NCBI RefSeq assembly: GCF_000380505.1
Contig: NZ_AQYH01000016.1
Location: forward strand, 1-64,000
Reading direction: 5' to 3'
Length of the DNA: 64,000 nt
From: Kaistia granuli DSM 23481
GTDB taxonomy: Bacteria; Pseudomonadota; Alphaproteobacteria; Rhizobiales; Kaistiaceae
The notes under the pieces were generated by a model, which saw nothing but the letters and a program-made list of their open reading frames with translations, was not told the origin of the DNA and did no database searches. Shown here one piece after another: positions 1 through 64,000 of this stretch. How positions within the stretch are numbered: position 1 is the first letter of the stretch; each line of letters begins with the position of its first letter. The position numbers and the translations under genes are program-made.

Positions 1-3
1 CAC

Positions 4-76
4 GTTCATCCGGGGCCTCCGGTGCCAGACGTTGGAGCGTCGCAACCCCAGCCTCTCAGCACCGGCCCGGATGAAC
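4..76 (-). terminator. Long stem-loop after the polyol operon
   Basis: An 11-bp inverted repeat, GTTCATCCGGG (4-14) and CCCGGATGAAC (66-76), encloses a second one, CCGGTGC (19-25) and GCACCGG (59-65). Together they form a long nested stem about 20 bp beyond the stop codon of the last gene of the minus-strand polyol operon. There is no clear T-run, so it may be an mRNA 3'-end stabiliser or a factor-assisted terminator rather than a classical intrinsic one. Confidence 0.45.
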
Positions 77-96
77 AACCTTCATAGCTTCGACAC

Positions 97-1713
97 CTAG
101 CGCGCGTCCCGCAGGATCATGTCGGCGGCCTTCTCGGCGATCATGATGACCGGCGAGTTGGTGTTGCCGGAAACGATGCTGGGCATGATCGAGGCGTCGA
201 CCACGCGCAGGCCATCGAGCCCATGCACGCGCAGCCGGTCGTCGACCACGGCCATGTCGTCCCTGCCCATCTTGCAGGTGCCGACCGGGTGGAAGATCGT
301 CGTCGCGATGTCGCCGACCTTGCGCACCAGATCGCTCTCATCGACGAACTCAGGCCCCGGCAGCATCTCTTGCGGCGAGAAGCGGGCGATGGCGCGGGTC
401 TTCATCAAGCGTCGCGCGTGTTCGATCGACGCCACCGCGACCCGGCGATCCCTCTCTGTCGAGAGATAGTTCGGCTTGATCTTCGCCGCGTCATGCGGGT
501 CCGAGGAGGCCATGTGCACCGTGCCGCAGCTTTCGGGGCGCAGGTTGCAGACGGAGACCGTCACCGCTGGGAATTTGTGCAGCGGTTCGCCGAGCCGATC
601 CGTGCTGAGCGGCTGGACGTGATATTCGAGATCCGGGGTCTCCAGGCGCGGGTCGCTCTTGGCGAAGATGCCGAGCTGGCTCGGCGCCATCGACAGCGGA
701 CCGCTGCGCTTGAGCGCATATTCGAGCCCCATGGCGGCGCGGGTGGCCAGGTTATGGTAGCGCTGGTTGAGCGTCGACGCGTTGCTCACCTTGAACACCG
801 TGCGGATCTGCAGATGGTCCTGCAGGTTCTCTCCGACGCCCTTCAGCGCGTGCCGGACCGGGATGCCGAGGTCGGACAGCAAGTCCGGCCGGCCGACGCC
901 CGAGAGTTCGAGGATCTTGGGCGAGTTGATCGCGCCGGCGGCGAGGATCGTCTGCCCCGCCTTCACGCCATGCAATTGGCCATCCTTGCGGAAGACGAGC
1001 CCGGTGATACGGGCGCCATCGAGCGTCAGCCGCTCGGTCTCGGCTCCGGTGACGACGCGCAGGTTCAGCCGGCCCTCGATGTTGCGCAGGAACGCCTTCG
1101 AAGTGTTCCAGCGCACGCCGTTCTTCTGATTGACCTCGAAATAGCCGGAGCCTTCATTGGTGCCGGTATTGAAATCGTCGGTCCGCGGGATGCCGAGTTC
1201 TTCGGCGGCGTCGCGAAACGCGTCGAGGATCGGCCAGGACAGGCGCTGCTTTTCCACGCGCCATTCACCGCCGCCGCCATGAAGCGCGCTGTCGCCACCG
1301 TGATGAGCCTCGGATTTCACGAAATAGGGCAGGACGTCGTCCCAGCCCCAGCCGGCATTGCCGGCCTGCCGCCAGCCGTCGTAATCGGCCGCCTGGCCGC
1401 GCATGTAGATCATGCCGTTGATCGAGGAGCAGCCGCCGAGCACCTTGCCGCGTGGATAGTTCAGACTGCGCCCGTTGAGTCCCGGCTCTGGCTCGGTCTT
1501 CATCATCCAGTCGGTGCGCGGATTGCCCATGCAGAAGAGATAACCGATGGGAATATTGACCCAATGGTAGCGGTCGCTGCCGCCGGCCTCGAGCAGGAGT
1601 ACCCGGTTGCGCGGGTCGGCGGAGAGCCGGTTGGCAAGGACGCAACCGGCGGAACCGGCGCCGACGACGACATAGTCGTATTCGCCGAAGGGAGAGGAAG
1701 CAGGTTGGGTCAA
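97..1713 (-). CDS. GMC-family FAD oxidoreductase (choline/alcohol dehydrogenase-like)
   Basis: This 538-residue flavoprotein is expected to oxidise an alcohol group with FAD in the cytoplasm. The N-terminus has the dinucleotide-binding motif [17 protein letters not shown] (about residues 15-31) followed by LLLEAGG. The first GMC signature, [21 protein letters not shown], lies near residue 90, and the C-terminal HPVGTCKMG with [17 protein letters not shown] carries the catalytic His region. The start is a TTG inside a TTGA overlap with the stop of the upstream kinase, so translation is probably coupled. It is the last gene of a nine-gene polyol operon. It is strikingly similar to the GMC gene at 11941-13584, so the two look like local duplicates. 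The substrate is unknown; the context suggests the polyol itself or an aldehyde/alcohol produced from it. Confidence 0.9.
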
Positions 1714-3224
1714 TTCTGCGCCTGTTCAGCGGCGATGCGCTGCCAAATCGGGGTCATCGCCTGGTTGATCTCGCCATAGACGCTATAGCGCCGTTCGTAA
1801 GCCGGCGAAATCGCGTTATTGGGCTGGTAGTTGCGAGCGGCGGCTGTCATGGCGGCAGCACCTTCGCCAAAGTTGGCAAAGGTGCCGGCGCCGACGGCAG
1901 CGGCGATGGCCGCGCCCAGCGCGCCGGTTTCTCGACCGCGCGCCACGGTGACGGGGACATCAAGAATATCGGCGAAGATCTGCGGCCAGACCTGGCTGCG
2001 CGAGCCGCCGCCGGAGAGCACGATCTCGTCGACCCGCGCGCCGGCGCTGCGCAGTCTGTCGACATGGCGCTTGTGCTCGAAGGCGACGCCTTCGAACAGG
2101 GCGCGCAGCATGTGGGCGCGGGTGTGCCAGCCGGCAATGCCGTAAAAGCCGGCGCGGGCGCTGCCGTTCTGCTGCGAGCCATAGAGGAAGGGGTGGTAGA
2201 TCGGGACATCGCCGGTCGGGTCGACGGAGGCGACCAGTTCGCTGCAGAGCTCAAACGGCGACTTGTCGCCCTCGGCCGCGTGCTCGAGGAATTCGCGCAC
2301 GATCCATTCGAGATTGGCGGCCGAGGTGGCGCTCGATTCTATCGCCAGGTAGCGCGCGGGATCGAAGGTCGAGACCATGAAGACCGAGGCATCGCGGATC
2401 GGCTCGTCGGTGATCACCTGGTTGATGCTCCAGGTGCCGGCGATGACCGAGGCAGCCCCCGTGCGGGTAACGCCCGAACCGACAGCGCTCGCCACCACGT
2501 CGAACAGTCCGGCGACGACCGGCGTCCCGGCGCGAAGGCCGGTAAGCGCGGCGACATCATCCGTGATCCGGCCTGCGATCTCCGCCGATTCCAGCACCGG
2601 CGGCAGCAGCGGCATGCAGTCTTCGAGACCATAGGCGGCCATGAGGTCCGCCTCATAGCGTCGATCCGGCATCTGTAGCAGGCCGCAGCCCGACATGTCG
2701 GATGTATCGGTCGTACGTGCGCCGGTCAGGCGGTTGACGACGAAATCCTTGCACAGGAACACCGTGCCGATCTTTGCGAACAGATCCGGCGCATGGCGCT
2801 TCAGCCAGGCGAGCAGGGTCGGTGTCTGCGCCGCCCAGGGCCTTTGCAGGCAATGGGCATAGGCGCGGGCGCCGACATCCTGTTTCGCCCAATCCGCCAC
2901 GATGCCGACGGCGCGGGTGTCGAGCGACTGGATGCCGATCAGCGGCGCGCCGTCGCGATCCAGTGCGTAGAGGCCGTTGCCATGTCCGGCGCAGCCGATG
3001 GCGATGATCTCGCCGGCGTCGATGCCCGCCTGCTCGATGCATTGCCCGATGACCGCGACGGCGTTGCGCCAAAGCTCGTTCAGGTCACGCTCGACATGGC
3101 CGGGCTTCGGCATGGAGGAATGACCATCGCGGGCGGCGAGCGCCAGTTCGCGGCCGGTCTTGTCGAAGATGACCGCCTTGATGACAGTATTGCCCGCGTC
3201 GAGGCCGAGAATGTATTCGCCCAT
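1710..3224 (-). CDS. FGGY-family carbohydrate/polyol kinase (LyxK/EryA-like)
   Basis: A 504-residue, full-length FGGY kinase that should phosphorylate a sugar or sugar alcohol with ATP after uptake. The N-terminal phosphate-binding motif [13 protein letters not shown] is at residues 5-17. The second domain contains [10 protein letters not shown] and GTWSINQV, and the C-terminal ATP-binding motif [11 protein letters not shown] follows. The arrangement resembles L-xylulose kinase (LyxK) and erythritol kinase (EryA) more than glycerol kinase. The ATG is preceded by a strong GGGAGG. It lies between the aldolase and the GMC oxidoreductase in one operon. The specific substrate cannot be read from sequence; a C4-C5 polyol or ketose is the best guess because an EryB/GlpD-like dehydrogenase is co-encoded. 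Confidence 0.9.
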
Positions 3225-3248
3225 GGGTTCCTCCCGAAACCGAAGCCG

Positions 3249-4091
3249 CTATGCCGCCTGATAGAGTTCCCATGCGGCCGCGCCGTCCGCGTCGTCATGG
3301 ATGATCGCCATCAGGCCACGCACGACGGCGCTCGGATTGGCGTGCTGGTAGATGTTGCGGCCGTAGACCATGCCGAGCGCGCCCTGCGCCATCAGCGCCG
3401 CCGATTTGTCGAACACGGCGCGGAGGTCCTCCTTGCCGCCGCCGCGCACCAGCACCGGGCAGCGCGCCGCCTCGACGACGCGGTGGAAGTCCTCGGGGTT
3501 GGTGGTCGGGTCGGCCTTGACGATGTCGGCGCCCATTTCGCGGGCGAGACGCGTCAGCGTCACGATCTTCTCGGCGTCGCCATCGACCATGTAGCCGCCG
3601 TGCTCATTCACCGGCAGCATGGCGAGCGGTTCGATCATCAGCGGCATGCCGTATTTGTCGCAATCGGCGCGGACGCGGGCAATGTTCTGGACGCATTGCC
3701 GGAACAGGTCCGGCTCGTCGGGCAGCATGAACAGGTTGACCACGGCGCACGCCGCATCCATCTCGATCGCACCGATCAGTGGTTCCGCCTCGTTCTGCAG
3801 TACCGCCCACATCGCGCGGTGACGGATGCGGTTGTAGGGATTGCTCATGTCGATGCGCATCACCAGCGCCGGCTTGTCCTTGCCGGGCACGGCTTGCAGC
3901 AGGTCGGCCTGGCCATAGTTCATCTGGATCGCGTCGGGGCCGGCCGCGACGAGCTGCGAGACGACGCCTTCCATGTCCTCGAGGCCGGACAGGAAGCTTG
4001 GCTCGTTGCAGACGCCGTGATCGATGGCGACGTCGAGGCAGCGGCCGCCGCCGAAGAGCCGGTTCATGCGGGCTTTCTTGTTCAGGCGCAT
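3249..4091 (-). CDS. DhnA/DeoC-type class I aldolase
   Basis: A 280-residue TIM-barrel aldolase of the DhnA/LsrF group, which forms a Schiff base with its substrate and cleaves or transfers a ketose phosphate. Visible motifs are LDVAIDHG (near residue 20), the lysine-bearing ADIVKADPT (likely Schiff-base Lys), the phosphate-binding PVLVRGGG and the C-terminal GMVYGRNIYQH. The ATG at 4091 is chosen because AAAGGAGC precedes it; the gene overlaps the upstream GlpD-like gene by 10 bp. In the operon it would act on the ketose phosphate formed by kinase and dehydrogenase, giving DHAP or a short aldehyde; this is inference. The LsrF similarity also allows an acyl-transferring role. Confidence 0.85.
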   Translation of the reverse strand: MRLNKKARMNRLFGGGRCLDVAIDHGVCNEPSFLSGLEDMEGVVSQLVAAGPDAIQMNYGQADLLQAVPGKDKPALVMRIDMSNPYNRIRHRAMWAVLQNEAEPLIGAIEMDAACAVVNLFMLPDEPDLFRQCVQNIARVRADCDKYGMPLMIEPLAMLPVNEHGGYMVDGDAEKIVTLTRLAREMGADIVKADPTTNPEDFHRVVEAARCPVLVRGGGKEDLRAVFDKSAALMAQGALGMVYGRNIYQHANPSAVVRGLMAIIHDDADGAAAWELYQAA

Positions 4092-5800
4092 AGCGCGCTC
4101 CTTTTGTCGTTTGTCTCTGTGCAATCGGGAAAGCGGATGCCGTGCTGGGCCGCCAGAAGGGCGAAGAAGGCTGCGCGCTCGCGGGCGGATCGTTCCGCGT
4201 CCCAGCCCTTCTGTGCGGCGAGGATGGCGAGGGCGGCGTCGATGAGCGCGGGTGTGAGGCTGCCGGTGATGGCGATGGTGGTGCGGCGCAGGAACAGGTC
4301 GGCCAGGGTTTCGACCTGCTCGCGCTCGACGATCCCTGCGATCTCGCTGGCCGAATAATCCGATCCCGGCAGCATCACGAGGGGCGCCTTGGCGATATCG
4401 GCAGCGATTGCCGCGGCCGAGGTGCCATAGCGTTCGAACAGGCGTTCGGCATAGCCCGGGCTCAGGCCGTGCCCTTGCGCCAATCCGGCGATCCACCGGG
4501 CGGGGTTTGCCGGAAAGGCGCGACCGCCGCCGATGGCAAGATCCTCGGTGCCAACCTTGCGTTTTGCGCCAAGCCGCTCCAGCGCCATGTCGGCTGCCAG
4601 TGCGCCGAACGAGCGGAAGGTGGTCCACTTGCCGCCGATCATGCAGAGCGTCGCAGGGAGACGGTCGGTCGCCTCGACGAACTCGCATAAATGATCGCGC
4701 GGGATGCGGCCGGTGAAGCTGTCCTTGCTGGCGGGCAGGGGACGGACGCCGGAGAACTGGAAGACGATCTCGTCATCGGCAATCGGGATCGACGGGAAGA
4801 CGAAGGCGAGCGACTGCAGGATGTAGCGGCGTTCGTCGTCCTCGCAACGTACCGTGTCGGGATCGTCGACGCGGATATCGGTCGAACCGACCAGCACCTT
4901 GCCGAGATACGGGAACAGGATGCAGATGCGCCCGTCCTCGTTCTCGTAATAGACCATGTGGCCGTCCAGCGCCTGGTACAGCGCCGGGTTGTTGACGATC
5001 AGATGCGAACCCTTGGTGCCGCCCATCATGCGCGACGCGGGGGCACCGATTGCCTGGTTGGTCAGGTCGATCCAGCCGCCGGTGGCGTTGATGACGAGCC
5101 GCGGCCGGATCGGCTGCGTTTCGCCGGTGAGGGTGTCGGTGAGCACCAGGCCGGAAGCGTCGGACGCGACGGCCGCATAGTTTAGCGCGCGCGCCGAAGG
5201 CTGGGCGGCAAGGGTGTCGAGCAGCATTTCCAGCCCGAGCCGCTCCGGCCGGCTGACCCAGGCGTCGTAGTAGGTCGCGGAGCTGCGGATCGCCGGGTTG
5301 ATCGCCGGCCATGCCTTCAGCGTCTCGGCCCGGCCGCGAAACCGATGCGCCGGCATCAGTTGCCGCGCCGAGGTAAAGCGGTCGTAAAGGGTCAGACCGG
5401 CCTTGATGACAAAGGCGCCGCGCCGGCTCGGGCGGCGGGTCAGGCCAAGGAAGCGGACCGCGCCATTGGCGATGCCGGAGAAGATGTCGAAGATCGGCAC
5501 CGTCGTCGGCAGCGGCGCCACGTAATGCGGCGCGTTCTTCAGCAACCTGTCGCGCTCGACCAGGGCCTCGCGTACCAGCTTGAACTCGCCGTTTTCCAGA
5601 TAGCGCAGGCCGCCATGCACCATGCGTGACAGGGCGGCGCTGGCGCCGCCGCAATAGTCGCCCTTTTCCGCCAGTACGACATCGACGCCCTGAAGCGCGA
5701 GTTCGCGGAAAACGCTGATGCCGTTGATGCCGCCGCCGATGACGAGCACGGCAACATCCGGCCGACCGCGCAGGGCGGCGAGGGTTTCGGTGCGGTTCAT
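4082..5800 (-). CDS. FAD-dependent polyol/glycerol-3-phosphate dehydrogenase (GlpD/EryB-like)
   Basis: A 572-residue flavoprotein of the aerobic glycerol-3-phosphate dehydrogenase family, normally membrane-associated and feeding electrons to quinone. The FAD motif VLVIGGGINGISVFRELALQ lies at about residues 18-37, followed by the family stretch GGASAALSRMVHGGLRYLENG, and the C-terminal DAO-C region starts near residue 400. It lies between the aldo/keto reductase (18 bp upstream) and the aldolase (10-bp overlap). In the Brucella/Rhizobium ery operon the homologue EryB oxidises erythritol phosphate, and the kinase plus regulator context here supports a polyol-phosphate substrate. Plain glycerol-3-phosphate oxidation is the alternative, but no glycerol facilitator or GlpK-type kinase is seen. 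Confidence 0.88.
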   Translation of the reverse strand: MNRTETLAALRGRPDVAVLVIGGGINGISVFRELALQGVDVVLAEKGDYCGGASAALSRMVHGGLRYLENGEFKLVREALVERDRLLKNAPHYVAPLPTTVPIFDIFSGIANGAVRFLGLTRRPSRRGAFVIKAGLTLYDRFTSARQLMPAHRFRGRAETLKAWPAINPAIRSSATYYDAWVSRPERLGLEMLLDTLAAQPSARALNYAAVASDASGLVLTDTLTGETQPIRPRLVINATGGWIDLTNQAIGAPASRMMGGTKGSHLIVNNPALYQALDGHMVYYENEDGRICILFPYLGKVLVGSTDIRVDDPDTVRCEDDERRYILQSLAFVFPSIPIADDEIVFQFSGVRPLPASKDSFTGRIPRDHLCEFVEATDRLPATLCMIGGKWTTFRSFGALAADMALERLGAKRKVGTEDLAIGGGRAFPANPARWIAGLAQGHGLSPGYAERLFERYGTSAAAIAADIAKAPLVMLPGSDYSASEIAGIVEREQVETLADLFLRRTTIAITGSLTPALIDAALAILAAQKGWDAERSARERAAFFALLAAQHGIRFPDCTETNDKRSALCA

Positions 5801-5818
5801 CGGGCTCTGCCTTCTCGC

Positions 5819-6814
5819 TCAGGCGTCCATGGCCACGAGGTGCGTCGCAAGCGCCGCATCGAGGGTGGCGAGATCGTCGGCATCGAGGCGGATTTCGCCG
5901 GCCCGCGCATTCTCGATCGCCTGCTCGGGGTTGCGCGCGCCGCAGAGCGCGAAGGTGATGCCGGGCTGGGCGAGCGTCCAGGCGATCATGACCTGCGCCA
6001 TCGAGGCTCCGTGCTTGGCCATGATCGGAGCGATGGCCGCCTTCAATCGGGAAACCTTGGCGCGATTGGCTGCGGAGAAGCGCGGATTGCCGAGGCGCTG
6101 GTCGTCTCCGGTGAATTCGCGCGACGGGTCGATCGAACCGGTGAGCAGGCCGAGCGCCAGCGACGAATAGCTGAGCGTCGCGATGTCGTTGCGCATGGCG
6201 AGCGGAAGCATGCTCGCCTCGATCTCGCGGTCCAGCGCGGAATAGCGCTCCTGGATCGCGTCGAGCCCGCCGACGGCGATGTATTGATGGAGCTCCTCGA
6301 CGCTGAGATTGGACGCGCCGATGGCGCGGATCTTGCCCCGCGCCTTGAGTTTCTCCAGCGCTGCCATGGTCTCGGCGATCGGCGTCGTCGGGTCCTGCCA
6401 GTGCGTGATGTAGAGGTCGATATGATCGGTGCCGAGCCGCTTCAGGCTCTGCTCCACCTCATAGGCGATGCCATCGGCGCCGAGATAGCGATGGACCGGC
6501 CTGCCGTCCTGGTCGAAGAAATGGTTGCCCTTGCCGGAATGCCAGTTGAGGCCGCATTTGGTTGCTAACACGACCTTGTCGCGCTTGCCGCGGATCGCCT
6601 TGCCGACGATCTCCTCGCTGCGGCCAAGGCCGTAAGCGGGCGCGGTGTCGATCAGGCTGATGCCGGCCTCGATCGAGGCCTCGATGGCGCGGACCGAGGC
6701 CGCCTCGTCGGTGCCGCCCCACATCCAGCCGCCGATCGCCCATGTGCCGAGACCGACGGCCGAGGCGGAAATGCCGGACTTGCCGATGCGGCGCTGGATT
6801 GGTTGCGAACTCAT
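5819..6814 (-). CDS. Aldo/keto reductase
   Basis: A 331-residue NADPH-dependent aldo/keto reductase with the (beta/alpha)8 fold. Near the N-terminus is GKSGISASAVGLGTWAIGGWMWGG, then the catalytic LIDTAPAYGLGRSEEIVGKA (Asp and Tyr) and VVLATKCGLNW with the catalytic Lys. YITHWQDP supplies the His, and the C-terminal half contains AIGASN. The ATG at 6814 overlaps the stop of the SorC regulator gene as ATGA, so coupled translation is likely. It probably interconverts a sugar, aldehyde or ketone intermediate with its alcohol in the polyol pathway. The close YghZ/YajO-like family is broad, so the substrate is open. Confidence 0.9.
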   Translation of the reverse strand: MSSQPIQRRIGKSGISASAVGLGTWAIGGWMWGGTDEAASVRAIEASIEAGISLIDTAPAYGLGRSEEIVGKAIRGKRDKVVLATKCGLNWHSGKGNHFFDQDGRPVHRYLGADGIAYEVEQSLKRLGTDHIDLYITHWQDPTTPIAETMAALEKLKARGKIRAIGASNLSVEELHQYIAVGGLDAIQERYSALDREIEASMLPLAMRNDIATLSYSSLALGLLTGSIDPSREFTGDDQRLGNPRFSAANRAKVSRLKAAIAPIMAKHGASMAQVMIAWTLAQPGITFALCGARNPEQAIENARAGEIRLDADDLATLDAALATHLVAMDA

Positions 6815-7791
6815 GCTGCTTCCTTCCGGGCGAGGTCGAGGATCTGGAGGCCGGTCGCCTCGTCCGTGACGATGATGTCGAGGTGATTGCCGCGCATGGC
6901 GCTCAGGACCGGCGCGATCTTGCTGGCGCCGCTGGCGATGCCGATCGAGCGGGGAATGGTCGCGAACTCGGCCAAGGTTAGCGACACCAGCGACCGGTTC
7001 GGCGTGTAGTCGCAAAGCTGGCCGTCGCGGCCGATCAGATGGGCGAGCAATTCGCCTGTCGCGCCGGATTGCTCGATGGCGCGGCGGTCGGCGACCGAGG
7101 ACGGATGCAGGTCGTAATAGCTGGAGTCGTCGCTGAGGATCGAGCCGATGCCGACCACGGCGACATCCGCTTCGCGCGCCCGGCGGAACACATCGCCGAC
7201 GGAGCGCACGTTCATCAGCATGTCGCGCTGTTCCGGCGAGTCGGCGAAGAGCGGCGCGTGGATCTGGTAGGCGCGGCCGCCGAGCTTGTCCGCCATCAGC
7301 GAGGCGACGTGGTTGACGTCGGTATAGTGCTGGCCCTGGACCAGCCCGGTGGCCGGAATGACCTCGACATCGTAGCGGCGACCCGGCTGCAGGCCCGCGA
7401 CCAGCGCGCTGACGCCCTTGCCGCCGGAGATCGAGATGGTGTCGCCATCCTTGATGGTGTCGAGCAGCAGCCGCGCCGCAGATTCGCCGACCCGCTGCAG
7501 GGCGGTGCGGGGATTTTCAGAAACGGATGGCACGACGACGGCGCGCTCGATGCCGCCCAGCGCGACCAGCTGCGCCTCGATCTCGACCAGGTGGTCGATC
7601 GGCGACCGGATCTTGATCTCGACGAGGCCGAGCTGGTGGCCGCGCTTGATCAGCCGGTTGACGGTGGCATGCGACAGGCCGAGTTCCTTGGCGATCTCTG
7701 CCTGCGTCTTGCCCTCGATATAGTGGAGGACGAGGGCCTGATGCATCTGGCGGGCTGCCTGGAGGTCGTCGCGTGGAGTGATGGGGGCCAT
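6811..7791 (-). CDS. SorC/DeoR-type sugar-binding transcriptional regulator
   Basis: A 326-residue regulator of the SorC family, to which EryD, LsrR and B. subtilis DeoR belong. The N-terminal helix-turn-helix covers about residues 25-55 (HYIEGKTQAEIAKELGLSHATVNRLI). The rest is the sugar-phosphate-sensing domain, recognisable by GDTISISGG and by VAVVGIGS followed by a Ser/Asp-rich loop. Encoded inside the operon between permease and aldo/keto reductase, it probably senses a phosphorylated intermediate and controls this operon. Two overlapping palindromes upstream of the first gene (11614-11636) are its candidate operators. SorC proteins can both repress and activate, so the sign of control is not known. 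Confidence 0.9.
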   Translation of the reverse strand: MAPITPRDDLQAARQMHQALVLHYIEGKTQAEIAKELGLSHATVNRLIKRGHQLGLVEIKIRSPIDHLVEIEAQLVALGGIERAVVVPSVSENPRTALQRVGESAARLLLDTIKDGDTISISGGKGVSALVAGLQPGRRYDVEVIPATGLVQGQHYTDVNHVASLMADKLGGRAYQIHAPLFADSPEQRDMLMNVRSVGDVFRRAREADVAVVGIGSILSDDSSYYDLHPSSVADRRAIEQSGATGELLAHLIGRDGQLCDYTPNRSLVSLTLAEFATIPRSIGIASGASKIAPVLSAMRGNHLDIIVTDEATGLQILDLARKEAA

Positions 7792-7816
7792 GATCTTGCT
7801 TCGGTGCGCTGGAGAC

Positions 7817-8800
7817 TCAGGACTTCTTGCGATGCAGGAAGTGGTCGATGGAAACCGCTGCGAGCAAGATGCAACCCTTGATCATCTCCTGCCAATAGAC
7901 AGACACGTCGAGCAGGATGAGCGAGCTGGTCACGACGGAGAGCAGCGCCATGCCGAGGATGGCGCCGAAAATCGTGCCGGAGCCGCCATTGAGCGACGCG
8001 CCTCCGATCACCGCCGCGGCGATGATATTCAGTTCCATGCCGGCGCCGAAGGTCGGCGTGGCGGCGCCGAAGCGCGCCATGTAGATGACGCCCGCAAAGC
8101 CGGCGAGGGCGGAACACAGCACCGTCACCCAGAACTTCACCTGGTTGGTCTTGATGCCGGAGAACTGCGCCGCCTTCTGGTTGGAGCCGGTATAGAAAAC
8201 CTTGCGGAAGGCGGTGGCGCGGCGAAGCAGGAAGTCGAAGACAATGACCACCACCAGGAAGATCAGGATGACATAGGGGATGTTGTGGAAGCTGCCCTGG
8301 CCGATCGCCTTGAACGAGTCCGGCAGCGAAAACAGCGAAAGCGGCGTTCCCTTGGTGATGATCAGGCAGAGGCCACGCACAATCACCATGGCGGCCAGCG
8401 ACGTGATGAAGTGGCTTAGCCCAATCACCGTGACGAAGAAGCCCATGATGGCGCCGATCAGCGCGCTGGCTGCGATGCCGATCAGGCTCGCCGTCCAGGG
8501 ATCGATCCCGGCCAGGAACAGCGCGCCGGAAATCACCATCGAGAAGCAGACCACCGAGCCTACCGAAAGGTCGATGCCGCCGACGATCAGGAGGATCGTC
8601 ATGCCGACCACGACGATGCCTTCGATCGAAAAGCTCATCATCATGGCGCGCAGGTTGCCCCATGTGAGGAAGTGGGGCGACGCGAAGGTCATGGCGATGC
8701 AGAGCGCCAGAATGATGACGATCAATCCGGCTTCGCGCATCGAGGCGAGGCGGGCGAAATTCATGCGCCGTGCGCTGCCCGCGTTGAGTTCGGCATGCAT
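7817..8800 (-). CDS. Ribose-type ABC transporter permease
   Basis: A 327-residue integral membrane protein of the RbsC/BPD_transp_2 class with eight or more hydrophobic segments. Diagnostic stretches are GGIDLSVGS (about residue 80) and the cytoplasmic coupling region AAVIGGASLNGGSGTIFGA near the C-terminus. I place the start at the ATG at 8800 because AGGGAAGAG precedes it at good spacing; an ATG at 8824, overlapping the ATPase gene, is possible but lacks such a site. It forms the homodimeric channel working with the tandem ATPase at 8814-10346 and the binding protein at 10445-11476. Confidence 0.92.
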   Translation of the reverse strand: MHAELNAGSARRMNFARLASMREAGLIVIILALCIAMTFASPHFLTWGNLRAMMMSFSIEGIVVVGMTILLIVGGIDLSVGSVVCFSMVISGALFLAGIDPWTASLIGIAASALIGAIMGFFVTVIGLSHFITSLAAMVIVRGLCLIITKGTPLSLFSLPDSFKAIGQGSFHNIPYVILIFLVVVIVFDFLLRRATAFRKVFYTGSNQKAAQFSGIKTNQVKFWVTVLCSALAGFAGVIYMARFGAATPTFGAGMELNIIAAAVIGGASLNGGSGTIFGAILGMALLSVVTSSLILLDVSVYWQEMIKGCILLAAVSIDHFLHRKKS

Positions 8801-8813
8801 GGGGGTCTCTTCC

Positions 8814-10346
8814 CTAGGCGACATGGGCAGCCTGCTGTTTTGAATTGGAAGGGGCTTTGACGCCGGAGGCGAGGCGCATGATGGCTTCCTCGCCGAGCGC
8901 CCCGGCCGCGAGCTCGCCGGCGATCCGTCCCTCGTGCACGACCATGACGCGGTCGCAGAGGCCGATCAGTTCCGGGAGCTCCGAGGAAATGACGACGATG
9001 CCGACGCCCTTGGCGGCGAGCTGGCGCAGGAGGCGGTGGATCTCGACCTTGGCGCCGACATCGATTCCGCGCGTCGGCTCGTCCATGAGGATGACGCGCG
9101 GATCGACCGAGAGCTGCTTGGCAATCGCCACCTTTTGCTGGTTGCCGCCACTCAGCGTCGAGACTGTCGCGCCGATGCCGGACATGCGCACACCGAGGCG
9201 CTTGCTGAGCTCGGTCGCCTGGCGATCTTCCGCCTTGCGGTTGAGCATGCCGAGCGATGTCACCTTGTTCAGATCGAGGGCCGAGATGTTGGCTGATATC
9301 GGCATGTCGAGGAACACGCCGGAACCCTTTCTGTCCTCGGACAGGTAGACGAGACCTGCCTTGACCGCGTCGCTGTAGGTGCGGATGCGCTGCGGCTTGC
9401 CGTCGATCTCGACCTTGCCGGCGGTCGCCGGGCGAAGGCCGCAAATGGTCTGCGCGATCTCGCTACGGCCGGCGCCGATCAGGCCGCCAATGCCGAGGAT
9501 CTCGCCGGCGCGAAGCTCCAGGTCGACATTGGCGAAGCAGTCGCTGTCGGACAGTCCCTTGACGGAAAGCAAGGCCCGTCCCGGCGCTCCCGCCAGCTTG
9601 TCGGGATAGAGCTGCGTGATCTCGCGGCCGACCATCTTGCGCACGACGTCATCCGGGGAGACGTCGGCGATGCGATCCGTCGCGACATACTGGCCGTCGC
9701 GAAACACGGTGACGCGGTCGCAGAGCGAGAAGATCTCGGCCATGCGGTGGCTGATATAGACCACCGAAATGCCGCGCTGCTGCAGCCCGCGCACGATCGA
9801 AAACAGGCGCTGCGCCTCGCTTTCGGTCAAGGCCGCGGTCGGCTCGTCCAGCATCAGCACCTTGCAGTCGAGCGTCAGCGCCTTGGCGATCTCGACGAGC
9901 TGCTGGTTGGAAATGGAGAGGTCGGCAACCTTGGTGCGGACCGGGATCGGGGCGAGTTGGTCCATGACCTTCTGCGCCTCGACATAGAGCTTCTGGAAAT
10001 TCATTAGCGGCGCACGGCGGGCGTTGATCGCCGCCATGAAGATGTTTTCCGCCACCGTCGCGTCGGGGCAGAGCGCGATCTCTTGATGCACCAGACCAAT
10101 GCCGAGGCGCTGGGCCGCGGCGGGCGAGGCGATCGCGACGCGCTCACCATCGAGGAGAATCTCGCCTTCGCTCGGCTGCAGCACGCCGGCGAGGATGTTC
10201 ATCAGTGTCGACTTGCCGGCGCCGTTCTCGCCGCACAGCGCATGGACCTCGCCACGACGCAGTTCGAACCGGACATCGCTCAGCGCCTTGACCGGGCCAA
10301 AGGTCTTGCACACGCCACGAATTTCAAGAATGGGCGCCTGGGTCAC
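8814..10346 (-). CDS. Ribose-type ABC transporter ATPase with two nucleotide-binding domains
   Basis: A 510-residue RbsA-like protein with two ATPase domains in tandem. The first domain has a full Walker A ([10 protein letters not shown], about residue 38) and Walker B ([10 protein letters not shown]). The second has the degenerate P-loop GLIGAGRSE typical of this family, the signature [17 protein letters not shown] and Walker [15 protein letters not shown]. It energises sugar or polyol import from the inner face of the membrane. It lies 98 bp downstream of the binding-protein gene and 13 bp upstream of the permease, in one operon. Confidence 0.95.
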
Positions 10347-10444
10347 GCGCGGCTCCTGCGATGCACGGGGTGGGGAAGGGGGCCACGCCCCCTTCCGGAT
10401 TCATGCGTCCGGCGGATCCGCCGGAAGCGGCAAGGCTGAGGATG

Positions 10445-11476
10445 CTATTCCTCAATGCCCTTGGTGCCGCGGCGCTGCAGGTACTTGTCCCAGTAGAAGT
10501 CGTCAGCGTTCTCGGCCGTGACAATCGAAAAGCCATTGTCCACGAAGGGCACGCGCATACCGTTGGCGCCCGACCGCTTGGTGTCGTTCATCGGGTCGAT
10601 CAACTCGGGATGCTTGGCCATCCAGAGCAGCATGAAGCCCATATAGCCCTGCATGCCCTGGTTGGGATTGACCGATCCGTAGATCTCGCCGGCCTTGATC
10701 ATGTCGAGGATCTTGGCGTTGACGTCGGCCAGCATGATCTTGATCTTGCCGCCGCCTTCCTTGGCAGCCTGGGCCGCGCCGATGGCCGAATTGGCTTCCG
10801 GCATGAACACGGCGCCGAGATTGGGGTGTGCCTGCGCCAGGCTCAGAACCGCCTGATAGGCCTTGGTCGGATCCTGGTTCGAAGCGGCACGGCCGACCAG
10901 CTTCATGTCCGGCCACTTGGCTTCCATGCGGGCGATGAAGGCGCTGATGCGCTTGTCGTGATTGTCCTGGCCGGGGTTTTCCAGCACGGCATACTCGCCC
11001 TTGCCGCCCATCGCCTCGGCGACGGCGTCGGCGGCATAGGTGCCTTCGGCGAGATTGTCCGAGGTGATGAAGGAGACGCGCTTGGAATTCGGCGAGTCCG
11101 CCGCGAAGGTGACGACCGCGGTGCCCTGCTCGATGGCGCGGTTGATCGGTTCGATGAACGGATCGGAGTTCATCGGATGGACCAGGATTCCGGCCGGCTT
11201 CTGGGCCAGCGCCTGGTCGAAGGTGGCGATCTGCTTGTTGACGTCATAGTCGGGCGTGCCGGTATAGCGCGTCTTGCAGCCGAACTGCTGGCCGGCCTGC
11301 TTGAACATCTCGTAGACCGGGAACCAGTATTCGACGCCAGAGACCATGACGTTCATGACGTATTCTTCACCCGGTTCGCACTTGAACGGGTTGGCGGTTT
11401 CGGCAAGCGACTGGGTCGAAGCCAAACAGGTCGATGCTGCCGCGGCGAATGCCAGCGTTTTGAGAAATTTGCGCAA
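10445..11476 (-). CDS. Periplasmic sugar/polyol-binding protein (ribose-type)
   Basis: A 343-residue periplasmic-binding-protein family 2 member that should capture the imported sugar or polyol. The N-terminus after the chosen start is RKFLKTLAF plus an Ala-rich core ending near SLAETAN, a typical Sec signal peptide. I choose the TTG at 11476 because AAGGGAGGG lies immediately upstream and it places the basic RKFLK at the very start; ATG at 11500 or TTG at 11506 would add residues through the ribosome-binding site. It is the first gene of the transporter and catabolic operon, with promoter and operator-like palindromes about 110-160 bp upstream. The ligand is unknown. Confidence 0.88.
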   Translation of the reverse strand: MRKFLKTLAFAAAASTCLASTQSLAETANPFKCEPGEEYVMNVMVSGVEYWFPVYEMFKQAGQQFGCKTRYTGTPDYDVNKQIATFDQALAQKPAGILVHPMNSDPFIEPINRAIEQGTAVVTFAADSPNSKRVSFITSDNLAEGTYAADAVAEAMGGKGEYAVLENPGQDNHDKRISAFIARMEAKWPDMKLVGRAASNQDPTKAYQAVLSLAQAHPNLGAVFMPEANSAIGAAQAAKEGGGKIKIMLADVNAKILDMIKAGEIYGSVNPNQGMQGYMGFMLLWMAKHPELIDPMNDTKRSGANGMRVPFVDNGFSIVTAENADDFYWDKYLQRRGTKGIEE

Positions 11477-11506
11477 GTTCCCTCCCTTGGCCGAAGCCAT
11501 CCACAA

Positions 11507-11940
11507 AGATTATGGCGAACGCCAAGGCGTTCGATTTCTTGATTGGACTGTCGGAGCTTCCTCCCGAAGCCGACGGGTGGAACGTAGCAGGTGCGAAATG
11601 GCTGTCAATAATATTCAATCATTGAAATATATTTCACACGGAAGTGGCGTGTCTCCGGCAAGGTGGCCGGCCTTCTGGGCGGACGGCGATGGGACAACTG
11701 CCCACCGCGACGTCTCGGGCGCAACGACGCGATATGGGTTGTCGCGAGCACTTGCGGCTCCTCTGCGACCTGCCGGAGGGTGCTGGAGCGGTCGGCCAGA
11801 TCGTTGGCCAGCAATGTTGACACGCTGGTAGGGCTGCTTCGAACTTTCGAAGGCGGCGCGTTCAGCGTCTTGCTCAGGCCGCATGTTCGTCCGGCGTGCT
11901 CTTGCCTTCACCCTGGCGTAGGCCGAGGCGAAGATGAGAG
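11507..11940. other. 434-bp intergenic region with the operon promoter; no supported gene
   Basis: The right-hand part of this gap (from about 11660) contains no frame that I recognise; several open frames exist on both strands but lack a good ribosome-binding site or family motif. It could hold the remains of a decayed gene. The left part contains AT-rich palindromes and a promoter-like sequence for the minus-strand operon, listed separately. Confidence 0.5.
11580..11636 (-). promoter_or_regulatory. Promoter and SorC-type operator candidates of the polyol operon
   Basis: On the minus strand a perfect -35 hexamer TTGACA (11608-11603) is followed after 16 bases by TACGTT as a weak -10. Immediately upstream lie two overlapping palindromes, TTCAAT-C-ATTGAA (11614-11626) and the perfect 14-mer TGAAATATATTTCA (11623-11636), in otherwise GC-rich DNA. 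Their TTGAA/TTCAA half-sites resemble operators known for SorC/DeoR-family regulators. Binding by the SorC protein at 6811-7791 is inferred. Confidence 0.5.
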
Positions 11941-13584
11941 CTATCGGCCAACAGCATGACTTGCTGGGGTCGACTGATTCCTGCCCAGGATCAGGTTGGA
12001 TGCCTTTTCGGCGATCATGACTGCGGGAGCATGGGTGTTTCCCGAAACGATGGTTGGCATGATTGAGCAATCGGCGACGCGCAAGCCTTCAACTCCATGG
12101 ACGCGCAATTGCGGATCGACAACGGCCATGCGGTCATTGCCCATCTTTGCCGTGCCGACAGGGTGAAAGATGGTTGTCGCAATGTCGCCAGCGGCACGGG
12201 CGAGATCCTCAGGCTCCTGGATATGCCGACCCGGCTTGAACTCGTCGGGTCGGAACTCGGCCATGCGCCGCGTCTTCATCAGCTGGCGGGCGATGGTGAT
12301 CGATGAAGCCGCGACTTCGCGGTCGCCGTCGGTAGACAGATAGTTGGGCGCGATATCAGGATGATCGCCTGCATGGGCCGAGACGATCCGGACATGTCCC
12401 CTCGATTGTGGCCTCAGATTGCACACGGAAACGGTTATCGCGGGAAAGCTGTGGAGCGGCTGTTCGAAGGAATCCAGCGACAATGGCTGAACGTGAAACT
12501 CGATGTTGGGAGTCTCGAAGCCTTCGGCCGATTTCATGAAGATGCCGAGTTGGCTCGGGGCCATCGACATCGGCCCGGAGCGTTTGACTGCATACTCCAT
12601 GGCGATCAGCGCTTTGCCTGTGAGCCTCGCCTGGCGCTCGTTCAGTGTTTTGGCTCCGGATATCTTGAAGGCGGTCCGGATCTGCAGATGGTCCTGCAGG
12701 TTCTCGCCGACACCCTGCAGGTCCTGCACGATATCGATGCCATGTCGCTGGAGCAGGGCAGCGGGCCCGACGCCTGACAACTGCAGCAACTGCGGAGTCC
12801 CGATCGCGCCGGCGGAGAGAATGATTTCGCTGGCGGCGGTCACATGGGCAAGCCTGCCCTTGAGGCGCAGGTCGAGGCCCGTTGCCCGCCGGCCGGTGAA
12901 CACGATGCGCTCCGCCTGCGCATGGGTCAAAATCGTCAGGTTCTTGCGATGGCGCACCGGTTTGATGAAGGCGCGCACGGCATTGAATCGGACCCCCGAT
13001 TTCTGGTTCACTTCGAAATAGGATGAGCCAAAGTTTGAACCCCCATTAAAGTCGCCGACCTGGGGCACTCCAAGTTCTTCCGCCGCTTCACGCACCGCGT
13101 CCAGGATCGCCCAGGATAGGCGCTGACGCTCGACCCTCAACTCCCCACCCTGCCCATGGAACGCGTCGGAGAGGCTGTGGTGATCCTCGGATTTCCGGAA
13201 CAGGGGCAGCACATCGTTCCAGCCCCAGCCTTCGTTTCCAAGCTGGCGCCAATGCTCGTAGTCCTCGGATTGGCCGCGCATGTAGATCATGCCGTTGATC
13301 GACGAGCAGCCGCCCATCACCTTGCCGCGCGGGTACATCAGGGAACGCCCGTTGAGACCCGGCTCCGCCACCGTCCGATAGCCCCAGTCGGTGCGCGGAT
13401 TACCCATGCAATACAGATAGCCGACCGGCACATGGATCCAGTGATAGTTGTCCGATCCGCCCGCCTCGAGCAACAGCACACGCTTCGATGCATCGGCACT
13501 CAGCCTGTTTGCCAGGACACACCCCGCGGAGCCTGCCCCGACAACAACGTAGTCGTATGTGCCAAGATCCAGTCGGTCGATCAT
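11941..13584 (-). CDS. GMC-family FAD oxidoreductase, paralogue of the first gene
   Basis: A 547-residue GMC flavoprotein (alcohol/choline dehydrogenase class). Residues near the N-terminus read [20 protein letters not shown], then [28 protein letters not shown] and the C-terminal HPVGTAKMG. It matches the gene at 97-1713 over its whole length, including the stretch CMGNPRTDW and the middle region QDHLQIRT. The ATG at 13584 is preferred; a TTG three codons earlier is possible. It is the last gene of a short operon with a FAH-family hydrolase and a CnbZ-like deaminase. It probably oxidises a primary or secondary alcohol; the substrate is not evident. Confidence 0.9.
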   Translation of the reverse strand: MIDRLDLGTYDYVVVGAGSAGCVLANRLSADASKRVLLLEAGGSDNYHWIHVPVGYLYCMGNPRTDWGYRTVAEPGLNGRSLMYPRGKVMGGCSSINGMIYMRGQSEDYEHWRQLGNEGWGWNDVLPLFRKSEDHHSLSDAFHGQGGELRVERQRLSWAILDAVREAAEELGVPQVGDFNGGSNFGSSYFEVNQKSGVRFNAVRAFIKPVRHRKNLTILTHAQAERIVFTGRRATGLDLRLKGRLAHVTAASEIILSAGAIGTPQLLQLSGVGPAALLQRHGIDIVQDLQGVGENLQDHLQIRTAFKISGAKTLNERQARLTGKALIAMEYAVKRSGPMSMAPSQLGIFMKSAEGFETPNIEFHVQPLSLDSFEQPLHSFPAITVSVCNLRPQSRGHVRIVSAHAGDHPDIAPNYLSTDGDREVAASSITIARQLMKTRRMAEFRPDEFKPGRHIQEPEDLARAAGDIATTIFHPVGTAKMGNDRMAVVDPQLRVHGVEGLRVADCSIMPTIVSGNTHAPAVMIAEKASNLILGRNQSTPASHAVGR

Positions 13585-13638
13585 ATCGCGCAAGCCTTGC
13601 GAGGTTATAAATCGTCGGCGAACGTCGCTACGCGCGAC

Positions 13639-14388
13639 CTAGATGACGTGCTCTGTCAAAACGCCGCGGCAGTCCATTTCATATTCAAGGTCGATGACGG
13701 GCGGATTGTTGAAATGCCACGTCAGGCCGGCACGTGCGGCGCCTCGCATCACGATTTCCTCGGCGAGGAACGGAAACAGGTTGTGGACCGTGTAGACTTG
13801 TACTGCCGTGGCATCCTTCCAGGCAAAGCCCAGCATGTTCGCGCGCCGCTCCATCTCCGCCAGTACGAACTGCGCCTTGGCTCTGAGGCCCTCCGGAGAG
13901 AGATCGCCACGTCTGACGATGTGATCGCGATAGGCGACGTGGCCCTCCGGAACCTCTGCCGAGCCGGACACGATGAATGAAGGAGCGGCGTCGGCATCCG
14001 CCACCGTATAGGCGAAGGCATAGATCGACGGCTCGCTCGGGGGGGCAATCTTCGGGCAGACGTTGCTTCGTGCTACCGGATTGTGTCCGATATCGAGCAG
14101 TCCCCATGCCTTGATTGTTTCCGTGTAGGCTTTGTTGAAGGCAACGAACCCCTCTTCGCTGAAGGGGGCCGGCGAACGCAGCTCGCATGCTGCGAACGCG
14201 GTAATGGGCCTCCCCATGGCGCGAATATGGCTGGCGATCCGAGCAAATCCTTCCGCCAGTGGTTGGGGCTCCGCGAAACGGACGCGCTCCAGGCGATAGC
14301 CAGGTTGAGCCGCCACGCCTCCCGAATACTGCGACACTCCTTTAATAAAGCGGTAGTTGCCAGCGGCGAAATCGATCACTTCACCCAT
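13639..14388 (-). CDS. CnbZ-like (2-aminomuconate deaminase type, RidA superfamily) protein
   Basis: A 249-residue protein that I recognise, with moderate certainty, as the family of CnbZ, the 2-amino-5-chloromuconate deaminase of nitroaromatic degraders, a RidA-superfamily group acting on enamines. The N-terminal FAAGNYRFIKGVSQYSGGVA and the central CELRSPAPFSEEGFVAFN are the recalled signatures. No signal peptide or membrane segment is present. The ATG at 14388 follows AGGAG at ideal spacing, which excludes a longer upstream frame. It sits between a FAH-fold hydrolase and a GMC oxidoreductase. A hydrolytic deaminase acting on an unsaturated amino acid or imine intermediate would fit. Confidence 0.65.
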   Translation of the reverse strand: MGEVIDFAAGNYRFIKGVSQYSGGVAAQPGYRLERVRFAEPQPLAEGFARIASHIRAMGRPITAFAACELRSPAPFSEEGFVAFNKAYTETIKAWGLLDIGHNPVARSNVCPKIAPPSEPSIYAFAYTVADADAAPSFIVSGSAEVPEGHVAYRDHIVRRGDLSPEGLRAKAQFVLAEMERRANMLGFAWKDATAVQVYTVHNLFPFLAEEIVMRGAARAGLTWHFNNPPVIDLEYEMDCRGVLTEHVI

Positions 14389-14441
14389 GGTGGGATCTCC
14401 TGAGAATTGTTTCTGTTGGATGGAAGGCAGGCCAATTTCGG

Positions 14442-15296
14442 TCAGCGAATGTCGCTTGCGACGCCGTTGCGCAATAGGCCGACACGCTCGATCTCGACTT
14501 CCACCACATCGCCGTCCTTCATGAAGAGCGGTGGTACGCGCGCGAACCCGACGCCACCCGGCGTGCCGGTAGCGATGACATCGCCGGGCGAAAGGGCGGT
14601 GAAACGAGAGATGTAGGCGATCAGGCTGGCCACGGAGTGAATCATCTGGCTCGTATTGGCGGCCTGGACCGTCACACCGTTCAGCCGGCAGGTGATTGCC
14701 AGAGCCTGCGGATCGGGAACTTCGTCTGCCGTAACCAGAAACGGTCCGAACGAACCGGTACGGGGGAAGTTCTTGCCAGGCAGGAACTGCGACGTGTGCG
14801 TCTGCCAATCGCGGATGGAGCCGTCATTGTAGCAGGAATAGCCGGCGACGTGATCTAGTGCGGCGTCAACCTCAATATTGCGTCCGCCCCTGCCAATGAT
14901 GACGGCCAGTTCTGCTTCGAAGTCGAATTGGGTCGACGCCAACGGCAAGAGCATCGGCCGCTCGTGAGGGCATTGAGAGTCGGCAAACCGCGTGAACAAG
15001 GTGGGATGCTGGGTCGGCATATGCTGCGTTTCGACCATATGGTCGTGATAGTTCAGCCCGACGCAGAGGATCTTTCCCGGGTTGGGAATCGGCGGTTCGA
15101 ACGCAATGTCTGAGAGCGGCAGACCCTCGCTGAGGCTGATTGCCTGCTTGCAGCTTTCCAGAAAGTCTTCCTCGGCCAGCAGGCTTGCAAGCGTGGGATG
15201 CGAAGGGCCAAGCACACTGCCGATACCGAAGACGAGGCCGTCCTGGACGACGCCATACCCGGAGCGTTCATTGTGGAGATAACTACAAAGTCGCAT
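14442..15296 (-). CDS. Fumarylacetoacetate hydrolase family protein
   Basis: A 284-residue FAH-fold enzyme, a family of metal-dependent C-C hydrolases, hydratases and decarboxylases acting on oxo acids. The core begins at KILCVGLNYHDHMVE (about residue 74). The acidic metal ligands are in FDFEAELAVIIG, and the C-terminal FTALSPGDVIATGTPGGVG is the family hallmark. The start at 15296 has GAGGAAC upstream. It is the first gene of a three-gene operon (hydrolase, CnbZ-like deaminase, GMC enzyme) and is preceded by an operator-bearing promoter at 15515-15544. The chemistry could be oxo-acid hydrolysis, as in meta-cleavage-like routes; the substrate is unknown. Confidence 0.85.
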   Translation of the reverse strand: MRLCSYLHNERSGYGVVQDGLVFGIGSVLGPSHPTLASLLAEEDFLESCKQAISLSEGLPLSDIAFEPPIPNPGKILCVGLNYHDHMVETQHMPTQHPTLFTRFADSQCPHERPMLLPLASTQFDFEAELAVIIGRGGRNIEVDAALDHVAGYSCYNDGSIRDWQTHTSQFLPGKNFPRTGSFGPFLVTADEVPDPQALAITCRLNGVTVQAANTSQMIHSVASLIAYISRFTALSPGDVIATGTPGGVGFARVPPLFMKDGDVVEVEIERVGLLRNGVASDIR

Positions 15297-15514
15297 CGTT
15301 CCTCACTGCGAAAAATGAAACGCGTTGCCGCACGTTGACCTTCTGCCCGCAGCAAGACGAACGCTCGGGCTCGCAAGCTGCAGATATTCCCCCTCATCAA
15401 CCGTGCCGAGCGATCGATGATCGGTCACGCAGGCGGCCGTCGCCCAAGATTCAAGTCGCGGAATTGCCGAAGTCTCCTCCCCAGCGGAGCGCTCCTGGAA
15501 CAGCGTCTGAGTCT

Positions 15515-15544
15515 TAAAAATCACATACTGACTAGTCAGTCAAT
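15515..15544 (-). promoter_or_regulatory. TetR-type operator overlapping the hydrolase-operon promoter
   Basis: The perfect 14-bp palindrome ACTGACTAGTCAGT occupies 15527-15540. On the minus strand it overlaps a -35 element TTGACT (15543-15538) and its spacer, with an A/T-rich -10 region (TTTTTAAG) near 15520-15513. The extended element at 15522-15544 matches 21 of 23 positions of the one at 23943-23965 in the opposite orientation, so the TetR protein at 19007-19672 is the likely ligand. The position predicts repression of the hydrolase operon. Confidence 0.7.
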
Positions 15545-15586
15545 AATCGAAATCAGCTCGTTGTCGTTCGACTCAACATCCGGCCT

Positions 15587-17227
15587 CTATAGGTCTCCTC
15601 TGTTCAATTCCGCGGCTCGGGTGGTGGTCGATAGCTGAGCGAAATTATCGCGGATGTATCCTGCGGCTCGTAGCGCCAGGGCCGAGATCGTTGGTGTCGG
15701 ATTGACGACGCCACCCGTGGCCAAGACGCTGCCATCCATGATGAACAGGTTGGGCACGTCCCAGCTCTGATGCCATTTGTTGACCACGGAGGTTTCCGGG
15801 TCGGCGCCCATCCGCGCGGTGCCGATCATGTGCCAAGCCGGCGTACGATAGACGCCTTCGGCGTCGCGATAGTCATGCAGATGATATTCGAATGCGCCCG
15901 CCGCTTTCGCCACATCCTCGATGCGGTCGAGCATGTAGGTCATCATTCGCTTGTCGTTCTCACCCGGCTCGTAGTGCGTCACGGGGGCTGGCACGCCGTC
16001 GGAGTCCGTCAGAAACGGGTCGAGCGTCACGCGATTGTTCGGGTTCGGCAGGTCATCGCCGATGGCGAAGATGCCGATGCCATGCCCGAAATGCCGCTCG
16101 AACCAGGCGTGATGATCGGCCCCCCAGGGCGCCTTGGAATTGGTGAACCAGCCGGCTGCCGTCTCACCTGCTGAAGGCGAGGACGTCACGCAGTTGAAAT
16201 TGAACCCGTTGACGAAGCCCCGCGACGTATCGGTCTCGGCGAACTCCCGCGAGATCAGGGACGCCACATAGCCGGTATGGCCATCGACCGGCTGGTCGAC
16301 GAACATCTCGCCGGCGACCAGCGTGTGATGCAGAAGGTTTCGTCCAACCTGGTCCGACTGATTGGCAAGATTGTCGGAGGCGAGGAGGAGGCGAGGCGTA
16401 CCGACGCCATTGGCGGCGACGACGACGATCCGGGCCTTCTGGAAGTGGCTATGTCCTGTGTTGCGATCAATATAGAGAGCGCCGGTAGCGCGGCCGTCCG
16501 AACCTTTTTCTATCTTCAGCACGCGGGCGTTGATGCGTAGTTCGGTGCCGGCTTCGAGTGCCTTTGGCCAGATCGACATCGAGTATTTGCTCATCGAGCC
16601 GCGCGGACAGCCATTGCAGGTTCCGCAGCCATTGCAGGCCGGACGGCCGTCATAGTCGCTCGAGATCACACCAGCCTCGACCGGCCACCAATGCCAGCCG
16701 AGCCGGTCGAAGGCGTCGGCCAGGCGCTTCGACACCTTCGAAGGCGGCAACGGGCCGGTGGGCGAGGGCTCGCGGCCGGGCATCGCCCTATCGCCGTTCA
16801 GACCCGACACCCCGACCAAACGGTCGGCTTGTTCATAGAACGGTGCCAGATCCTCATAGGCCAGCGGCCAATCGGGCTGCAGCCCATGCTCGGTGCCCTT
16901 GCGGAAATCAGACGGTCGATAGCGCGGCCAGACCGCGCCATAGACATTGGTCGATCCGCCGACGCCGTTCCACATCAGGATCTGCGAACTGTTGGATTTC
17001 ACCGGGTAGTCGTCGGGATGGCGACGTTTTGTGACGTCCGGGTTCCAGTTCGTCTTGCGTTGCCAGGTCCAGTCCGAACGGAGATGAGGATGGTCCTTCT
17101 CCTCGACCCACGATCCCTGCTCCAGGCAAACGACGTCGAGCCCTGCTTGAGACAGGACCAGCGCTGCCAACGAGCCGGTCGCGCCAGCGCCGATGATAAG
17201 GACGTCGCAGGTGCGTTGCGCGGTCAT
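15587..17227 (-). CDS. GMC oxidoreductase, large flavoprotein subunit (gluconate 2-dehydrogenase-like)
   Basis: A 546-residue GMC flavoprotein of the membrane-dehydrogenase type that works with a small 'subunit 3' partner. The FAD motif VLIIGAGATGSLAALVLSQAG is at residues 9-29, then VCLEQG. A cysteine cluster CNGCGTCNGCPRGSMSKYS near residue 210 resembles the CxxC-rich insert of gluconate/2-keto-gluconate dehydrogenase flavoproteins. The C-terminal WHMIGTARMG and DGSVLATGGVVNPTPTISALALRAA supply the active-site His and Asn regions. The ATG overlaps the upstream small-subunit stop codon as ATGA. It probably oxidises a sugar acid or polyol and passes electrons to a cytochrome or quinone; no cytochrome gene is adjacent. 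Confidence 0.88.
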   Translation of the reverse strand: MTAQRTCDVLIIGAGATGSLAALVLSQAGLDVVCLEQGSWVEEKDHPHLRSDWTWQRKTNWNPDVTKRRHPDDYPVKSNSSQILMWNGVGGSTNVYGAVWPRYRPSDFRKGTEHGLQPDWPLAYEDLAPFYEQADRLVGVSGLNGDRAMPGREPSPTGPLPPSKVSKRLADAFDRLGWHWWPVEAGVISSDYDGRPACNGCGTCNGCPRGSMSKYSMSIWPKALEAGTELRINARVLKIEKGSDGRATGALYIDRNTGHSHFQKARIVVVAANGVGTPRLLLASDNLANQSDQVGRNLLHHTLVAGEMFVDQPVDGHTGYVASLISREFAETDTSRGFVNGFNFNCVTSSPSAGETAAGWFTNSKAPWGADHHAWFERHFGHGIGIFAIGDDLPNPNNRVTLDPFLTDSDGVPAPVTHYEPGENDKRMMTYMLDRIEDVAKAAGAFEYHLHDYRDAEGVYRTPAWHMIGTARMGADPETSVVNKWHQSWDVPNLFIMDGSVLATGGVVNPTPTISALALRAAGYIRDNFAQLSTTTRAAELNRGDL

Positions 17228-17790
17228 CGTCTTGTCCCCCAGGTTTCGGTACGGGTGGTCTCGAGGTCCAGTCCGGACAGATCGACGCGTTTGACGGCAT
17301 CGGTCGCGACGAAGGCGCCGCGTTTGTGGGTCGGCGTATCGCGTGCCGGGTCGAATGGTCGACTCGGATAGCCAGTCAGATGCGAGTGCAGCTGATAGGG
17401 TCGCCCAAGCTTGCGAATGGCCTCGGCGACGAGCGGACTTTCGTAGTAGGCGAGCACGACGGCCGCGTTCAGCCGGGCGAAGAGGTTCGGCCGCGCTGCC
17501 TCAAACCGTTCGACGATCTCCCTCCGCCTGGCCGGGTCGTGGCCGGCCAATGGACCGCCCTCGGCCAGCAGCGCTTCGGCCACCAAACGCGGTTCCGCCT
17601 CTCCCCATTCATCGACAAGGCGTGCGAGCAGCAGCCCGTGCACGCCGACGGCCGAGCCGGACGGCCAATTTTCGTTTCCAGGGATCAAGACGTCGACCAG
17701 ATCGCCGAACAAGGTGGCGAGGGCAACCGGGGAAAGCACAGACGGTCGGTTGGCATCCGGCTCAGCGTGGGATGAGATTCTCTCAGTCAC
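17224..17790 (-). CDS. Gluconate 2-dehydrogenase subunit 3-like protein
   Basis: A 188-residue protein with the pattern of dehydrogenase small subunits: LSPVALATLFGDLVDVLIPGNENWPSGSAVGV near residues 19-50, where LIPG followed by a WPS.SA.GV loop is typical. No Tat or Sec signal is visible, unlike the classical Gluconobacter subunit, so the complex may be cytoplasmic or may be exported with a partner. The start is GTG, preceded by AGAGGAG. It is translationally coupled (ATGA) to the large flavoprotein subunit, which strongly supports complex formation. Confidence 0.7.
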   Translation of the reverse strand: MTERISSHAEPDANRPSVLSPVALATLFGDLVDVLIPGNENWPSGSAVGVHGLLLARLVDEWGEAEPRLVAEALLAEGGPLAGHDPARRREIVERFEAARPNLFARLNAAVVLAYYESPLVAEAIRKLGRPYQLHSHLTGYPSRPFDPARDTPTHKRGAFVATDAVKRVDLSGLDLETTRTETWGTRR

Positions 17791-17913
17791 GGAAGATACT
17801 CCTCTTGGCCAAGTGCATCGATGGCCGCAATCAAGGCGACACTCAAAGTAGAGCTCCGGAAGTCTCCTGTGGCGCTGCCCGCCCAGATCAGGAATTGGCC
17901 AGCCGCTCGGCGC

Positions 17914-19026
17914 CTAAAGCACCTTCCCCCTGGCCGCGACGCTCTCCTGGCGAACGTAGTGTTCGCCGCGAACCAGGTGCACGTGATCGACCATATTGCT
18001 GACGACACATGCGTGGTTGGGGATGATCCGCAGGGTTTGCCCGACCACCAAGGCCGGACCATCGCCTGTCAGTTGGAGATGGCCATGCTCCTCGTTCAGT
18101 TGCGGGATGGAAATATCCGAACGTCCGAGCGCAAAGCCGTAGCCATCAAGACCCAACAAATCCGAGGTGAGGATTTTGGAACCGGCATCGACGATCGCCC
18201 TGTCGGCGGCGGGGACGCTGATCACCGTCGCAGCCACCGTCAGGGCACAGTCGATCTCCTCGCAGGCCTCGGATGCCAGCAGCGAACGGTCATTGTAGAT
18301 ATAGCTTCCGGGCCGGTACTCGTTGACCGCCGGTTCGGAACGAAACCGGTAGAGGTCAGGCGTCCCGCCGCTGGAAACCACTTCGACCGACAGACCGGCG
18401 TCTCGGCAGAGCCGGGCCGCTGCCCCTAGCCACGCCATAGCACCGGTGCCAGCGCCCGGCGCGGGATAAGTCATCAGGCCGGCAAAATGCAGGCCGGCCG
18501 CAGCGTGCACCTGAAGTGCGAGTTCGACCGCCGCCTCCGGCGTGGCGACGCCGCAGCGATGCATACCGGTGTCGCATTCGACAAGCACGTTCAGCGGCCT
18601 CGGCGCGTCGACGAAGGCGGTGGCGAGGCCGCTCACCACGTCCAGGGAATCGGCGGTAACGGTCAGTTGTGCCGCTTGCGCCAGTTGCCGCAGGCGATCC
18701 AGCTTTTTCGCGCCGACGATGTTGTAGCTGATGAAGATGTCGGTGATGCCGGCGGCCGCCATGACCTCTGCCTCGCCGATCTTTTGGGCCGTGACCCCTA
18801 CAGCCCCGGCAGCCAGTTGCGCATACGCCAGCAAAGGAAGTTTGTGGGTCTTGATGTGCGGCCTGACCGCGAGTCCCAGCTCGTCGCAATGCTTCTGGCA
18901 GCGCGCAATGTTGCGTTCGACGATGTCGAGATCGATGAGGACGGCCGGCGTTTCGATCCTGTCGCGCCACAATGCGGGACTTGCCGGCGGCAGTGTGCCT
19001 GTCGCTTCAATCACGGGAGCCTGCAA
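17914..19026 (-). CDS. D-threonine aldolase/D-serine dehydratase-like PLP enzyme
   Basis: A 370-residue fold-type III PLP enzyme with an alanine-racemase-like N-terminal barrel. The substrate-side start TPAVLIDLDIVERNIA is near residue 27, and the PLP lysine lies in RPHIKTHKLPLLA at about residues 55-67. The C-terminal PNHACVVSNMVDHVHLV contains the His-x-Cys metal site known from D-serine dehydratase and D-threonine aldolase. Such enzymes cleave or dehydrate D-3-hydroxy-amino acids. It overlaps the TetR gene by 20 bp and precedes the GMC dehydrogenase pair. A D-3-hydroxyamino acid or related amino alcohol may therefore be an intermediate of this regulon, though this is inference. Confidence 0.85.
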   Translation of the reverse strand: MQAPVIEATGTLPPASPALWRDRIETPAVLIDLDIVERNIARCQKHCDELGLAVRPHIKTHKLPLLAYAQLAAGAVGVTAQKIGEAEVMAAAGITDIFISYNIVGAKKLDRLRQLAQAAQLTVTADSLDVVSGLATAFVDAPRPLNVLVECDTGMHRCGVATPEAAVELALQVHAAAGLHFAGLMTYPAPGAGTGAMAWLGAAARLCRDAGLSVEVVSSGGTPDLYRFRSEPAVNEYRPGSYIYNDRSLLASEACEEIDCALTVAATVISVPAADRAIVDAGSKILTSDLLGLDGYGFALGRSDISIPQLNEEHGHLQLTGDGPALVVGQTLRIIPNHACVVSNMVDHVHLVRGEHYVRQESVAARGKVL

Positions 19027-19672
19027 TCGAATTTGGGTGACGGAGATACCCGAGAACCATCTCGGTAATGTGGTCGAGACGGCGATCTTCCGCGCCCTCG
19101 GCGAGCAGGTCCCGGTCGAAGACCAGGCTCAGCGTCCATCGATTGGACAGGAAGAAATAGCCGAGCCCGACGATCGAGATATAGAGTTCGACGATATCAA
19201 CATCGCTGCGAAACATGCCGAGCGACGCGCCACGCTCGACCAGCTCCTTGAGGCGAAGCGACAGCGGTTCATACATTTTCCCCACTTTGACCGACCGCTT
19301 CAGGTGCTCCGCCTTCATCATGTTCTCGGAATTGACGAGGACGATGAATTCCGGATGGTCCGCGAAATAGCGATAGGTATGCGCGATCAGCTGCCGGATC
19401 CCCTCTACGGGTTCGAACGTGTCGAGGATCAGTTCCTCATTCTGCGAGCGCAGCTCGAGGTAGCAGTCTTCGAGCACGGCGATGAACAGATCGTCCTTTG
19501 ATGCAAAGTAATGGTAGATCAGTCCTTTGCTGACGCCCGAGCGCTCGGCGACTTTGTCGACTCGAGCCCCTTCAAAGCCGACTTTCGCAAATTCCTCGCG
19601 CGCCGCCAGCATGATGATCCGCAGTGTCCGCTCCGGATCGCGCTTTTTTGTCTTTGCAGCGGCTTCTTTCAT
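19007..19672 (-). CDS. TetR/AcrR-family transcriptional regulator
   Basis: A 221-residue TetR-type repressor. The N-terminal DNA-binding domain covers about residues 10-58: ILAAREEFAKVGFEGARVDKVAERSGVSKGLIYHYFASKDDLF in substance, with SKGLIYHYF as recognition helix. The remainder is the helical ligand domain with a hydrophobic C-terminal half (LYISIVGLGYFFLSNRW). The ATG at 19672 is chosen because GAGGAG lies upstream. It is the fifth gene of the minus-strand ABC-transporter operon, so it is probably autoregulated. The palindromic sites at 15527-15540 and 23947-23960 are its candidate operators, placing three transcription units under one ligand-responsive switch. Confidence 0.93.
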   Translation of the reverse strand: MKEAAAKTKKRDPERTLRIIMLAAREEFAKVGFEGARVDKVAERSGVSKGLIYHYFASKDDLFIAVLEDCYLELRSQNEELILDTFEPVEGIRQLIAHTYRYFADHPEFIVLVNSENMMKAEHLKRSVKVGKMYEPLSLRLKELVERGASLGMFRSDVDIVELYISIVGLGYFFLSNRWTLSLVFDRDLLAEGAEDRRLDHITEMVLGYLRHPNSIAGSRD

Positions 19673-19692
19673 ATCGGTCTCCTCGGCAAAGA

Positions 19693-20772
19693 TCAGTTGA
19701 TACGCTTCTGGGAGCCATGGTCGAATAGATGAATGTGCTCCTCCCGGAAGATAAGTCCGATAACATCGCCCTGTGCAAGCCGCTGCCGCTGGCGAGATTG
19801 CACGGTCCATGTCTCTGCACCGATCGCTACCACGATGTTGGTTTCGCAACCGGTGTTTTCGACGATCTGAACCTGTGCCTGAATCATCCCCTCATCGGGA
19901 GGCACGACGTCCATGTGCTGCGGGCGCAGGCCGGCAATGACCTTGCGATTCGGGGCACCCGTAAACGCAGGGACGGGGATCCGGCTCGTCTGGGCATCAA
20001 AGCTGAGAACCGGCTTCCCCTCGTCGTCCGTCGTCAGGACGGCATCGGCCATGTTCATGGTAGGGGAACCCAGGAACGACGCGACGAACAGATTTGCCGG
20101 CCGGTCAAACAGTTCGATCGGGGATCCCTCCTGTTCGACCCGGCCCCGGTTCATCACGACGATACGGTCGGCCATGGTCATCGCCTCGACCTGGTCATGC
20201 GTCACATAGATGGACGTCGCATTCAGCGCCTGATGCAGTTGACGGATTTCCAGGCGCATATGGCTGCGAAGCTTGGCGTCGAGATTGCTGAGCGGCTCGT
20301 CGAAGAGGAACGCACGAGGCTCGCGAACCATCGCACGGCCCATCGCGACACGCTGACGCTGTCCGCCCGACAGGGCGCGCGGCAGACGATCCATGAGATC
20401 GTCCAGGTGCAAGGTGGATGCGGCCTGGCCCACGGCCTTGTCGATCTCGAGTGCGCTATGCCCGCGCAGCTTCAAGGGGAAAGCCATATTCTGGGCCGTG
20501 GTCATGTGCGGGTAGAGCGCGTAGGTCTGGAAGACCATGGCGAGATCGCGCTTCTGCGGCCCGAGGTCGTTGACGACCTCACCGTCGATGGAAATCTCCC
20601 CGTCGGAGATACTCTCGAGGCCCGCCACAATGCGCAGCAAGGTGGACTTGCCGCATCCGGACGGCCCGACCAGCGCGACGAATTCGCGGTCGCGAATATC
20701 GATGGAGACATTGTCGAGAACGCTCAGCGATCCGAAGCGTTTACTAATGTTGGCGAGGGAAATCGAAGCCAT
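19693..20772 (-). CDS. ABC transporter ATPase, MalK/UgpC type
   Basis: A 359-residue carbohydrate-class ABC ATPase. Walker A GPSGCGKSTLL is at about residues 36-46, the signature ALSGGQRQRVAMGRAMVREP and Walker B AFLFDEPLSNLDAKLR follow near 135-165, and the C-terminal third is the TOBE/MalK regulatory domain. It is 10 bp downstream of a permease gene and 20 bp upstream of the TetR gene, inside one operon. It drives import of the substrate captured by the binding protein at 22609-23856. Confidence 0.95.
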   Translation of the reverse strand: MASISLANISKRFGSLSVLDNVSIDIRDREFVALVGPSGCGKSTLLRIVAGLESISDGEISIDGEVVNDLGPQKRDLAMVFQTYALYPHMTTAQNMAFPLKLRGHSALEIDKAVGQAASTLHLDDLMDRLPRALSGGQRQRVAMGRAMVREPRAFLFDEPLSNLDAKLRSHMRLEIRQLHQALNATSIYVTHDQVEAMTMADRIVVMNRGRVEQEGSPIELFDRPANLFVASFLGSPTMNMADAVLTTDDEGKPVLSFDAQTSRIPVPAFTGAPNRKVIAGLRPQHMDVVPPDEGMIQAQVQIVENTGCETNIVVAIGAETWTVQSRQRQRLAQGDVIGLIFREEHIHLFDHGSQKRIN

Positions 20773-20781
20773 GGCAGATTC

Positions 20782-21609
20782 CTATTTCACCCCACCGAGG
20801 GCCAGGCCGCCGATGAGATACTTCTGGATGAAGGCGAAGATGATGGCCACCGGCAGGGAAGCGATCAGCGTTGCTGCCATGATCATCTCCCACTCGATTT
20901 GATAGAGCGTGCCGGTGAGGAATGCGATTTGCACAGGCGCCGTCTGCTGGCTGGCGTCGCGCAGAAACGTCAGCGACATCGCGTATTCGTTCCACGAGCT
21001 GACAAAGGTGAACAACGCCGTGACGACGACACCAGGCAGACATAGCGGCAGGAAGACCCGTACGAAGCCGGTGAAGCGGCTAGCGCCGTCGAGCCAGGCA
21101 GCCTCTTCCAGTTCCCGGGGGATGGTGGCGAAGTAGCTCTGCAGCATCCATACCGCAAAGGCCATGTAGAAGGCGCTGTGAGCAATGATCACCGACGTCT
21201 GGCTGTTGATCATGCCGAAATAGGCAAACATCCGGAACAGGCCGATGATGAGAACAATCGGCGAGATCATCTGGGTGATGAGAAGATAGTTCCGGAAGAA
21301 GGGTTTGCCTGGAACGCTCAGGCGAGTGAGAGCATAGGCCGCGGGAATGGCCACCGCGAGCGACAGCAGTGTCGCGCCCAGACTGATGGTCAGGGAGTTG
21401 AGGACTGCCTGGCCGAAATTGCGTTCAAAGAGCAGTCTGGTGAAATTGTCCAGATAGAGCCCACGCGGAAGCCAGCTCTGATCGACGGCGAAAACCTCGT
21501 CCTTTTGCTTCAAGGCTGTCGACAGCATTGTGGCATAGGGAAAAATGGCGACGACGAGCAGCGGGGACAGTGCCGCCCAGCACAGAATCGACCTCTTTGC
21601 CTTAGTCAT
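20782..21609 (-). CDS. ABC transporter permease, MalG-type
   Basis: A 275-residue permease with six predicted membrane segments, the first being ILCWAALSPLLVVAIFPY. The EAA coupling loop reads EEAAWLDGASRFTGFVRVFLP near residue 170. Together with the preceding permease (8-bp overlap) it forms the heterodimeric membrane channel of a carbohydrate-uptake-class-1 transporter powered by the MalK-type ATPase. Confidence 0.93.
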   Translation of the reverse strand: MTKAKRSILCWAALSPLLVVAIFPYATMLSTALKQKDEVFAVDQSWLPRGLYLDNFTRLLFERNFGQAVLNSLTISLGATLLSLAVAIPAAYALTRLSVPGKPFFRNYLLITQMISPIVLIIGLFRMFAYFGMINSQTSVIIAHSAFYMAFAVWMLQSYFATIPRELEEAAWLDGASRFTGFVRVFLPLCLPGVVVTALFTFVSSWNEYAMSLTFLRDASQQTAPVQIAFLTGTLYQIEWEMIMAATLIASLPVAIIFAFIQKYLIGGLALGGVK

Positions 21610-22558
21610 TTTCGGCGGTCTCCGTGCTGCGGGTGAGGGTCAGGTAGAGGGCGGCAAACAACAGCAGCATGGCGAACATCGCGACCGACCCGGCCGCCGC
21701 ATTCCCGAGGTTCCCGAACACAAAGGCCTGCTTGTAGACATAGGTGATCAGGATGTCGGTCCGGTTCGAAGGGCCGCCATTGGTCATGATCCAGATGATC
21801 GGGAATGAATTGAAGACATAGATCACGTTGAGAACCACCGCGATCTGCATGAACGGCCGCAGGAGTGGCAAGGTGATGCTCGTGAAGCTTCGAACCGTGG
21901 AGGCGCCATCGAGGGCCGATGCCTCATACAAGGTGCGCGGTATCGAGGTCAGTCCACCCATGATGATGGTTACCGTGAACGGGATCGAAACGAGGATGCC
22001 GACCAGGATTTCAATGACGAAGGCTGTGGTTGGATAGGCTAGCCAGGGGTAGTTGGCGAAAGGCAGCCCCAGTGCCGACAAGGTCATGTTCAGCGTACCG
22101 AAATCGCCGTTGACGACATAGCGCCAAACCACGGCTGTCATTGCCAGCGAGATCGCCCAGGGAAGCAGAATGACCGTGCGCGCGATCATGCGGCCATAGA
22201 AATCCTCGCTCAGTATGATCGCCACCGGAACGGAAATGAGCACGGTGCCGCCCACCACCGACAAGGTCCAGATCACGGTCTGCCAAGCGGCCTGAACGAA
22301 GATCGGATCGGAGAATGCGTCGACAAAATGAGCAAGGCCGACAAAATCGCCAAGCCGCCCGAAGCGGTTGACCTCGAAAAGAGCCATCCGCAGGACATCA
22401 AAGATCGGATAGCCGATAACCGTGATGGAAAGAGCCAGGCTGGGCGCGATCAGGAGAAGGCCAAGCAATGGCAGGCTGCGGCGGCGCCTGGTACCGGCGG
22501 CGCGTAAACTACGCGCCGCCGTGCTTGACAATGTAAGGTCGGATCCGTGCAGACTCAT
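21602..22558 (-). CDS. ABC transporter permease, MalF-type
   Basis: A 318-residue permease of the sugar ABC class. After a basic N-terminus, LLGLLLIAPSLALSITVIGYPIFDVL forms the first membrane segment, and the EAA loop reads YEASALDGASTVRSFTSITLPLL near residue 220. It lies 50 bp downstream of the binding-protein gene and overlaps the second permease gene. The transporter class handles oligosaccharides, sugar alcohols and glycerol-phosphate compounds; the ligand is not known here. Confidence 0.93.
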   Translation of the reverse strand: MSLHGSDLTLSSTAARSLRAAGTRRRRSLPLLGLLLIAPSLALSITVIGYPIFDVLRMALFEVNRFGRLGDFVGLAHFVDAFSDPIFVQAAWQTVIWTLSVVGGTVLISVPVAIILSEDFYGRMIARTVILLPWAISLAMTAVVWRYVVNGDFGTLNMTLSALGLPFANYPWLAYPTTAFVIEILVGILVSIPFTVTIIMGGLTSIPRTLYEASALDGASTVRSFTSITLPLLRPFMQIAVVLNVIYVFNSFPIIWIMTNGGPSNRTDILITYVYKQAFVFGNLGNAAAGSVAMFAMLLLFAALYLTLTRSTETAEND

Positions 22559-22608
22559 TGGCTTACACTCTTTTTGCTTCTGGCAAGATCAACCCGCGGG
22601 ACCTGGCT

Positions 22609-23856
22609 TCACTTCTTGGCCAGCAATGCGTCCATCCGCTCCGCTGCGCGCTTCAGCCCCACTTCCGAGGTGACTTCGCCGGCATAGATCGCGGAGAGCT
22701 CCGACCGGAGACCGTCGGACATCTCTTCCCACGCGGGGATCAGCGGCGCGAATTTGGCGACCGGCCCCATGTCCAGGAAGACCTTCATCTTGGGATTCTC
22801 CGCGAAGAAGGGCGCGGTCGATTCCGACTTCAGAACAGGCACGAAACCCTCGAGCTTGCCGAATTCGAGCCGGTTCTCCTCGTTGAAGATGAACTCGAGG
22901 AACTTCATTGCCGATGGCTTCACCGTCGACGATTCCAGGATCGAGATCGTATCGGTAACGCCGTAGGTGGCGGCGGTAGTGGCAATCGGGATCGTGGAGA
23001 TCCCGTAGTCGACGTCCTTGCCCTGCTCGGCGAGCTGGGCGTTGAACCAGGGCCCGGACAGCACCATTCCGAGCTTGCCGGCGGCGAACAGGTTCTGCAG
23101 ATCTTCACGGCTCGAACCCGTCACGCCGGGCTGGGTGACATTGGCCTTGATGAACCGAAGGTAGTTGTCGGTCGCTGCAACGGCCTCCGGCGAGGCGAAA
23201 CCGCTCTTGCCATCGGGCCCGAAGATGGCGCCGCCATGCGTCCAAAGCGAATAGAACCAGTAGCCTTCGGCATCGAGGTCCTTGCCCTGAATGCCCATGC
23301 CGTAGAAATCGCCCTCAAGTGCGTCGATCTTGCCGGCAGCCTCGTAGACCTGGTCCCACGTCGTGGGGACGGCGTCGATGCCGGCCTGCTTGAACAGAGC
23401 CTTGTTGTAGAAGAGGCCGCGTGCCGAGGCCGCAATCGGCAGGCCCCAGGTGTGGCCGTCCTGCTTCTGCAGATCGAGATAGGTCGGAACGAAGGTCTCG
23501 GCGAACGCCGGCGACATCAGATCTTCGATCGGCGCCAGAACGCCATCCTGCGAGAAGCCCGCCATCCAGCGGGTGGCCATGTGCGAAATGTCCGGTGCCG
23601 TGCCTGCCGAGATATCGGTGACCAGCTGCTGCTGCATCTCGGGCCACGGCAAATGTTCTACCTTGACCTCGATGTCTGGATTGGCGGCGTTGAATTTTTT
23701 GGCGAGCTCTTGAAAGAAGGGCCCCGTCTGCGTGCTGTACTCGGCGAACCGTGCCCTGACGACATCTTTTGCTGATGCCGACGTGACCTGAAAGGAGAGC
23801 GCCAAGCACGTTGCGCCGAGCGCAAGCGCGCGGACATACTTCCTGTCGATCTTCAT
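22609..23856 (-). CDS. Extracellular solute-binding protein, family 1
   Basis: A 415-residue periplasmic binding protein for the MalK-type transporter. The N-terminus is a Sec signal: KIDRKYVRALALG followed by a hydrophobic core ending at about TSASAKD. The mature part has FNAANPDIEVKVEHLPW and later the typical GKLGMVLSGPWF. The ATG at 23856 is chosen because GGGAGAA precedes it and it is followed directly by the signal peptide. It is the first gene of the operon reading through transporter, TetR, PLP enzyme and GMC dehydrogenase. The divergent promoter region upstream carries the TetR-type operator. Confidence 0.92.
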   Translation of the reverse strand: MKIDRKYVRALALGATCLALSFQVTSASAKDVVRARFAEYSTQTGPFFQELAKKFNAANPDIEVKVEHLPWPEMQQQLVTDISAGTAPDISHMATRWMAGFSQDGVLAPIEDLMSPAFAETFVPTYLDLQKQDGHTWGLPIAASARGLFYNKALFKQAGIDAVPTTWDQVYEAAGKIDALEGDFYGMGIQGKDLDAEGYWFYSLWTHGGAIFGPDGKSGFASPEAVAATDNYLRFIKANVTQPGVTGSSREDLQNLFAAGKLGMVLSGPWFNAQLAEQGKDVDYGISTIPIATTAATYGVTDTISILESSTVKPSAMKFLEFIFNEENRLEFGKLEGFVPVLKSESTAPFFAENPKMKVFLDMGPVAKFAPLIPAWEEMSDGLRSELSAIYAGEVTSEVGLKRAAERMDALLAKK

Positions 23857-23935
23857 CGATGTTCTCCCACTATTCGATTTTTCGGTAGGGCCTCCCCTCG
23901 TGAGGCGCACCCAACTGAACAAAGAACATCGATGA

Positions 23936-23965
23936 TGTCAATATTGACCGACTAGTCAGTTTGTG
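23936..23965. promoter_or_regulatory. Divergent promoter region with TetR-type operator
   Basis: The near-palindrome ACCGACTAGTCAGT (23947-23960; one mismatch) is preceded on the plus strand by TTGAC of a -35 element (23944-23949), facing the amidohydrolase gene. On the minus strand a TTGACA (23941-23936) facing the binding-protein gene abuts it. Element 23943-23965 is 21/23 identical to that at 15522-15544. One repressor bound here could shut both divergent operons. Confidence 0.68.
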
Positions 23966-24059
23966 TTTTTTTCCAGCTAGCGTGTTCGGCAGTCGGCCAG
24001 CGCAATCCGAAGACTGAGCGACGAAAACAGTCGCGCCCGACAGCGGCGCAGGAGATGAA

Positions 24060-25223
24060 ATGACCAGGATTATCCTGCGCGGCGGGCGCGTATTATCATT
24101 TGGCGACACGCCTTTGGCAGGCTCGGATGTCGCGATATCGGCAGGCAGGATCGACAGTCTCGGCCATGTGGCGGAGCAGGCCGGCGACCGCGTCATCGAC
24201 GTTGCCGGGGCCATCATCACACCGGCCCTGACCGATATCCATACGCATGTCTACTGGGGCGGCACGTCGCTTGGCGTTCGGCCGGAGACTGTGGCCCATC
24301 GCTCCGCAACCGGTGTTTTTGTCGATGCCGGCTCGGCCGGGGCGGGAAACTACGAAGGCTTGCGCGCCTTCATTGCTGAGCCGTCGCCGTTTCATATCTT
24401 CGCCTACCTGAACATCTCCTACGCCGGCATTTTCGGTTTCGGCAAGGATGTCATGGTCGGCGAATGCTGTGACGCACGTCTCCTCGACACGAAGAGCTGT
24501 CTCGCCGCCGTGCGGTCGCACCGCGACAGGATCGTCGGCGTCAAGGTGCGCGCGGGGCATATGGCCGCCGGCGAAAACGGCGCACTGGCGCTCGATCTCG
24601 CACTCGACGTCGCCGAGGAGCTAGGCGTGCCGATCATGTGCCATGTCGATCTTGCCCCGCCGACGATCGACGAGGTGTGCGACAGGCTGCGACCTGGTGA
24701 CATCATCACCCATTGCTGTCGCCCGGCGCCGAATTCGGCAACGCATGACGGCCATGTGCGCGAGGCGGCCTGGAAGGCGCGCCGGCGCGGCGTGCGTTTC
24801 GATGTTGGCCATGGCCGCGGCGGTTTCTCGTTCAAGGTCTGTCGCGAGATGCTGGACGAGGGCTTCGCGCCCGATCTCATCAGTTCCGACATCCACGCCC
24901 TTTCGGTGGATGGACCCGCGCATGATCTCCTGACGACCGTCAACAAGCTGATTGCGCTTGGAGTCGCGCCCGATGAGGCGCTTGCTGCGGCGAGCCGAAA
25001 TCCGGCCGGGGCCATTGGGCGTCCGGATCTGGGACGCATCCGGGCTGGTGACGAGGCCAATATCGCAGTGTTGCGATGGAAGTCCGAGCCCTGGCCACTT
25101 CAGGACGCGGCCGGTGAAATCATCACCGTCGATAGGCGGTTGGTCTGCGAACACCTGATCGTCAGGGGGCAAGCCATCACCGCCGCCGGCGAGGCGCGCC
25201 CTCTCCATGAACTCGCAAGCTGA
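24060..25223 (+). CDS. Amidohydrolase/deacetylase-family metallohydrolase
   Basis: A 387-residue amidohydrolase-superfamily enzyme of the group often annotated as deacetylase or EF_0837-like. The metal-binding HTH is at residues 61-63 (DIHTHVYWGG), the likely carboxylated lysine in GVKVRAGHM, further His ligands in MCHVDLAP and THCCRPAPN, and the catalytic Asp in LISSDIHALS. The complete set argues for an active binuclear enzyme hydrolysing an amide or ester. GGAG precedes the ATG. It is the first of two plus-strand genes divergent from the transporter operon and downstream of the TetR operator. Confidence 0.85.
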   Translation: MTRIILRGGRVLSFGDTPLAGSDVAISAGRIDSLGHVAEQAGDRVIDVAGAIITPALTDIHTHVYWGGTSLGVRPETVAHRSATGVFVDAGSAGAGNYEGLRAFIAEPSPFHIFAYLNISYAGIFGFGKDVMVGECCDARLLDTKSCLAAVRSHRDRIVGVKVRAGHMAAGENGALALDLALDVAEELGVPIMCHVDLAPPTIDEVCDRLRPGDIITHCCRPAPNSATHDGHVREAAWKARRRGVRFDVGHGRGGFSFKVCREMLDEGFAPDLISSDIHALSVDGPAHDLLTTVNKLIALGVAPDEALAAASRNPAGAIGRPDLGRIRAGDEANIAVLRWKSEPWPLQDAAGEIITVDRRLVCEHLIVRGQAITAAGEARPLHELAS

Positions 25224-25230
25224 GGCCGAG

Positions 25231-26691
25231 ATGCAACAGACACATGACGCGACAACCACCATGCACTTCATCGATGGACGCTGGCAGCCTTCGGCGAGCG
25301 GCAAGGTAGTCCACACCTACTCCCCATCGACCGGCGCGCGCCTGGCTGCCATAGCCGAGGGCGATCGCATCGATGCCCAGGCGGCTATTGCCGCTGCGCG
25401 CAGAGGGTTCAAATCGTTGGCACGGCTGACGCGTTGGGAGCGCGCGCGCCTTTGTTTTCGCATTGCCGACGAGGTCGAGCGGCGCAGCGACGAGCTCTCC
25501 AGAGTTCTCGCCATGGAGCAAGGCAAGCCGCTCGAAGCGGAGGCTCGCGGCGAGGTGGCAGCGGCGGCGACAGGCTTTCGCGAAGCCGGCGAACTGATCA
25601 AATGGATGGAGGGCGAGTTCATCCCGGTCGAGACGCCGGGCAAGCGCGTGATCAGCTACCGCCAGGCACGCGGTGTCTATGCCGTGATCACACCGTGGAA
25701 TTTTCCGATCAACATCCCCGTCGAGTACCTCGCACCCTGCCTTGCCGCTGGAAACGCCGTGGTCTGGGTGCCGGCGCCGACGACGTCGCTTTGCGCGGCG
25801 ATGCTAATGGAGTGCATTGCTGCGGCCGATCTGCCCAACGGCGCGGTCAATCTCGTGTTTGGCCCAGGCGCGGTCGTCGGCGACGAAATCGTCGCCGATC
25901 CGGGCACTGACGGGATTGGGTTCACCGGCAGCGCGCGAACTGGCGGGCTGATTGCCCAGCGCGGCGCTGGCAAGCCGATGCTGCTGGAACTCGGCGGCAA
26001 TGGTCCCGTCGTCGTACTCGACGACGCCGACCTGGACCGCGCCGCCGAAGCGGCGGCCTTCGGTTCGTTCTTCAATGCCGGGCAGGTGTGTGCCGCCTCA
26101 GGGCGCATCCTGGTTACGGAACGGTCTTACGACGCCCTCTCCGAAAAGATCGCCGCCATCGCCGGGAAAGTGAGACTTGGCGACCCGCTCGATCCCAGCA
26201 CGACGATGGGTCCGCTCAACAACGCCATGGTCGCGACCAAGGTCGATGAACACGTCGCCGATGGTTTGGCGCGCGGCGCGGAACTGCTTGTCGGCGGAAA
26301 TCGCTCCCCGGAACTCGGTTCCGAACTCTTCTATAAACCTACCGTGCTTGGAAGGGTTCCGGTCGAAGCGCTGCTCAACAGCGCCGAAACATTTGGTCCC
26401 GTCGCGCCGATCGTCGTCTGCAGCGATGAGGCCGATCTGCTGGCAACGGCGAATGCGGCCTCGCATGGCCTGGCCGCGAGTGTCTTCACCAGGGACCTTG
26501 GACGCGCCTTCGCCTTTGGCGAAAACCTCACCGCCGGTCTGGTCAACATCAACAGCGCGAGCTGCTATTGGGAGCTTCATCTCCCCTTTGGCGGCGCTGC
26601 CGGCAAGCAGAGCGGTATCGGTCGGCTCGGCGGCAAGCATTCGCTGCGCGAAGTAACCGACATCAAGACCATCACATTTGATATTTCCTAG
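25231..26691 (+). CDS. NAD(P)-dependent aldehyde dehydrogenase
   Basis: A 486-residue aldehyde dehydrogenase that oxidises an aldehyde to the acid. The oxyanion Asn is N157 in TPWNFPIN, the general base E253 in LLELGGNGP and the nucleophile C287 in NAGQVCAASGR. The stretch VVWVPAPTTS has Val at the position where most family members carry the cofactor-binding Lys, which may alter cofactor preference. The ATG at 25231 is chosen because TGAGG lies 5 bases upstream; an ATG at 25207 overlaps the previous gene. It ends the amidohydrolase operon, and a hairpin with a T-run follows. Its substrate may be an aldehyde from the GMC or aldolase reactions. Confidence 0.9.
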   Translation: MQQTHDATTTMHFIDGRWQPSASGKVVHTYSPSTGARLAAIAEGDRIDAQAAIAAARRGFKSLARLTRWERARLCFRIADEVERRSDELSRVLAMEQGKPLEAEARGEVAAAATGFREAGELIKWMEGEFIPVETPGKRVISYRQARGVYAVITPWNFPINIPVEYLAPCLAAGNAVVWVPAPTTSLCAAMLMECIAAADLPNGAVNLVFGPGAVVGDEIVADPGTDGIGFTGSARTGGLIAQRGAGKPMLLELGGNGPVVVLDDADLDRAAEAAAFGSFFNAGQVCAASGRILVTERSYDALSEKIAAIAGKVRLGDPLDPSTTMGPLNNAMVATKVDEHVADGLARGAELLVGGNRSPELGSELFYKPTVLGRVPVEALLNSAETFGPVAPIVVCSDEADLLATANAASHGLAASVFTRDLGRAFAFGENLTAGLVNINSASCYWELHLPFGGAAGKQSGIGRLGGKHSLREVTDIKTITFDIS

Positions 26692-26709
26692 CCAAAACAG
26701 CGTTCATTG

Positions 26710-26728
26710 AGGGGGGTTGCCCCCCTTT
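26710..26728 (+). terminator. Intrinsic terminator of the amidohydrolase-aldehyde dehydrogenase operon
   Basis: AGGGGGG, a TTG loop and CCCCCCT form a seven-pair stem ending in TTT, 18 bp after the aldehyde dehydrogenase stop codon. The T-run is short but the stem is very stable. Confidence 0.7.
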
Positions 26729-27039
26729 AAGCGGCCCGGTTCAAATCCAATGCAGGGTTGGTCTGGCGACCGCGGCTGAGCTGGCCGGAGTAGCGCACGA
26801 GATCGATTCCTCGCGTCATTTGGCGTCGCCTCCCTTTATTGAGCCTTCGTCGGGCTCGAGGGGGGCTACGTCGAAGGCTGCAATCGCTGATGATCCACTA
26901 TTGGCGCTTCATCGAGCGCCAGGACGGGAGTTCTGCGACATGCCGCTAAGAGTTTCGGTCTTTTCAATGATGGCAGCATTCTGAGAAAAGCAAATTGCAC
27001 ACCCACGACACGCTCACTACTGGCATTCAGTGAATACTG

Positions 27040-27057
27040 ATCGCTTATGTGAGCGAT
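27040..27057 (-). terminator. Hairpin downstream of tRNA-Ala
   Basis: ATCGCT (27040-27045) and AGCGAT (27052-27057) form a six-pair stem with a six-base loop, 9 bp past the CCA end of the tRNA on the minus strand. No T-run follows, so it may be a processing or termination signal. Confidence 0.35.
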
Positions 27058-27066
27058 TGAGGTCGT

Positions 27067-27142
27067 TGGTGGAGCCGAGGGGAATCGAACCCCTGACCTC
27101 TGCAGTGCGATTGCAGCGCTCTCCCATCTGAGCTACGGCCCC
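27067..27142 (-). tRNA. tRNA-Ala (anticodon CGC)
   Basis: On the minus strand a 76-base cloverleaf starts with GGGGCCG and ends CGGCTCC-A-CCA, with the CCA encoded. The acceptor stem contains the G3-U70 wobble that marks alanine tRNAs. The anticodon arm is CTGCA / ATCGCAC / TGCAG, giving anticodon CGC. The T arm has GGTTCGAATCC. The left-hand, 3' side of the gene faces the catabolic cluster, the usual side for island insertion, though I see no integrase. Confidence 0.96.
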
Positions 27143-27318
27143 GTCGCGTGGCGACGGCGGCCATTTAGGAGGCGGCGCCGATCCCTGTCAAGCGGCTCCG
27201 ATGCGACCTCCGGGCGTCAGCGCCGTCCCCGTTTGCCGGGGCGGGCGGGTTGCGGCGCGGGCGGGTCGCCGCTACATGAGAAGCTTCGAATTTCTCCACG
27301 ACCGCCCCCGGGAACCCC

Positions 27319-27609
27319 ATGCGCGCCATCCTCGACGTTGTTATGATCGCCCTCAACCTCTACTGGTGGGTCGTGATCGCCAGCGCTCTCTTCAGCTGGC
27401 TCTACGCCTTCGGCGTGGTCAACCCGCGCAACCAGATCGTCTCGTCGATCGGCAAGTTCCTGTACCAGGCGACCGAGCCGGCGCTGCGCCGGATCCGCGC
27501 CTTCATGCCGAGCCTCGGCGCCATCGACATCTCGCCGGTCATCCTGCTGCTCGGCATCATCCTGATCCAGCAGGTCATCATCCGCTACGTCTACCCGAAC
27601 GTGTTTTGA
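27319..27609 (+). CDS. YggT-family membrane protein
   Basis: A 96-residue integral membrane protein of the YggT family. Two hydrophobic segments are obvious: ILDVVMIALNLYWWVVIASALFSW in substance (residues 4-27) and VILLLGIILIQQVII (about 74-88). Between them lies NPRNQIVSSIGKFLYQATEPALRRIR, the conserved family loop. GGGAA precedes the ATG. It is coupled by a TTGA overlap to the DUF167 gene, the usual YggT-YggU pairing. The precise role is not established; the family is linked to cell envelope and septum functions. Confidence 0.9.
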   Translation: MRAILDVVMIALNLYWWVVIASALFSWLYAFGVVNPRNQIVSSIGKFLYQATEPALRRIRAFMPSLGAIDISPVILLLGIILIQQVIIRYVYPNVF

Positions 27610-27923
27610 GCGAAGCGGGCTTCTTTCGCGTCGGCGCCGGCCATGTCATGGTCCAGCTGCGCCTGACGCCGAAGGGAGGCCGCGATGCGATCGACGGCGT
27701 CGGCGAACTGGCCGATGGCCGCAAGGTTCTGCTGGCGCGGGTGCGCGCCGCGCCGGAAAAGGGCGCCGCCAATGCCGCGGTGGAAGGGGTGCTGGCGAAG
27801 GCGCTCGGCCTGCCGCGCTCGGCGGTGACGCTGGTTTTCGGCCAGACGGCGCGGCTGAAAAGCCTGCGCGTCGATGGCGATGTCGGGGAGATCGCGGCGA
27901 GGCTCGAGGCGCTCGCCGGCTAG
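27606..27923 (+). CDS. DUF167 (YggU) family protein
   Basis: A small soluble protein of about 105 residues with the DUF167 core: RLTPKGGRDAIDGV near residue 20, RVRAAPEKGAANAAV in the middle and VFGQTARLKSLRVDG toward the end. The family start FFRV.. lies before the first ATG (27648), so I take the TTG at 27606, which overlaps the stop of yggT. If the ATG is right the protein has 91 residues. The gene is convergent with the secreted-protein gene at 27931-28419. The biochemical function is unknown. Confidence 0.82.
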   Translation: MSEAGFFRVGAGHVMVQLRLTPKGGRDAIDGVGELADGRKVLLARVRAAPEKGAANAAVEGVLAKALGLPRSAVTLVFGQTARLKSLRVDGDVGEIAARLEALAG

Positions 27924-27930
27924 GCGCCCG

Positions 27931-28419
27931 CTAGTGCGTGTAGAGGCCGCGGAGCGAGCTTTCGGCCCACAGGATGTCGCGGATACGCCAGCCGCCGTCC
28001 TCGCCGCGCACGAGCTGGAGGTCGACGCGCTTCGGCGCGCCGAAATTGGCGAAGGCGACATGGCCCTCGGCCCGGTCCGGCGTCACCGCCTCGACGGCGA
28101 CGGTGAGATCCGTGATGTCCCAGTCCTGCGCGTCGATGAACATGTCGCCGTCCATGCGCGGGACGTCGCCGGCCGCCGCCGCCTCTTCGCCGTCGGCGAT
28201 GATCAGCTCGGCCAGCCGCGGCTCGAACAGGGCGCGGATCGTTTGGGCGTCGTCCAGCACCATGCCGTCGCCGCCATTCGCGTAGCGCTCGTAGATCGCC
28301 GCCACAAAGGCTTGCGGATCGTCGCTGGCGAGCGACGATCCGGTGTGTGTCGCCATGCCCGACGCGGCCAGCGTCGCGACCAGGAAAAGGTGCGCGACGC
28401 CGCGCCGCGTGAGCGACAT
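27931..28419 (-). CDS. Secreted protein of unknown function (DUF3828-like)
   Basis: A 162-residue protein with a Sec signal peptide (residues 1 to about 31: SLTRRGVAHLFLVATLAASG then a cleavage region near SSLASDD). The mature part begins DPQAFVAAIYERYANGG and ends with RGEDGGWRIRDILW, a pattern I associate with DUF3828-like, NTF2-fold periplasmic proteins; this assignment is tentative. It starts 3 bp after the stop of ppa, so the two are probably cotranscribed. Confidence 0.7.
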   Translation of the reverse strand: MSLTRRGVAHLFLVATLAASGMATHTGSSLASDDPQAFVAAIYERYANGGDGMVLDDAQTIRALFEPRLAELIIADGEEAAAAGDVPRMDGDMFIDAQDWDITDLTVAVEAVTPDRAEGHVAFANFGAPKRVDLQLVRGEDGGWRIRDILWAESSLRGLYTH

Positions 28420-28422
28420 GGC

Positions 28423-28953
28423 TCAGACCTTCTTGGCGCGCTCGATGGCGTCGAGGATCAGCTGCTGCGCCTCTTCGCGGTCGCCCCAGCCGATGATCTC
28501 GACCCACTTGCCGTTTTCGAGATCCTTGTAGTGGCGGAAGAAGTGCTCGATCTGCTGCAGCGTGATCTCGGGCAGGTCCTTGTAGGACTCGACCTTCTCG
28601 TAGCGGCGGGTCAGCTTGGTCGACGGCACGGCCAGGATCTTCTCGTCCTCGCCGCCCTCGTCGCGCATCTTCAGAACGCCGACCGGGCGGCAGTTCATGA
28701 TGGCGCCGGGAACGATCGCCCGCTGGTTGGCGACGAGCACGTCGATCGGATCGCCATCGCCGCAGAGCGTGTGCGGAACGAAGCCGTAATTACCGGGATA
28801 GCGCATCGGCGTGTAGAGGAAGCGGTCGACGTAGAGCGCGCCGGCTTCCTTGTCCATCTCGTACTTGATCGGCTCGCCGCCGACCGGCACCTCGATGATG
28901 ACGTTGATGTCGTGCGGGGGATTCTTGCCGATCGGAACAGCATCGATGCGCAT
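28423..28953 (-). CDS. ppa: Inorganic pyrophosphatase
   Basis: A 176-residue family I soluble pyrophosphatase, the usual bacterial length, hydrolysing pyrophosphate to phosphate to drive biosynthesis. The metal-binding signature [10 protein letters not shown] is at about residues 65-74. Other conserved parts are [27 protein letters not shown], and the later YKDLE with the catalytic basic residues. It is followed immediately by a small secreted-protein gene. Confidence 0.97.
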
Positions 28954-29101
28954 GGCGGTACCTCAAGTGAAAAGGGCGGCTACCCTTTACGGGGCACGAT
29001 CCCGGGCCGCAAGTGCCAATCCACCGCAGCGCAGCATTGGAGGCCCGGATGGCAGGGGAAGGCCAGCGACGATGGGATCGGGAGCGAGTAGGCCGCAGCC
29101 C

Positions 29102-29614
29102 TCAGCCGCGGGCGAAGGCGAAGGCGACCTTGGCCAGCGTCTTGTCGCCGAAGCGTTCGCTGCCGCGCGCTACCTTGCGGCCGCCGGCATTCTTGTAGAA
29201 GCGGCAGGCGCCCTCGTTCTCGGCCAGCGCCCAGACGACGGCGGAATCGAAGCCGTGCCGCAGCAATTCGCGCCGCGCCGCCAGGAACAGCCGCGTGCCG
29301 AGGCCGACGCCCTGATATTCGGGCCGCATGTAGATTTCGTAGATCTCGCCGCGTTGGACCAGGTTTCTCGCCCGGTTGGGGCCGAAGGTGGCATAGCCGA
29401 CCACGGTGCCGCCGACATCGATGACGACGATGCCGGTGCCGCGCCGGATCGCCCGGCTCCACCAGTTTTCGCCGCGCCTCGTGATCATCCGGCCGAGCTC
29501 GCGCGCGGGGATGAGGCCGTCATAGGCCTGACGCCAAGCGCTATCGTGAACCGCGGTGATGGCTTCCGCGTCACTTGCTTCTGCGCGACGGACACCGATC
29601 GACAGAGTGCTCAT
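29102..29614 (-). CDS. GNAT-family N-acetyltransferase
   Basis: A 170-residue acetyl-CoA-dependent acetyltransferase. The N-terminal VRRAEASDAEAITAVHDSAWRQAYDGLIP covers the first strand and helices. The acetyl-CoA-binding motif EIYMRPEYQGVGLGTRLF is near residues 95-112, and the C-terminal ENEGACRFYKNAGGRKV is typical. I start at the ATG at 29614 because the family domain begins there; upstream codons run into the typA terminator hairpin. The acceptor substrate is unknown. Confidence 0.85.
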   Translation of the reverse strand: MSTLSIGVRRAEASDAEAITAVHDSAWRQAYDGLIPARELGRMITRRGENWWSRAIRRGTGIVVIDVGGTVVGYATFGPNRARNLVQRGEIYEIYMRPEYQGVGLGTRLFLAARRELLRHGFDSAVVWALAENEGACRFYKNAGGRKVARGSERFGDKTLAKVAFAFARG

Positions 29615-29703
29615 GTCGATCAAGATATGTCCGAGCTTCGCGTCGGGGAAGGGGGTTTCTGCTTTCGCGACGCGGTCTTTGTCGTCGCGTGACAACGGCA
29701 TCA

Positions 29704-29729
29704 CGGCGGCGCCCGTCGGGGCGCCGCCG
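29704..29729 (-). terminator. Hairpin after typA
   Basis: CGGCGGCGCCC (29704-29714) and GGGCGCCGCCG (29719-29729) form a perfect 11-pair stem with a four-base loop, 9 bp beyond the typA stop codon. A T-run is missing, but the stem is very strong. Confidence 0.6.
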
Positions 29730-29738
29730 GAAACCGTG

Positions 29739-31559
29739 TTAGCCGGCCTTGCTGGAACGGTCGGCGCGCTTGCGCTCGACGGGATCCAGGATCGCCTTGC
29801 GCAGGCGGATCGACTTCGGCGTCACTTCGACCAGCTCGTCGTCCGAGATCCAGGACAGCGAGCGCTCGAGGGTCATGCGGATCGGCGGGGTGAGGCGGAC
29901 GGCCTCGTCCTTGCCGGCGGCGCGCACGTTCGAGAGCTTCTTGCCCTTGAGCACGTTCACTTCGAGATCGTTCTCGCGGGTGTGCTCGCCGACGATCATG
30001 CCGCCATAGACCTTCCAGCCGGGCTCGATCATCATCGGGCCACGGTCTTCCAGGTTCCAGAGTGCGAAGGCCACGGCCTCGCCCTGGTCGGTCGAGATCA
30101 GCACGCCGTTGCGGCGGCCGGGGATCTCGCCCTTGTGCGGGGCATAGGCGTGGAACAGGCGGTTCATGATCGCCGTGCCGCGCGTGTCGGTCAAAAGCTC
30201 GCCCTGGTAGCCGATCAGGCCGCGGGTGGGCGCATGGAAAACGAGACGCTGGCGGTCGCCGCCGGACGAGCGCAGCTCGACCAGGTCGGCCTTGCGCTCG
30301 GACATCTTCTGCACGACGACGCCGGAATGCTCCTCATCGACGTCGATGATGACTTCCTCGATCGGCTCCAGCGTCTGGCCGGAAAGGTCCTTCTGGAAGA
30401 CCACGCGCGGACGCGAAACGGCCAGCTCGTAGCCCTCGCGGCGCATGTTCTCGATCAGGATCGCCAGCAGGAGCTCGCCGCGGCCGGACACGATGAACGA
30501 GTCCTTCTCGGTCGATTCCTCGATCTTCAGCGCGACGTTGCCTTCCGCTTCCTTCATCAGGCGGTCGCGGATCATGCGGCTGGTGACCTTGTCGCCCTCG
30601 GTGCCGGCGAGCGGGCTGTCATTGACCATGAAGGTCATCGACACGGTCGGCGGATCGATCGGCTGTGCCTTGATCGGCTCGGTGACGGCCGGATCGGCGA
30701 AGGTGTCGGCGACCGTGCCCTTGGTCATGCCGGCGATCGCGACGATGTCGCCCGCGACGCCTTCCTCGATCGGCTGACGCTCGATGCCGCGGAAAGCCAT
30801 GATCTTGGAAACGCGGAACTGCTCGACGGTCGAGCCGTCCTGCGACAGAACCTTGAGCATCTGCGTCGGCTTGACGGTGCCCGACGAGATGCGGCCCGTG
30901 ATCAGGCGGCCGAGATAGGGGTTGGCTTCGAGCAGCGTTCCGATCATCCGGAACGGGCCTTCCTCGACATGCGGGGCCGGCACGTGCTTCAGCACCAGTT
31001 CGAACAGCGGGCCCATGCCCTCGTCATGCGACGCGTCGGGCGAATTGGCCATCCAGCCATGCTTGCCGGATCCGTACAGGATCGGGAAGTCGAGCTGCTC
31101 GTCGGTGGCGTCGAGGGCGGCGAAGAGGTCGAACACCTCATTCACGACTTCCTGGATGCGGGCGTCGGCCTTGTCGACCTTGTTGATCGCGACGATCGGC
31201 TTCAGGCCGAGCTTCAGCGCCTTGCCGACGACGAACTTGGTCTGCGGCATCGGACCTTCGGCGGCGTCGACCAGAACGATCACGCCATCGACCATGTTCA
31301 GGATACGCTCGACCTCGCCGCCGAAATCGGCGTGGCCCGGTGTATCGACGATGTTGATCCGTGTATCATGCCAGACGATCGAGGTCGCCTTGGCCAGGAT
31401 GGTGATGCCGCGCTCCTTCTCGATGTCATTCGAATCCATGACGCGTTCGGCCACGCGCTGGTTGTCGCGGAAGGAACCGGACTGCTGCAGCAGCTTGTCC
31501 ACGAGTGTTGTTTTGCCATGATCGACGTGCGCGATGATGGCGATATTGCGAAGAGTCAT
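29739..31559 (-). CDS. typA: Ribosome-associated GTPase TypA/BipA
   Basis: A 606-residue translational GTPase, normal length for TypA/BipA, acting on the ribosome in stress adaptation and subunit assembly. The G1 motif AHVDHGKTTL is at residues 9-18, G3 DTPGHADFGGEV near 73, and G4 NKVD near 127. Elongation-factor domains III and V follow (GRGELLLAILIENMRREGYEL) before the TypA-specific C-terminal domain. The ATG at 31559 opens directly with TLRNIAIIAHVDHGKT, so the upstream extension is not coding. It is divergent from the MarR gene. Confidence 0.97.
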   Translation of the reverse strand: MTLRNIAIIAHVDHGKTTLVDKLLQQSGSFRDNQRVAERVMDSNDIEKERGITILAKATSIVWHDTRINIVDTPGHADFGGEVERILNMVDGVIVLVDAAEGPMPQTKFVVGKALKLGLKPIVAINKVDKADARIQEVVNEVFDLFAALDATDEQLDFPILYGSGKHGWMANSPDASHDEGMGPLFELVLKHVPAPHVEEGPFRMIGTLLEANPYLGRLITGRISSGTVKPTQMLKVLSQDGSTVEQFRVSKIMAFRGIERQPIEEGVAGDIVAIAGMTKGTVADTFADPAVTEPIKAQPIDPPTVSMTFMVNDSPLAGTEGDKVTSRMIRDRLMKEAEGNVALKIEESTEKDSFIVSGRGELLLAILIENMRREGYELAVSRPRVVFQKDLSGQTLEPIEEVIIDVDEEHSGVVVQKMSERKADLVELRSSGGDRQRLVFHAPTRGLIGYQGELLTDTRGTAIMNRLFHAYAPHKGEIPGRRNGVLISTDQGEAVAFALWNLEDRGPMMIEPGWKVYGGMIVGEHTRENDLEVNVLKGKKLSNVRAAGKDEAVRLTPPIRMTLERSLSWISDDELVEVTPKSIRLRKAILDPVERKRADRSSKAG

Positions 31560-31749
31560 TTGCGAATCCGAAAAGGCGCGGCGGCGTCGGACAGGTGCCT
31601 CGAGACGGCCGGCATATTTTGCGGCGCAAAATGATCGAATTATCCGGAAAACGCAACCTCCCATCCGGAGGGCCGACTCGGCCCCCGCCGGGCGGTTTTA
31701 TCGCGCCGTCGCGCCGTTTCGAATGATCAAGTAATGATCAAACAATTTC

Positions 31750-31779
31750 TTGACTTTCTCGCAAACTTTTATCTATAAT
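31750..31779 (+). promoter_or_regulatory. Sigma-70-type promoter of the MarR gene
   Basis: TTGACT (31750-31755) and TATAAT (31774-31779), separated by 18 bases in an A/T-rich stretch, form the closest match to the sigma-70 consensus in the window. It faces the MarR-family gene 35 bp downstream. Confidence 0.75.
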
Positions 31780-31813
31780 CTGTATATCTTATTATAACGT
31801 GGAGGGTCAGAAT

Positions 31814-32266
31814 TTGGCTGCCGTAACGGAAGACCCTCTTGGTTTCCTGCTTGTCGATGTCGCGAGACTTTTACGGCGACGATTTGAGAAAGCATTAGAA
31901 AATGCTGGGCTCGGTTTGACAGTTGCTGAAGCCAGGACTCTTGCTTTTGTCAGTCGGCACCCAGGTCTTCGCCAGTCTACCTTGGCAGATGAACTTTGTG
32001 TCGAACCGATGACATTGGTCGGATTTCTAGATCGCCTGGAGGCGGCGGCGCTGGTGGAGCGTATTCCCGACCCGGCAGACAGGCGCGCCAAGCTCATCCG
32101 GCTGACGCCGAATGCCGCCAGCATCGTTCGCCGAATTCGCGCGATCGGCAAGCAGGTGCGGGAGGACGCCGAACGTGGCGTCGATCCCGTCGCCATCGAG
32201 TCGATGCGGGTCGCCCTGCTGAAGATCCAGGACAATATTCTCGCCACCGAAGGTTCCGTCGCCTGA
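31814..32266 (+). CDS. MarR-family transcriptional regulator
   Basis: A 150-residue winged-helix regulator. The DNA-binding domain covers about residues 45-105: RQSTLADELCVEPMTLVGFLDRLEAAALVERIPDPADRRAKLIRLT in substance, where DPADRRAK is the wing. The start is decided by GGAGG at 31801-31805, which sits 8 bases before the TTG at 31814; a GTG at 31799 would include the ribosome-binding site. The first third of the gene is much less GC-rich than its neighbours. Its target is unknown; it may control itself or typA, from which it is divergent. Confidence 0.88.
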   Translation: MAAVTEDPLGFLLVDVARLLRRRFEKALENAGLGLTVAEARTLAFVSRHPGLRQSTLADELCVEPMTLVGFLDRLEAAALVERIPDPADRRAKLIRLTPNAASIVRRIRAIGKQVREDAERGVDPVAIESMRVALLKIQDNILATEGSVA

Positions 32267-32365
32267 ACGGTGTGGAAAAGGCGACGCGCCGTCCTGGCAA
32301 GGCGCCCGAATGGTCGCGTCGGGCGACGGACTGACGGTTCTCGAGCGGATATCCAGGCGCTTGCA

Positions 32366-33286
32366 TCAGTCTTTCGCGGGCGCCACGTTGAGCAGGATCG
32401 CCAGATTGTCATAGAGCGACGGCTCTGCGGCGACGAAGCCGCCCGGGAAGCCGCGCTCGATGGCGTCATAGGCCTCCGGCGCCGCCGTCTGCATTTCCGT
32501 CAGCGCCCGCAGCAGCGCCGCCTTGGCCTCGACCGGCATGTCCTTGCGAACGGCATGCGGCCCGAACGGAATCAGCTGCGATTGCCAGATCACCCGCAAG
32601 GTCGAGGGCGGCAGCGTGCCGTCGCCGGCGAGCCTTGCGAACGGGCCGGAGCCGGTCTCTGGGCTGAGCGGATCGGAGGCGGACGACCACGCCGTGGCGA
32701 GATCGGCCTCGTCCTTCGCCAGCGCCGTCAGCGCGGCCTCGCTGTCGCCGGTCTCGACGATGCGCAGGAAATAGCTCGCCGGGTCGATGCCCTCCGCCGC
32801 CAGTCCCGCCAGCGGCGCCCGTCGACCGGACAGCGAATCCGCCGCGCCGACGGCGAGCCGCAGATTGCGGGCATCGGCCAGCGTGGTGATCGGGCCGTCC
32901 TTCTTCGCCACCAGCAGTGCCCGGAAGCCGAGTTCATGGTCGACGGTCGTCGGCTGGGCGATCGCCTCGGCGCAGTCGCAGCGCTGGTTGAGCGCAAGAT
33001 ATGCCAGCGACGACAGCACGCCATACTGGATCCGGCCGGTCGACTGCGCCTCGATCAGCGCCTCGTAGTTGCGGGCCGGAAACAGTTCGACCGGCACGGC
33101 GAGACTATACTGCAGATGCCAGCGGAACTTCTCCAGCCGGGCGACCTCATAGGTCGGATTGTCGCCGGCGACGAAGCCGATCTTCAGGGTGCCGAGATCG
33201 TCGCGCCAGCCGGCTGATGCCGGGGCAACGCCCTGCCAGGTGACGGCGAGGGCGAGGGCGAGGGCGGCGAGACGGTTGCGGCGCAT
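32366..33286 (-). CDS. PhnD-like phosphate/phosphonate-type periplasmic binding protein
   Basis: A 306-residue binding protein with a Sec signal (residues 1 to about 25, RNRLAALALALAVTWQGVAPASA; the LALALA comes from a GAGGGC micro-repeat). Mature features are LKIGFVAGDNPTYEVARLEKF, YGVLSSLAYLAL and SGRRAPLAGLAAEGI, matching the PhnD/ABC-substrate-binding (PF12974-type) family. It begins 3 bp after the adenosine deaminase stop codon, so it is probably in the deoB-add operon. No ABC ATPase or permease is adjacent, so it is an orphan binding protein with unknown ligand. Confidence 0.78.
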   Translation of the reverse strand: MRRNRLAALALALAVTWQGVAPASAGWRDDLGTLKIGFVAGDNPTYEVARLEKFRWHLQYSLAVPVELFPARNYEALIEAQSTGRIQYGVLSSLAYLALNQRCDCAEAIAQPTTVDHELGFRALLVAKKDGPITTLADARNLRLAVGAADSLSGRRAPLAGLAAEGIDPASYFLRIVETGDSEAALTALAKDEADLATAWSSASDPLSPETGSGPFARLAGDGTLPPSTLRVIWQSQLIPFGPHAVRKDMPVEAKAALLRALTEMQTAAPEAYDAIERGFPGGFVAAEPSLYDNLAILLNVAPAKD

Positions 33287-33289
33287 GAC

Positions 33290-34267
33290 TCAGCCTTCCA
33301 GCCTGGCCAGGAGGCGGGCGCGCGTCGGCGCATCGACGAAAGCGGCCTCGATCGAGGTGCGGGTCGCCTCGGCGAGATCGGCATGGGAAAGGCCCAGGTC
33401 GCTGGCGAGCCAGCCATATTCGGCGCCGATCGACGAGCCGAAATAGGGCGGGTCGTCGGAGCTGACGGTGACGCGCACACCGGCGTCGCGCAGGCGGGCG
33501 AAGGGATGGCTGGCGATGTCGGGATAGAGGCCGAGCGCCACATTCGAGCCGGGGCAGAGTTCCAGAACGATGTCTTCGTCGACGATTCGGCGCACGAGGT
33601 CCGGATCCTCGATGGCGCGCACGCCATGGCCGATGCGGCTGACGCCGAGATGGTCGAGCGCGTCGCGCACGCTCTCCGGCCCGCCGAATTCGCCGGCATG
33701 CACGGTAAGGCCGAGTCCGGCCTCGCCGGCGATGCGGAAGGCGTCGGCGAAATCGCGGGGATGGTGCATGCGCTCGTCGCCGGCGACGCCGAAGCCGGTG
33801 ACCAGCGGGTGCGGTTCGTTCACCACCGTCTCGGCGGCGACGAGGATGCGGGCGGGGCCGTAATGGCGCACACCGGTGGCGATCATCCGGCCGACGATGC
33901 CGGTCGCGGCTTCCGCGTCGCGGATGCCCTGCGCCAATCCCTCGACATAGTCGCGATAGGAGAGGCCCGAGGCGAGCGCGTGATCGGACGAGATGAAGAC
34001 CTCGCCATAGATCGCACCCTCGGCGGCGAGGCTGGAGAAATAGGTGAAGGTGAGGTCGCGATAATCCTCCGGCGTGCGGAAGACGGCGCTCGCGCGGTCA
34101 TAGGCGCCGAGGAACGAGGTGAAGTCGTGCCAGGCGAAGGCGCCGGTATCGTCGAACAGGCCCGAGAGGTCGATGCCGTGCCGCGCGCCGACATGGCGGA
34201 CCAGCTCCGGCGAGGCCGCGCCCTCGATATGGCAGTGAATCTCGGCCTTCGGGATCGTCGCAACCAT
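33290..34267 (-). CDS. add: Adenosine deaminase
   Basis: A 325-residue adenosine deaminase-family enzyme converting (deoxy)adenosine to (deoxy)inosine. The zinc motif KAEIHCHIEGAASPEL is at residues 7-22 (His-x-His), followed by GLTVHAGEFGGPESVRDAL with His and the catalytic Glu, RIGHGVRAIED, and VTVSSDDPPYFGSS with the zinc Asp. Its ATG shares an A with the stop codon of deoB (TAATG), so translation is coupled. It works with phosphopentomutase in nucleoside salvage. Adenine deaminase activity is possible, since the two subfamilies are close. Confidence 0.9.
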   Translation of the reverse strand: MVATIPKAEIHCHIEGAASPELVRHVGARHGIDLSGLFDDTGAFAWHDFTSFLGAYDRASAVFRTPEDYRDLTFTYFSSLAAEGAIYGEVFISSDHALASGLSYRDYVEGLAQGIRDAEAATGIVGRMIATGVRHYGPARILVAAETVVNEPHPLVTGFGVAGDERMHHPRDFADAFRIAGEAGLGLTVHAGEFGGPESVRDALDHLGVSRIGHGVRAIEDPDLVRRIVDEDIVLELCPGSNVALGLYPDIASHPFARLRDAGVRVTVSSDDPPYFGSSIGAEYGWLASDLGLSHADLAEATRTSIEAAFVDAPTRARLLARLEG

Positions 34268-35487
34268 TAGAGAAAACTCCGTCCATGGGGTCCGGGCGCC
34301 AGCCCGAGATGCGCGGCGATCGTCTCGCCGATATCGGCATAGGTGTCGCGCGCGCCGATGTTCCTGCCGGGTATTCCGGGCCCGAAGGCGAGAACCGGCA
34401 CCTGCTCGCGGGTGTGATCGCTGCCGCGCCAGGTCGGATCGCAGCCGTGATCGGCGGTGATGACGACGAGGTCGCCGGGCTCCAGCGCCGCCTCGATCTC
34501 CGGCAGGCGGGCGTCGAAGGCCTCGAGCGCGGCGGCATAGCCGGCGACGTCGCGGCGATGGCCGTAGAGCATGTCGAAATCGATCAGATTGGCGAAGACC
34601 AGATCGCCCGGCCCTGCCTTCCCGAGCGCGGCGAGGGTGGCGTCGGTAAGCGCCGCGTTGCCGGTCGCCTTGGTAACCTCGGTGATGCCCTGATGGGCGA
34701 AGATGTCGCCGATCTTGCCGATGGCATGCGTGCGGCCGCCGGCCGCCACGACGCGGTCCAGGAGCGTCGGCTCCGGCGGCTTCACGGCATAGTCGCGCCG
34801 GTTGCCGGTGCGCTCGAAGGTCTCGGCCGTCTCGCCGAGGAACGGACGGGCGATGACGCGGCCGATGTTCAGCGGATCGACCAGGCGGCGCACGATCTCG
34901 CAGAGCGCATAGAGCCGCTCGAGGCCGAAATGGGTTTCGTGCGCGGCGATCTGGAAGACGGAATCGGCCGAGGTATAGGCAATCGGCTTCAGGGTCCGGA
35001 TATGTTCCTCGCCGAGTTCCGCCAGGATTGTCGTGCCGGAGGCATGCTTGTTGCCGAGGAGGCCGGGGAGCTTCGCCTCGCGCACGATGGCGTCGGTGAG
35101 CGCCGCCGGGAAGCAGGGCTCTTCCTCCGGAAAATAGCCCCAGTCGAACGGCACCGGCACGGCGGCGATCTCCCAATGGCCGGACGGCGTGTCCTTGCCG
35201 TTGGAGATCTCGGCCGCGTGTCCGTAGAGGGCGCTCCTGTCGTCCGGCTCGCCGAGGCCGGCCGGCCAGCTGCCGCTCGCGCCCTCCGCCGCGGCGCCGA
35301 GGCCGAGGCGGGCGAGATTGGGCAGCGCCAGCGCTCCCGCGCGCAGACCCGCCCGGTCGCCGCGCCCCTCGGCGCAGGCGGCGGCGATATGGCCGATCGT
35401 GTTCGCGCCCTCGTCGCCATAGGCGGCCGCGTCGGGCGCGCCGCCGATGCCGACGGAATCGAGAACAATCAGGATGGCGCGGGACAT
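34267..35487 (-). CDS. deoB: Phosphopentomutase
   Basis: A 406-residue alkaline-phosphatase-superfamily enzyme interconverting (deoxy)ribose 1- and 5-phosphate. The N-terminal metal motif [27 protein letters not shown] is at residues 8-34. [18 protein letters not shown] in substance, [12 protein letters not shown] and the C-terminal [23 protein letters not shown] supply the other ligands. The ATG at 35487 fits the family start [11 protein letters not shown]. It is the first gene of the deoB-add-(binding protein) operon. Confidence 0.96.
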
Positions 35488-35657
35488 GGATGGGACAACC
35501 TGTGCGAATGGAACCGGCAGGATAGGAGGCGAGGCCACCCGCCACAAGTCGCCGTTCGATGGGGACAGCGGCGGCGCGCGGGCGGCGCGACGCTGCCACC
35601 GGTTTCCAGCGCGGGAACGGCGCGCTACGGTGGCGCCATCCAGTTCAAGAGAGGCCA

Positions 35658-36290
35658 ATGATGAACGGCGTGACGGTGATCAACCACCCCCTGGTGCAGC
35701 ACAAGCTCACCATCATGCGCGACAAGCACACGTCGACGGCCGGCTTCCGCCGGCTGCTGCGCGAGATCTCGACGCTGCTCTGCTACGAGGTGACGCGCGA
35801 TCTCGAAATGACGACGACGACGATCGAGACGCCGCTGACCGAGATGGAAGCGCCGACGCTGGCCGGCAAGAAGCTGGTCTTCGCCTCGGTGCTGCGCGCC
35901 GGCAACGGCCTGCTAGAGGGCATGCTCGATCTCGTGCCGGCGGCCCGCGTCGCCCATGTCGGCCTCTATCGCGATCCGAAGACGCTGCAGGCGGTCGAGT
36001 ACTACTTCAAGGCGCCGGATTCGCTCGACGAGCGTCTGACCATCGTCGTCGATCCGATGCTGGCGACCGGCAATTCGGCGATCGCCGCCGTCGATCGGCT
36101 GATGGAGCGCGGCGCCAAGGACATCCGCTTCCTCTGCCTGCTGGCGACGCCGGAAGGCATCGCCAATTTCCAGGCCGTGCACCCGACCATCCCGATCTTC
36201 ACCGCCTCGATCGACAAGAAGATCGACGACCACGGCTATATCGTTCCCGGCCTAGGCGACGCCGGCGACCGGATGTACGGCACCAAGTAG
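35658..36290 (+). CDS. upp: Uracil phosphoribosyltransferase
   Basis: A 210-residue enzyme making UMP from uracil and PRPP. The N-terminal [21 protein letters not shown] is typical, then [17 protein letters not shown] and the PRPP-binding [17 protein letters not shown] near residue 128, and the uracil-binding C-terminus [17 protein letters not shown]. Two ATGs lie in tandem (35658 and 35661); AGAGG spacing slightly favours the second. Its last 39 bp overlap the convergent transglutaminase-like gene. It may also feed the URC-type uracil degradation suggested by the genes at 50-53 kb. Confidence 0.96.
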
Positions 36291-37133
36291 CTCGGACGGC
36301 CGTCCCGGCGCATTGCCGGCGGACGACGGCTCGATCTCCTCGGTGACGACGGAGAAATTCACCAGCGTGGCGTTGCCGAAGGAATTCGTCAGCGCCACGT
36401 CGGTGGCGTCGCGGCCGCGCGCCATGACGACGCGGCCGATGCGCGGCTTGTTGTGGCGGGCGTCGAATGTGTACCAGCGGTCGCCCAGATAGGCCTCGAA
36501 CCAGGCCGAGAAATCCATCGGCGCTGGATCGCGCGGCACGCCGATATCGCCGAGATAGCCGGTGCAATAGCGGGCCGGGATGTTCATCGCCCGGCAGAGC
36601 GCGATCGCGAGATGCGCGAAATCGCGGCAGACGCCGAGCTGCTCGCCATGCGCTTCCAGCGCGGTGCGGGTTGGTCGCGCCAGCGCATAGTTGAACGTCA
36701 AATGGTTGTGGACGTAGTCGACGATCGCCTGCACGCGCTGCCAGTTTTCCGGCAGGTGGCCGAAGAGCGGCCAGGCGATGAAGCCGAGATGATCCGTCTC
36801 GCAATAGCGGCTGCCGAGCAGATAGACGAGGCATTCCTCCGGCAGGTCCTGCACCGGCAGGATGCGGGCATCCGGCGCGATCGGATCAGGTTCGCCGTCC
36901 GATTCGACGATACCCCTCGCCCACAGGCGGGTCTGGCCGGCCGGCAGCACCGTGCGGCTGGCCAGATTGCCGAAGCCGTCGAGATAGGTGTCGATCGCCA
37001 GCGCCGGTTCGGAGGCGACATAGTCATGCTCGATCACCCGGTCGCCGAGGCTCGGATGCACCCGCAGCATCATCAGCATCGGGGTCGGCTGCGGGCATTC
37101 GAAGGCGATGTCGTATCCGATGCGGATCTGCAT
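36252..37133 (-). CDS. Transglutaminase-like family protein
   Basis: A 293-residue protein with the N-terminal beta-rich domain ([23 protein letters not shown]) and a transglutaminase-like core. The catalytic Cys is in [24 protein letters not shown] near residue 185. At the usual catalytic His position the sequence reads [21 protein letters not shown], with Ser in place of His; I recall the same in related rhizobial proteins, so the activity may be peptidase-like or altered. The ATG at 37133 follows GAGGAAG. No export signal is seen. The 3' end overlaps upp tail to tail. Confidence 0.85.
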
Positions 37134-37259
37134 GGCGGGCGCTTCCTCGAAAAATGGTTTCATTTCCCAATGCCGCAATGCAGCGAAACGTTCCGTCGCG
37201 TCGCGCGGCGTCGCGACGGCGATCTCGCCATCGCCGCCGTCCATGCCTAAGATCGGGGC

Positions 37260-38009
37260 ATGATGTTCTCGTCTGACGAAATCGAACGCTATGCGCGCCA
37301 CTTGCTGCTTGCCGAAGTCGGCGGTCCCGGCCAGCAGAAGCTGAAGGCGGCGCGCGTATTGGTTCTGGGCGCCGGGGGGCTCGGTGCGCCGCTGATCCAG
37401 TATCTGGCCGCGGCGGGTGTCGGTACGATCGGCATCGTCGACGACGATGTCGTCGCCCTTTCCAACCTGCAGCGACAGGTGATCCACGACACCGACTCGG
37501 TCGGCGCGCCGAAGGTCGAGAGCGCCCGCGCGTCGATCGCGCGGCTCAATCCGCATGTCGTGGTCGAGACGCATAGACTGCGCCTCGACGCTGAAAACGC
37601 CGATGCGCTGATTTCCGGCTATGACGTGGTCGCCGACGGCACCGACAATTTCGAGACGCGCTTTCTCGCCGCCGACCGCTGCGCCGAGCTTGAGCGGCCG
37701 CTGGTCACGGCCGCCGTCGGCCGCTTCGACGGCTCGCTGACGACGCTGATGCCCTGGGAGTCGAATGCCGAGGGCGCCTTGAATCCGCGCTTTCGCGATC
37801 TCTTCCCGGAGCCGCCGCCGCCCGGCCTGTTGCCGAGCTGCGCCGAGGCGGGGATTCTTGGCGCGCTGACGGGAATTCTCGGCAGCTTGCAGGCGGCGGA
37901 GGTGCTGAAGATCATCTTGGGGATCGGCGAGCCGCTGATCGGCCGGCTGCTGCTGGTCGACGCGCTCTCGATGCGCTTCGAGACGATCCGCTACAAGCGA
38001 CGGAAGTAG
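37260..38009 (+). CDS. HesA/MoeB/ThiF-family adenylyltransferase
   Basis: A 249-residue E1-like enzyme that adenylates the C-terminal glycine of a ubiquitin-like sulfur carrier such as MoaD or ThiS. The nucleotide site VLVLGAGGLGAPLIQYLAAAG is at about residues 33-53, then VDDDVVALSNLQRQVIHD and YDVVADGTDNF. The segment PEPPPPGLLPSCAEAGILGALTGILGS carries the conserved Cys. The two CxxC zinc pairs of E. coli MoeB are absent here, and the protein ends just after FETIRYKRRK. It is a likely MoeB for molybdenum cofactor synthesis, but thiazole synthesis is possible. Confidence 0.85.
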   Translation: MMFSSDEIERYARHLLLAEVGGPGQQKLKAARVLVLGAGGLGAPLIQYLAAAGVGTIGIVDDDVVALSNLQRQVIHDTDSVGAPKVESARASIARLNPHVVVETHRLRLDAENADALISGYDVVADGTDNFETRFLAADRCAELERPLVTAAVGRFDGSLTTLMPWESNAEGALNPRFRDLFPEPPPPGLLPSCAEAGILGALTGILGSLQAAEVLKIILGIGEPLIGRLLLVDALSMRFETIRYKRRK

Positions 38010-38051
38010 GTGGCGGGGCGAGGCCGGTCCACCGCGGGGCGAGCCCCTTTG

Positions 38052-38231
38052 TCAGCGACCGAGGCCGAAGCCGGCCAGGATGGCGAGGAACGGCACGGCC
38101 GGGTGGCGCGCGCCGCGCTGGTCCCTCGATCCGCCCTGCGGCGTCTCGACATCTGGTACTTCGGCGGCCGGCGGCGTCCGCTCGAAGCGGGACTGATACA
38201 GGCTCTTGAACAGATAGCTGGCGGGAATCAT
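38052..38231 (-). CDS. Small membrane protein (59 residues), unannotated type
   Basis: A 59-codon gene, ATG at 38231 to TGA at 38052. It is preceded by the perfect ribosome-binding site AGGAGGA seven bases upstream. The protein begins IPASYLFKSLYQSRFERT, has a polar middle rich in Pro, Gly and Arg, and ends with the hydrophobic segment VPFLAILAGFGLGR, probably one short membrane helix. I do not recognise a family. It is divergent from the LacI regulator gene, with three LacI-type operators in between, so it is probably a direct target of that regulator. Confidence 0.7.
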   Translation of the reverse strand: MIPASYLFKSLYQSRFERTPPAAEVPDVETPQGGSRDQRGARHPAVPFLAILAGFGLGR

Positions 38232-38260
38232 GGCGATTCCTCCTGGTCAACGATGGTGAG

Positions 38261-38272
38261 TGAATCGATTCA
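38261..38272. promoter_or_regulatory. LacI-type operator 1
   Basis: TGAATCGATTCA is a perfect 12-bp palindrome with the central CG typical of LacI/GalR operators. It lies 30 bp upstream of the small membrane protein gene. Confidence 0.65.
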
Positions 38273-38295
38273 ATCTATGAGCGGAGTCACGCTGA

Positions 38296-38309
38296 TTGAA
38301 CCGTTTCAA
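38296..38309. promoter_or_regulatory. LacI-type operator 2
   Basis: TTGAACCGTTTCAA pairs TTGAA with TTCAA around a CG centre, the best match to a TTGAANCGNTTCAA consensus among the three sites. Its centre is 36 bp from that of site 1. Confidence 0.65.
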
Positions 38310-38343
38310 GCTATGAGGCTCACAGGCTGTCGTCAAGCGTAAT

Positions 38344-38357
38344 TTGAACCGATACAA
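38344..38357. promoter_or_regulatory. LacI-type operator 3
   Basis: TTGAACCGATACAA keeps the left half-site and central CG, with a weaker right half. It is 48 bp centre-to-centre from site 2 and 116 bp upstream of the lacI-type gene, suiting looping or graded control. Confidence 0.5.
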
Positions 38358-38473
38358 GAGATTGTGATATCGTCGCGCCGGGCGTGGCCCGAGACCGGGC
38401 GAGCAGCCGGTGGTGGCGTTAGGGCTCGGGCGTCTATACAGGGAAGGTTCCGGCGACAGATGAGCGGAGTGAC

Positions 38474-39532
38474 ATGAATCGCGTGGTCAAGCTGTCCGAC
38501 GTGGCCAAGGCCGCCGGCGTTTCGCAGGGCACGGCTTCCAACGCCTTCAACCGCCCGGAGATTGTGCGACCGGAAGTGCGCGAACGGGTCGAGGCCGCGG
38601 CGCGCGAGCTCGGCTATGCCGGGCCAGATCCGAAGGGCCGGCTGCTCAGAGCCGGCAAGGTCAATGCGATCGGCGTGGCGACGACCGAGACGCTCGACTA
38701 TTTCTTCGCCGATCCCTATGCCCGCGCCATGATGGCGTCGATCTCCGCCGCCTGCGACCTGCGCGGCGCCGGCATCTCGCTGATCTCCGCCGCCAATGAA
38801 GAGAAGCTGGCCTGGAACATCCAGAGCGCCATCGTCGACGGACTGATTCTGCTCTGCATCGAGGGCGGCGAACGGCTGGTCGAACTGTCGCGCGAGCGCC
38901 GGCTGCCCTTCGTGGCGCTGCAGCTCGCCGCGCCGGACGAGACGATCTCCACCATCGGCATCGACGAGTTCGACAGCGCCCGCGCCGCCGCCCGCCATAT
39001 CGGCGCGCTTGGCCATCGCGACGTCGCCATCGTCGCGCTGGAGCTGGTCGACGATCGCGTCGGTCCCGTGTCGCCGGAGCAGGTCGACGCCGCCTTCTAT
39101 TCCGGCTCGCGCGACCGCATCCGCGGCTATCTCGCCGGGCTGGCGGAATTCGGCGTTGCACCGGAGCGCGTGTCGGTCTTCGAGACGATGAACAACGCGC
39201 CGACGGTGATCGCGGCGCTCGAACATTTCTATGCCGATGGGCGCGCGCCGACGGCGCTGCTCTGCATGTCGGACCGCGCCGCGCTGATCGCGCTCGACTG
39301 GCTGCGCGGGCGCGGCCTGTCAGTGCCGGGCGATGTCTCGGTGATCGGCTTCGACGGCGTGCCCGAGGGCGCGGTGTCGGATCCGCCGCTCAGCACCGTG
39401 GCGCAGCCGATCGCCCAGATGGGCCGGATGGCGGCCGAAATGATCTTCGAGGGCATCGACGGCCCGCGCCGCGAGCGCGTCGAGGTCGAGCTGGTCGTGC
39501 GCCAGTCGACGGCGCCGCCGAGGGTAAGATAG
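38474..39532 (+). CDS. LacI-family transcriptional regulator
   Basis: A 352-residue LacI/GalR regulator. The N-terminal helix-turn-helix and hinge are at residues 3-60 (KLSDVAKAAGVSQGTASNAFNRPE, then the hinge region near GRLLRAGK). The periplasmic-binding-like sensor domain starts at NAIGVATTETLDYFF and ends VSVIGFDGVPEG. GGAG precedes the ATG. Three operator-like palindromes lie in the divergent intergenic region upstream, so autoregulation and control of the small membrane protein gene are likely. No sugar transporter or catabolic gene is adjacent, and its effector cannot be predicted. Confidence 0.93.
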   Translation: MNRVVKLSDVAKAAGVSQGTASNAFNRPEIVRPEVRERVEAAARELGYAGPDPKGRLLRAGKVNAIGVATTETLDYFFADPYARAMMASISAACDLRGAGISLISAANEEKLAWNIQSAIVDGLILLCIEGGERLVELSRERRLPFVALQLAAPDETISTIGIDEFDSARAAARHIGALGHRDVAIVALELVDDRVGPVSPEQVDAAFYSGSRDRIRGYLAGLAEFGVAPERVSVFETMNNAPTVIAALEHFYADGRAPTALLCMSDRAALIALDWLRGRGLSVPGDVSVIGFDGVPEGAVSDPPLSTVAQPIAQMGRMAAEMIFEGIDGPRRERVEVELVVRQSTAPPRVR

Positions 39533-39620
39533 GGCCCGTCTCCAGCGGCGGCAGCTTGGATTTCCGCTTCCGCCAGAATGACGGGGATTTAGTCTCCGGC
39601 CAGGCAAGGTGAAGCCCGGA

Positions 39621-39759
39621 AATTCCCTCCCCCTTGTGGGGAGGGTTAGGGAGGGGGGATCGGCTCCGTCTCCGCAGGCGCAACACCCGTCAACGCGCGT
39701 TTTCCCATGCCGAGGTGGTACCCCCCACCCCGTCCCTCCCCACAGGGGGGAGGGGGAAG
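39621..39759. repeat. Dispersed intergenic repeat, copy A, with two opposed G-quadruplex motifs
   Basis: This 139-bp element fills most of the 329-bp gap 39533-39861, which holds no gene. It begins AATTCCCTCCCCCTT and ends AGGGGGGAGGGGGAAG. Near the left end the plus strand has four G-runs (39638-39658: G4-A-G3-TTA-G3-A-G6). Near the right end the minus strand has four (39721-39741). The ends match copy B at 51498-51633, while the centres differ. A separate fragment (39551-39590, TTGGATTTCCGC..AATGACGGGG) resembles a second repeat family. Confidence 0.75.
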
Positions 39760-39861
39760 GCTTCCTGCCTCGCCTGTCGGGAAGCGGGAAAGCAGAGAAC
39801 TCCCCGCCGGCCCGTCGCCCCAAAAAATCCGAATCCGGCTTACCTCGATCGCTTAGCCGAC

Positions 39862-40857
39862 TCAGAGCATCGAGGCGAGGACGCGGTCCGGCGGCTTGTG
39901 GCCGTCGAAATAGGCGCGGATGTTGATCAGCACCTTCTCGCCCATGGCGATGCGGCCTTCGATCGTCGCCGACCCCATATGCGGCAGGAGCACCGCCTTG
40001 CCCTTGGCGGCGAGGCGGACCAGCTTCGGGTTGACGGTCGGCTCATGCTCGAACACGTCGAGGCCGGCGCCGGCGATGGCGCCCGTCTCGAGCAGGCGGG
40101 CCAGCGCGGTCTCGTCGATGACGTCGCCGCGCGAGGTGTTGACCACATAGGCTTCCGGCCGCAGCAGCTTCAACCTGCGCTCGGACAGCAGGTGGAACGT
40201 GCCGGGCGTGCGTGGGCAATTGACCGAGATGATGTCCATGCGGGCGAGCATCTGGTCGAGGCTGTCCCAATAGGTCGCCTCCAGCCCTTCCTCGATCGCG
40301 GCCGGCAACCGGTGGCGGTTGTGATAGTGGATCGACAGGCCGAACGCCTTGGCGCGGCGCGCCACCGCCTGGCCGATCCGGCCCATGCCGACGATGCCGA
40401 GCCGTTTCCCCGACATCCGCCGGCCCAGCATCCAGGTCGGCGACCAGCCGGCCCAGTCATGGTCCGGCGTCAGCACGCGGGCGCCCTCGACCAGCCGGCG
40501 CGGCACGGCGAGGATCAGCGCCATCGTCATGTCGGCGGTATCCTCGGTGAGCACGCCCGGCGTGTTGGTGACGGTGATGCCGCGCGCCAGCGCCTTCTCG
40601 ACGTCGATATGGTCGAAGCCGTTCGAGAAGCTGGCGATCAGCTTCAGCTGCTCCCCCGCCTGACTGAGAATTGAGCCGTCGATTCGGTCGGTGACGGTCG
40701 GTACCAGCACGTCCGCGACCTTCACCGCCTCGATCAGTTCGGCCGGCGTCATCGGCCGGTCGTCGATGTTGAGCCGCGTGTCGAACAATTCGCGCATCCG
40801 CGTCTCGACGGCGTCCGGCAGCCGGCGCGTGACGATGACCAGCGGCTTCTTCTTCAT
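39862..40857 (-). CDS. D-2-hydroxyacid dehydrogenase (glyoxylate/hydroxypyruvate reductase-like)
   Basis: A 331-residue NAD(P)-dependent D-isomer-specific dehydrogenase. The Rossmann motif LGIVGMGRIGQAVARRAKAFG is near residue 155. The catalytic triad residues are Arg in VVNTSRGDVIDE, Glu in AGLDVFEHEP and His in AVLLPHMGSATIEGR. The N-terminal KKKPLVIVTRRLPDAVETRMRELF is typical of glyoxylate reductase GyaR, which converts glyoxylate to glycolate or hydroxypyruvate to glycerate. It stands alone. Confidence 0.9.
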   Translation of the reverse strand: MKKKPLVIVTRRLPDAVETRMRELFDTRLNIDDRPMTPAELIEAVKVADVLVPTVTDRIDGSILSQAGEQLKLIASFSNGFDHIDVEKALARGITVTNTPGVLTEDTADMTMALILAVPRRLVEGARVLTPDHDWAGWSPTWMLGRRMSGKRLGIVGMGRIGQAVARRAKAFGLSIHYHNRHRLPAAIEEGLEATYWDSLDQMLARMDIISVNCPRTPGTFHLLSERRLKLLRPEAYVVNTSRGDVIDETALARLLETGAIAGAGLDVFEHEPTVNPKLVRLAAKGKAVLLPHMGSATIEGRIAMGEKVLINIRAYFDGHKPPDRVLASML

Positions 40858-41050
40858 CGTTGCGGCCTCTTCGTTGAGAGCTCCTTAACCATGGAGCGTC
40901 ACACTATGCGCGACGGCTGGTGTAACCCCGTCGCTGCGTCCCTCGATCCTCTACCAGACGGCCTGGCGATCACAAACGTATCGGTGGCCGGCCTCACGGG
41001 AAAGAACTTCCGGTCGCAGCGCGGGGCGATAGAAGAGGGGTGACGAGGCA

Positions 41051-41641
41051 ATGATTTCGGCTGCGATCAAGGGACTGTTCCGTCGGCTGCGCAAGGCGCG
41101 CCCCGTCCGCTCGTCCCTGAGCCTCGCCATGGTCGCGGCCAGCTTGCTCGTGTTGCAGCCGAACGAGACGGCATCCGCCCAGGGCGCCGCCGGCGCCGCG
41201 CCGAAGCTCGGCCCGAGCGGCTTGCCGCTGCCGCGTTTCGTCTCGCTGAAGGCCGGACGGGTCAATGTCCGTGTCGGCCCCGGCCAGGGCTACAAGGTGT
41301 CCTGGGTGTTCACCCGCTCCGGCCTGCCGGTCGAGATCGTGCAGGAGTTCGACAATTGGCGCCGCATCCGCGATTCCGATGGCACCGAGGGCTGGGTTTT
41401 CCACAGCCTCCTCGTCGGCAAGCGCACCGCCGTCGTCGCGCCCTGGCAGGACGGCGACCCGCTGCCGATCCGTGTCTCGCCGAACGACACGGCCGAGATC
41501 GCCGCCTATCTGCAGCCCAAGGTCGTGTCGCAGATTTCCGAGTGCGACAAGGGCTGGTGCCGGCTTACCGACAAGCGTTTCCGCGGCTGGATCAAGCAGA
41601 CCAATCTCTGGGGCGTCTACCCGGACGAGACGATCGACTGA
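41051..41641 (+). CDS. Periplasmic SH3-domain protein
   Basis: A 196-residue exported protein. After a basic start, LSLAMVAASLLVLQPNETASAQG (about residues 23-45) forms a Sec signal peptide. Two bacterial SH3-like repeats follow: FVSLKAGRVNVRVGPGQGYKVSWVF and, after VAPWQDGDPLPIRVSPND, a second half ending GWIKQTNLWGVYPDE. Such proteins bind cell-wall peptides or act as envelope scaffolds; no catalytic domain is present. It is divergent from the hydroxyacid dehydrogenase gene. Confidence 0.85.
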   Translation: MISAAIKGLFRRLRKARPVRSSLSLAMVAASLLVLQPNETASAQGAAGAAPKLGPSGLPLPRFVSLKAGRVNVRVGPGQGYKVSWVFTRSGLPVEIVQEFDNWRRIRDSDGTEGWVFHSLLVGKRTAVVAPWQDGDPLPIRVSPNDTAEIAAYLQPKVVSQISECDKGWCRLTDKRFRGWIKQTNLWGVYPDETID

Positions 41642-41709
41642 GGCCGTCCTGGCTCGAGCAGGAACCAGATCCCTCGACCGCAGGCGGGAGAGGGAAATCG
41701 ATGACCCGC

Positions 41710-42264
41710 TCAGGGCTTTGAAGCAGGCGCTTGAAATTCCGGGGCTTGTATCGGCGCGTAACGCTTTTCAAGCAGGAACATGCCATCCTCCTCGGCTTCG
41801 CCGGGGAAGCCCGGGTCCGGGTGACGCTTGTGAAAATACGCTGTAATGTGGAAGCCGCATACGTTCACGTAGAAGTGGATATTCCGCGTCTCGAAGTACG
41901 GCGTATGTGTCGTCCAGATCTTCGTGTCCGGATAGGCTGCCTCGATGGCTCGCCAAGCCTTGCGCCCGATCCCTCGACCAAGTTCGCTTGCGCGAACGAA
42001 TAGAAAATCCAGAGAATTGCATTGGGTTTCGGCATTGATTTGCACGACAGCCCCGCCGACCCAGCGGCCATCCTCAAGAATTCGATGCACCACGGCATTG
42101 GGGGCGTTGAATGAGGCGTTGATATCGTCGTCCGACGGTATCGGCCCATGCTCCAGCGAGCCAAACGCATCGATGACCGCGATGACGAAGGCTGCCTGCA
42201 GGTCCTCTCGAAAGCGCGGCAGGTCAGAGGGGGAGGCGATATCGAGTGTTACGAGGCCGGCCAT
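41710..42264 (-). CDS. GNAT-family N-acetyltransferase
   Basis: A 184-residue acetyltransferase. The acetyl-CoA-binding region is [35 protein letters not shown] in substance, near residues 82-115, and [24 protein letters not shown] is the C-terminal substrate part. The ATG at 42264 is chosen because AGGAACC precedes it and the domain begins there. Codon use is somewhat less GC-rich than neighbours. The substrate is unknown. Confidence 0.82.
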
Positions 42265-42401
42265 CGGCTGGTTCCTGTCGAGCGAGGTCCAAGAGCCGCT
42301 CACGGCGAGCGCCCCGGGGATGAGATGACAGGGCCATTTGAGTGACGGCCCTGAGGCTGAGGCTTTCACTTCCTGCAGGTATCTATGCGGAGCGGCCCAT
42401 A

Positions 42402-42435
42402 GAAAAACGCCGCGCGGCTGGGCCGGCGCGGCGTT
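42402..42435 (-). terminator. Intrinsic terminator of irr
   Basis: AACGCCGCGC (42406-42415) and GCGCGGCGTT (42426-42435) form a 10-pair stem. On the minus strand it is followed by a T-run (GTTTTTCT), 24 bp after the irr stop codon. This is the clearest rho-independent terminator in the window. Confidence 0.88.
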
Positions 42436-42459
42436 CTGAAATTTCGGCTTGGCCTTGGA

Positions 42460-42912
42460 TCAGTTGTCGATCCGGCGCAGGCGGACGACGATGTCGACGC
42501 GCGTGATCTCCATGCCCTCGGGCGGAACCGGAACGTCCTCGACCCGCAGCGTCGACAGCGGAATGTCGAGCACCCGGTTCTCCCCTTCGATGAAGAAGTG
42601 GTGGTGGTCGTCGACATTGGTGTCGAAATAGGTCTTCGAGCCGTCGACCGCGACTTCGCGCAGGAGACCCGCCTCGGTGAACTGGTGCAGCGTGTTGTAG
42701 ACGGTGGCGAGCGAGACGGGCACGCGATGGTTCATCGCTTCCTCATGCAGGCCCTCGGCCGAGATATGGCGGTTGCCGCGCTCGAACAGGATCTCGGCCA
42801 GCGCCAGGCGCTGGCGGGTCGGACGAAGGCCTGCCGTCCGCAGCATGACGCGAACTTCCGACGCCTTCTTGTCGGTCGTGCGGGCTGCTTTTTTGACAAT
42901 GTCCATGCGCAT
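42460..42912 (-). CDS. irr: Iron response regulator Irr (Fur family)
   Basis: A 150-residue Fur-superfamily regulator that I assign to Irr, the rhizobial heme-status sensor. The winged-helix part is RVMLRTAGLRPTRQRLALAEILF with HISAEGLHEEAMNHRVPVSLATVYNTLHQF. The dimerisation domain has the His cluster DDHHHFFIEG near residue 102. The Cys-based heme motif of Bradyrhizobium Irr and the CxxC zinc motifs of Fur are both absent, as in Rhizobium-type Irr. I choose the ATG at 42912 (GGACG upstream); 42906 is possible. bfr and bfd nearby are classical Irr targets. Confidence 0.88.
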   Translation of the reverse strand: MRMDIVKKAARTTDKKASEVRVMLRTAGLRPTRQRLALAEILFERGNRHISAEGLHEEAMNHRVPVSLATVYNTLHQFTEAGLLREVAVDGSKTYFDTNVDDHHHFFIEGENRVLDIPLSTLRVEDVPVPPEGMEITRVDIVVRLRRIDN

Positions 42913-43023
42913 GGGCGGTTCGTCCAAATCTTAGCGTTCAGGTCGTCGGATCGGCCCCGTCACCTTGCAGCGGCGGGGCCAGTCCAAATAACCTAACTCT
43001 AAAATGAAGCTTTAGCAACTGAC

Positions 43024-43056
43024 CGTTGGAAGCGGCCAATTGCCTCGCTTCCAACG
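43024..43056 (-). terminator. Hairpin after argG
   Basis: CGTTGGAAGCG (43024-43034) and CGCTTCCAACG (43046-43056) form a perfect 11-pair stem directly after the argG stop codon. There is no T-run. Confidence 0.65.
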
Positions 43057-43058
43057 CC

Positions 43059-44273
43059 TCAGACGAGCTTCTTGCGCGCGGCGAGCGTGCGCAGGCGAAG
43101 CGCGTTCAACCGGATGAAGCCGGCGGCGTCCTTCTGGTCATAGGCGCCGCGATCGTCCTCGAAGGTGACGAGCGCGTCGGAATAGAGCGACTTCGGCGAC
43201 GAGCGGCCGACGACGATGGTGTTGCCCTTGTAGAGCTTCAGCCGCACCGTTCCCTCGACATGCTCCTGGCTCTTGTCGATCAGCGCCTGCAGCATCTCGC
43301 GCTCCGGGGCGAACCAGAAGCCGTAATAGATCAGCTCCGCATAGCGGGGCATGATCGAATCCTTGAGATGGGCGGCCTCGCGGTCGAGCGTCAGGCTTTC
43401 CATGGCGCGGTGGGCGGCAAGCAGGATGGTGCCGCCCGGCGTCTCGTAGATGCCGCGCGACTTCATGCCGACGAAGCGGTTCTCGACCAGGTCGAGCCGG
43501 CCGATGCCATTGTCGCGGCCGAGCTCGTTGAGCTTGGTCAGGATCGTCGCCGGCGACATGTGCACGCCGTTGATGGAAACGGCGTCGCCCTTCTCGAAGC
43601 CGATCTCGACATAGGTGGCCTCATCCGGCGCGTCTTCCGGCGCGACGGTGCGCATGAAGACGTAGGGCGGGGCTTCCTGGGCCGGGTCTTCCAGAACCTT
43701 GCCCTCGGAAGACGAGTGCAGCAGGTTGGCGTCGACGGAGAACGGGGCCTCGCCGCGCTTGTCCTTCGGCACCGGGATCTGGTTCTTCTCGGCGAAGTCG
43801 AGCAGGTCGGTGCGCGACTTGAAGTCCCACTCGCGCCAGGGCGCGATCACCTTGATGTTGGGATCGAGCGCATAGGCGGACAGTTCGAAGCGGACCTGGT
43901 CGTTGCCCTTGCCGGTGGCGCCATGGGCGACGGCGTCGGCGCCGGTCTCATGCGCGATCTCGACCAGGCGCTTGGCGATCAGCGGCCGGGCGATCGAGGT
44001 GCCGAGCAGATAGGTGCCCTCGTAGAGAGCATTGGCGCGGAACATCGGGAACACGAAGTCGCGGACGAATTCCTCGCGCAGATCCTCGATGTAGATCTGC
44101 TTGATGCCCATCATCTCGGCCTTCTTGCGGGCCGGGTCGAGCTCTTCGCCCTGACCGAGATCGGCCGTGAAGGTCACGACTTCAGCGCCGTATTCGAGCT
44201 GCAGCCATTTCAGGATGATGGAGGTGTCGAGCCCGCCGGAATAGGCGAGGACGACCTTCTTGACGTCGGACAT
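43059..44273 (-). CDS. argG: Argininosuccinate synthase
   Basis: A 404-residue ATP-dependent ligase joining citrulline and aspartate in arginine synthesis. The PP-loop [18 protein letters not shown] is at residues 7-24. Conserved stretches [38 protein letters not shown] and the later [26 protein letters not shown] in substance complete a full-length enzyme. The ATG at 44273 opens with [13 protein letters not shown], the family start. Confidence 0.98.
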
Positions 44274-44397
44274 TGTGAGGCCGTTTCCGCGAAGTGAAGG
44301 ATGGCAGCGCTTATAGTATGCGCGCCGGGGGGCGGCAACCACGGCCCCCTTCGCGCGGCGGAGCGCCGCGCCGCCGGCCAGACGGGGGCGGCTGGAA

Positions 44398-44421
44398 CCC
44401 CTGCGGGCGAACCCGCAGGGG
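44398..44421 (-). terminator. Hairpin with UUCG tetraloop after bfr
   Basis: CCCCTGCGGG (44398-44407) and CCCGCAGGGG (44412-44421) form a perfect 10-pair stem. On the minus-strand transcript the loop is UUCG, an exceptionally stable tetraloop. It lies 13 bp after the bfr stop codon and only a short TT follows. Confidence 0.65.
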
Positions 44422-44434
44422 GAACGTCGTGCGC

Positions 44435-44920
44435 TTATTCGGCGTCGTTGCTGGGGGCTGCCTGGAGCTGGGCGTAGAGCTCCTTGCCGAGGTCCTTCAG
44501 CAGGTCGAGCTGGGTCTCGAGGAAGTCGATATGGCCTTCCTCGTCCTGCATCAGCTCTTCGAACAGCGCCATCGAGACATAGTCGCCGGCGGCGTGGCAG
44601 ACGTCGCGGCCTTCCTTGTAGTAGTTGCGCGCCGTGTATTCGCCGCGCAGATCCGCCTCCAGGACTTCCTTGATGTTCTGGCCGATCTCCAGCGGGTCGA
44701 GGACCTGCAGATTGGGGAAGCCCTCGAGGAAGATGATGCGCGCGATCAGCTTGTCGGCGTGGTGCATCTCCTCGATCGACTCGGCCCGCTCCTTCTTGGC
44801 GAGCTTGGTGTAGCCCCAGTCCTCGGTCAGCCGATAATGCAGCCAGTACTGGTTGACCGCCGTCAGCTCGAGGCGAAGCGCCCGGTTGAGATATTCGATG
44901 ACCTTGGCATCGCCCTTCAT
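44435..44920 (-). CDS. bfr: Bacterioferritin
   Basis: A 161-residue heme-containing iron-storage protein assembling into a 24-mer. Every ferroxidase ligand of E. coli Bfr is present at the same number: E18, Y25, E51, H54, E94, E127 and H130, and the heme ligand M52 lies in [17 protein letters not shown] precedes the ATG. An Irr-box-like 17-mer overlaps the upstream region. Bfd, encoded next to it, would reduce the core and release iron. Confidence 0.97.
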
Positions 44921-44932
44921 GACGGCATCCTT

Positions 44933-44949
44933 TCTGGAATGGTTCTAAA
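44933..44949. promoter_or_regulatory. Candidate Irr box (ICE) upstream of bfr
   Basis: TCTGGAATGGTTCTAAA is an imperfect palindrome close to the iron control element pattern TTTAGAA-N3-TTCTAAA. It lies 13-29 bp upstream of the bfr ATG, consistent with Irr repression under iron limitation. Assignment rests on pattern similarity only. Confidence 0.45.
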
Positions 44950-45015
44950 TTGGAGGATAGAACCAGAGTTCCGGATCGTCAAATGGCGGATGCCGTTTCG
45001 GCCGGGGGCGTCCGT

Positions 45016-45267
45016 TCAGCCGAACAGGGCGACGTCTTCGTTTTCCTCGGCGCCGCTGCCGAGCGGTTCGGGGCAGGTGATGATCGCGCCGGATTCAGCC
45101 AGCAGCCGGCGAACCAGCACGAAGCAGACGGTGCATTGCGCCTTCATGCCGAGCGCGCGATAGACGCGGGCGGGCGTCAGCGGTCGCCCCGGCGTCTCGC
45201 GCGCCAGGCGCTCGGCGGTTTCGAGGATCAGGGCCTTGGTGAGGGTATTGCAGGAACAGACGATCAT
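45016..45267 (-). CDS. bfd: Bacterioferritin-associated ferredoxin
   Basis: An 83-residue [2Fe-2S] protein that docks on bacterioferritin and delivers electrons for iron release. The cysteines are C4 and C6 in IVCSCNTLT and the pair in AQCTVCFVLVRRLL, the classical C-x-C .. C-x2-C Bfd/NifU-type arrangement. The start at 45267 opens directly with the first cluster motif. A longer acidic tail (GSGAEENEDVALFG) extends beyond the E. coli length. It lies immediately upstream of bfr on the same strand. Confidence 0.93.
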   Translation of the reverse strand: MIVCSCNTLTKALILETAERLARETPGRPLTPARVYRALGMKAQCTVCFVLVRRLLAESGAIITCPEPLGSGAEENEDVALFG

Positions 45268-45438
45268 GGCAGGGGACTGAGGTTGCCTCCGTGGGCTTCC
45301 GTTTCGCCAGAGATAGGACTCCGCGGGGTCGACCGCCAGCCGGCAGCCGGCCCTCCTTCCGATGTGTCGCAGCCGGAAACGCGGCCGCGCCGTCACCTCA
45401 TTCGCCGCAAGGACGGCGATTCGATGGCGGCCCGGCCT

Positions 45439-46242
45439 TCAGCCCGAAGCCGCGGCGACGGCGCGCTTCGCCATCACCTTGACCAGATTGGCCCGGTAGG
45501 CGGCCGAGCCGTGCAGGTCGGCGAGCATGCCGTCCGGATCGACCGTAAGCGGATCGAGCGCCGCCGGCGTGAGATTTCCGGCCAGCGCCGCCTCGAAGCT
45601 CGCCTCGCGATAGACGCCGTCCTGGCCGGCGCCGGTCACGCCAACCCGCACGTCGCCATCCTGCATCCGCGCCACGAAGACGCCGGCCATGGCATAGCGC
45701 GAGGCCGGGTTGGGAAATTTGGCGTAGGCCGCCCGGGATGGAATCGGGAAGCTCACGGAGACGAGGATCTCGCCTTCCTCGAGCGCCGTGGTGAACAGGC
45801 CCTGGAAGAAATCTTCCGCCGCCAGTTCGCGCTGCGTGGTGCGCAGCGTGGCGCCGAGCGCCAGCACGGCGGCGGGGTAGTCGGCGGCGGGATCATTATT
45901 GGCGAGGGAGCCGCCGATCGTGCCGCGATGGCGCACATGCGGATCGCCGATCTGGCCGGCAAGGGCCGAGAGCGCCGGCAGGGCGGCCTGGATCTCGCTG
46001 GAACCGGCCACCTCGGCATGGGTGACGGCGGCGCCGATCGTGACGGTGTCGGTGGTGACGGCGATCCCCTTCAGCGCCTCGAGCCGGCCGAGATCGACCA
46101 GGTCGGACGGCGCGGCAAGGCGCTGCTTCATCGTCGGCAGCAGGGTCATGCCGCCGGCGAGATAGCGGCCCTCGGCCGCCGAGGCGAACAGGCTCTGCGC
46201 TTCGGCAAGATCCTTCGGGCGGTGGTAGTTGGTCTCGTACAT
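45439..46242 (-). CDS. Molybdenum hydroxylase FAD subunit (CoxM-like)
   Basis: A 267-residue FAD-binding medium subunit of the xanthine dehydrogenase/CO dehydrogenase family. The two FAD motifs are present: RYLAGGMTLLPTMKQRL near residue 29 and TIGGSLANNDPAADYPA near 108. It lies 4 bp downstream of the [2Fe-2S] subunit gene and after a CoxG-like gene. The large molybdopterin subunit is missing from the window on either side, so its partner must be encoded elsewhere or the complex is non-functional. Confidence 0.9.
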   Translation of the reverse strand: MYETNYHRPKDLAEAQSLFASAAEGRYLAGGMTLLPTMKQRLAAPSDLVDLGRLEALKGIAVTTDTVTIGAAVTHAEVAGSSEIQAALPALSALAGQIGDPHVRHRGTIGGSLANNDPAADYPAAVLALGATLRTTQRELAAEDFFQGLFTTALEEGEILVSVSFPIPSRAAYAKFPNPASRYAMAGVFVARMQDGDVRVGVTGAGQDGVYREASFEAALAGNLTPAALDPLTVDPDGMLADLHGSAAYRANLVKVMAKRAVAAASG

Positions 46243-46246
46243 CGGA

Positions 46247-46735
<489 letters not shown>

Positions 46736-46801
46736 GAAACTCCTCCCTCTCCGGCGGCCTGTGGTGGGCACGGCCGGAAAAACCTCATGCGCGTCGTGTT
46801 C

Positions 46802-47494
46802 TTATCGGCTGGCCACCGCCAGGAAGACGATGACGACCAGCAGGGCGAGCAGGCCCCAGACATAGGGGCCGCCGAGGAAGCCGCGGCTCGCGGCGACTTC
46901 GACTTCTTCCTCGATTTCTTCCGCGACTTCGCCGAGGTCGAGCGCCTCGTCGTCGATCTTGTGCTCGATGCGGTCCGTCAGTTCTTCCGTGGCGGCTGCG
47001 TCGGCGGCATCGGGGCTGGTCGGGGTGGTCAGCGAGGAGGCCATTGTCGGCTCGTCTCCAGAAAGGCGGGTGGCAAATGCGCCGAAGAAATCATCGGCCA
47101 TCTTCTTGGCTGTGCTGTCTATCAGTCTTGAGCCGAGTTGCGCCAGCTTGCCGCCGACCTGGCCTTTCACGACATAGGTCAAAAGCGTCGCGTCGCCATC
47201 CTCGGCGAGCCGCACATCGGCGCCGCCCTTGGCGAAGCCGGCGACGCCGCCCTTGCCTTCGCCGGAGATCGTGTAGCTCTCGGGCGGGTTGACGTTGGTC
47301 AGCGTGACATTGCCGACGAAGGTCGCCTTGACCGGCCCGACCTTGGCGACGACCTTGGCGCTCATGGCGTCTTCCGCCGTCCGCGTCAGTTCCTCGCAGC
47401 CGGGAATGCAGGCCCTCAGGACATCCGGATCGTTCAGCGCGCGCCAGACCGCGTCGCGCCTGGCGGGGATCCGGTATTCGCCCGTCATTTCCAT
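46802..47494 (-). CDS. CoxG-like SRPBCC protein with C-terminal membrane anchor
   Basis: A 230-residue carbon monoxide dehydrogenase subunit G family protein. The START/SRPBCC fold covers residues 1 to about 150 (GEYRIPARRDAVWRALNDPDVLRACIPGCEEL). An acidic linker (ELTDRIEHKIDDEALDLGEVAEEIEEEVE in substance) leads to one C-terminal membrane helix, WGLLALLVVIVFLAVAS. CoxG proteins anchor the CoxSML enzyme to the inner membrane. It is the first gene of the incomplete cox-like operon. Confidence 0.9.
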   Translation of the reverse strand: MEMTGEYRIPARRDAVWRALNDPDVLRACIPGCEELTRTAEDAMSAKVVAKVGPVKATFVGNVTLTNVNPPESYTISGEGKGGVAGFAKGGADVRLAEDGDATLLTYVVKGQVGGKLAQLGSRLIDSTAKKMADDFFGAFATRLSGDEPTMASSLTTPTSPDAADAAATEELTDRIEHKIDDEALDLGEVAEEIEEEVEVAASRGFLGGPYVWGLLALLVVIVFLAVASR

Positions 47495-47673
47495 CAGTCA
47501 TGGTCCCTAGTCGGGCGGCTGGCAAACCTGCCTGCTGCCTTGATCGGCGCGTCGTCGCGCCAGCGATCCTTGCAGGTTCATCTTGCATGGGCCTTCTGGC
47601 AACGGCAAGCCGGGCCGCGTGTTCCTCGTCGGGATCGATTGGCTTTCGTCGCGCCGAACGCTATGAACCGACG

Positions 47674-48651
47674 ATGAAGACCGCTTCCGACATTCCGCCC
47701 GCACGGGGCACCAGCACGCCGGCCTCGCGCTGGCCCGTCATGCTCGAGACCGAGGGTTGGCCCGATTACGCGCTGATCGATTCCGGCCATGGCCGGAAGC
47801 TGGAGCGCTACGGCCCCTATCGGATCGTTCGCCCCGAGGCGCAGGCGCTGTGGACGCCGCGTCTTTCGGCCGAGGAATGGGATCGCGCCGACGCGATCTT
47901 CACCGGCGCCAAGGACGAGGATTCCGACGGCCGCTGGAAATACAGGAAGCCGATCGGCGAGACCTGGCCGATGGCCTGGCCGCTGCCGCGCGCCGTCGGC
48001 GAGGGCGAGGTGCGCTTCCTCGGCCGCTTCACCGCCTTCCGCCATGTCGGCTTCTTCCCGGAGCAGGAGATGCACTGGGCCTGGTTCGGCAAGAAGATCC
48101 GCGAGGCGAACTACGCCGACGCCAAGCGCCAGCCGAAGGTGCTGAACCTGTTCGGCTATACCGGCATCGCCTCCTTCGTCGCCGCCATGGCCGGCGCCCA
48201 GGTGACGCATGTCGACGCCTCGAAGAAGGCGATCGGCTGGGCTCGCGACAACCAGACCATGTCGGGGATCGCTGATCTGCCGGTGCGCTGGATTGTCGAC
48301 GACGCGATGAAGTTCGTGCAGCGCGAGGTGCGCCGCGGCTCGAAATATGACGGCATCATCCTCGATCCGCCGAAATTCGGCCGCGGCCCGAATGGCGAGG
48401 TTTGGGACATCTTCGAGCGCCTGCCCGAGATGATGGCGCTCTGCCGCCAGCTGCTCGCCGACGATGCGCTGTTCCTCTGCCTCTCCGCCTATTCGATCCG
48501 CGCCTCGTTCATGGCGATCCACGAGACCTCGGCCGAGGCGCTTTCCGGCCTGCCGGGCACGCTCGAATCGGGCGAATTGCTGATCCGCGAGGAAGGCGGC
48601 GGCCGCACCCTCTCCACGTCCCTTTTCTCCAGGTGGTCCCGCGATGGCTGA
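47674..48651 (+). CDS. Class I SAM-dependent rRNA methyltransferase (RlmI/RlmK-like)
   Basis: A 325-residue methyltransferase. The SAM-binding motif VLNLFGYTGIASFVAAMAGAQVTHVDASKKAI in substance is near residues 155-186, the catalytic-loop motif LDPPKFGRGPNGEVW near 230. These features place it with the RlmI/YccW large-subunit rRNA cytosine methyltransferases, though the N-terminal PUA domain appears to be absent. The ATG at 47674 lacks a clear ribosome-binding site; an ATG at 47740 is an alternative. Its 3' end overlaps the next methyltransferase gene by 8 bp. Confidence 0.85.
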   Translation: MKTASDIPPARGTSTPASRWPVMLETEGWPDYALIDSGHGRKLERYGPYRIVRPEAQALWTPRLSAEEWDRADAIFTGAKDEDSDGRWKYRKPIGETWPMAWPLPRAVGEGEVRFLGRFTAFRHVGFFPEQEMHWAWFGKKIREANYADAKRQPKVLNLFGYTGIASFVAAMAGAQVTHVDASKKAIGWARDNQTMSGIADLPVRWIVDDAMKFVQREVRRGSKYDGIILDPPKFGRGPNGEVWDIFERLPEMMALCRQLLADDALFLCLSAYSIRASFMAIHETSAEALSGLPGTLESGELLIREEGGGRTLSTSLFSRWSRDG

Positions 48652-49480
48652 TCATTCCTCGATTGCCGCGCCCGGCGCGGTCAGGACCATCACCAGCCTG
48701 ACCAATCCGACGATCAAGGATATCCGCGCCCTCGCCTTGCCGAAGAACCGCAAGGAGAGCGGCCTCTTCGTCACCGAGGGCATGAAGCTGGTCGCCGACG
48801 CGGTCGAGGAAGACTGGCCGATCAAGATTCTCGTCTATGGCGCCAAGGTCGCGGATCATCCGGTCGTCAAGCGCGTCGCCACGACGGCCCACGCGAGGGG
48901 CGGTGATGTTCTGGAAGTCTCGGAAGCGGTGCTTTCAAAAATCACGCGCCGCGACAATCCGCAGATGGTGGTCGGCGTCTTCGAGCAGAAGCTGACGCCG
49001 AAGAGCGAGATCCGGCCCGGTCCCGCTGGCGTCTGGGTGGCGCTTGAGGGCATCAAGGATCCCGGCAATCTCGGCACCATCATCCGCACGGCCGACGCGG
49101 TCGGCGCCGAGGGCGTCATCCTGGTCGGCGACACGGTCGATCCGTTCGGCGTCGAGGCGGTCCGCGCCACCATGGGATCGATCTTCCACATGAAGCTCGC
49201 CCGCATGGGCGTCGACGAGTTCAAGGCATGGCGGAAGGGCTGGCCCGGCATCGTCGTCGGCACGCATCTCTCCGGCAAGTCGGACTATCGCACGATCGAT
49301 TATGACCGGCCGGTGATGCTGTTCATGGGCAATGAGCAATCCGGCCTGCCGGAGGATCTCGCCGCCACCTGTGATCACCTGGTCAAGATCCCGCAGGCGG
49401 GAAGGGCGGATTCGCTCAATCTGGCGATCGCCACCGGCGTGATGCTCTACGAGATCCGCCGCGACAAGCTGAAGCTCTGA
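48644..49480 (+). CDS. TrmH/SpoU-family RNA 2'-O-methyltransferase
   Basis: A 278-residue SPOUT methyltransferase acting on ribose 2'-hydroxyls of tRNA or rRNA. The N-terminal substrate-binding region is TSLTNPTIKDIRALALPKNRKESGLFVTEG in substance. SPOUT motif 1 is ALEGIKDPGNLGTIIRTADAVGA, motif 2 VMLFMGNEQSGLP, and motif 3 IPQAGRADSLNLAIATGVMLYE. It overlaps the preceding methyltransferase gene and is followed 71 bp later by lspA. Confidence 0.93.
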   Translation: MADHSSIAAPGAVRTITSLTNPTIKDIRALALPKNRKESGLFVTEGMKLVADAVEEDWPIKILVYGAKVADHPVVKRVATTAHARGGDVLEVSEAVLSKITRRDNPQMVVGVFEQKLTPKSEIRPGPAGVWVALEGIKDPGNLGTIIRTADAVGAEGVILVGDTVDPFGVEAVRATMGSIFHMKLARMGVDEFKAWRKGWPGIVVGTHLSGKSDYRTIDYDRPVMLFMGNEQSGLPEDLAATCDHLVKIPQAGRADSLNLAIATGVMLYEIRRDKLKL

Positions 49481-49551
49481 CATCCTGCCGGTGCGCGCGC
49501 CCTTGCCGCGAACCGGTGCCCATTTGGCTCGAAAACAATCCGGAACCCGTG

Positions 49552-50076
49552 ATGACGCCTGAGACGGACATCAAGGCCGAGACCGCCGCCGCCCGAATTC
49601 CGGGGCCGCTCTCGGCGCTCGGCCTCGCGATCATCGCGCTGACGGTGGTGATCGACCAGGTTTCGAAATGGATTGCCGACGCCAATCTGGTCTACCAGCA
49701 GGGCATCGAGCTGGTGCCGAATTTGCTGGCGCTTTACCGCGTCAACAATACCGGCATCGCCTTCTCGCTCGGCGACAGCGCCGACAGCGTCATGCTGGTC
49801 GTGCTGACCTCGATCGTGACGGGGGTCGTGCTTTATGTCTGGCGCGGCTCGACCGAGGGCGGCCGCCTCGGCACCGCCGCCTTCGCGCTGATCACCGGCG
49901 GCGCGCTCGGCAATCTGATCGACCGCGTCTGGCACGGCCATGTCATCGACTTCCTGTTCCTGCACTGGGGCGCGCGCGGCTTCTTCGTCTTCAACCTGGC
50001 CGACGTCGCCCTGACGATCGGCCCGGTGCTGCTCGCCTGGGTCTATCTGTTCCACGGCGGCAAGAAGGCGGGCTGA
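49552..50076 (+). CDS. lspA: Lipoprotein signal peptidase (signal peptidase II)
   Basis: A 174-residue inner-membrane aspartyl protease that cleaves lipoprotein signal peptides. Four membrane segments are visible. The conserved boxes are VIDQVSKW, YRVNNTGIAFSLG, GNLIDRVWHGHVIDFL (first catalytic Asp) and FNLADVALTIG (second catalytic Asp). I choose the ATG at 49552; a GTG at 49516 would add 12 residues without family support. Confidence 0.96.
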   Translation: MTPETDIKAETAAARIPGPLSALGLAIIALTVVIDQVSKWIADANLVYQQGIELVPNLLALYRVNNTGIAFSLGDSADSVMLVVLTSIVTGVVLYVWRGSTEGGRLGTAAFALITGGALGNLIDRVWHGHVIDFLFLHWGARGFFVFNLADVALTIGPVLLAWVYLFHGGKKAG

Positions 50077-50154
50077 GCCCGGCCTGCCACCCTCACCCAA
50101 CCTCTCCCGCAGGCGGAAGAGGGAGCGCGGCGCGAGTTGCCGCTTCTTGCCTGA

Positions 50155-50198
50155 ACCTCCCCCTTGAGGGGAGGTCGAAAACGCCCTTCGCGTTTTCG
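50155..50198. terminator. Double hairpin between convergent lspA and the URC4 gene
   Basis: ACCTCCCC/GGGGAGGT (50155-50162, 50168-50175) and CGAAAACGC/GCGTTTTCG (50176-50184, 50190-50198) form two adjacent stems in the gap between convergent genes. They probably end both transcripts, and the sequence style suggests a dispersed repeat. Confidence 0.6.
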
Positions 50199-50233
50199 GG
50201 AGGGGGCGGCTGGCGGCCTGCGCCAACAGCCCC

Positions 50234-51469
50234 TCAAAACACCGTGCCGTCGCTCTCGATCGCGAGCGGCGGGCCGCCCTTGGCGCGCTTTTCCCTGGCG
50301 ATCCGGCGGCCGGCCGCCCAGGTGCCGCCTTCCAGAACTTTTGCCAAGGGCAACGCCTCCGCGTCGAGCCCGAGCTTTTCGCGGATCAGCGCCGCCGTGC
50401 GGTCGAGCAGCGCCACCGTCAGCGCCCGCCATTCGACGATGAACTCGTCGCCCGCCTTCCAGCGCTTGCCTGTCGCGGACGAATCCTTCGGCACCAGCAC
50501 GCCGAGATCGAGGAACAAGCCGCCATTGCGGTATTCCGGCAGGCCGGTCAGCCCGTCGAGATCGACGACCTCGACGCCGGTCCAGATCAGCGGCTCGATC
50601 AGAGAATAGGTCAGCCATTGCGACAGCTTGTGGAACGGCATCAGGCCCGAGGTCGCGTCGTCGGTCGTGAGCCTCCTGTGCTCCCAGGTGTCGCCGAGCG
50701 CGACGCCCTCGCGCAGCAGTCGGCTTGGCCAGATCGGCCCGAACGCCTCCAGCACCAGCTCCAGGATCTTTGGCGCGGAGACTTTGCCTTCCTCATCGGC
50801 GCTGGCGAGCACCGTGTCGAACAGCCCGCCCGGACGCGCTTCCTCCGTGCCGAACAGGTCGGCGCGGTCGGCGACGACCCGGCCGAGCGCGTTCAGGAGC
50901 TTGGCCCGGCCTTCGAGCCCGACCATCGGGTTCTCGGGCGTGACCTGGAATCCCTCGGCGAGGTCGCTTGCCTCCAGCACGGCGAGGGCCGCCGCGTCAG
51001 CGCGGAGCGGATCGGCAGGATCCTGCGAGAACAGGCCCGAGGCGAACATGGCGAAGCTCGCGACGCCGAGGCCTTCCGAGCGGGAGAACGTCTCGCCGGT
51101 CGCTGTCTCGTGGTAGCGCCAGTCGGGGCCGGCGCCGGCGTCGAGCAGCACGCTGACGATGGCGAGGTCGTAGGCCGCGCGGCCGAAGACGAGTGGATCG
51201 GTGATGCCGGCGGCGTCGACCAGCCCGCCGAAGCGGTCGATCTGCCCGGCCTCGAAATGGCGCCAGCGCGCATGGAACGGGATTTCGAGCTCCGGATAGT
51301 TCTCGCGGATCGTCTCGATGACGTAGTCGGCAACCGCCGGAAGCTTTGCGAGATCGACGGTGAAATGGTCGAGCTCTCCAGTGATGGCGAGATCGAGCAG
51401 CCGGTTGGCGCGCTCGCGCACGGCGCTGGCGGTGAGGAGGGAAGGGATCGAGGCCAAGGGAAGCTCCAT
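50234..51469 (-). CDS. URC4/Urg3 family protein (DUF1688), uracil catabolism
   Basis: A 411-residue DUF1688 protein, the family of yeast URC4 and Aspergillus urg3, required for the URC route of uracil catabolism. The N-terminal LLTASAVRERANRLLDLAITGELDHFTVDL, the central FHARWRHFEAGQIDR and GLMPFHKLSQWLTYSLIEPLIW in substance, and LPEYRNGGLFLDLGVL are the family features I recall. Its exact reaction is not settled. It is the downstream partner of the URC1-type GTP cyclohydrolase II homologue, separated by a repeat. The pairing is the hallmark of this pathway. Confidence 0.85.
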   Translation of the reverse strand: MELPLASIPSLLTASAVRERANRLLDLAITGELDHFTVDLAKLPAVADYVIETIRENYPELEIPFHARWRHFEAGQIDRFGGLVDAAGITDPLVFGRAAYDLAIVSVLLDAGAGPDWRYHETATGETFSRSEGLGVASFAMFASGLFSQDPADPLRADAAALAVLEASDLAEGFQVTPENPMVGLEGRAKLLNALGRVVADRADLFGTEEARPGGLFDTVLASADEEGKVSAPKILELVLEAFGPIWPSRLLREGVALGDTWEHRRLTTDDATSGLMPFHKLSQWLTYSLIEPLIWTGVEVVDLDGLTGLPEYRNGGLFLDLGVLVPKDSSATGKRWKAGDEFIVEWRALTVALLDRTAALIREKLGLDAEALPLAKVLEGGTWAAGRRIAREKRAKGGPPLAIESDGTVF

Positions 51470-51497
51470 GGTCAGGGGGACGCGATTGCCTCGCTCC

Positions 51498-51633
51498 AAT
51501 TCCCTCCCCCTTTTGGGGCGGGCTAGGGAGGGCGTACCTGCGCCGTCGTCTCCGATGAATTTATTGGGGCGGCAAACGCCCGGCGTACAGCCGGTACCCC
51601 CACCCCGGCCCTCCCCGCAAGGGGAGGGGGAAG
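51498..51633. repeat. Dispersed intergenic repeat, copy B
   Basis: This 136-bp element lies between the URC1 and URC4 genes and shares its ends with copy A: AATTCCCTCCCCCTT at the left and AAGGGGAGGGGGAAG at the right. It keeps four G-runs on the plus strand (51515-51532: G4-C-G3-CTA-G3-A-G3) and four on the minus strand (51597-51616), while the centre is different. Confidence 0.75.
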
Positions 51634-51642
51634 AATGAGCTC

Positions 51643-52899
51643 TCAGTATTTCTCCAGCGAGCGTCCGACGGTATGGGCGAGGTCGTCGGCCGAGGGAGGC
51701 GCGTCGGCGCTGAAATAGCCGGCCGCCTTCTTCGCCTCCATCTCGACGCGGGCGTCGATCGGGATCAGCGCGTCGGGCAGCGGCACGCGCTCGCGGATCT
51801 CGATGCCGGAGCTGGTGATCGCCTCGTATTTCATGTCCGACATCGAGACGAAGCGATCAATCCGGGTGATGCCGAGCCAATGCAGCACGTCCGGCATCAA
51901 TTGCTGGAAGCGGGCGTCCTGCACGCCGGCGACGCATTCGGTGCGCTCGAAATAGGTCGCCGCCTGGTCGCCGCCCTGCTGCCGCTTGCGGGCATTGTAG
52001 ACGAGGAACTTCGTCACTTCGCCGAGCGCGCGACCTTCCTTGCGATTGTAGACGATGAGGCCGACGCCGCCCGCCTGCGCTTCCTTCACCGCCTCCTCGA
52101 TGCCGTGGATGAGGTAGGGCCGGCAGGTGCAGATGTCGGAGCCGAACACGTCGGAGCCGTTGCATTCGTCATGCACGCGGCAGGCGAGGCGCCGTTTCGG
52201 GTCGGCGATCGCGTCGGCGTCGCCGAAGATGTAGAGCGTGATGCCGCCGATCGGCGGCAGGAACAGGTCGAGGTCGGGCCTCGTCACCAGCTCGGGATAC
52301 ATTCCGCCGGTCTGCTCGAACAGCGAGCGGCGCAATTGTTCCTCGGCGACGCCGAAGCGCGCGGCGATGCCCGGCAGGTGCCAGACCGGATCGAGCGCCG
52401 CCTTGGTGACCGAGACGTCGCCATTCTCGTGCACGATGGCGCCGTCGATCGGGATGCGCTTCAGCCGGATTGCCTCATGCAGCTCGATCATGGTGAGCCG
52501 CGCCTTGGTGACGGCGATGGTCGGCCGGATGTCGACGCCCTCGGCGATGAGATCGCTGAACAGGTCGGCGGCGAGATGGCCGAACGGATCGAGCGAAACG
52601 ATCCTTCCCGGCTCCGACCATTGCGGATGCGGGCCGATCGTCACCGCCGGCGAGGTATTGCGGAAATCCGGCCGCTGGATCGGGTTCAGCGCGCCGGACG
52701 AGACGGCGAGCGCCCGGTAGAGCGAATAGGAGCCGCCATGCGTGCCGATGGTGTTGCGGTCGGAAGGGTTCGAGACCGTGCCGATGACCGGGCCGCGTCG
52801 GCGGGGGTCAGGGTCGCCCCAATGGATCGGAAAGCGGACCGGCGCCTGGGCGCCCGGATGCGAGGTCAGGCGGATATGCGTCGAACGGTTGATCGTCAT
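51643..52899 (-). CDS. URC1-type GTP cyclohydrolase II homologue (uracil catabolism)
   Basis: A 418-residue protein with a GTP cyclohydrolase II-like C-terminal domain and a roughly 170-residue N-terminal extension. The extension contains DRNTIGTHGGSYSLYRALAV, which I associate with URC1/urg1 proteins rather than riboflavin RibA. The zinc cysteines are conserved (CRVHDECNGSD and DICTCRPYL), and the catalytic loop reads VYNRKEGRALGE. URC1 acts on a uracil nucleotide or riboside instead of GTP in the URC pathway. Co-orientation with the URC4 gene supports this. A riboflavin role is the alternative, but no rib gene is near. Confidence 0.85.
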   Translation of the reverse strand: MTINRSTHIRLTSHPGAQAPVRFPIHWGDPDPRRRGPVIGTVSNPSDRNTIGTHGGSYSLYRALAVSSGALNPIQRPDFRNTSPAVTIGPHPQWSEPGRIVSLDPFGHLAADLFSDLIAEGVDIRPTIAVTKARLTMIELHEAIRLKRIPIDGAIVHENGDVSVTKAALDPVWHLPGIAARFGVAEEQLRRSLFEQTGGMYPELVTRPDLDLFLPPIGGITLYIFGDADAIADPKRRLACRVHDECNGSDVFGSDICTCRPYLIHGIEEAVKEAQAGGVGLIVYNRKEGRALGEVTKFLVYNARKRQQGGDQAATYFERTECVAGVQDARFQQLMPDVLHWLGITRIDRFVSMSDMKYEAITSSGIEIRERVPLPDALIPIDARVEMEAKKAAGYFSADAPPSADDLAHTVGRSLEKY

Positions 52900-52980
52900 G
52901 ATGCTCCAACGGCTTGCAAGAGCACGCCAGCATGATCCGTGACGCAGCGGAAGGGAAGAAAATTCGCGTGGTCGCCTCGG

Positions 52981-53082
52981 CGTCATCCCCGCGCAGGCGG
53001 GGATCCATGCAGCCGAAGCACTGGGAGGCCCGCACCCCCGGGAAACCCGGCTGCTGGATCCCGGGTCAAGCTCGGGATGACG
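52981..53082. repeat. Palindromic intergenic repeat (CGTCATCCC type)
   Basis: A 102-bp element bounded by CGTCATCCC (52981-52989) and its inverse GGGATGACG (53074-53082), with an internal GGGGATCC...GGATCCCGGG pair. It fills much of the 283-bp gap between galM and the URC1 gene, which holds no gene. A half copy occurs at 62691-62717. Such elements are common, non-coding and transcribed as hairpins. Confidence 0.7.
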
Positions 53083-53182
53083 GCGAGGGTGGGGGAGGGT
53101 GGAGCGAGCCGCCCAAGTCCGACAAAGCCGAAGGAGAGTCCTCCCGGCTCACCGCCATGCGAAGGCAGGATTGGCCCCGTTC

Positions 53183-54196
53183 TCAGCCCGTGCGGCTGAA
53201 GGAGAACAGCGTCTCCTGGCGATAGGTCTCGCCGGGGCGCAGGATCGCGTCCGGGAAGTCCTTCTGGTTCGGTGCGTCGGGGAAGAGCTGCGGCTCCAGG
53301 CAGAGGCCGGCATTGGCGCCATAGACCTCGCCGTTCAGGCCCGCATCCCGCGCCTTGATCATGTGGCCGCCATAGAACTGCACGCCCGGCTCGGTCGACA
53401 GGATGTCGAGCGCGACGCCGCTGTTCTTCGAGGCGAGGCGTGCCAGCGGATGCGGTGTCGCCGTCTTGGCGCGGGTGACGACGAAATTGTGGTCATAGCT
53501 GTCGACCACGCCGTCGCTGCCCTCGCCGACGTGGCGGCCGGCGCGGAAATCGAACGGCGTGCCCGCGACGGGGCGGAATTCGCCGGTCGGGATCTTGCCG
53601 GCGTCGACCGGCAGGTAGGTCTCGGCCGGGATCGTCAGCACGTGATCGCGGATCGTGCCGGCGCCGTCGAGGTTGAAATAGCTATGCTGGGCCAGATTGA
53701 CCGGCGTCGGCTTGTCGGTTGTGGCGGTGATCGAGGTCTTGAGCGTGCCGGGCGCGTCGACCGAATAGGTCAGCTCGACATCGAGTTTGCCCGGATAGCC
53801 TTCGTCGCCATCTTCGCCGGTGATGCCGAGCGTCACGCTCGACGCATCGGCGCGAAGCAGCTTCCAGACGCGCGTGCCAAATCCCTTGAAGCCGCCATGC
53901 AGATGGTTCGGCGCCTCGTTGGGCGAGACCTGGAACGGCGTTCCGTCGATGGTGAAGCGCCCGCCGGCGATGCGGTTGGCGAAGCGGCCGGCGACGGCGC
54001 CGAAATAGTTGGGGTTGCGCAGATAGCCCTCGATCGTGTCGTAGCCGAGCACGAGCGGATGGGGAACGCCGGCGAGCCGGATGTCCTGGATGACCGCGCC
54101 ATAGGTGAGGATCGTCGCCGTGAGATCGCCGTTCGAGATGGTGACGGCATCGACGGCAGTGCCGTCCGGCAGGGCGCCGAAGGAGCGGGAAGGCAT
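53183..54196 (-). CDS. galM: Aldose 1-epimerase (galactose mutarotase)
   Basis: A 337-residue galactose-mutarotase-like enzyme interconverting alpha and beta aldoses. Conserved residues are in NPNYFGAVAGRFANRIAGGRF (substrate Arg), APNHLHGGFKGF (His), LAQHSYFNLDG (catalytic His) and the C-terminal GLCLEPQLFPDAPNQ with the catalytic Glu. The ATG at 54196 follows GGAG. It lies downstream of the phosphohexomutase gene on the same strand. Confidence 0.94.
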   Translation of the reverse strand: MPSRSFGALPDGTAVDAVTISNGDLTATILTYGAVIQDIRLAGVPHPLVLGYDTIEGYLRNPNYFGAVAGRFANRIAGGRFTIDGTPFQVSPNEAPNHLHGGFKGFGTRVWKLLRADASSVTLGITGEDGDEGYPGKLDVELTYSVDAPGTLKTSITATTDKPTPVNLAQHSYFNLDGAGTIRDHVLTIPAETYLPVDAGKIPTGEFRPVAGTPFDFRAGRHVGEGSDGVVDSYDHNFVVTRAKTATPHPLARLASKNSGVALDILSTEPGVQFYGGHMIKARDAGLNGEVYGANAGLCLEPQLFPDAPNQKDFPDAILRPGETYRQETLFSFSRTG

Positions 54197-54232
54197 GGGG
54201 ACGTCTCCGCAGCAGGGTTGGTTAGGGGCAAT

Positions 54233-54267
54233 GGGTCGATCGACCCTCCCCCGGCGGGAGAGGGTCG
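54233..54267 (-). terminator. Palindrome and hairpin between pgm and galM
   Basis: GGGTCGATCGACCC (54233-54246) is a perfect 14-bp palindrome. Alternatively CGACCCTC (54241-54248) pairs with GAGGGTCG (54260-54267). The structure lies just after the phosphohexomutase stop codon and could attenuate or end transcription into galM. Confidence 0.5.
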
Positions 54268-54276
54268 CGAATGGGC

Positions 54277-55776
54277 TCAGATGGTCTGGTTGTAGGCGCC
54301 GACTTCCGGGTTTTCGCGCAGCGTCTCGTCGACGGCCTTGAACATCTCGCGCATGCGGGCTTCCGAGACGGGGCTCTCGACCACGACGACGAGCTCGGGC
54401 TTGTTCGACGAGGCGCGCACCAGGCCCCAGGTGCCGTCCTCGTTGACGACGCGCACGCCGTTGACGGTGACGAGGTCGATGATCTTCTGGCCGGCGACCA
54501 GTTCGCCCTTCGCCTGCTTCTCCTGGAAGCGGGCGACCACCTTGTCGATGACGCCATATTTCTTCTCGTCGTCGCAATGCGGCGACATGGTCGGCGAGCC
54601 CCAGGTCTTCGGCAGCGCGTCGCGCAGTTCGGCCATGGTTTTGCCGGGGTTACGGTCGAGCATGTCGAGGATGGCGAAGGCCGAGACCAAGCCGTCGTCA
54701 TAGCCGCGGCCGATCGGCTTGTTGAAGAAATAGTGGCCGGACTTCTCGAAGCCGGCGAGCGCGTTCAGCGCGTTCACCCGCCGCTTGATGTAGGAGTGGC
54801 CGGTCTTCCAGTAGTCGGCCTTGACGCCGTTGGCGATCAGCACCGGATCGGTGGCGAACAGGCCCGTCGACTTGACGTCGACGACGAAGGTCGAGTTCGG
54901 ATGCAGCGCCGAGAGGTCGCGCGCCAGCATGACGCCGACCTTGTCGGCGAAGATCTCCTCGCCGGTATTGTCAACGACGCCGCAGCGATCGCCGTCGCCG
55001 TCGAAGCCGAGGCCGACCGCCGCGCCATGCTCGAGCACCGCATCGCGGATCGCGTGCAGCATCTTCATGTCTTCGGGGTTCGGATTGTAGCGCGGGAAGG
55101 TGAAGTCGAGCTCGGCGTCCATCGGGATCACCTCGGCGCCGATCATCTCCAGCGCCTTCGGCGCGAAGGCGCCGGCTGTGCCGTTGCCGCAGGCGGCGAT
55201 CACCTTGATCGGGTGCTTCAGCTTCGGCCGGTTGGTGATGTCGGCCATGTAGCGGGCCGGGTAATTGTCGTGGAACACATACGAACCGCCACCAGCGAGG
55301 TCGAAGCTCGCCTTGAGGACGATTTCCTTCAACCGGCTCATCTCGTCGGGGCCGAAGGTCAGCGGCCGCGCCGCGCCCATCTTGACGCCGGTCCAGCCAT
55401 TCTCGTTGTGCGAGGCGGTGACCATGGCGACGGCCGGCACGTCAAGATCGAACTGGGCAAAATAGGCCATCGGCGTCACCGCGAGGCCGATGTCGTGCAC
55501 CTTGACGCCCGCCGCCATCAGGCCGGTCACGAGCGCCAGCTTGATCGAGGCCGAGTAGGAGCGGAAGTCATGGCCTGTAACGAGCTCGCGCTTGACGCCC
55601 ATCTCGCCGAGCAGCGTGCCGAGGCCCATGCCCAGCGCCTGAACGCCCATCAGGTTGATCTCGTCGCCGAACAGCCAGCGCGCGTCATATTCCCGGAAGC
55701 CGGTCGGCTTCACCATCGGCTTCGATTCGAAATCGTAGGTGTTGGCGACGAGCTTGGGCACCGGTGTCGGAAACAT
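54277..55776 (-). CDS. Phosphomannomutase/phosphoglucomutase
   Basis: A 499-residue alpha-D-phosphohexomutase interconverting hexose 1- and 6-phosphates for exopolysaccharide and LPS precursor synthesis. The active-site phosphoserine loop is MVTASHNENGWTGVK, the metal loop LGFDGDGDRCGVVD, and the sugar-specificity loop FEKSGHYFF. A C-terminal phosphate-binding region ends the protein (LVRASSNKPELVVVVES). GGGAG precedes the ATG at 55776. The E-K-S-G-H loop favours the PMM/PGM subgroup. Confidence 0.93.
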   Translation of the reverse strand: MFPTPVPKLVANTYDFESKPMVKPTGFREYDARWLFGDEINLMGVQALGMGLGTLLGEMGVKRELVTGHDFRSYSASIKLALVTGLMAAGVKVHDIGLAVTPMAYFAQFDLDVPAVAMVTASHNENGWTGVKMGAARPLTFGPDEMSRLKEIVLKASFDLAGGGSYVFHDNYPARYMADITNRPKLKHPIKVIAACGNGTAGAFAPKALEMIGAEVIPMDAELDFTFPRYNPNPEDMKMLHAIRDAVLEHGAAVGLGFDGDGDRCGVVDNTGEEIFADKVGVMLARDLSALHPNSTFVVDVKSTGLFATDPVLIANGVKADYWKTGHSYIKRRVNALNALAGFEKSGHYFFNKPIGRGYDDGLVSAFAILDMLDRNPGKTMAELRDALPKTWGSPTMSPHCDDEKKYGVIDKVVARFQEKQAKGELVAGQKIIDLVTVNGVRVVNEDGTWGLVRASSNKPELVVVVESPVSEARMREMFKAVDETLRENPEVGAYNQTI

Positions 55777-56018
55777 GGGAACTCCCGTTCGAAAAGGTGG
55801 ATTGGAGATTGGCGCGGAAATCGTTGCCAAATCAACACCACAACCGCGCAACCCGAGGGACAACGTGCGGATGCAGCGCCGACGATAGGATCGCGACTGC
55901 GTCGCCAGTATGTCGGGCGGAGGCGGCGGGACCCTGTCGGGCGGGTAAACCCACAGCCGATTGCGTGGTTCCCCCGGGAGCCATGGACGCGGCCCCGCCA
56001 TGACCTCGCCGCTGTGCC

Positions 56019-56048
56019 TTGACGCTTCCCCGCGCTCGCCCCTAACGT
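56019..56048 (+). promoter_or_regulatory. Possible promoter of the nucleoside hydrolase gene
   Basis: TTGACG (56019-56024) and TAACGT (56043-56048), 18 bases apart, face the nucleoside hydrolase gene about 50 bp downstream. The rest of the 323-bp gap between the divergent pgm and hydrolase genes shows nothing else recognisable. Confidence 0.4.
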
Positions 56049-56099
56049 CCGCCCGCCTTACTGGATCCGATCCTTCCCGATCGCATGGAGTGCCCGCGC

Positions 56100-57059
56100 G
56101 TGGCCAAGAAGCTCATTCTCGACGTCGACACCGGAACCGACGACGCCGTCGCCATCATGCTGGCGGCGCTGCATCCGGAAATCGAGCTGGTCGGCGTCAC
56201 CACCGTCAACGGCAATGTCGAGGTCAAGTTCTGCACCGACAACACGCTGCGCGTGCTCGACCATATCGGCCGTTCCGACATTCCGGTCTATGAGGGCTCG
56301 AACCGCCCCCTCGTGCGCGACAATTTCCCGGTGGCGCGTGGCGTCACCGACCAGGCGTCGAAATTCCATGTCGAGACGCTGCCGGTGCCGGCGGCGAAGT
56401 CGAAGAAGGCCGCCAAGGGCGCCGTCGACTACCTGGTCGAGACCTATCGCAATGCCAAGGATCCGATCGCGCTGATGCCGGTCGGACCGCTCACCAACAT
56501 CGCGGCAGCGCTCGCCGCCGATCCGGATTTCGCCAGGCGCGTGCCGGAGCTGATCATCATGGGCGGCGGCCACGAGATCGGCAACATGACGCCCTCGGCC
56601 GAGTTCAACATCTGGGCCGATCCGGAAGCGGCGGCCCGCGTGCTGAACGCCGGCTTCGAGAAGGTGACGCTGGTGACGCTCGACGCGACGCACCGGGCGC
56701 TGGTTTCCTATGCCGATTGCGACCGTCTCGCCGCGCTCGGCACGCCCGCCGGCCAGGCGACGTCGGACATCGTCCGCTTCCGCATCGAGATGCACGACAT
56801 CGCCCAGAAGATGGATGTGCTCGGCACGGCGCCGGTGCATGACGCCGTCTGCGTCGCCTATCTGGTCGATCCCGCGATCCTGACGACGCGCCGCCATCAC
56901 GTCGACGTCGAGACGGGTGGCGCGCTGACCGTCGGCCGCACGGTGATCGACACGCATTTCCGCGGCAACCGAGAGCCCAATGCCGATGTCGCCTTCGACG
57001 CGGATCCCAAGCGCTTTGTCGACATGCTGGCCGAGATTTTCGCCCGCCCGCATGGCTAG
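56100..57059 (+). CDS. Inosine/uridine-preferring nucleoside hydrolase
   Basis: A 319-residue nucleoside N-ribohydrolase releasing a base and ribose. The calcium-binding signature ILDVDTGTDDAVAIMLA is at residues 6-22, followed by VGVTTVNGNV, LMPVGPLTNIAAAL, IIMGGG and, near the C-terminus, the active-site His in VHDAVCVAYL. The start is decided by GGAG at 56087-56090, nine bases before the GTG at 56100; an ATG at 56085 has no such site. Together with deoB, add and upp it extends nucleoside salvage. Confidence 0.93.
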   Translation: MAKKLILDVDTGTDDAVAIMLAALHPEIELVGVTTVNGNVEVKFCTDNTLRVLDHIGRSDIPVYEGSNRPLVRDNFPVARGVTDQASKFHVETLPVPAAKSKKAAKGAVDYLVETYRNAKDPIALMPVGPLTNIAAALAADPDFARRVPELIIMGGGHEIGNMTPSAEFNIWADPEAAARVLNAGFEKVTLVTLDATHRALVSYADCDRLAALGTPAGQATSDIVRFRIEMHDIAQKMDVLGTAPVHDAVCVAYLVDPAILTTRRHHVDVETGGALTVGRTVIDTHFRGNREPNADVAFDADPKRFVDMLAEIFARPHG

Positions 57060-57092
57060 GGCGTTCGCCCTCGGAAGGGAGCGGCGGCGGGA

Positions 57093-58763
57093 CTACCCCC
57101 GCCGCACCACCTTCTCCGATGGCACGTCAAAATGCTGGATGCCCTTCTTCGCCGCCTCGTCGAGCGCGTCCTCGTAGCCGGCATCGGCATAGCGCAGCAC
57201 GCCGAGCGAGGTGTCGTTGGTGAGCGCCCGCGCAAGCCGTTCGCCAGCGGCCGGTGTACCGTCGGCGACCAGCGTGACGCCGGCCGAGGTCATGTAGCCG
57301 GCATAGCCGCCGCCGCCCGAATGGACGGTGACGAGATCGGCGCCGGAGGCGGCAAGCGCCATGGCGTCGAGCAGCGGCCAGTCGGCGATGGCGTCGGAGC
57401 CGTCACGAAGGTTCTCCGTCATGATGTTGGGATGCGCCATCGCGCCGGCGTCGAGGTGGTCGCGGGAAAAGGCGATCGGGCCGGAGAGCGCGCCGGCCGC
57501 GACCATGTCGTTGACCGCGAGCGCCAGTTCGGTGCGCGCGCCGTGGCCGAGCCAGGCGATCCGCGCCGGCAGGCCCTCGAACGGCACGTTCTCGCGCGCC
57601 AGCCTTATCCAGTTGGTGACGATCGGGTTGTCGGGGAAGCGCTCCAGCACGAGATCGTCGATGCGGCGGATGTCTTCCGGGTCGTTTGAAAGCGCCATCC
57701 AGCGGAACGGCCCGATGGCGCGGGCAAACAGCGGCCGCAAATACGCCTCGGTGAAGATCGGGATGTCGAAGGCGTTCGCCACGCCGGCCTCGCGGGCCTG
57801 GGTGCGGATCAGATTGCCATTGTCGAACACGACCGAGCCATGGCGCCGGAAATCCAGCATGGCGCGGACATGCGGGACGATCGAGGCGCGCGACAGCGCC
57901 ATCAGCCTGGCCGGGTCGGACTGGCGCAGGGCCCGGACCTCGGCCAGCGGAAGGCCGGCCGGGACATAGCCATAGACAAGGTCATGCGCCGAGGTCTGGT
58001 CGGTGACGATATCGGGATAGATGCCGCGCCGGACAATCTCGGGATAGATCTCGGCGGCGTTGCCGACCAGGGCGACGGAGAGCGGCTCGCGATGATGGCG
58101 GGCGTGGGCAATCCGCTGCAGGGCGGTGTCGAGGTCGGGCGCGATCTCGTCGACATAGCCGATCGCCTTGCGCTTTTCCGCCCGCTCGGGATCGACGTCG
58201 ACGGTGAGGATGGCGGCGTTCGCCATGCGGCCGGCGAGCGGCTGCGAGCCGCCCATGCCGCCGAGCCCGGCGGTCAGGATGAAGCGGCCCCGCAGATCGC
58301 CGCCGAAATGCTTCTCGGCGATCCGCATGAAGATCTCGTAGGTGCCCTGGATGACGCCCTGGCTGCCGATATATTGCCAGGCGCCGGCCGTCAGCCCGCC
58401 CCAGCAGATCAGGCCTTTCTGCTCCAGCTCGTAGAAATATTCCGCCTTCGCCCATTGGCCGACGATGTTGCAGTTCGCCATGATGACGATGGGCGCCTGC
58501 ACCTGCGTGCGCAGCAGGCCGATCGGCTTGCCTGACTGGACGATGAGGGTCTGGTCCTCGTCCAAGGTTTTCAGCGCCTGGACGATGGCGTCATGCGCTG
58601 CCCAGTTGCGCGCCGCCTTGCCGAGGGCTGCGTAGACGATCAGGCTGTCCGGGTCCTCGCCGACCGAGAGCACGTTTTCGAGCAACCGCAGCAGGCCCTC
58701 CTGCCGCCAGCCCTTGCAGCGGAGCGTCGTGCCCGAGGTGACGGGATAGCGCGGGTTCCTCAT
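57093..58763 (-). CDS. Non-canonical urocanase family protein, probable thiourocanate hydratase
   Basis: A 556-residue urocanase-fold enzyme of normal length. The NAD-binding and fold hallmarks are kept: YIGSQGVIQGTYEIF (131-145), TAGLGGMGGSQPLAGRM (164-180), DQTSAHD (255-261) and SRDHLDAG. Many active-site stretches differ from HutU as I remember it: ICWVGLG, which carries the essential Cys (Cys410 in Pseudomonas putida), is IAWLGHG here (Ala403); HHGGGVGMGFS is HSGGGGYAGYM; DPLHGYLP is DLVYGYVP. No hutH, hutI or hutG is near. Its neighbours are a thiohydantoin-desulfurase-family protein, a carbamoylase and a hydantoinase, so hydration of thiourocanate is the most economical assignment. It is the last gene of the operon. 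Confidence 0.75.
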   Translation of the reverse strand: MRNPRYPVTSGTTLRCKGWRQEGLLRLLENVLSVGEDPDSLIVYAALGKAARNWAAHDAIVQALKTLDEDQTLIVQSGKPIGLLRTQVQAPIVIMANCNIVGQWAKAEYFYELEQKGLICWGGLTAGAWQYIGSQGVIQGTYEIFMRIAEKHFGGDLRGRFILTAGLGGMGGSQPLAGRMANAAILTVDVDPERAEKRKAIGYVDEIAPDLDTALQRIAHARHHREPLSVALVGNAAEIYPEIVRRGIYPDIVTDQTSAHDLVYGYVPAGLPLAEVRALRQSDPARLMALSRASIVPHVRAMLDFRRHGSVVFDNGNLIRTQAREAGVANAFDIPIFTEAYLRPLFARAIGPFRWMALSNDPEDIRRIDDLVLERFPDNPIVTNWIRLARENVPFEGLPARIAWLGHGARTELALAVNDMVAAGALSGPIAFSRDHLDAGAMAHPNIMTENLRDGSDAIADWPLLDAMALAASGADLVTVHSGGGGYAGYMTSAGVTLVADGTPAAGERLARALTNDTSLGVLRYADAGYEDALDEAAKKGIQHFDVPSEKVVRRG

Positions 58764-58776
58764 CACGTCTCGCCCT

Positions 58777-59913
58777 TCATTTCTTGCCCTTCCGCTTCTT
58801 CCTGGTCTCTTCCTCGAACACGTAGCGGGCGATCTCGATGCCCATCGCCGCCTCGACCGGCGGATAGACGGACGGATCGAGCACGCCGGCCGAGAGCGGG
58901 ATGATCGTCTTCGGCACATGCAGCACATGCACGTTCATGCCGACATGCAACTGGCCGACCGAGAGCGGCTCGCCGTCCTTGTCGAGCGTGGTGATGACAT
59001 CCGGGAAGGTGGCAATCCGTGTGCCGGCGGCGTCGTCGATCGCCATGTATTCGTTCATGACATGCAGCGTCGTCGCCTTGTCGCCGCTGCCGATCACCAC
59101 CGTGCCGATGTCGAAGGCGGCGTTGGTGTAGACAACGTCCTTGCGGGCGATGCGGCCGGAAACGGCGATCGCGCCGCCCGTCACCTTGCAGATCGCGTCG
59201 ATGACGGCGCTGCCGCCGCCCTTGCCGGGGCCCTTGCCCTCGGCGGCGAGGATCGCCTCGCCGAGCGCCAGCGCCATCGAGATGCCGCCGAGCGCGGCGT
59301 TCTTCCGCACATAGCTGGCGCGCACCGGATTGCGGGCCGAGGCGATGAAGCCGCCCGACATGTCGGAGGCGGTGCGCAGGATCGGCGAGATCTTGGCGGT
59401 GGCGCCGCGCACGGCCAGCTCGATATAGCGGTTGTCGGCGCGATTGCCGCCGACCGCGGTCTGGATCGTCGGCTCGGGCGAGGCGGCGAGGCCGATCGAG
59501 CCCATGTCGCCGGTCGGGTGGGCGCGGATGTCGCCGACGGCGTCGAGCACCTTGGTGCCGAGGATGGCCGAAGGCAGCCAGCCGTTCAGCGTCGAGGAAC
59601 GGCCGTTCTGGCCGACCATCAGCGCCGCCAGCGGCTCGCCAAGGGCTTCCTGCAACAGGCGCACCGCCTTGACGTAGTCGACGCCCTGCATCTCCCATCG
59701 CGTCGTGCCGGCCGGCGCGCCGATGGCGGCGGCGGTGGCAACCCAGTCGTCCTTCTCGAGCTCGTCAAGCGTGACCAGCTCGGGCCGGCCGATGCGCACG
59801 GCCGCGAGGCCCAGCATGCGGCCGTGATCGGCCCAGCCGCCGCCGCCCGCCGCGTAGACAGAACCGCCGCGAACGGCGGCTTCAACGTCCTTCTCGGTCA
59901 GGATGCGGCCCAT
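58777..59913 (-). CDS. DUF917/S-methyl-thiohydantoin desulfurase family protein
   Basis: A 378-residue DUF917 protein. The N-terminal GGSVYAAGGGGWADHGRMLGLAAVRIG and GQNGRSSTLNGWLPSAILG, and the later GGSAVIDAICKVTGG in substance, are typical of this family, which I recall being renamed S-Me-THD (S-methyl-thiohydantoin desulfurase). It would replace the sulfur of a (methyl)thiohydantoin by oxygen. The ATG at 59913 follows AAAGGAAC. It lies 13 bp upstream of the urocanase-like gene and 78 bp downstream of the carbamoylase gene. Hydrolysis of the thiohydantoin formed from thiourocanate is the inferred step. Confidence 0.8.
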   Translation of the reverse strand: MGRILTEKDVEAAVRGGSVYAAGGGGWADHGRMLGLAAVRIGRPELVTLDELEKDDWVATAAAIGAPAGTTRWEMQGVDYVKAVRLLQEALGEPLAALMVGQNGRSSTLNGWLPSAILGTKVLDAVGDIRAHPTGDMGSIGLAASPEPTIQTAVGGNRADNRYIELAVRGATAKISPILRTASDMSGGFIASARNPVRASYVRKNAALGGISMALALGEAILAAEGKGPGKGGGSAVIDAICKVTGGAIAVSGRIARKDVVYTNAAFDIGTVVIGSGDKATTLHVMNEYMAIDDAAGTRIATFPDVITTLDKDGEPLSVGQLHVGMNVHVLHVPKTIIPLSAGVLDPSVYPPVEAAMGIEIARYVFEEETRKKRKGKK

Positions 59914-59991
59914 GGCGGAAGTTCCTTTCGGGAGCGTTTCGAGCGAATTGGACACCGGGTCGCGGGCAAGAAACCGCGGCCCTTCCTGGTT

Positions 59992-61248
59992 CTAGGCGAG
60001 GGCCTTGTCGAGGCGGAGCACGGCTTCGTAGAGGACGGCGGCGCCGGCGGCGATCTCGCCTGGCTCCGACCATTCGTCCGGCGTGTGGCTGCGGCCGTCC
60101 TTCGAGGGAATGAAGATCATCGCCGAAGGGGCGATGCGCGAGAACCAGGCCATGTCGTGGCCGGCGCCCGACGCCATCCAGTGGGTCGTGAGGCCGAGCG
60201 CCCCGCTCGCATCCTCCAGCACGTCGAGCAGGCGGGGATCGGATAGCGCCGGCAAGGCGTCGGACAGGATGCGGAATTCGCTGATCCGCGTCGCCGTTCC
60301 GGACATCGCCCGCGTCAGCAGCGGGCGCAATTCCTCGACGAAGCCCTGCAGAAAGCCGCGCTCCTCGGCGCGCGCGTCGAGCAGCAGGGTGACCCGGCTC
60401 GGCACGACATTGGCGGCATTCGGCTCGATGCGGAATTCGCCGACGGTCGCGACGAAATGGCCATGGCCGGCGGCCGCGCGGCGGCGCGCATCCTTGGCGA
60501 TGACCGAGACGGCCGCGGCGGCGCCGACCAGCGCGTCCTGGCGCAGCGTCATTGGCGTCGTGCCGGCATGGTCGGCGCGTCCCTCGATGACGATCTCGAT
60601 CCGCGTGATGCCGGCGATCGCGGTGACGATGCCGATGTCGCGGCGTTCGTCCTGCAATACCGGCCCCTGCTCGATATGCATCTCGAGATAGGCGGCGATG
60701 TCGTCGCGCTTTGCCGTGTCGAGCTCGTCGACGTCGCCGCCCATGCGGTCGATCGCGGCGGCGAGAATTTCGCCGGTCGGCTCCGAACGGGTCAGCTGCT
60801 CTTCCGAAAGCTGGCCGGCAATGGCGCGGCTGCCGATGCAGGAGAGGCCGAAGATCGACACCTCCTCGGCCAGGCAGTCGATCACCTCGAAGGCATGATC
60901 AAGCTTCGCGCCGTGGCGCGTGAGGCTGCGGGCGACGGCGATCCCGGCCATCACGCCGGCCGTGCCGTCGAAGCGGCCGCCATCTGGCACGGTATCGCTG
61001 TGCGAGCCGATGACGATCGTCTTGGCGTCCTCGGTCCGGCCCTCGCGCCGGCCGATCAGATTGCCAGCGGTATCGATGCGGACGGCGAGCCCGGCGTCGC
61101 GCATGCGCTCGGCGACGAAGGCGCGACCTTCCAGGAACATCGGCGAGAAGGCGCGACGCGTCCAGGGCCGGTCGGCGTCGGTCAGCGCGGCGAGTGCCAT
61201 CAGATCGTCCCAGAGCCCGGTCTCGTCGATGGGCAGATTGGCGCGCAT
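59992..61248 (-). CDS. M20-family hydantoinase/carbamoylase (N-carbamoyl-L-amino acid amidohydrolase-like)
   Basis: A 418-residue binuclear zinc amidohydrolase of the AmaB/allantoate amidohydrolase group. The metal ligands are H83 and D94 in GSHSDTVPDGGRFDGTAGV, the Glu pair in CLAEEVSIFG, the His in EMHIEQGPVLQ and the C-terminal His in KDGRSHTPDEW; the dimerisation loop GRADHAGTTPM is present. Such enzymes release CO2 and ammonia from N-carbamoyl amino acids. In this operon the expected substrate is N-carbamoyl-L-glutamate. Its ATG lies 8 bp after the hydantoinase-like gene. Confidence 0.88.
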   Translation of the reverse strand: MRANLPIDETGLWDDLMALAALTDADRPWTRRAFSPMFLEGRAFVAERMRDAGLAVRIDTAGNLIGRREGRTEDAKTIVIGSHSDTVPDGGRFDGTAGVMAGIAVARSLTRHGAKLDHAFEVIDCLAEEVSIFGLSCIGSRAIAGQLSEEQLTRSEPTGEILAAAIDRMGGDVDELDTAKRDDIAAYLEMHIEQGPVLQDERRDIGIVTAIAGITRIEIVIEGRADHAGTTPMTLRQDALVGAAAAVSVIAKDARRRAAAGHGHFVATVGEFRIEPNAANVVPSRVTLLLDARAEERGFLQGFVEELRPLLTRAMSGTATRISEFRILSDALPALSDPRLLDVLEDASGALGLTTHWMASGAGHDMAWFSRIAPSAMIFIPSKDGRSHTPDEWSEPGEIAAGAAVLYEAVLRLDKALA

Positions 61249-61256
61249 GGTGCGGA

Positions 61257-62630
61257 TCAGTTTCCGATCGGCAGGGTGGCCGGCGGTCGCACGAACCGGC
61301 CCGATCCGGGTTCGGCCAGCACGTCGCGTCCGTCGAAGGCCAGTTTCCCGCGCAGGAACGTCGTGCTCACGCGCCAGGGGAGCTCGATGCCGTGATAGGG
61401 GCTCCAACCCACTACATTATGCCCACTCGCGCTGGCGTCATAGAGCAGCGGCTCCGGCGTCAACACGGCAATGTCGGCGTCCTTGCCGATTTCGAGCGCG
61501 CCCTTCTCGTGATCGATGCGGAAGTGCTTCGCCGGGTTCGCCGCCATCAGCCGGGCCGCCCAGGTCAGCGGGATGCCGCGCTCGAGCGCGCCCTTGACGA
61601 AGAGGGGCAGCATCACCTCGAGTCCCGGCACGCCGGAGGCATTGTCCAGCATGGCCGGCTTGGTCTTGCGGTCCTCCGACCACGAAACGTGATCGGTCGA
61701 GACCAGCGTGACATGGCCGAGGGTCACCTGCCGCCACAGCGCCTCGACCTCGGCGCGCGGCCGGATCGGCGGGTTGATTTTCGCCTTGCCGCCGAGGCGG
61801 CGGACGTCGTTCTCCTCGTCGAGCGTCAGATAGTGGATGCAGACCTCGACGGTTGCGGCAAATCCCTCGGCGCGGTAGCGCGCTGCGAGTTCGGGCCCGC
61901 GCGCCAGGGAAGAATGCACGACATGGGCCGGGCAACCCGTCAGCGCGCCGGTCTCGAAGATTTCGACATCGGCGAGAAGCTCCGTGATCGGCGGCCGTGA
62001 CAGGCCATGCGCGCGCCAGTCGGTGACGCCCGAGGCCCGGACACGGGCCATATGCGCATCGACCGCCTCGTGGATCTCGTTGTGGACGCCGGCGGTGAGC
62101 CCTGTCGGGGCGATGGCGGCGAAGCAATCGGCGAGCAGCGCCGGCGGAATGCGCGGAAAGCGTTTGGCGTCGGTGCCGAAGGTCGAGAATTTGAACGCGG
62201 CGACGCCGGCCGCCACCATTTCGGGAATGCGGGCCGGGCCCTCCTGCGGGTCGATCGTCCCATAGAGAGCATAGTCGACGCGCGCCTGCGGTGAGGCATG
62301 GGCGATCTTCCTCGCCACGGCCGCGGCGGAGCAGACGAGATTGCCCTCGTCATAGGGCATGTCGACGATGGTGGTGACGCCGCCGGCCGCCGCCGAGCGG
62401 GTCGACCAGAGGAAGTCCTCCTGGTCCTTCTGGCTCAGCGAATGTACCTGCGCGTCGATGGCGCCAGGCAGGATCAGCGCCTCGCCCAGCGCGTGCTTTT
62501 CGCGCGCTGCCGGAGCCTCGCCCTGGCCGATCAGGGCGATCTTGCCGTCGCGCACCGCGACGAAGCCGCCGGGGATGATCCGATCGGCGGTGACGACGGT
62601 TCCGGAGAGGACGAGATCGAAATCGCTCAT
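61257..62630 (-). CDS. Dihydropyrimidinase/hydantoinase-like amidohydrolase
   Basis: A 457-residue cyclic-amidohydrolase family enzyme. The metal site differs in one place: GAIDAQVHSLSQKDQED has Gln61 where hydantoinases have the first His of H-x-H; H63 remains. The carboxylated lysine is K147 in AAFKFSTFG, further His residues are in AGVHNEIHE and CPAHVVHSS, and the catalytic Asp in LVSTDHVSWSED. GAGGAAG precedes the ATG. It would open a hydantoin ring, here probably hydantoin-5-propionate, to the N-carbamoyl amino acid used by the next gene product. Confidence 0.85.
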   Translation of the reverse strand: MSDFDLVLSGTVVTADRIIPGGFVAVRDGKIALIGQGEAPAAREKHALGEALILPGAIDAQVHSLSQKDQEDFLWSTRSAAAGGVTTIVDMPYDEGNLVCSAAAVARKIAHASPQARVDYALYGTIDPQEGPARIPEMVAAGVAAFKFSTFGTDAKRFPRIPPALLADCFAAIAPTGLTAGVHNEIHEAVDAHMARVRASGVTDWRAHGLSRPPITELLADVEIFETGALTGCPAHVVHSSLARGPELAARYRAEGFAATVEVCIHYLTLDEENDVRRLGGKAKINPPIRPRAEVEALWRQVTLGHVTLVSTDHVSWSEDRKTKPAMLDNASGVPGLEVMLPLFVKGALERGIPLTWAARLMAANPAKHFRIDHEKGALEIGKDADIAVLTPEPLLYDASASGHNVVGWSPYHGIELPWRVSTTFLRGKLAFDGRDVLAEPGSGRFVRPPATLPIGN

Positions 62631-62690
62631 GGCTGCTTCCTCGGGTTCGGCGCCCCGGCGGGGGGCTGGGCCCATGAACACGGTCGACGT

Positions 62691-62717
62691 TGGATCCCGG
62701 CCTTCGCCGGGATGACG
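62691..62717. repeat. Half copy of the CGTCATCCC-type repeat
   Basis: TGGATCCCGG followed by CCGGGATGACGG matches the right half of the element at 52981-53082 and forms a small hairpin. It lies in the 112-bp gap between the permease and hydantoinase-like genes of the operon. Confidence 0.6.
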
Positions 62718-62742
62718 GCGGAGAATGACACGCGCGCCCGCC

Positions 62743-63501
62743 TCATCCCGTAACCTCCGCCAGCCGGCCCGTGCGCCGGGCGACGCGGCGTTCGAGGATC
62801 GCCAGGGCGTCATAGAGCAGTACGGCGAGCAGCGCGACGATGATGCCGCCCTGCAGGATGAAGGCGGTGTTGGAGGTGAGCAGGCCGGCGATGATCACCT
62901 CGCCGAGCCCCTTGGCGGCGACGGTCGAGCCGATCGTCGCCGTCCCCATGTTGATGACGACCGAAAGTCTTATGCCGGCGAGGATGACGGGCAGCGCCAG
63001 CGGCAGCTCGACGCGAAAGAGCTGCTGGTTCGGCGACAGGCCCATGCCGCGCGCCGCCTCGACGACATTGCCGGGCACTTCCTTCAAGCCGGTGATCGTG
63101 TTCTCGAAGATCGGCAGCAGCCCATAGAGCACAAGCGCGATCAGGGTCGGCTTGACGCCGAAGCCGACGACGGGAACCGCGAGGGCCAGCACGGCGACGG
63201 GCGGGAAAGTCTGGCCGATATTGACGAGGCTGCGCGACAGCGGCAGAAACTCCGCCCCCATCGGCCGGGTGACGAAGACCCCCATGACCAGCGCCAGCGC
63301 CGCGCCGATCAGGCTTGCCACCGCGACGAGGCCGAGATGGGCGAGCGTCAGGCTGAGCAGGCTCGACTGGGTGTAGATCGCCGGCGCGTTGTTTTCGGTG
63401 AAGGGCTTCAGGATCGGCTCGAACCATTCCGGCCTGAGAACGAGCGCCAGCAGCAGCGCCAGCGCCGCCAGACGGGCGACAGGACCGACAAGACGGCTCA
63501 T
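62743..63501 (-). CDS. OpuB/OpuC-type quaternary-amine ABC transporter permease
   Basis: A 252-residue permease of the glycine betaine/choline/carnitine class. It has about six membrane segments, and the coupling loop reads NVVEAARGMGLSPNQQLFRVELPLALPVILAGIR in substance (EAA motif) near residue 150. The preceding FLPLSRSLVNIGQTFPPVAVLALAVP is typical of OpuBB/OpuCB. There is no fused binding domain, unlike some ergothioneine transporters. It overlaps the ATPase gene by 4 bp. Uptake of a betaine such as ergothioneine fits the downstream enzymes. Confidence 0.92.
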   Translation of the reverse strand: MSRLVGPVARLAALALLLALVLRPEWFEPILKPFTENNAPAIYTQSSLLSLTLAHLGLVAVASLIGAALALVMGVFVTRPMGAEFLPLSRSLVNIGQTFPPVAVLALAVPVVGFGVKPTLIALVLYGLLPIFENTITGLKEVPGNVVEAARGMGLSPNQQLFRVELPLALPVILAGIRLSVVINMGTATIGSTVAAKGLGEVIIAGLLTSNTAFILQGGIIVALLAVLLYDALAILERRVARRTGRLAEVTG

Positions 63502-64000
63502 GCCGGGCCGCTCGCATGGGCGAGAAGGGATTGGAGCGAGATCTTTCCGCGCACCGTGCCGTCACCCGCCGTGACCGGCAGCGCGTCGCGTCGGTGCCAG
63601 AGCAGTTCGGAAAGCGCATCGCGCAGCGTCGCCGTTTCCAGGATTGGCGGTCCCTCGGCCGTGCCCGGTTCGACGATCGAGGCGACCGGGGAGAGCGACA
63701 GCAGACGGAACGGCCGATCGACGCCGTCGACCAGTTTTTCCACGAAGCCGGGGGCGGGGTTGGCGAGGATCTCGGCCGGCGGCGCATATTGCAGCAGCTT
63801 GCCGCCATCCATGACGGCGATCTTGTCGCCGAGATGGATCGCTTCCTCCATGTCGTGGGTGACGAGCACGACTGTGATTCCGAGCCGCTGCTGTACGGCG
63901 AGCAGGTCCTCCTGCGCCTTGGCGCGGATGATCGGGTCGAGCGCGCCGAAAGGTTCGTCCATCAATAGCAGGCCGGGTTCGGCGGCGAGGGCGCGGGCGA
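63498..64000 (-). CDS. OpuCA-type ABC transporter ATPase, 5' part cut off by the window
   Basis: Only the C-terminal 167 codons are in the window; the frame runs open to the right edge. Visible are the end of the signature helix (RALAAEPG), Walker B LLLMDEPFGALDP, the H-loop VVLVTHDMEEAIHLGDKIAVM, and a C-terminal CBS-like domain (TLRDALSELLWHRRDALPVT .. VRGKISLQSLL). DEPFGALDP and the CBS tail are characteristic of the OpuAA/OpuCA/ProV class for quaternary amines. It energises the permease encoded by the overlapping next gene. Confidence 0.92.
   Translation of the reverse strand, partial: ARALAAEPGLLLMDEPFGALDPIIRAKAQEDLLAVQQRLGITVVLVTHDMEEAIHLGDKIAVMDGGKLLQYAPPAEILANPAPGFVEKLVDGVDRPFRLLSLSPVASIVEPGTAEGPPILETATLRDALSELLWHRRDALPVTAGDGTVRGKISLQSLLAHASGPA

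Follow-up and report, generated by a model that had tools for sequence, protein, structure and literature searches.

We identified a nine-gene operon on the minus strand of Kaistia granuli DSM 23481 that in all likelihood encodes a pathway for ergothioneine catabolism, with enzymes that are predicted from their sequences to act on ergothioneine itself. Ergothioneine is a mushroom antioxidant, and Kaistia is a soil bacterium. The genes, their order, family assignments, shared residues and co-occurrence were observed, and from these we infer what each enzyme does, what the importer carries and that ergothioneine serves as a nutrient. The system as such is already known, since the five-step bacterial catabolism of ergothioneine was reportedly reconstituted in vitro by Beliaeva, Leisinger and Seebeck in 2021. 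All five enzyme families of that pathway occur in the Kaistia operon, four by curated equivalogs and one by shared residues; the differences are a lyase clade far from the T. denticola enzyme and the addition of a four-part OsmF-type importer. New here are the host, a lyase clade that is named by no NCBIfam model, and an OsmF-type importer whose connection with the pathway comes from the gene order.

The window, which covers the initial 64,000 of the 95,155 bases in its contig, contains six genes of the operon (57093-64000), and the operon was read onward past the window end, where its remaining genes lie on the same contig. The initial annotation had described these six as same-strand, closely packed genes of particular families in a particular order, which was confirmed, the spacing between them ranging from a 4-base overlap up to 112 bases. 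A divergent gene for an M17 aminopeptidase, beginning at 68565, flanks the operon on the lyase side, and a convergent nucleoside hydrolase gene ending at 57059 flanks it on the ErtB side. The identical nine-gene order was found in this genome, in four further Kaistia genomes and in one genome from another family.

Four of the five pathway steps, all but the lyase, had been matched to families within the window, and these assignments held for ErtB, ErtC, ErtD and ErtE, each of the four scoring above the cut-off of its equivalog model. ErtB, a urocanase-family protein encoded by the last gene of the operon (57093-58763), scored 1041.8 bits against the thiourocanate hydratase equivalog NF058530 (cut-off 930) and would hydrate thiourocanate to thiohydantoin propionate. 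ErtC (58777-59913), of the DUF917/S-Me-THD family, reached 578 bits in the thiohydantoin desulfurase equivalog NF058529 (cut-off 440) and is predicted to remove the sulfur from thiohydantoin propionate, giving hydantoin-5-propionate. The ring of this compound would be opened to N-carbamoyl-L-glutamate by ErtD (61257-62630), a hydantoinase-like protein for which, among the best 25 of 43 model matches, the hydantoin-5-propionate amidohydrolase ErtD model NF058538 gave 769.2 bits (cut-off 600). In the metal-binding HxH motif of ErtD, Gln replaces the first His, and Gln stands at this position in 74 of the 74 sequences compared. ErtE (59992-61248), an M20-family protein, would cleave N-carbamoyl-L-glutamate to glutamate, ammonia and CO2; it scored 593.3 bits against the N-carbamoyl-L-glutamate amidohydrolase model NF058540 (cut-off 520), and the broader models NF009531 (570.1/486) and TIGR01879 (359.3/204) were passed as well. 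The net gain to the cell would be carbon and two of the three nitrogens, with trimethylamine lost or used otherwise. Oxidation of trimethylamine by a flavin monooxygenase was dropped from consideration because a search of the genome returned no FMO-like match. Allantoin or pyrimidine use as the role of the operon was set aside on gene content and on model scores, which for ErtD cover 25 of the 43 matches.

NCBIfam models also exist for an S-methyl hydratase and an S-methyl desulfurase, and both are matched here, as they might be if the operon served S-methyl-ergothioneine or some other imidazole with an S-methyl group. However, ErtB reached 759.3 bits in the S-methyl hydratase model NF058531 (cut-off 880) and ErtC 279.1 bits in the S-methyl desulfurase model NF058532 (cut-off 450), whereas the non-methyl models were passed, making an S-methylated substrate highly improbable.

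The initial annotation had proposed that reading the sequence further to the right should reveal a lyase of the ergothionase type together with a protein that binds betaines. Both were found in the same operon, a lyase of the aromatic-amino-acid-lyase family at 66814-68400 and an OsmF-type protein at 65839-66750, so that a gene can now be matched to each of the five enzymatic steps and the overall reading of ergothioneine uptake and degradation is supported. As candidate ErtA (ergothionase), the lyase would eliminate trimethylamine from ergothioneine to yield thiourocanate. The Ala-Ser-Gly from which histidine ammonia-lyase forms its MIO group is missing from this lyase. Of the 72 lyases compared, 70 have G-x-A-D in the loop and one has G-x-G-D, the row of L093 being out of register there, while Ala-Ser-Gly-Asp occurs somewhere in only one of the 72 lyase reading frames and never inside the MIO loop. 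All 72 lyases agree with the T. denticola ergothionase at four positions, the N of S-N-A, the L of D-P-L-S, the first D of D-D-N-P and the K of F-G-x-x-x-K, at which all four of the Ala-Ser-Gly-bearing relatives compared differ; two further relatives, L048 and L050, stand outside this count and have only the L in common with the lyases. The same N, L, D and K residues were present in an uncharacterised Burkholderia arboris lyase, whose gene lies close to homologues of ErtB and ErtC and whose identity to the T. denticola enzyme is 36.7%. These features separate ergothionase from histidine ammonia-lyase, and the Kaistia protein is very probably the fifth pathway enzyme as judged from them.

A profile built from 14 lyases ranked the ergothionase 6s7j first, with 247 bits compared to 207 for the best histidine ammonia-lyase; in the single-sequence search with the lyase, ergothionase (127 bits) ranked below a histidine ammonia-lyase (136 bits). 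The predicted model of the lyase, in which the loop region is of low confidence, gave TM-scores of 0.86-0.88 to the 6s7j chains and at most 0.83 to histidine ammonia-lyases among the 50 matches listed, with the best Foldseek E-value going to a histidine ammonia-lyase. The T. denticola ergothionase (PDB 6s7j/6s7q) and the Kaistia lyase are alike in fold, in the missing Ala-Ser-Gly, in the four shared residues and in a loop that is one residue shorter than that of histidine ammonia-lyase, but they differ in sequence (26.6% identity) and fall on separate deep branches. In the tree, a very long branch leads to the lyase clade and the T. denticola enzyme falls outside that clade, a placement that is unsure given the long branches. 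No ergothionase model was returned in the NCBIfam search of the lyase. Among the characterised ergothionases, which also include those of Burkholderia HME13 and Agrobacterium radiobacter, this comparison covered the T. denticola enzyme. Since A. radiobacter, a relative of Kaistia, is reportedly already listed as having ergothionase, the lyase clade may already include a known member.

The presence of lyase and urocanase families, together with a score of ErtB above the cut-off of the hutU model TIGR01228 (703.9 bits, cut-off 375), would also fit a variant histidine (hut) pathway, in which the lyase acts on histidine and the urocanase on urocanate. We consider this barely credible, given the lyase loop devoid of Ala-Ser-Gly, the lyase score of 182.7 bits, far under the hutH cut-off of 539.15, and the score of the hydratase in the thiourocanate model; to our knowledge, neither the desulfurase nor the hydantoinase nor the carbamoylase belongs to the hut pathway. 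Moreover, the single genomic match to the urocanase Pfam family is ErtB, and the single match to the lyase Pfam family is the operon lyase, so the hut pathway does not explain the gene set, in agreement with the initial annotation. The genome also returned no match to EgtD, and by this test, in which no control genome passed the cut-off of that model either, there is no sign that it makes ergothioneine.

The true substrate could instead be ergothioneine sulfonate, with the lyase yielding a sulfonated urocanate and sulfur lost as sulfite. Ergothionase accepts ergothioneine sulfonate as well. A bacterial ergothioneine sulfonate route has reportedly been described and is cited for A. radiobacter, which like Kaistia belongs to the Hyphomicrobiales. 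Against this, the operon retains a desulfurase that scores above the thiohydantoin desulfurase cut-off and that a sulfonate route should not need, and we regard the sulfonate as an improbable substrate. In a literature search that did not extend to the pathway papers, the term 'thiohydantoin desulfurase' was not found.

The remaining four genes potentially encode an ABC importer for the uptake of ergothioneine, a betaine. They comprise the OsmF-type binding protein, one permease (64433-65623), the ATPase (63498-64436, of which 63498-64000 lies in the window; probable TTG start) and the second permease (62743-63501). The second permease matched PF00528 (90.6 bits), and its nearest NCBIfam models, glycine betaine and choline permeases, were below cut-off, as was the ProV-type match of the whole ATPase (293.1 bits, cut-off 326.6). 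We judge it probable that the importer carries ergothioneine, although of all the assignments made here this is the least secure. The enzymes could also be as named and the importer an ordinary glycine betaine osmoprotectant system, with ergothioneine entering by another transporter, which is possible but clearly less likely. The binding protein exceeds the cut-off of the glycine betaine OsmF model NF049931 (504.5 bits, cut-off 400), it is present at only 7 of the 80 named loci, most loci having no such importer, and a 73% identical binding protein, encoded with its permeases and ATPase on Sinorhizobium meliloti pSymB, had no ert gene in the surrounding 8 kb, the only part of that genome checked for such genes. 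Gene order argues for ergothioneine as the cargo: the importer follows the lyase in these 7 loci (Kaistia, Salinarimonas, Chthonobacter, Devosia and a Hyphomicrobiales) and directly precedes ErtD in 6, ErtD and ErtE being undetected in the seventh (L126), and in Ochrobactrum quorumnocens it lies divergent from ertADECB. Within Kaistia, the importer type tracks ert status, with this binding-protein type in 6 of 6 ert-positive genomes searched (89-100% identity) and another type in 7 of 7 genomes lacking an over-cut-off desulfurase (61-65% identity). The ert-linked and ert-free binding proteins differ at 37 listed positions; at most of these positions, two solved proteins with no assigned ert linkage agree with the ert-linked group, leaving ergothioneine specificity unproven by sequence.

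Among solved structures, the binding protein comes closest to ones annotated as binding glycine betaine or osmoprotectants (350-464 bits), a difference from EgtU, although EgtUC structures are also matched (97-108 bits). In EgtU, the Firmicutes ergothioneine importer, permease and binding domain are fused, and the binding pocket contains G244 and a Tyr/Phe switch (PMC9732360). Both systems share a betaine-type substrate-binding class, whereas in Kaistia the binding protein and each of the two permeases have a gene of their own. A literature search on ergothioneine with OsmF, YehZ or glycine betaine binders, which did not extend to the pathway papers, found ergothioneine only in PMC9732360.

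Both the lyase and the importer are only distant kin of their counterparts of solved structure. The chances are about even that the OsmF-type importer is a dedicated alphaproteobacterial ergothioneine transporter, unlike EgtU in composition, that the lyase represents a second and divergent clade of ergothionases, widespread among bacteria of soil and roots but missed by searches with known enzymes, and that ergothioneine is broken down in the environment far more often than has been reported. If these lyases are active, ergothioneine would be a common food of bacteria in soil and on roots, a proper name could be given to the lyase gene, and OsmF-type proteins annotated as glycine betaine binders would merit retesting with ergothioneine. 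Among the 80 loci, five whose flanks were complete had no lyase, and three plasmid clusters had none within 10-12 kb. Of the genomes sampled, all 10 whose desulfurase exceeded the cut-off contained the lyase, as did none of 7 same-genus genomes lacking such a desulfurase. At 71 of the 80 closest named loci, a lyase with ergothionase-like residues was found within 10 kb, beside the remaining pathway; these loci come from Rhizobium, Sinorhizobium/Ensifer, Shinella, Devosia, Kaistia and others.

The candidate ergothioneine catabolic (ert) operon is composed of nine minus-strand genes, located here by position on a contig of 95,155 bases, of which the window makes up the first 64,000, with start codons picked by the analyst. 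In order of transcription, these encode the lyase ErtA (66814-68400), an importer comprising an OsmF-type binding protein (65839-66750), a permease (64433-65623), an ATPase (63498-64436) and a second permease (62743-63501), and the enzymes ErtD (61257-62630), ErtE (59992-61248), ErtC (58777-59913) and ErtB (57093-58763). All six genes that the initial annotation had recognized in the window are present, preceded by three further genes of the same strand (for ErtA, the binding protein and a permease). The lyase and the betaine-type binding protein that it had suggested seeking to the right of the window were both found in the same gene run and on the same strand. Intergenic spacing ranges from 4-base overlaps up to 215 bases, and we infer from this spacing and the conserved gene order that the nine genes would form a single transcript. 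A dispersed repeat has two copies in the window, at 52982-53006 (-) and at 62692-62716 (+), the latter within the operon in the gap separating the permease gene from that of ErtD; one has 1 mismatch to the pattern, for which 100 shuffles gave a mean expectation of 0.00, the pattern having been taken from translations already inspected.

The five-step ergothioneine pathway was reportedly reconstituted in vitro by Beliaeva and colleagues in 2021, so the kind of system is already known. Four of the Kaistia proteins exceed the cut-offs of the corresponding NCBIfam equivalogs: ErtB that of the thiourocanate hydratase (1041.8 vs 930), ErtC that of the thiohydantoin desulfurase (578 vs 440), ErtD that of ErtD (769.2 vs 600), and ErtE that of ErtE (593.3 vs 520). 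The S-methyl counterpart models stay under their cut-offs (hydratase, 759.3 vs 880; desulfurase, 279.1 vs 450). Counting against a clean reading, ErtB also scores above the hutU cut-off (703.9 vs 375) and ErtE above those of two broader hydrolase models (570.1 vs 486 and 359.3 vs 204). The four predicted functions rest on NCBI curation. In ErtD, the hydantoinase HxH metal motif has Gln in place of its first His in 74/74 sequences (that of the window and 73 of the 76 ErtD-matching loci in L051-L130, with 3 short matches omitted), and the lone control dihydropyrimidinase (L149) has His at that position; the metal centre of ErtD may be altered. The urocanase and lyase families each have a single match in the genome, namely ErtB and ErtA of the operon; there is therefore no hut pathway, which bears out the claim that no hut genes explain this gene set. 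The genome has no FMO-like match, and no EgtD match at a cut-off passed by 0/14 control genomes.

ErtA matches hutH-like and other lyase models of NCBIfam, all far under cut-off. In a single-sequence search of solved structures it scored 136 bits to a histidine ammonia-lyase and 127 bits to the Treponema denticola ergothionase, whereas a profile of 14 ErtA relatives reversed this order, placing the ergothionase at 247 bits and the top histidine ammonia-lyase at 207. Among 72 aligned lyases (71 loci and ErtA itself), the loop reads G-x-A-D in 70 and G-x-G-D in one, the remaining row, L093, being out of register; Ala-Ser-Gly relatives have G-A-S-G-D at the same loop. This L093 locus also has two separate ErtD matches, and its ert genes may be broken or the record misread. 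Four positions of putative catalytic importance (Asn, Leu, Asp and Lys) are identical in 72/72 lyases and the T. denticola ergothionase and different in four Ala-Ser-Gly relatives; L048 and L050, triad-free relatives outside that count, share the Leu and differ at the other three. The predicted structure of a K. defluvii relative (mean pLDDT 84.6, poor in the loop region) reached TM-scores of 0.86-0.88 with ergothionase chains and no more than 0.83 with histidine ammonia-lyases among the 50 matches listed, and its best E-value was to a histidine ammonia-lyase. In a 20-row tree, the ErtA clade forms one group with full support, set off by a very long branch, and the T. denticola ergothionase falls outside it. 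Taken together, the profile scores, loop, four positions, predicted structure and tree indicate that ErtA bears ergothionase marks and is probably an ergothionase, belonging to a clade that does not include the T. denticola enzyme. Ergothionases have also been characterised from Burkholderia HME13 and Agrobacterium radiobacter. PMC13405746 (2026) describes ergothionase as confined to a restricted set of genera, cautioning that divergent homologues could be missed, a caveat that the ErtA clade fits; since it names A. radiobacter among the bearers, a known member may already fall inside this clade. An uncharacterised lyase near ErtB and ErtC homologues on a Burkholderia arboris plasmid (L150, 16286-17722) also shares these four residues and is intermediate between the T. 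denticola and Kaistia lyases, with 36.7% and 29.9% identity, respectively.

Across 61 genomes (our own and 60 relatives), the desulfurase was above cut-off in 10, with weaker relatives under cut-off in 6 more. The lyase, sought in 17 genomes, was found in 10/10 desulfurase-positive genomes at 45-100% identity (a fragment in G006; one TGA inside the matched stretch of G010) and in 0/7 same-genus genomes lacking an over-cut-off desulfurase, two of which have mere 26-29% relatives. The full nine-gene order recurs in four Kaistia genomes (G002, G009, G010 and G011) and in one from another family (G032); the ertADECB run of G049 lacks the importer, the lyase of G025 is ~93 kb distant, and contig ends interrupt the loci of G006 and G012. 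A contig scan returned 456 desulfurase relatives, of which the best 80, an uneven sampling of bacteria, were retained with 10 kb flanks. Among these, the lyase was present in 71/80, ErtD in 76/80, ErtE in 79/80, ErtB in 78/80, and the binding protein in 7/80; the two samples overlap, L051-L054 being G002, G010, G006 and G012. Contig ends interrupt four of the nine lyase-free loci (L053, L054, L057, L069) and five have full flanks (L098, L115, L116, L122, L130). Every named host presumably belongs to Hyphomicrobiales.

The binding protein scored 504.5 against the OsmF glycine-betaine model (cut-off 400); its nearest solved relatives bear glycine-betaine/OsmF-type names, and EgtUC entries are more distant matches. 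In 7 of the best 80 of 456 loci the importer stands after ertA, and in six of these it immediately precedes ertD; in the seventh (L126), ErtD and ErtE were not detected within 10 kb. An Ochrobactrum quorumnocens plasmid carries it in divergent orientation to ertADECB. Across 13 Kaistia genomes (including our own; G006 was outside this search), binding-protein identity was 89-100% in the six ert-positive and 61-65% in the seven others. Counting against ergothioneine import, S. meliloti has a 73% identical system with no ert gene within 8 kb of that locus. Because of the gene linkage, we favour ergothioneine as the substrate and consider it reasonably likely that the importer carries it.

Some plasmid loci have other compositions. 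Paracoccus aminophilus pAMI4 (L146) and Thalassospira marina pCSC3H3 (L147) carry ErtD-E-C-B, followed a few genes on by a TRAP transporter, with no lyase within 12 kb, and their systems may import thiourocanate itself; pCSC3H3 also has a UbiD-family decarboxylase nearby. Homologues of C, D and E occur on a Microvirga ossetica plasmid, with neither B nor a lyase within 10 kb. Unlike the TRAP-linked loci, the Kaistia operon combines a lyase with a betaine-class importer, a pairing that suggests the intact betaine as its substrate.
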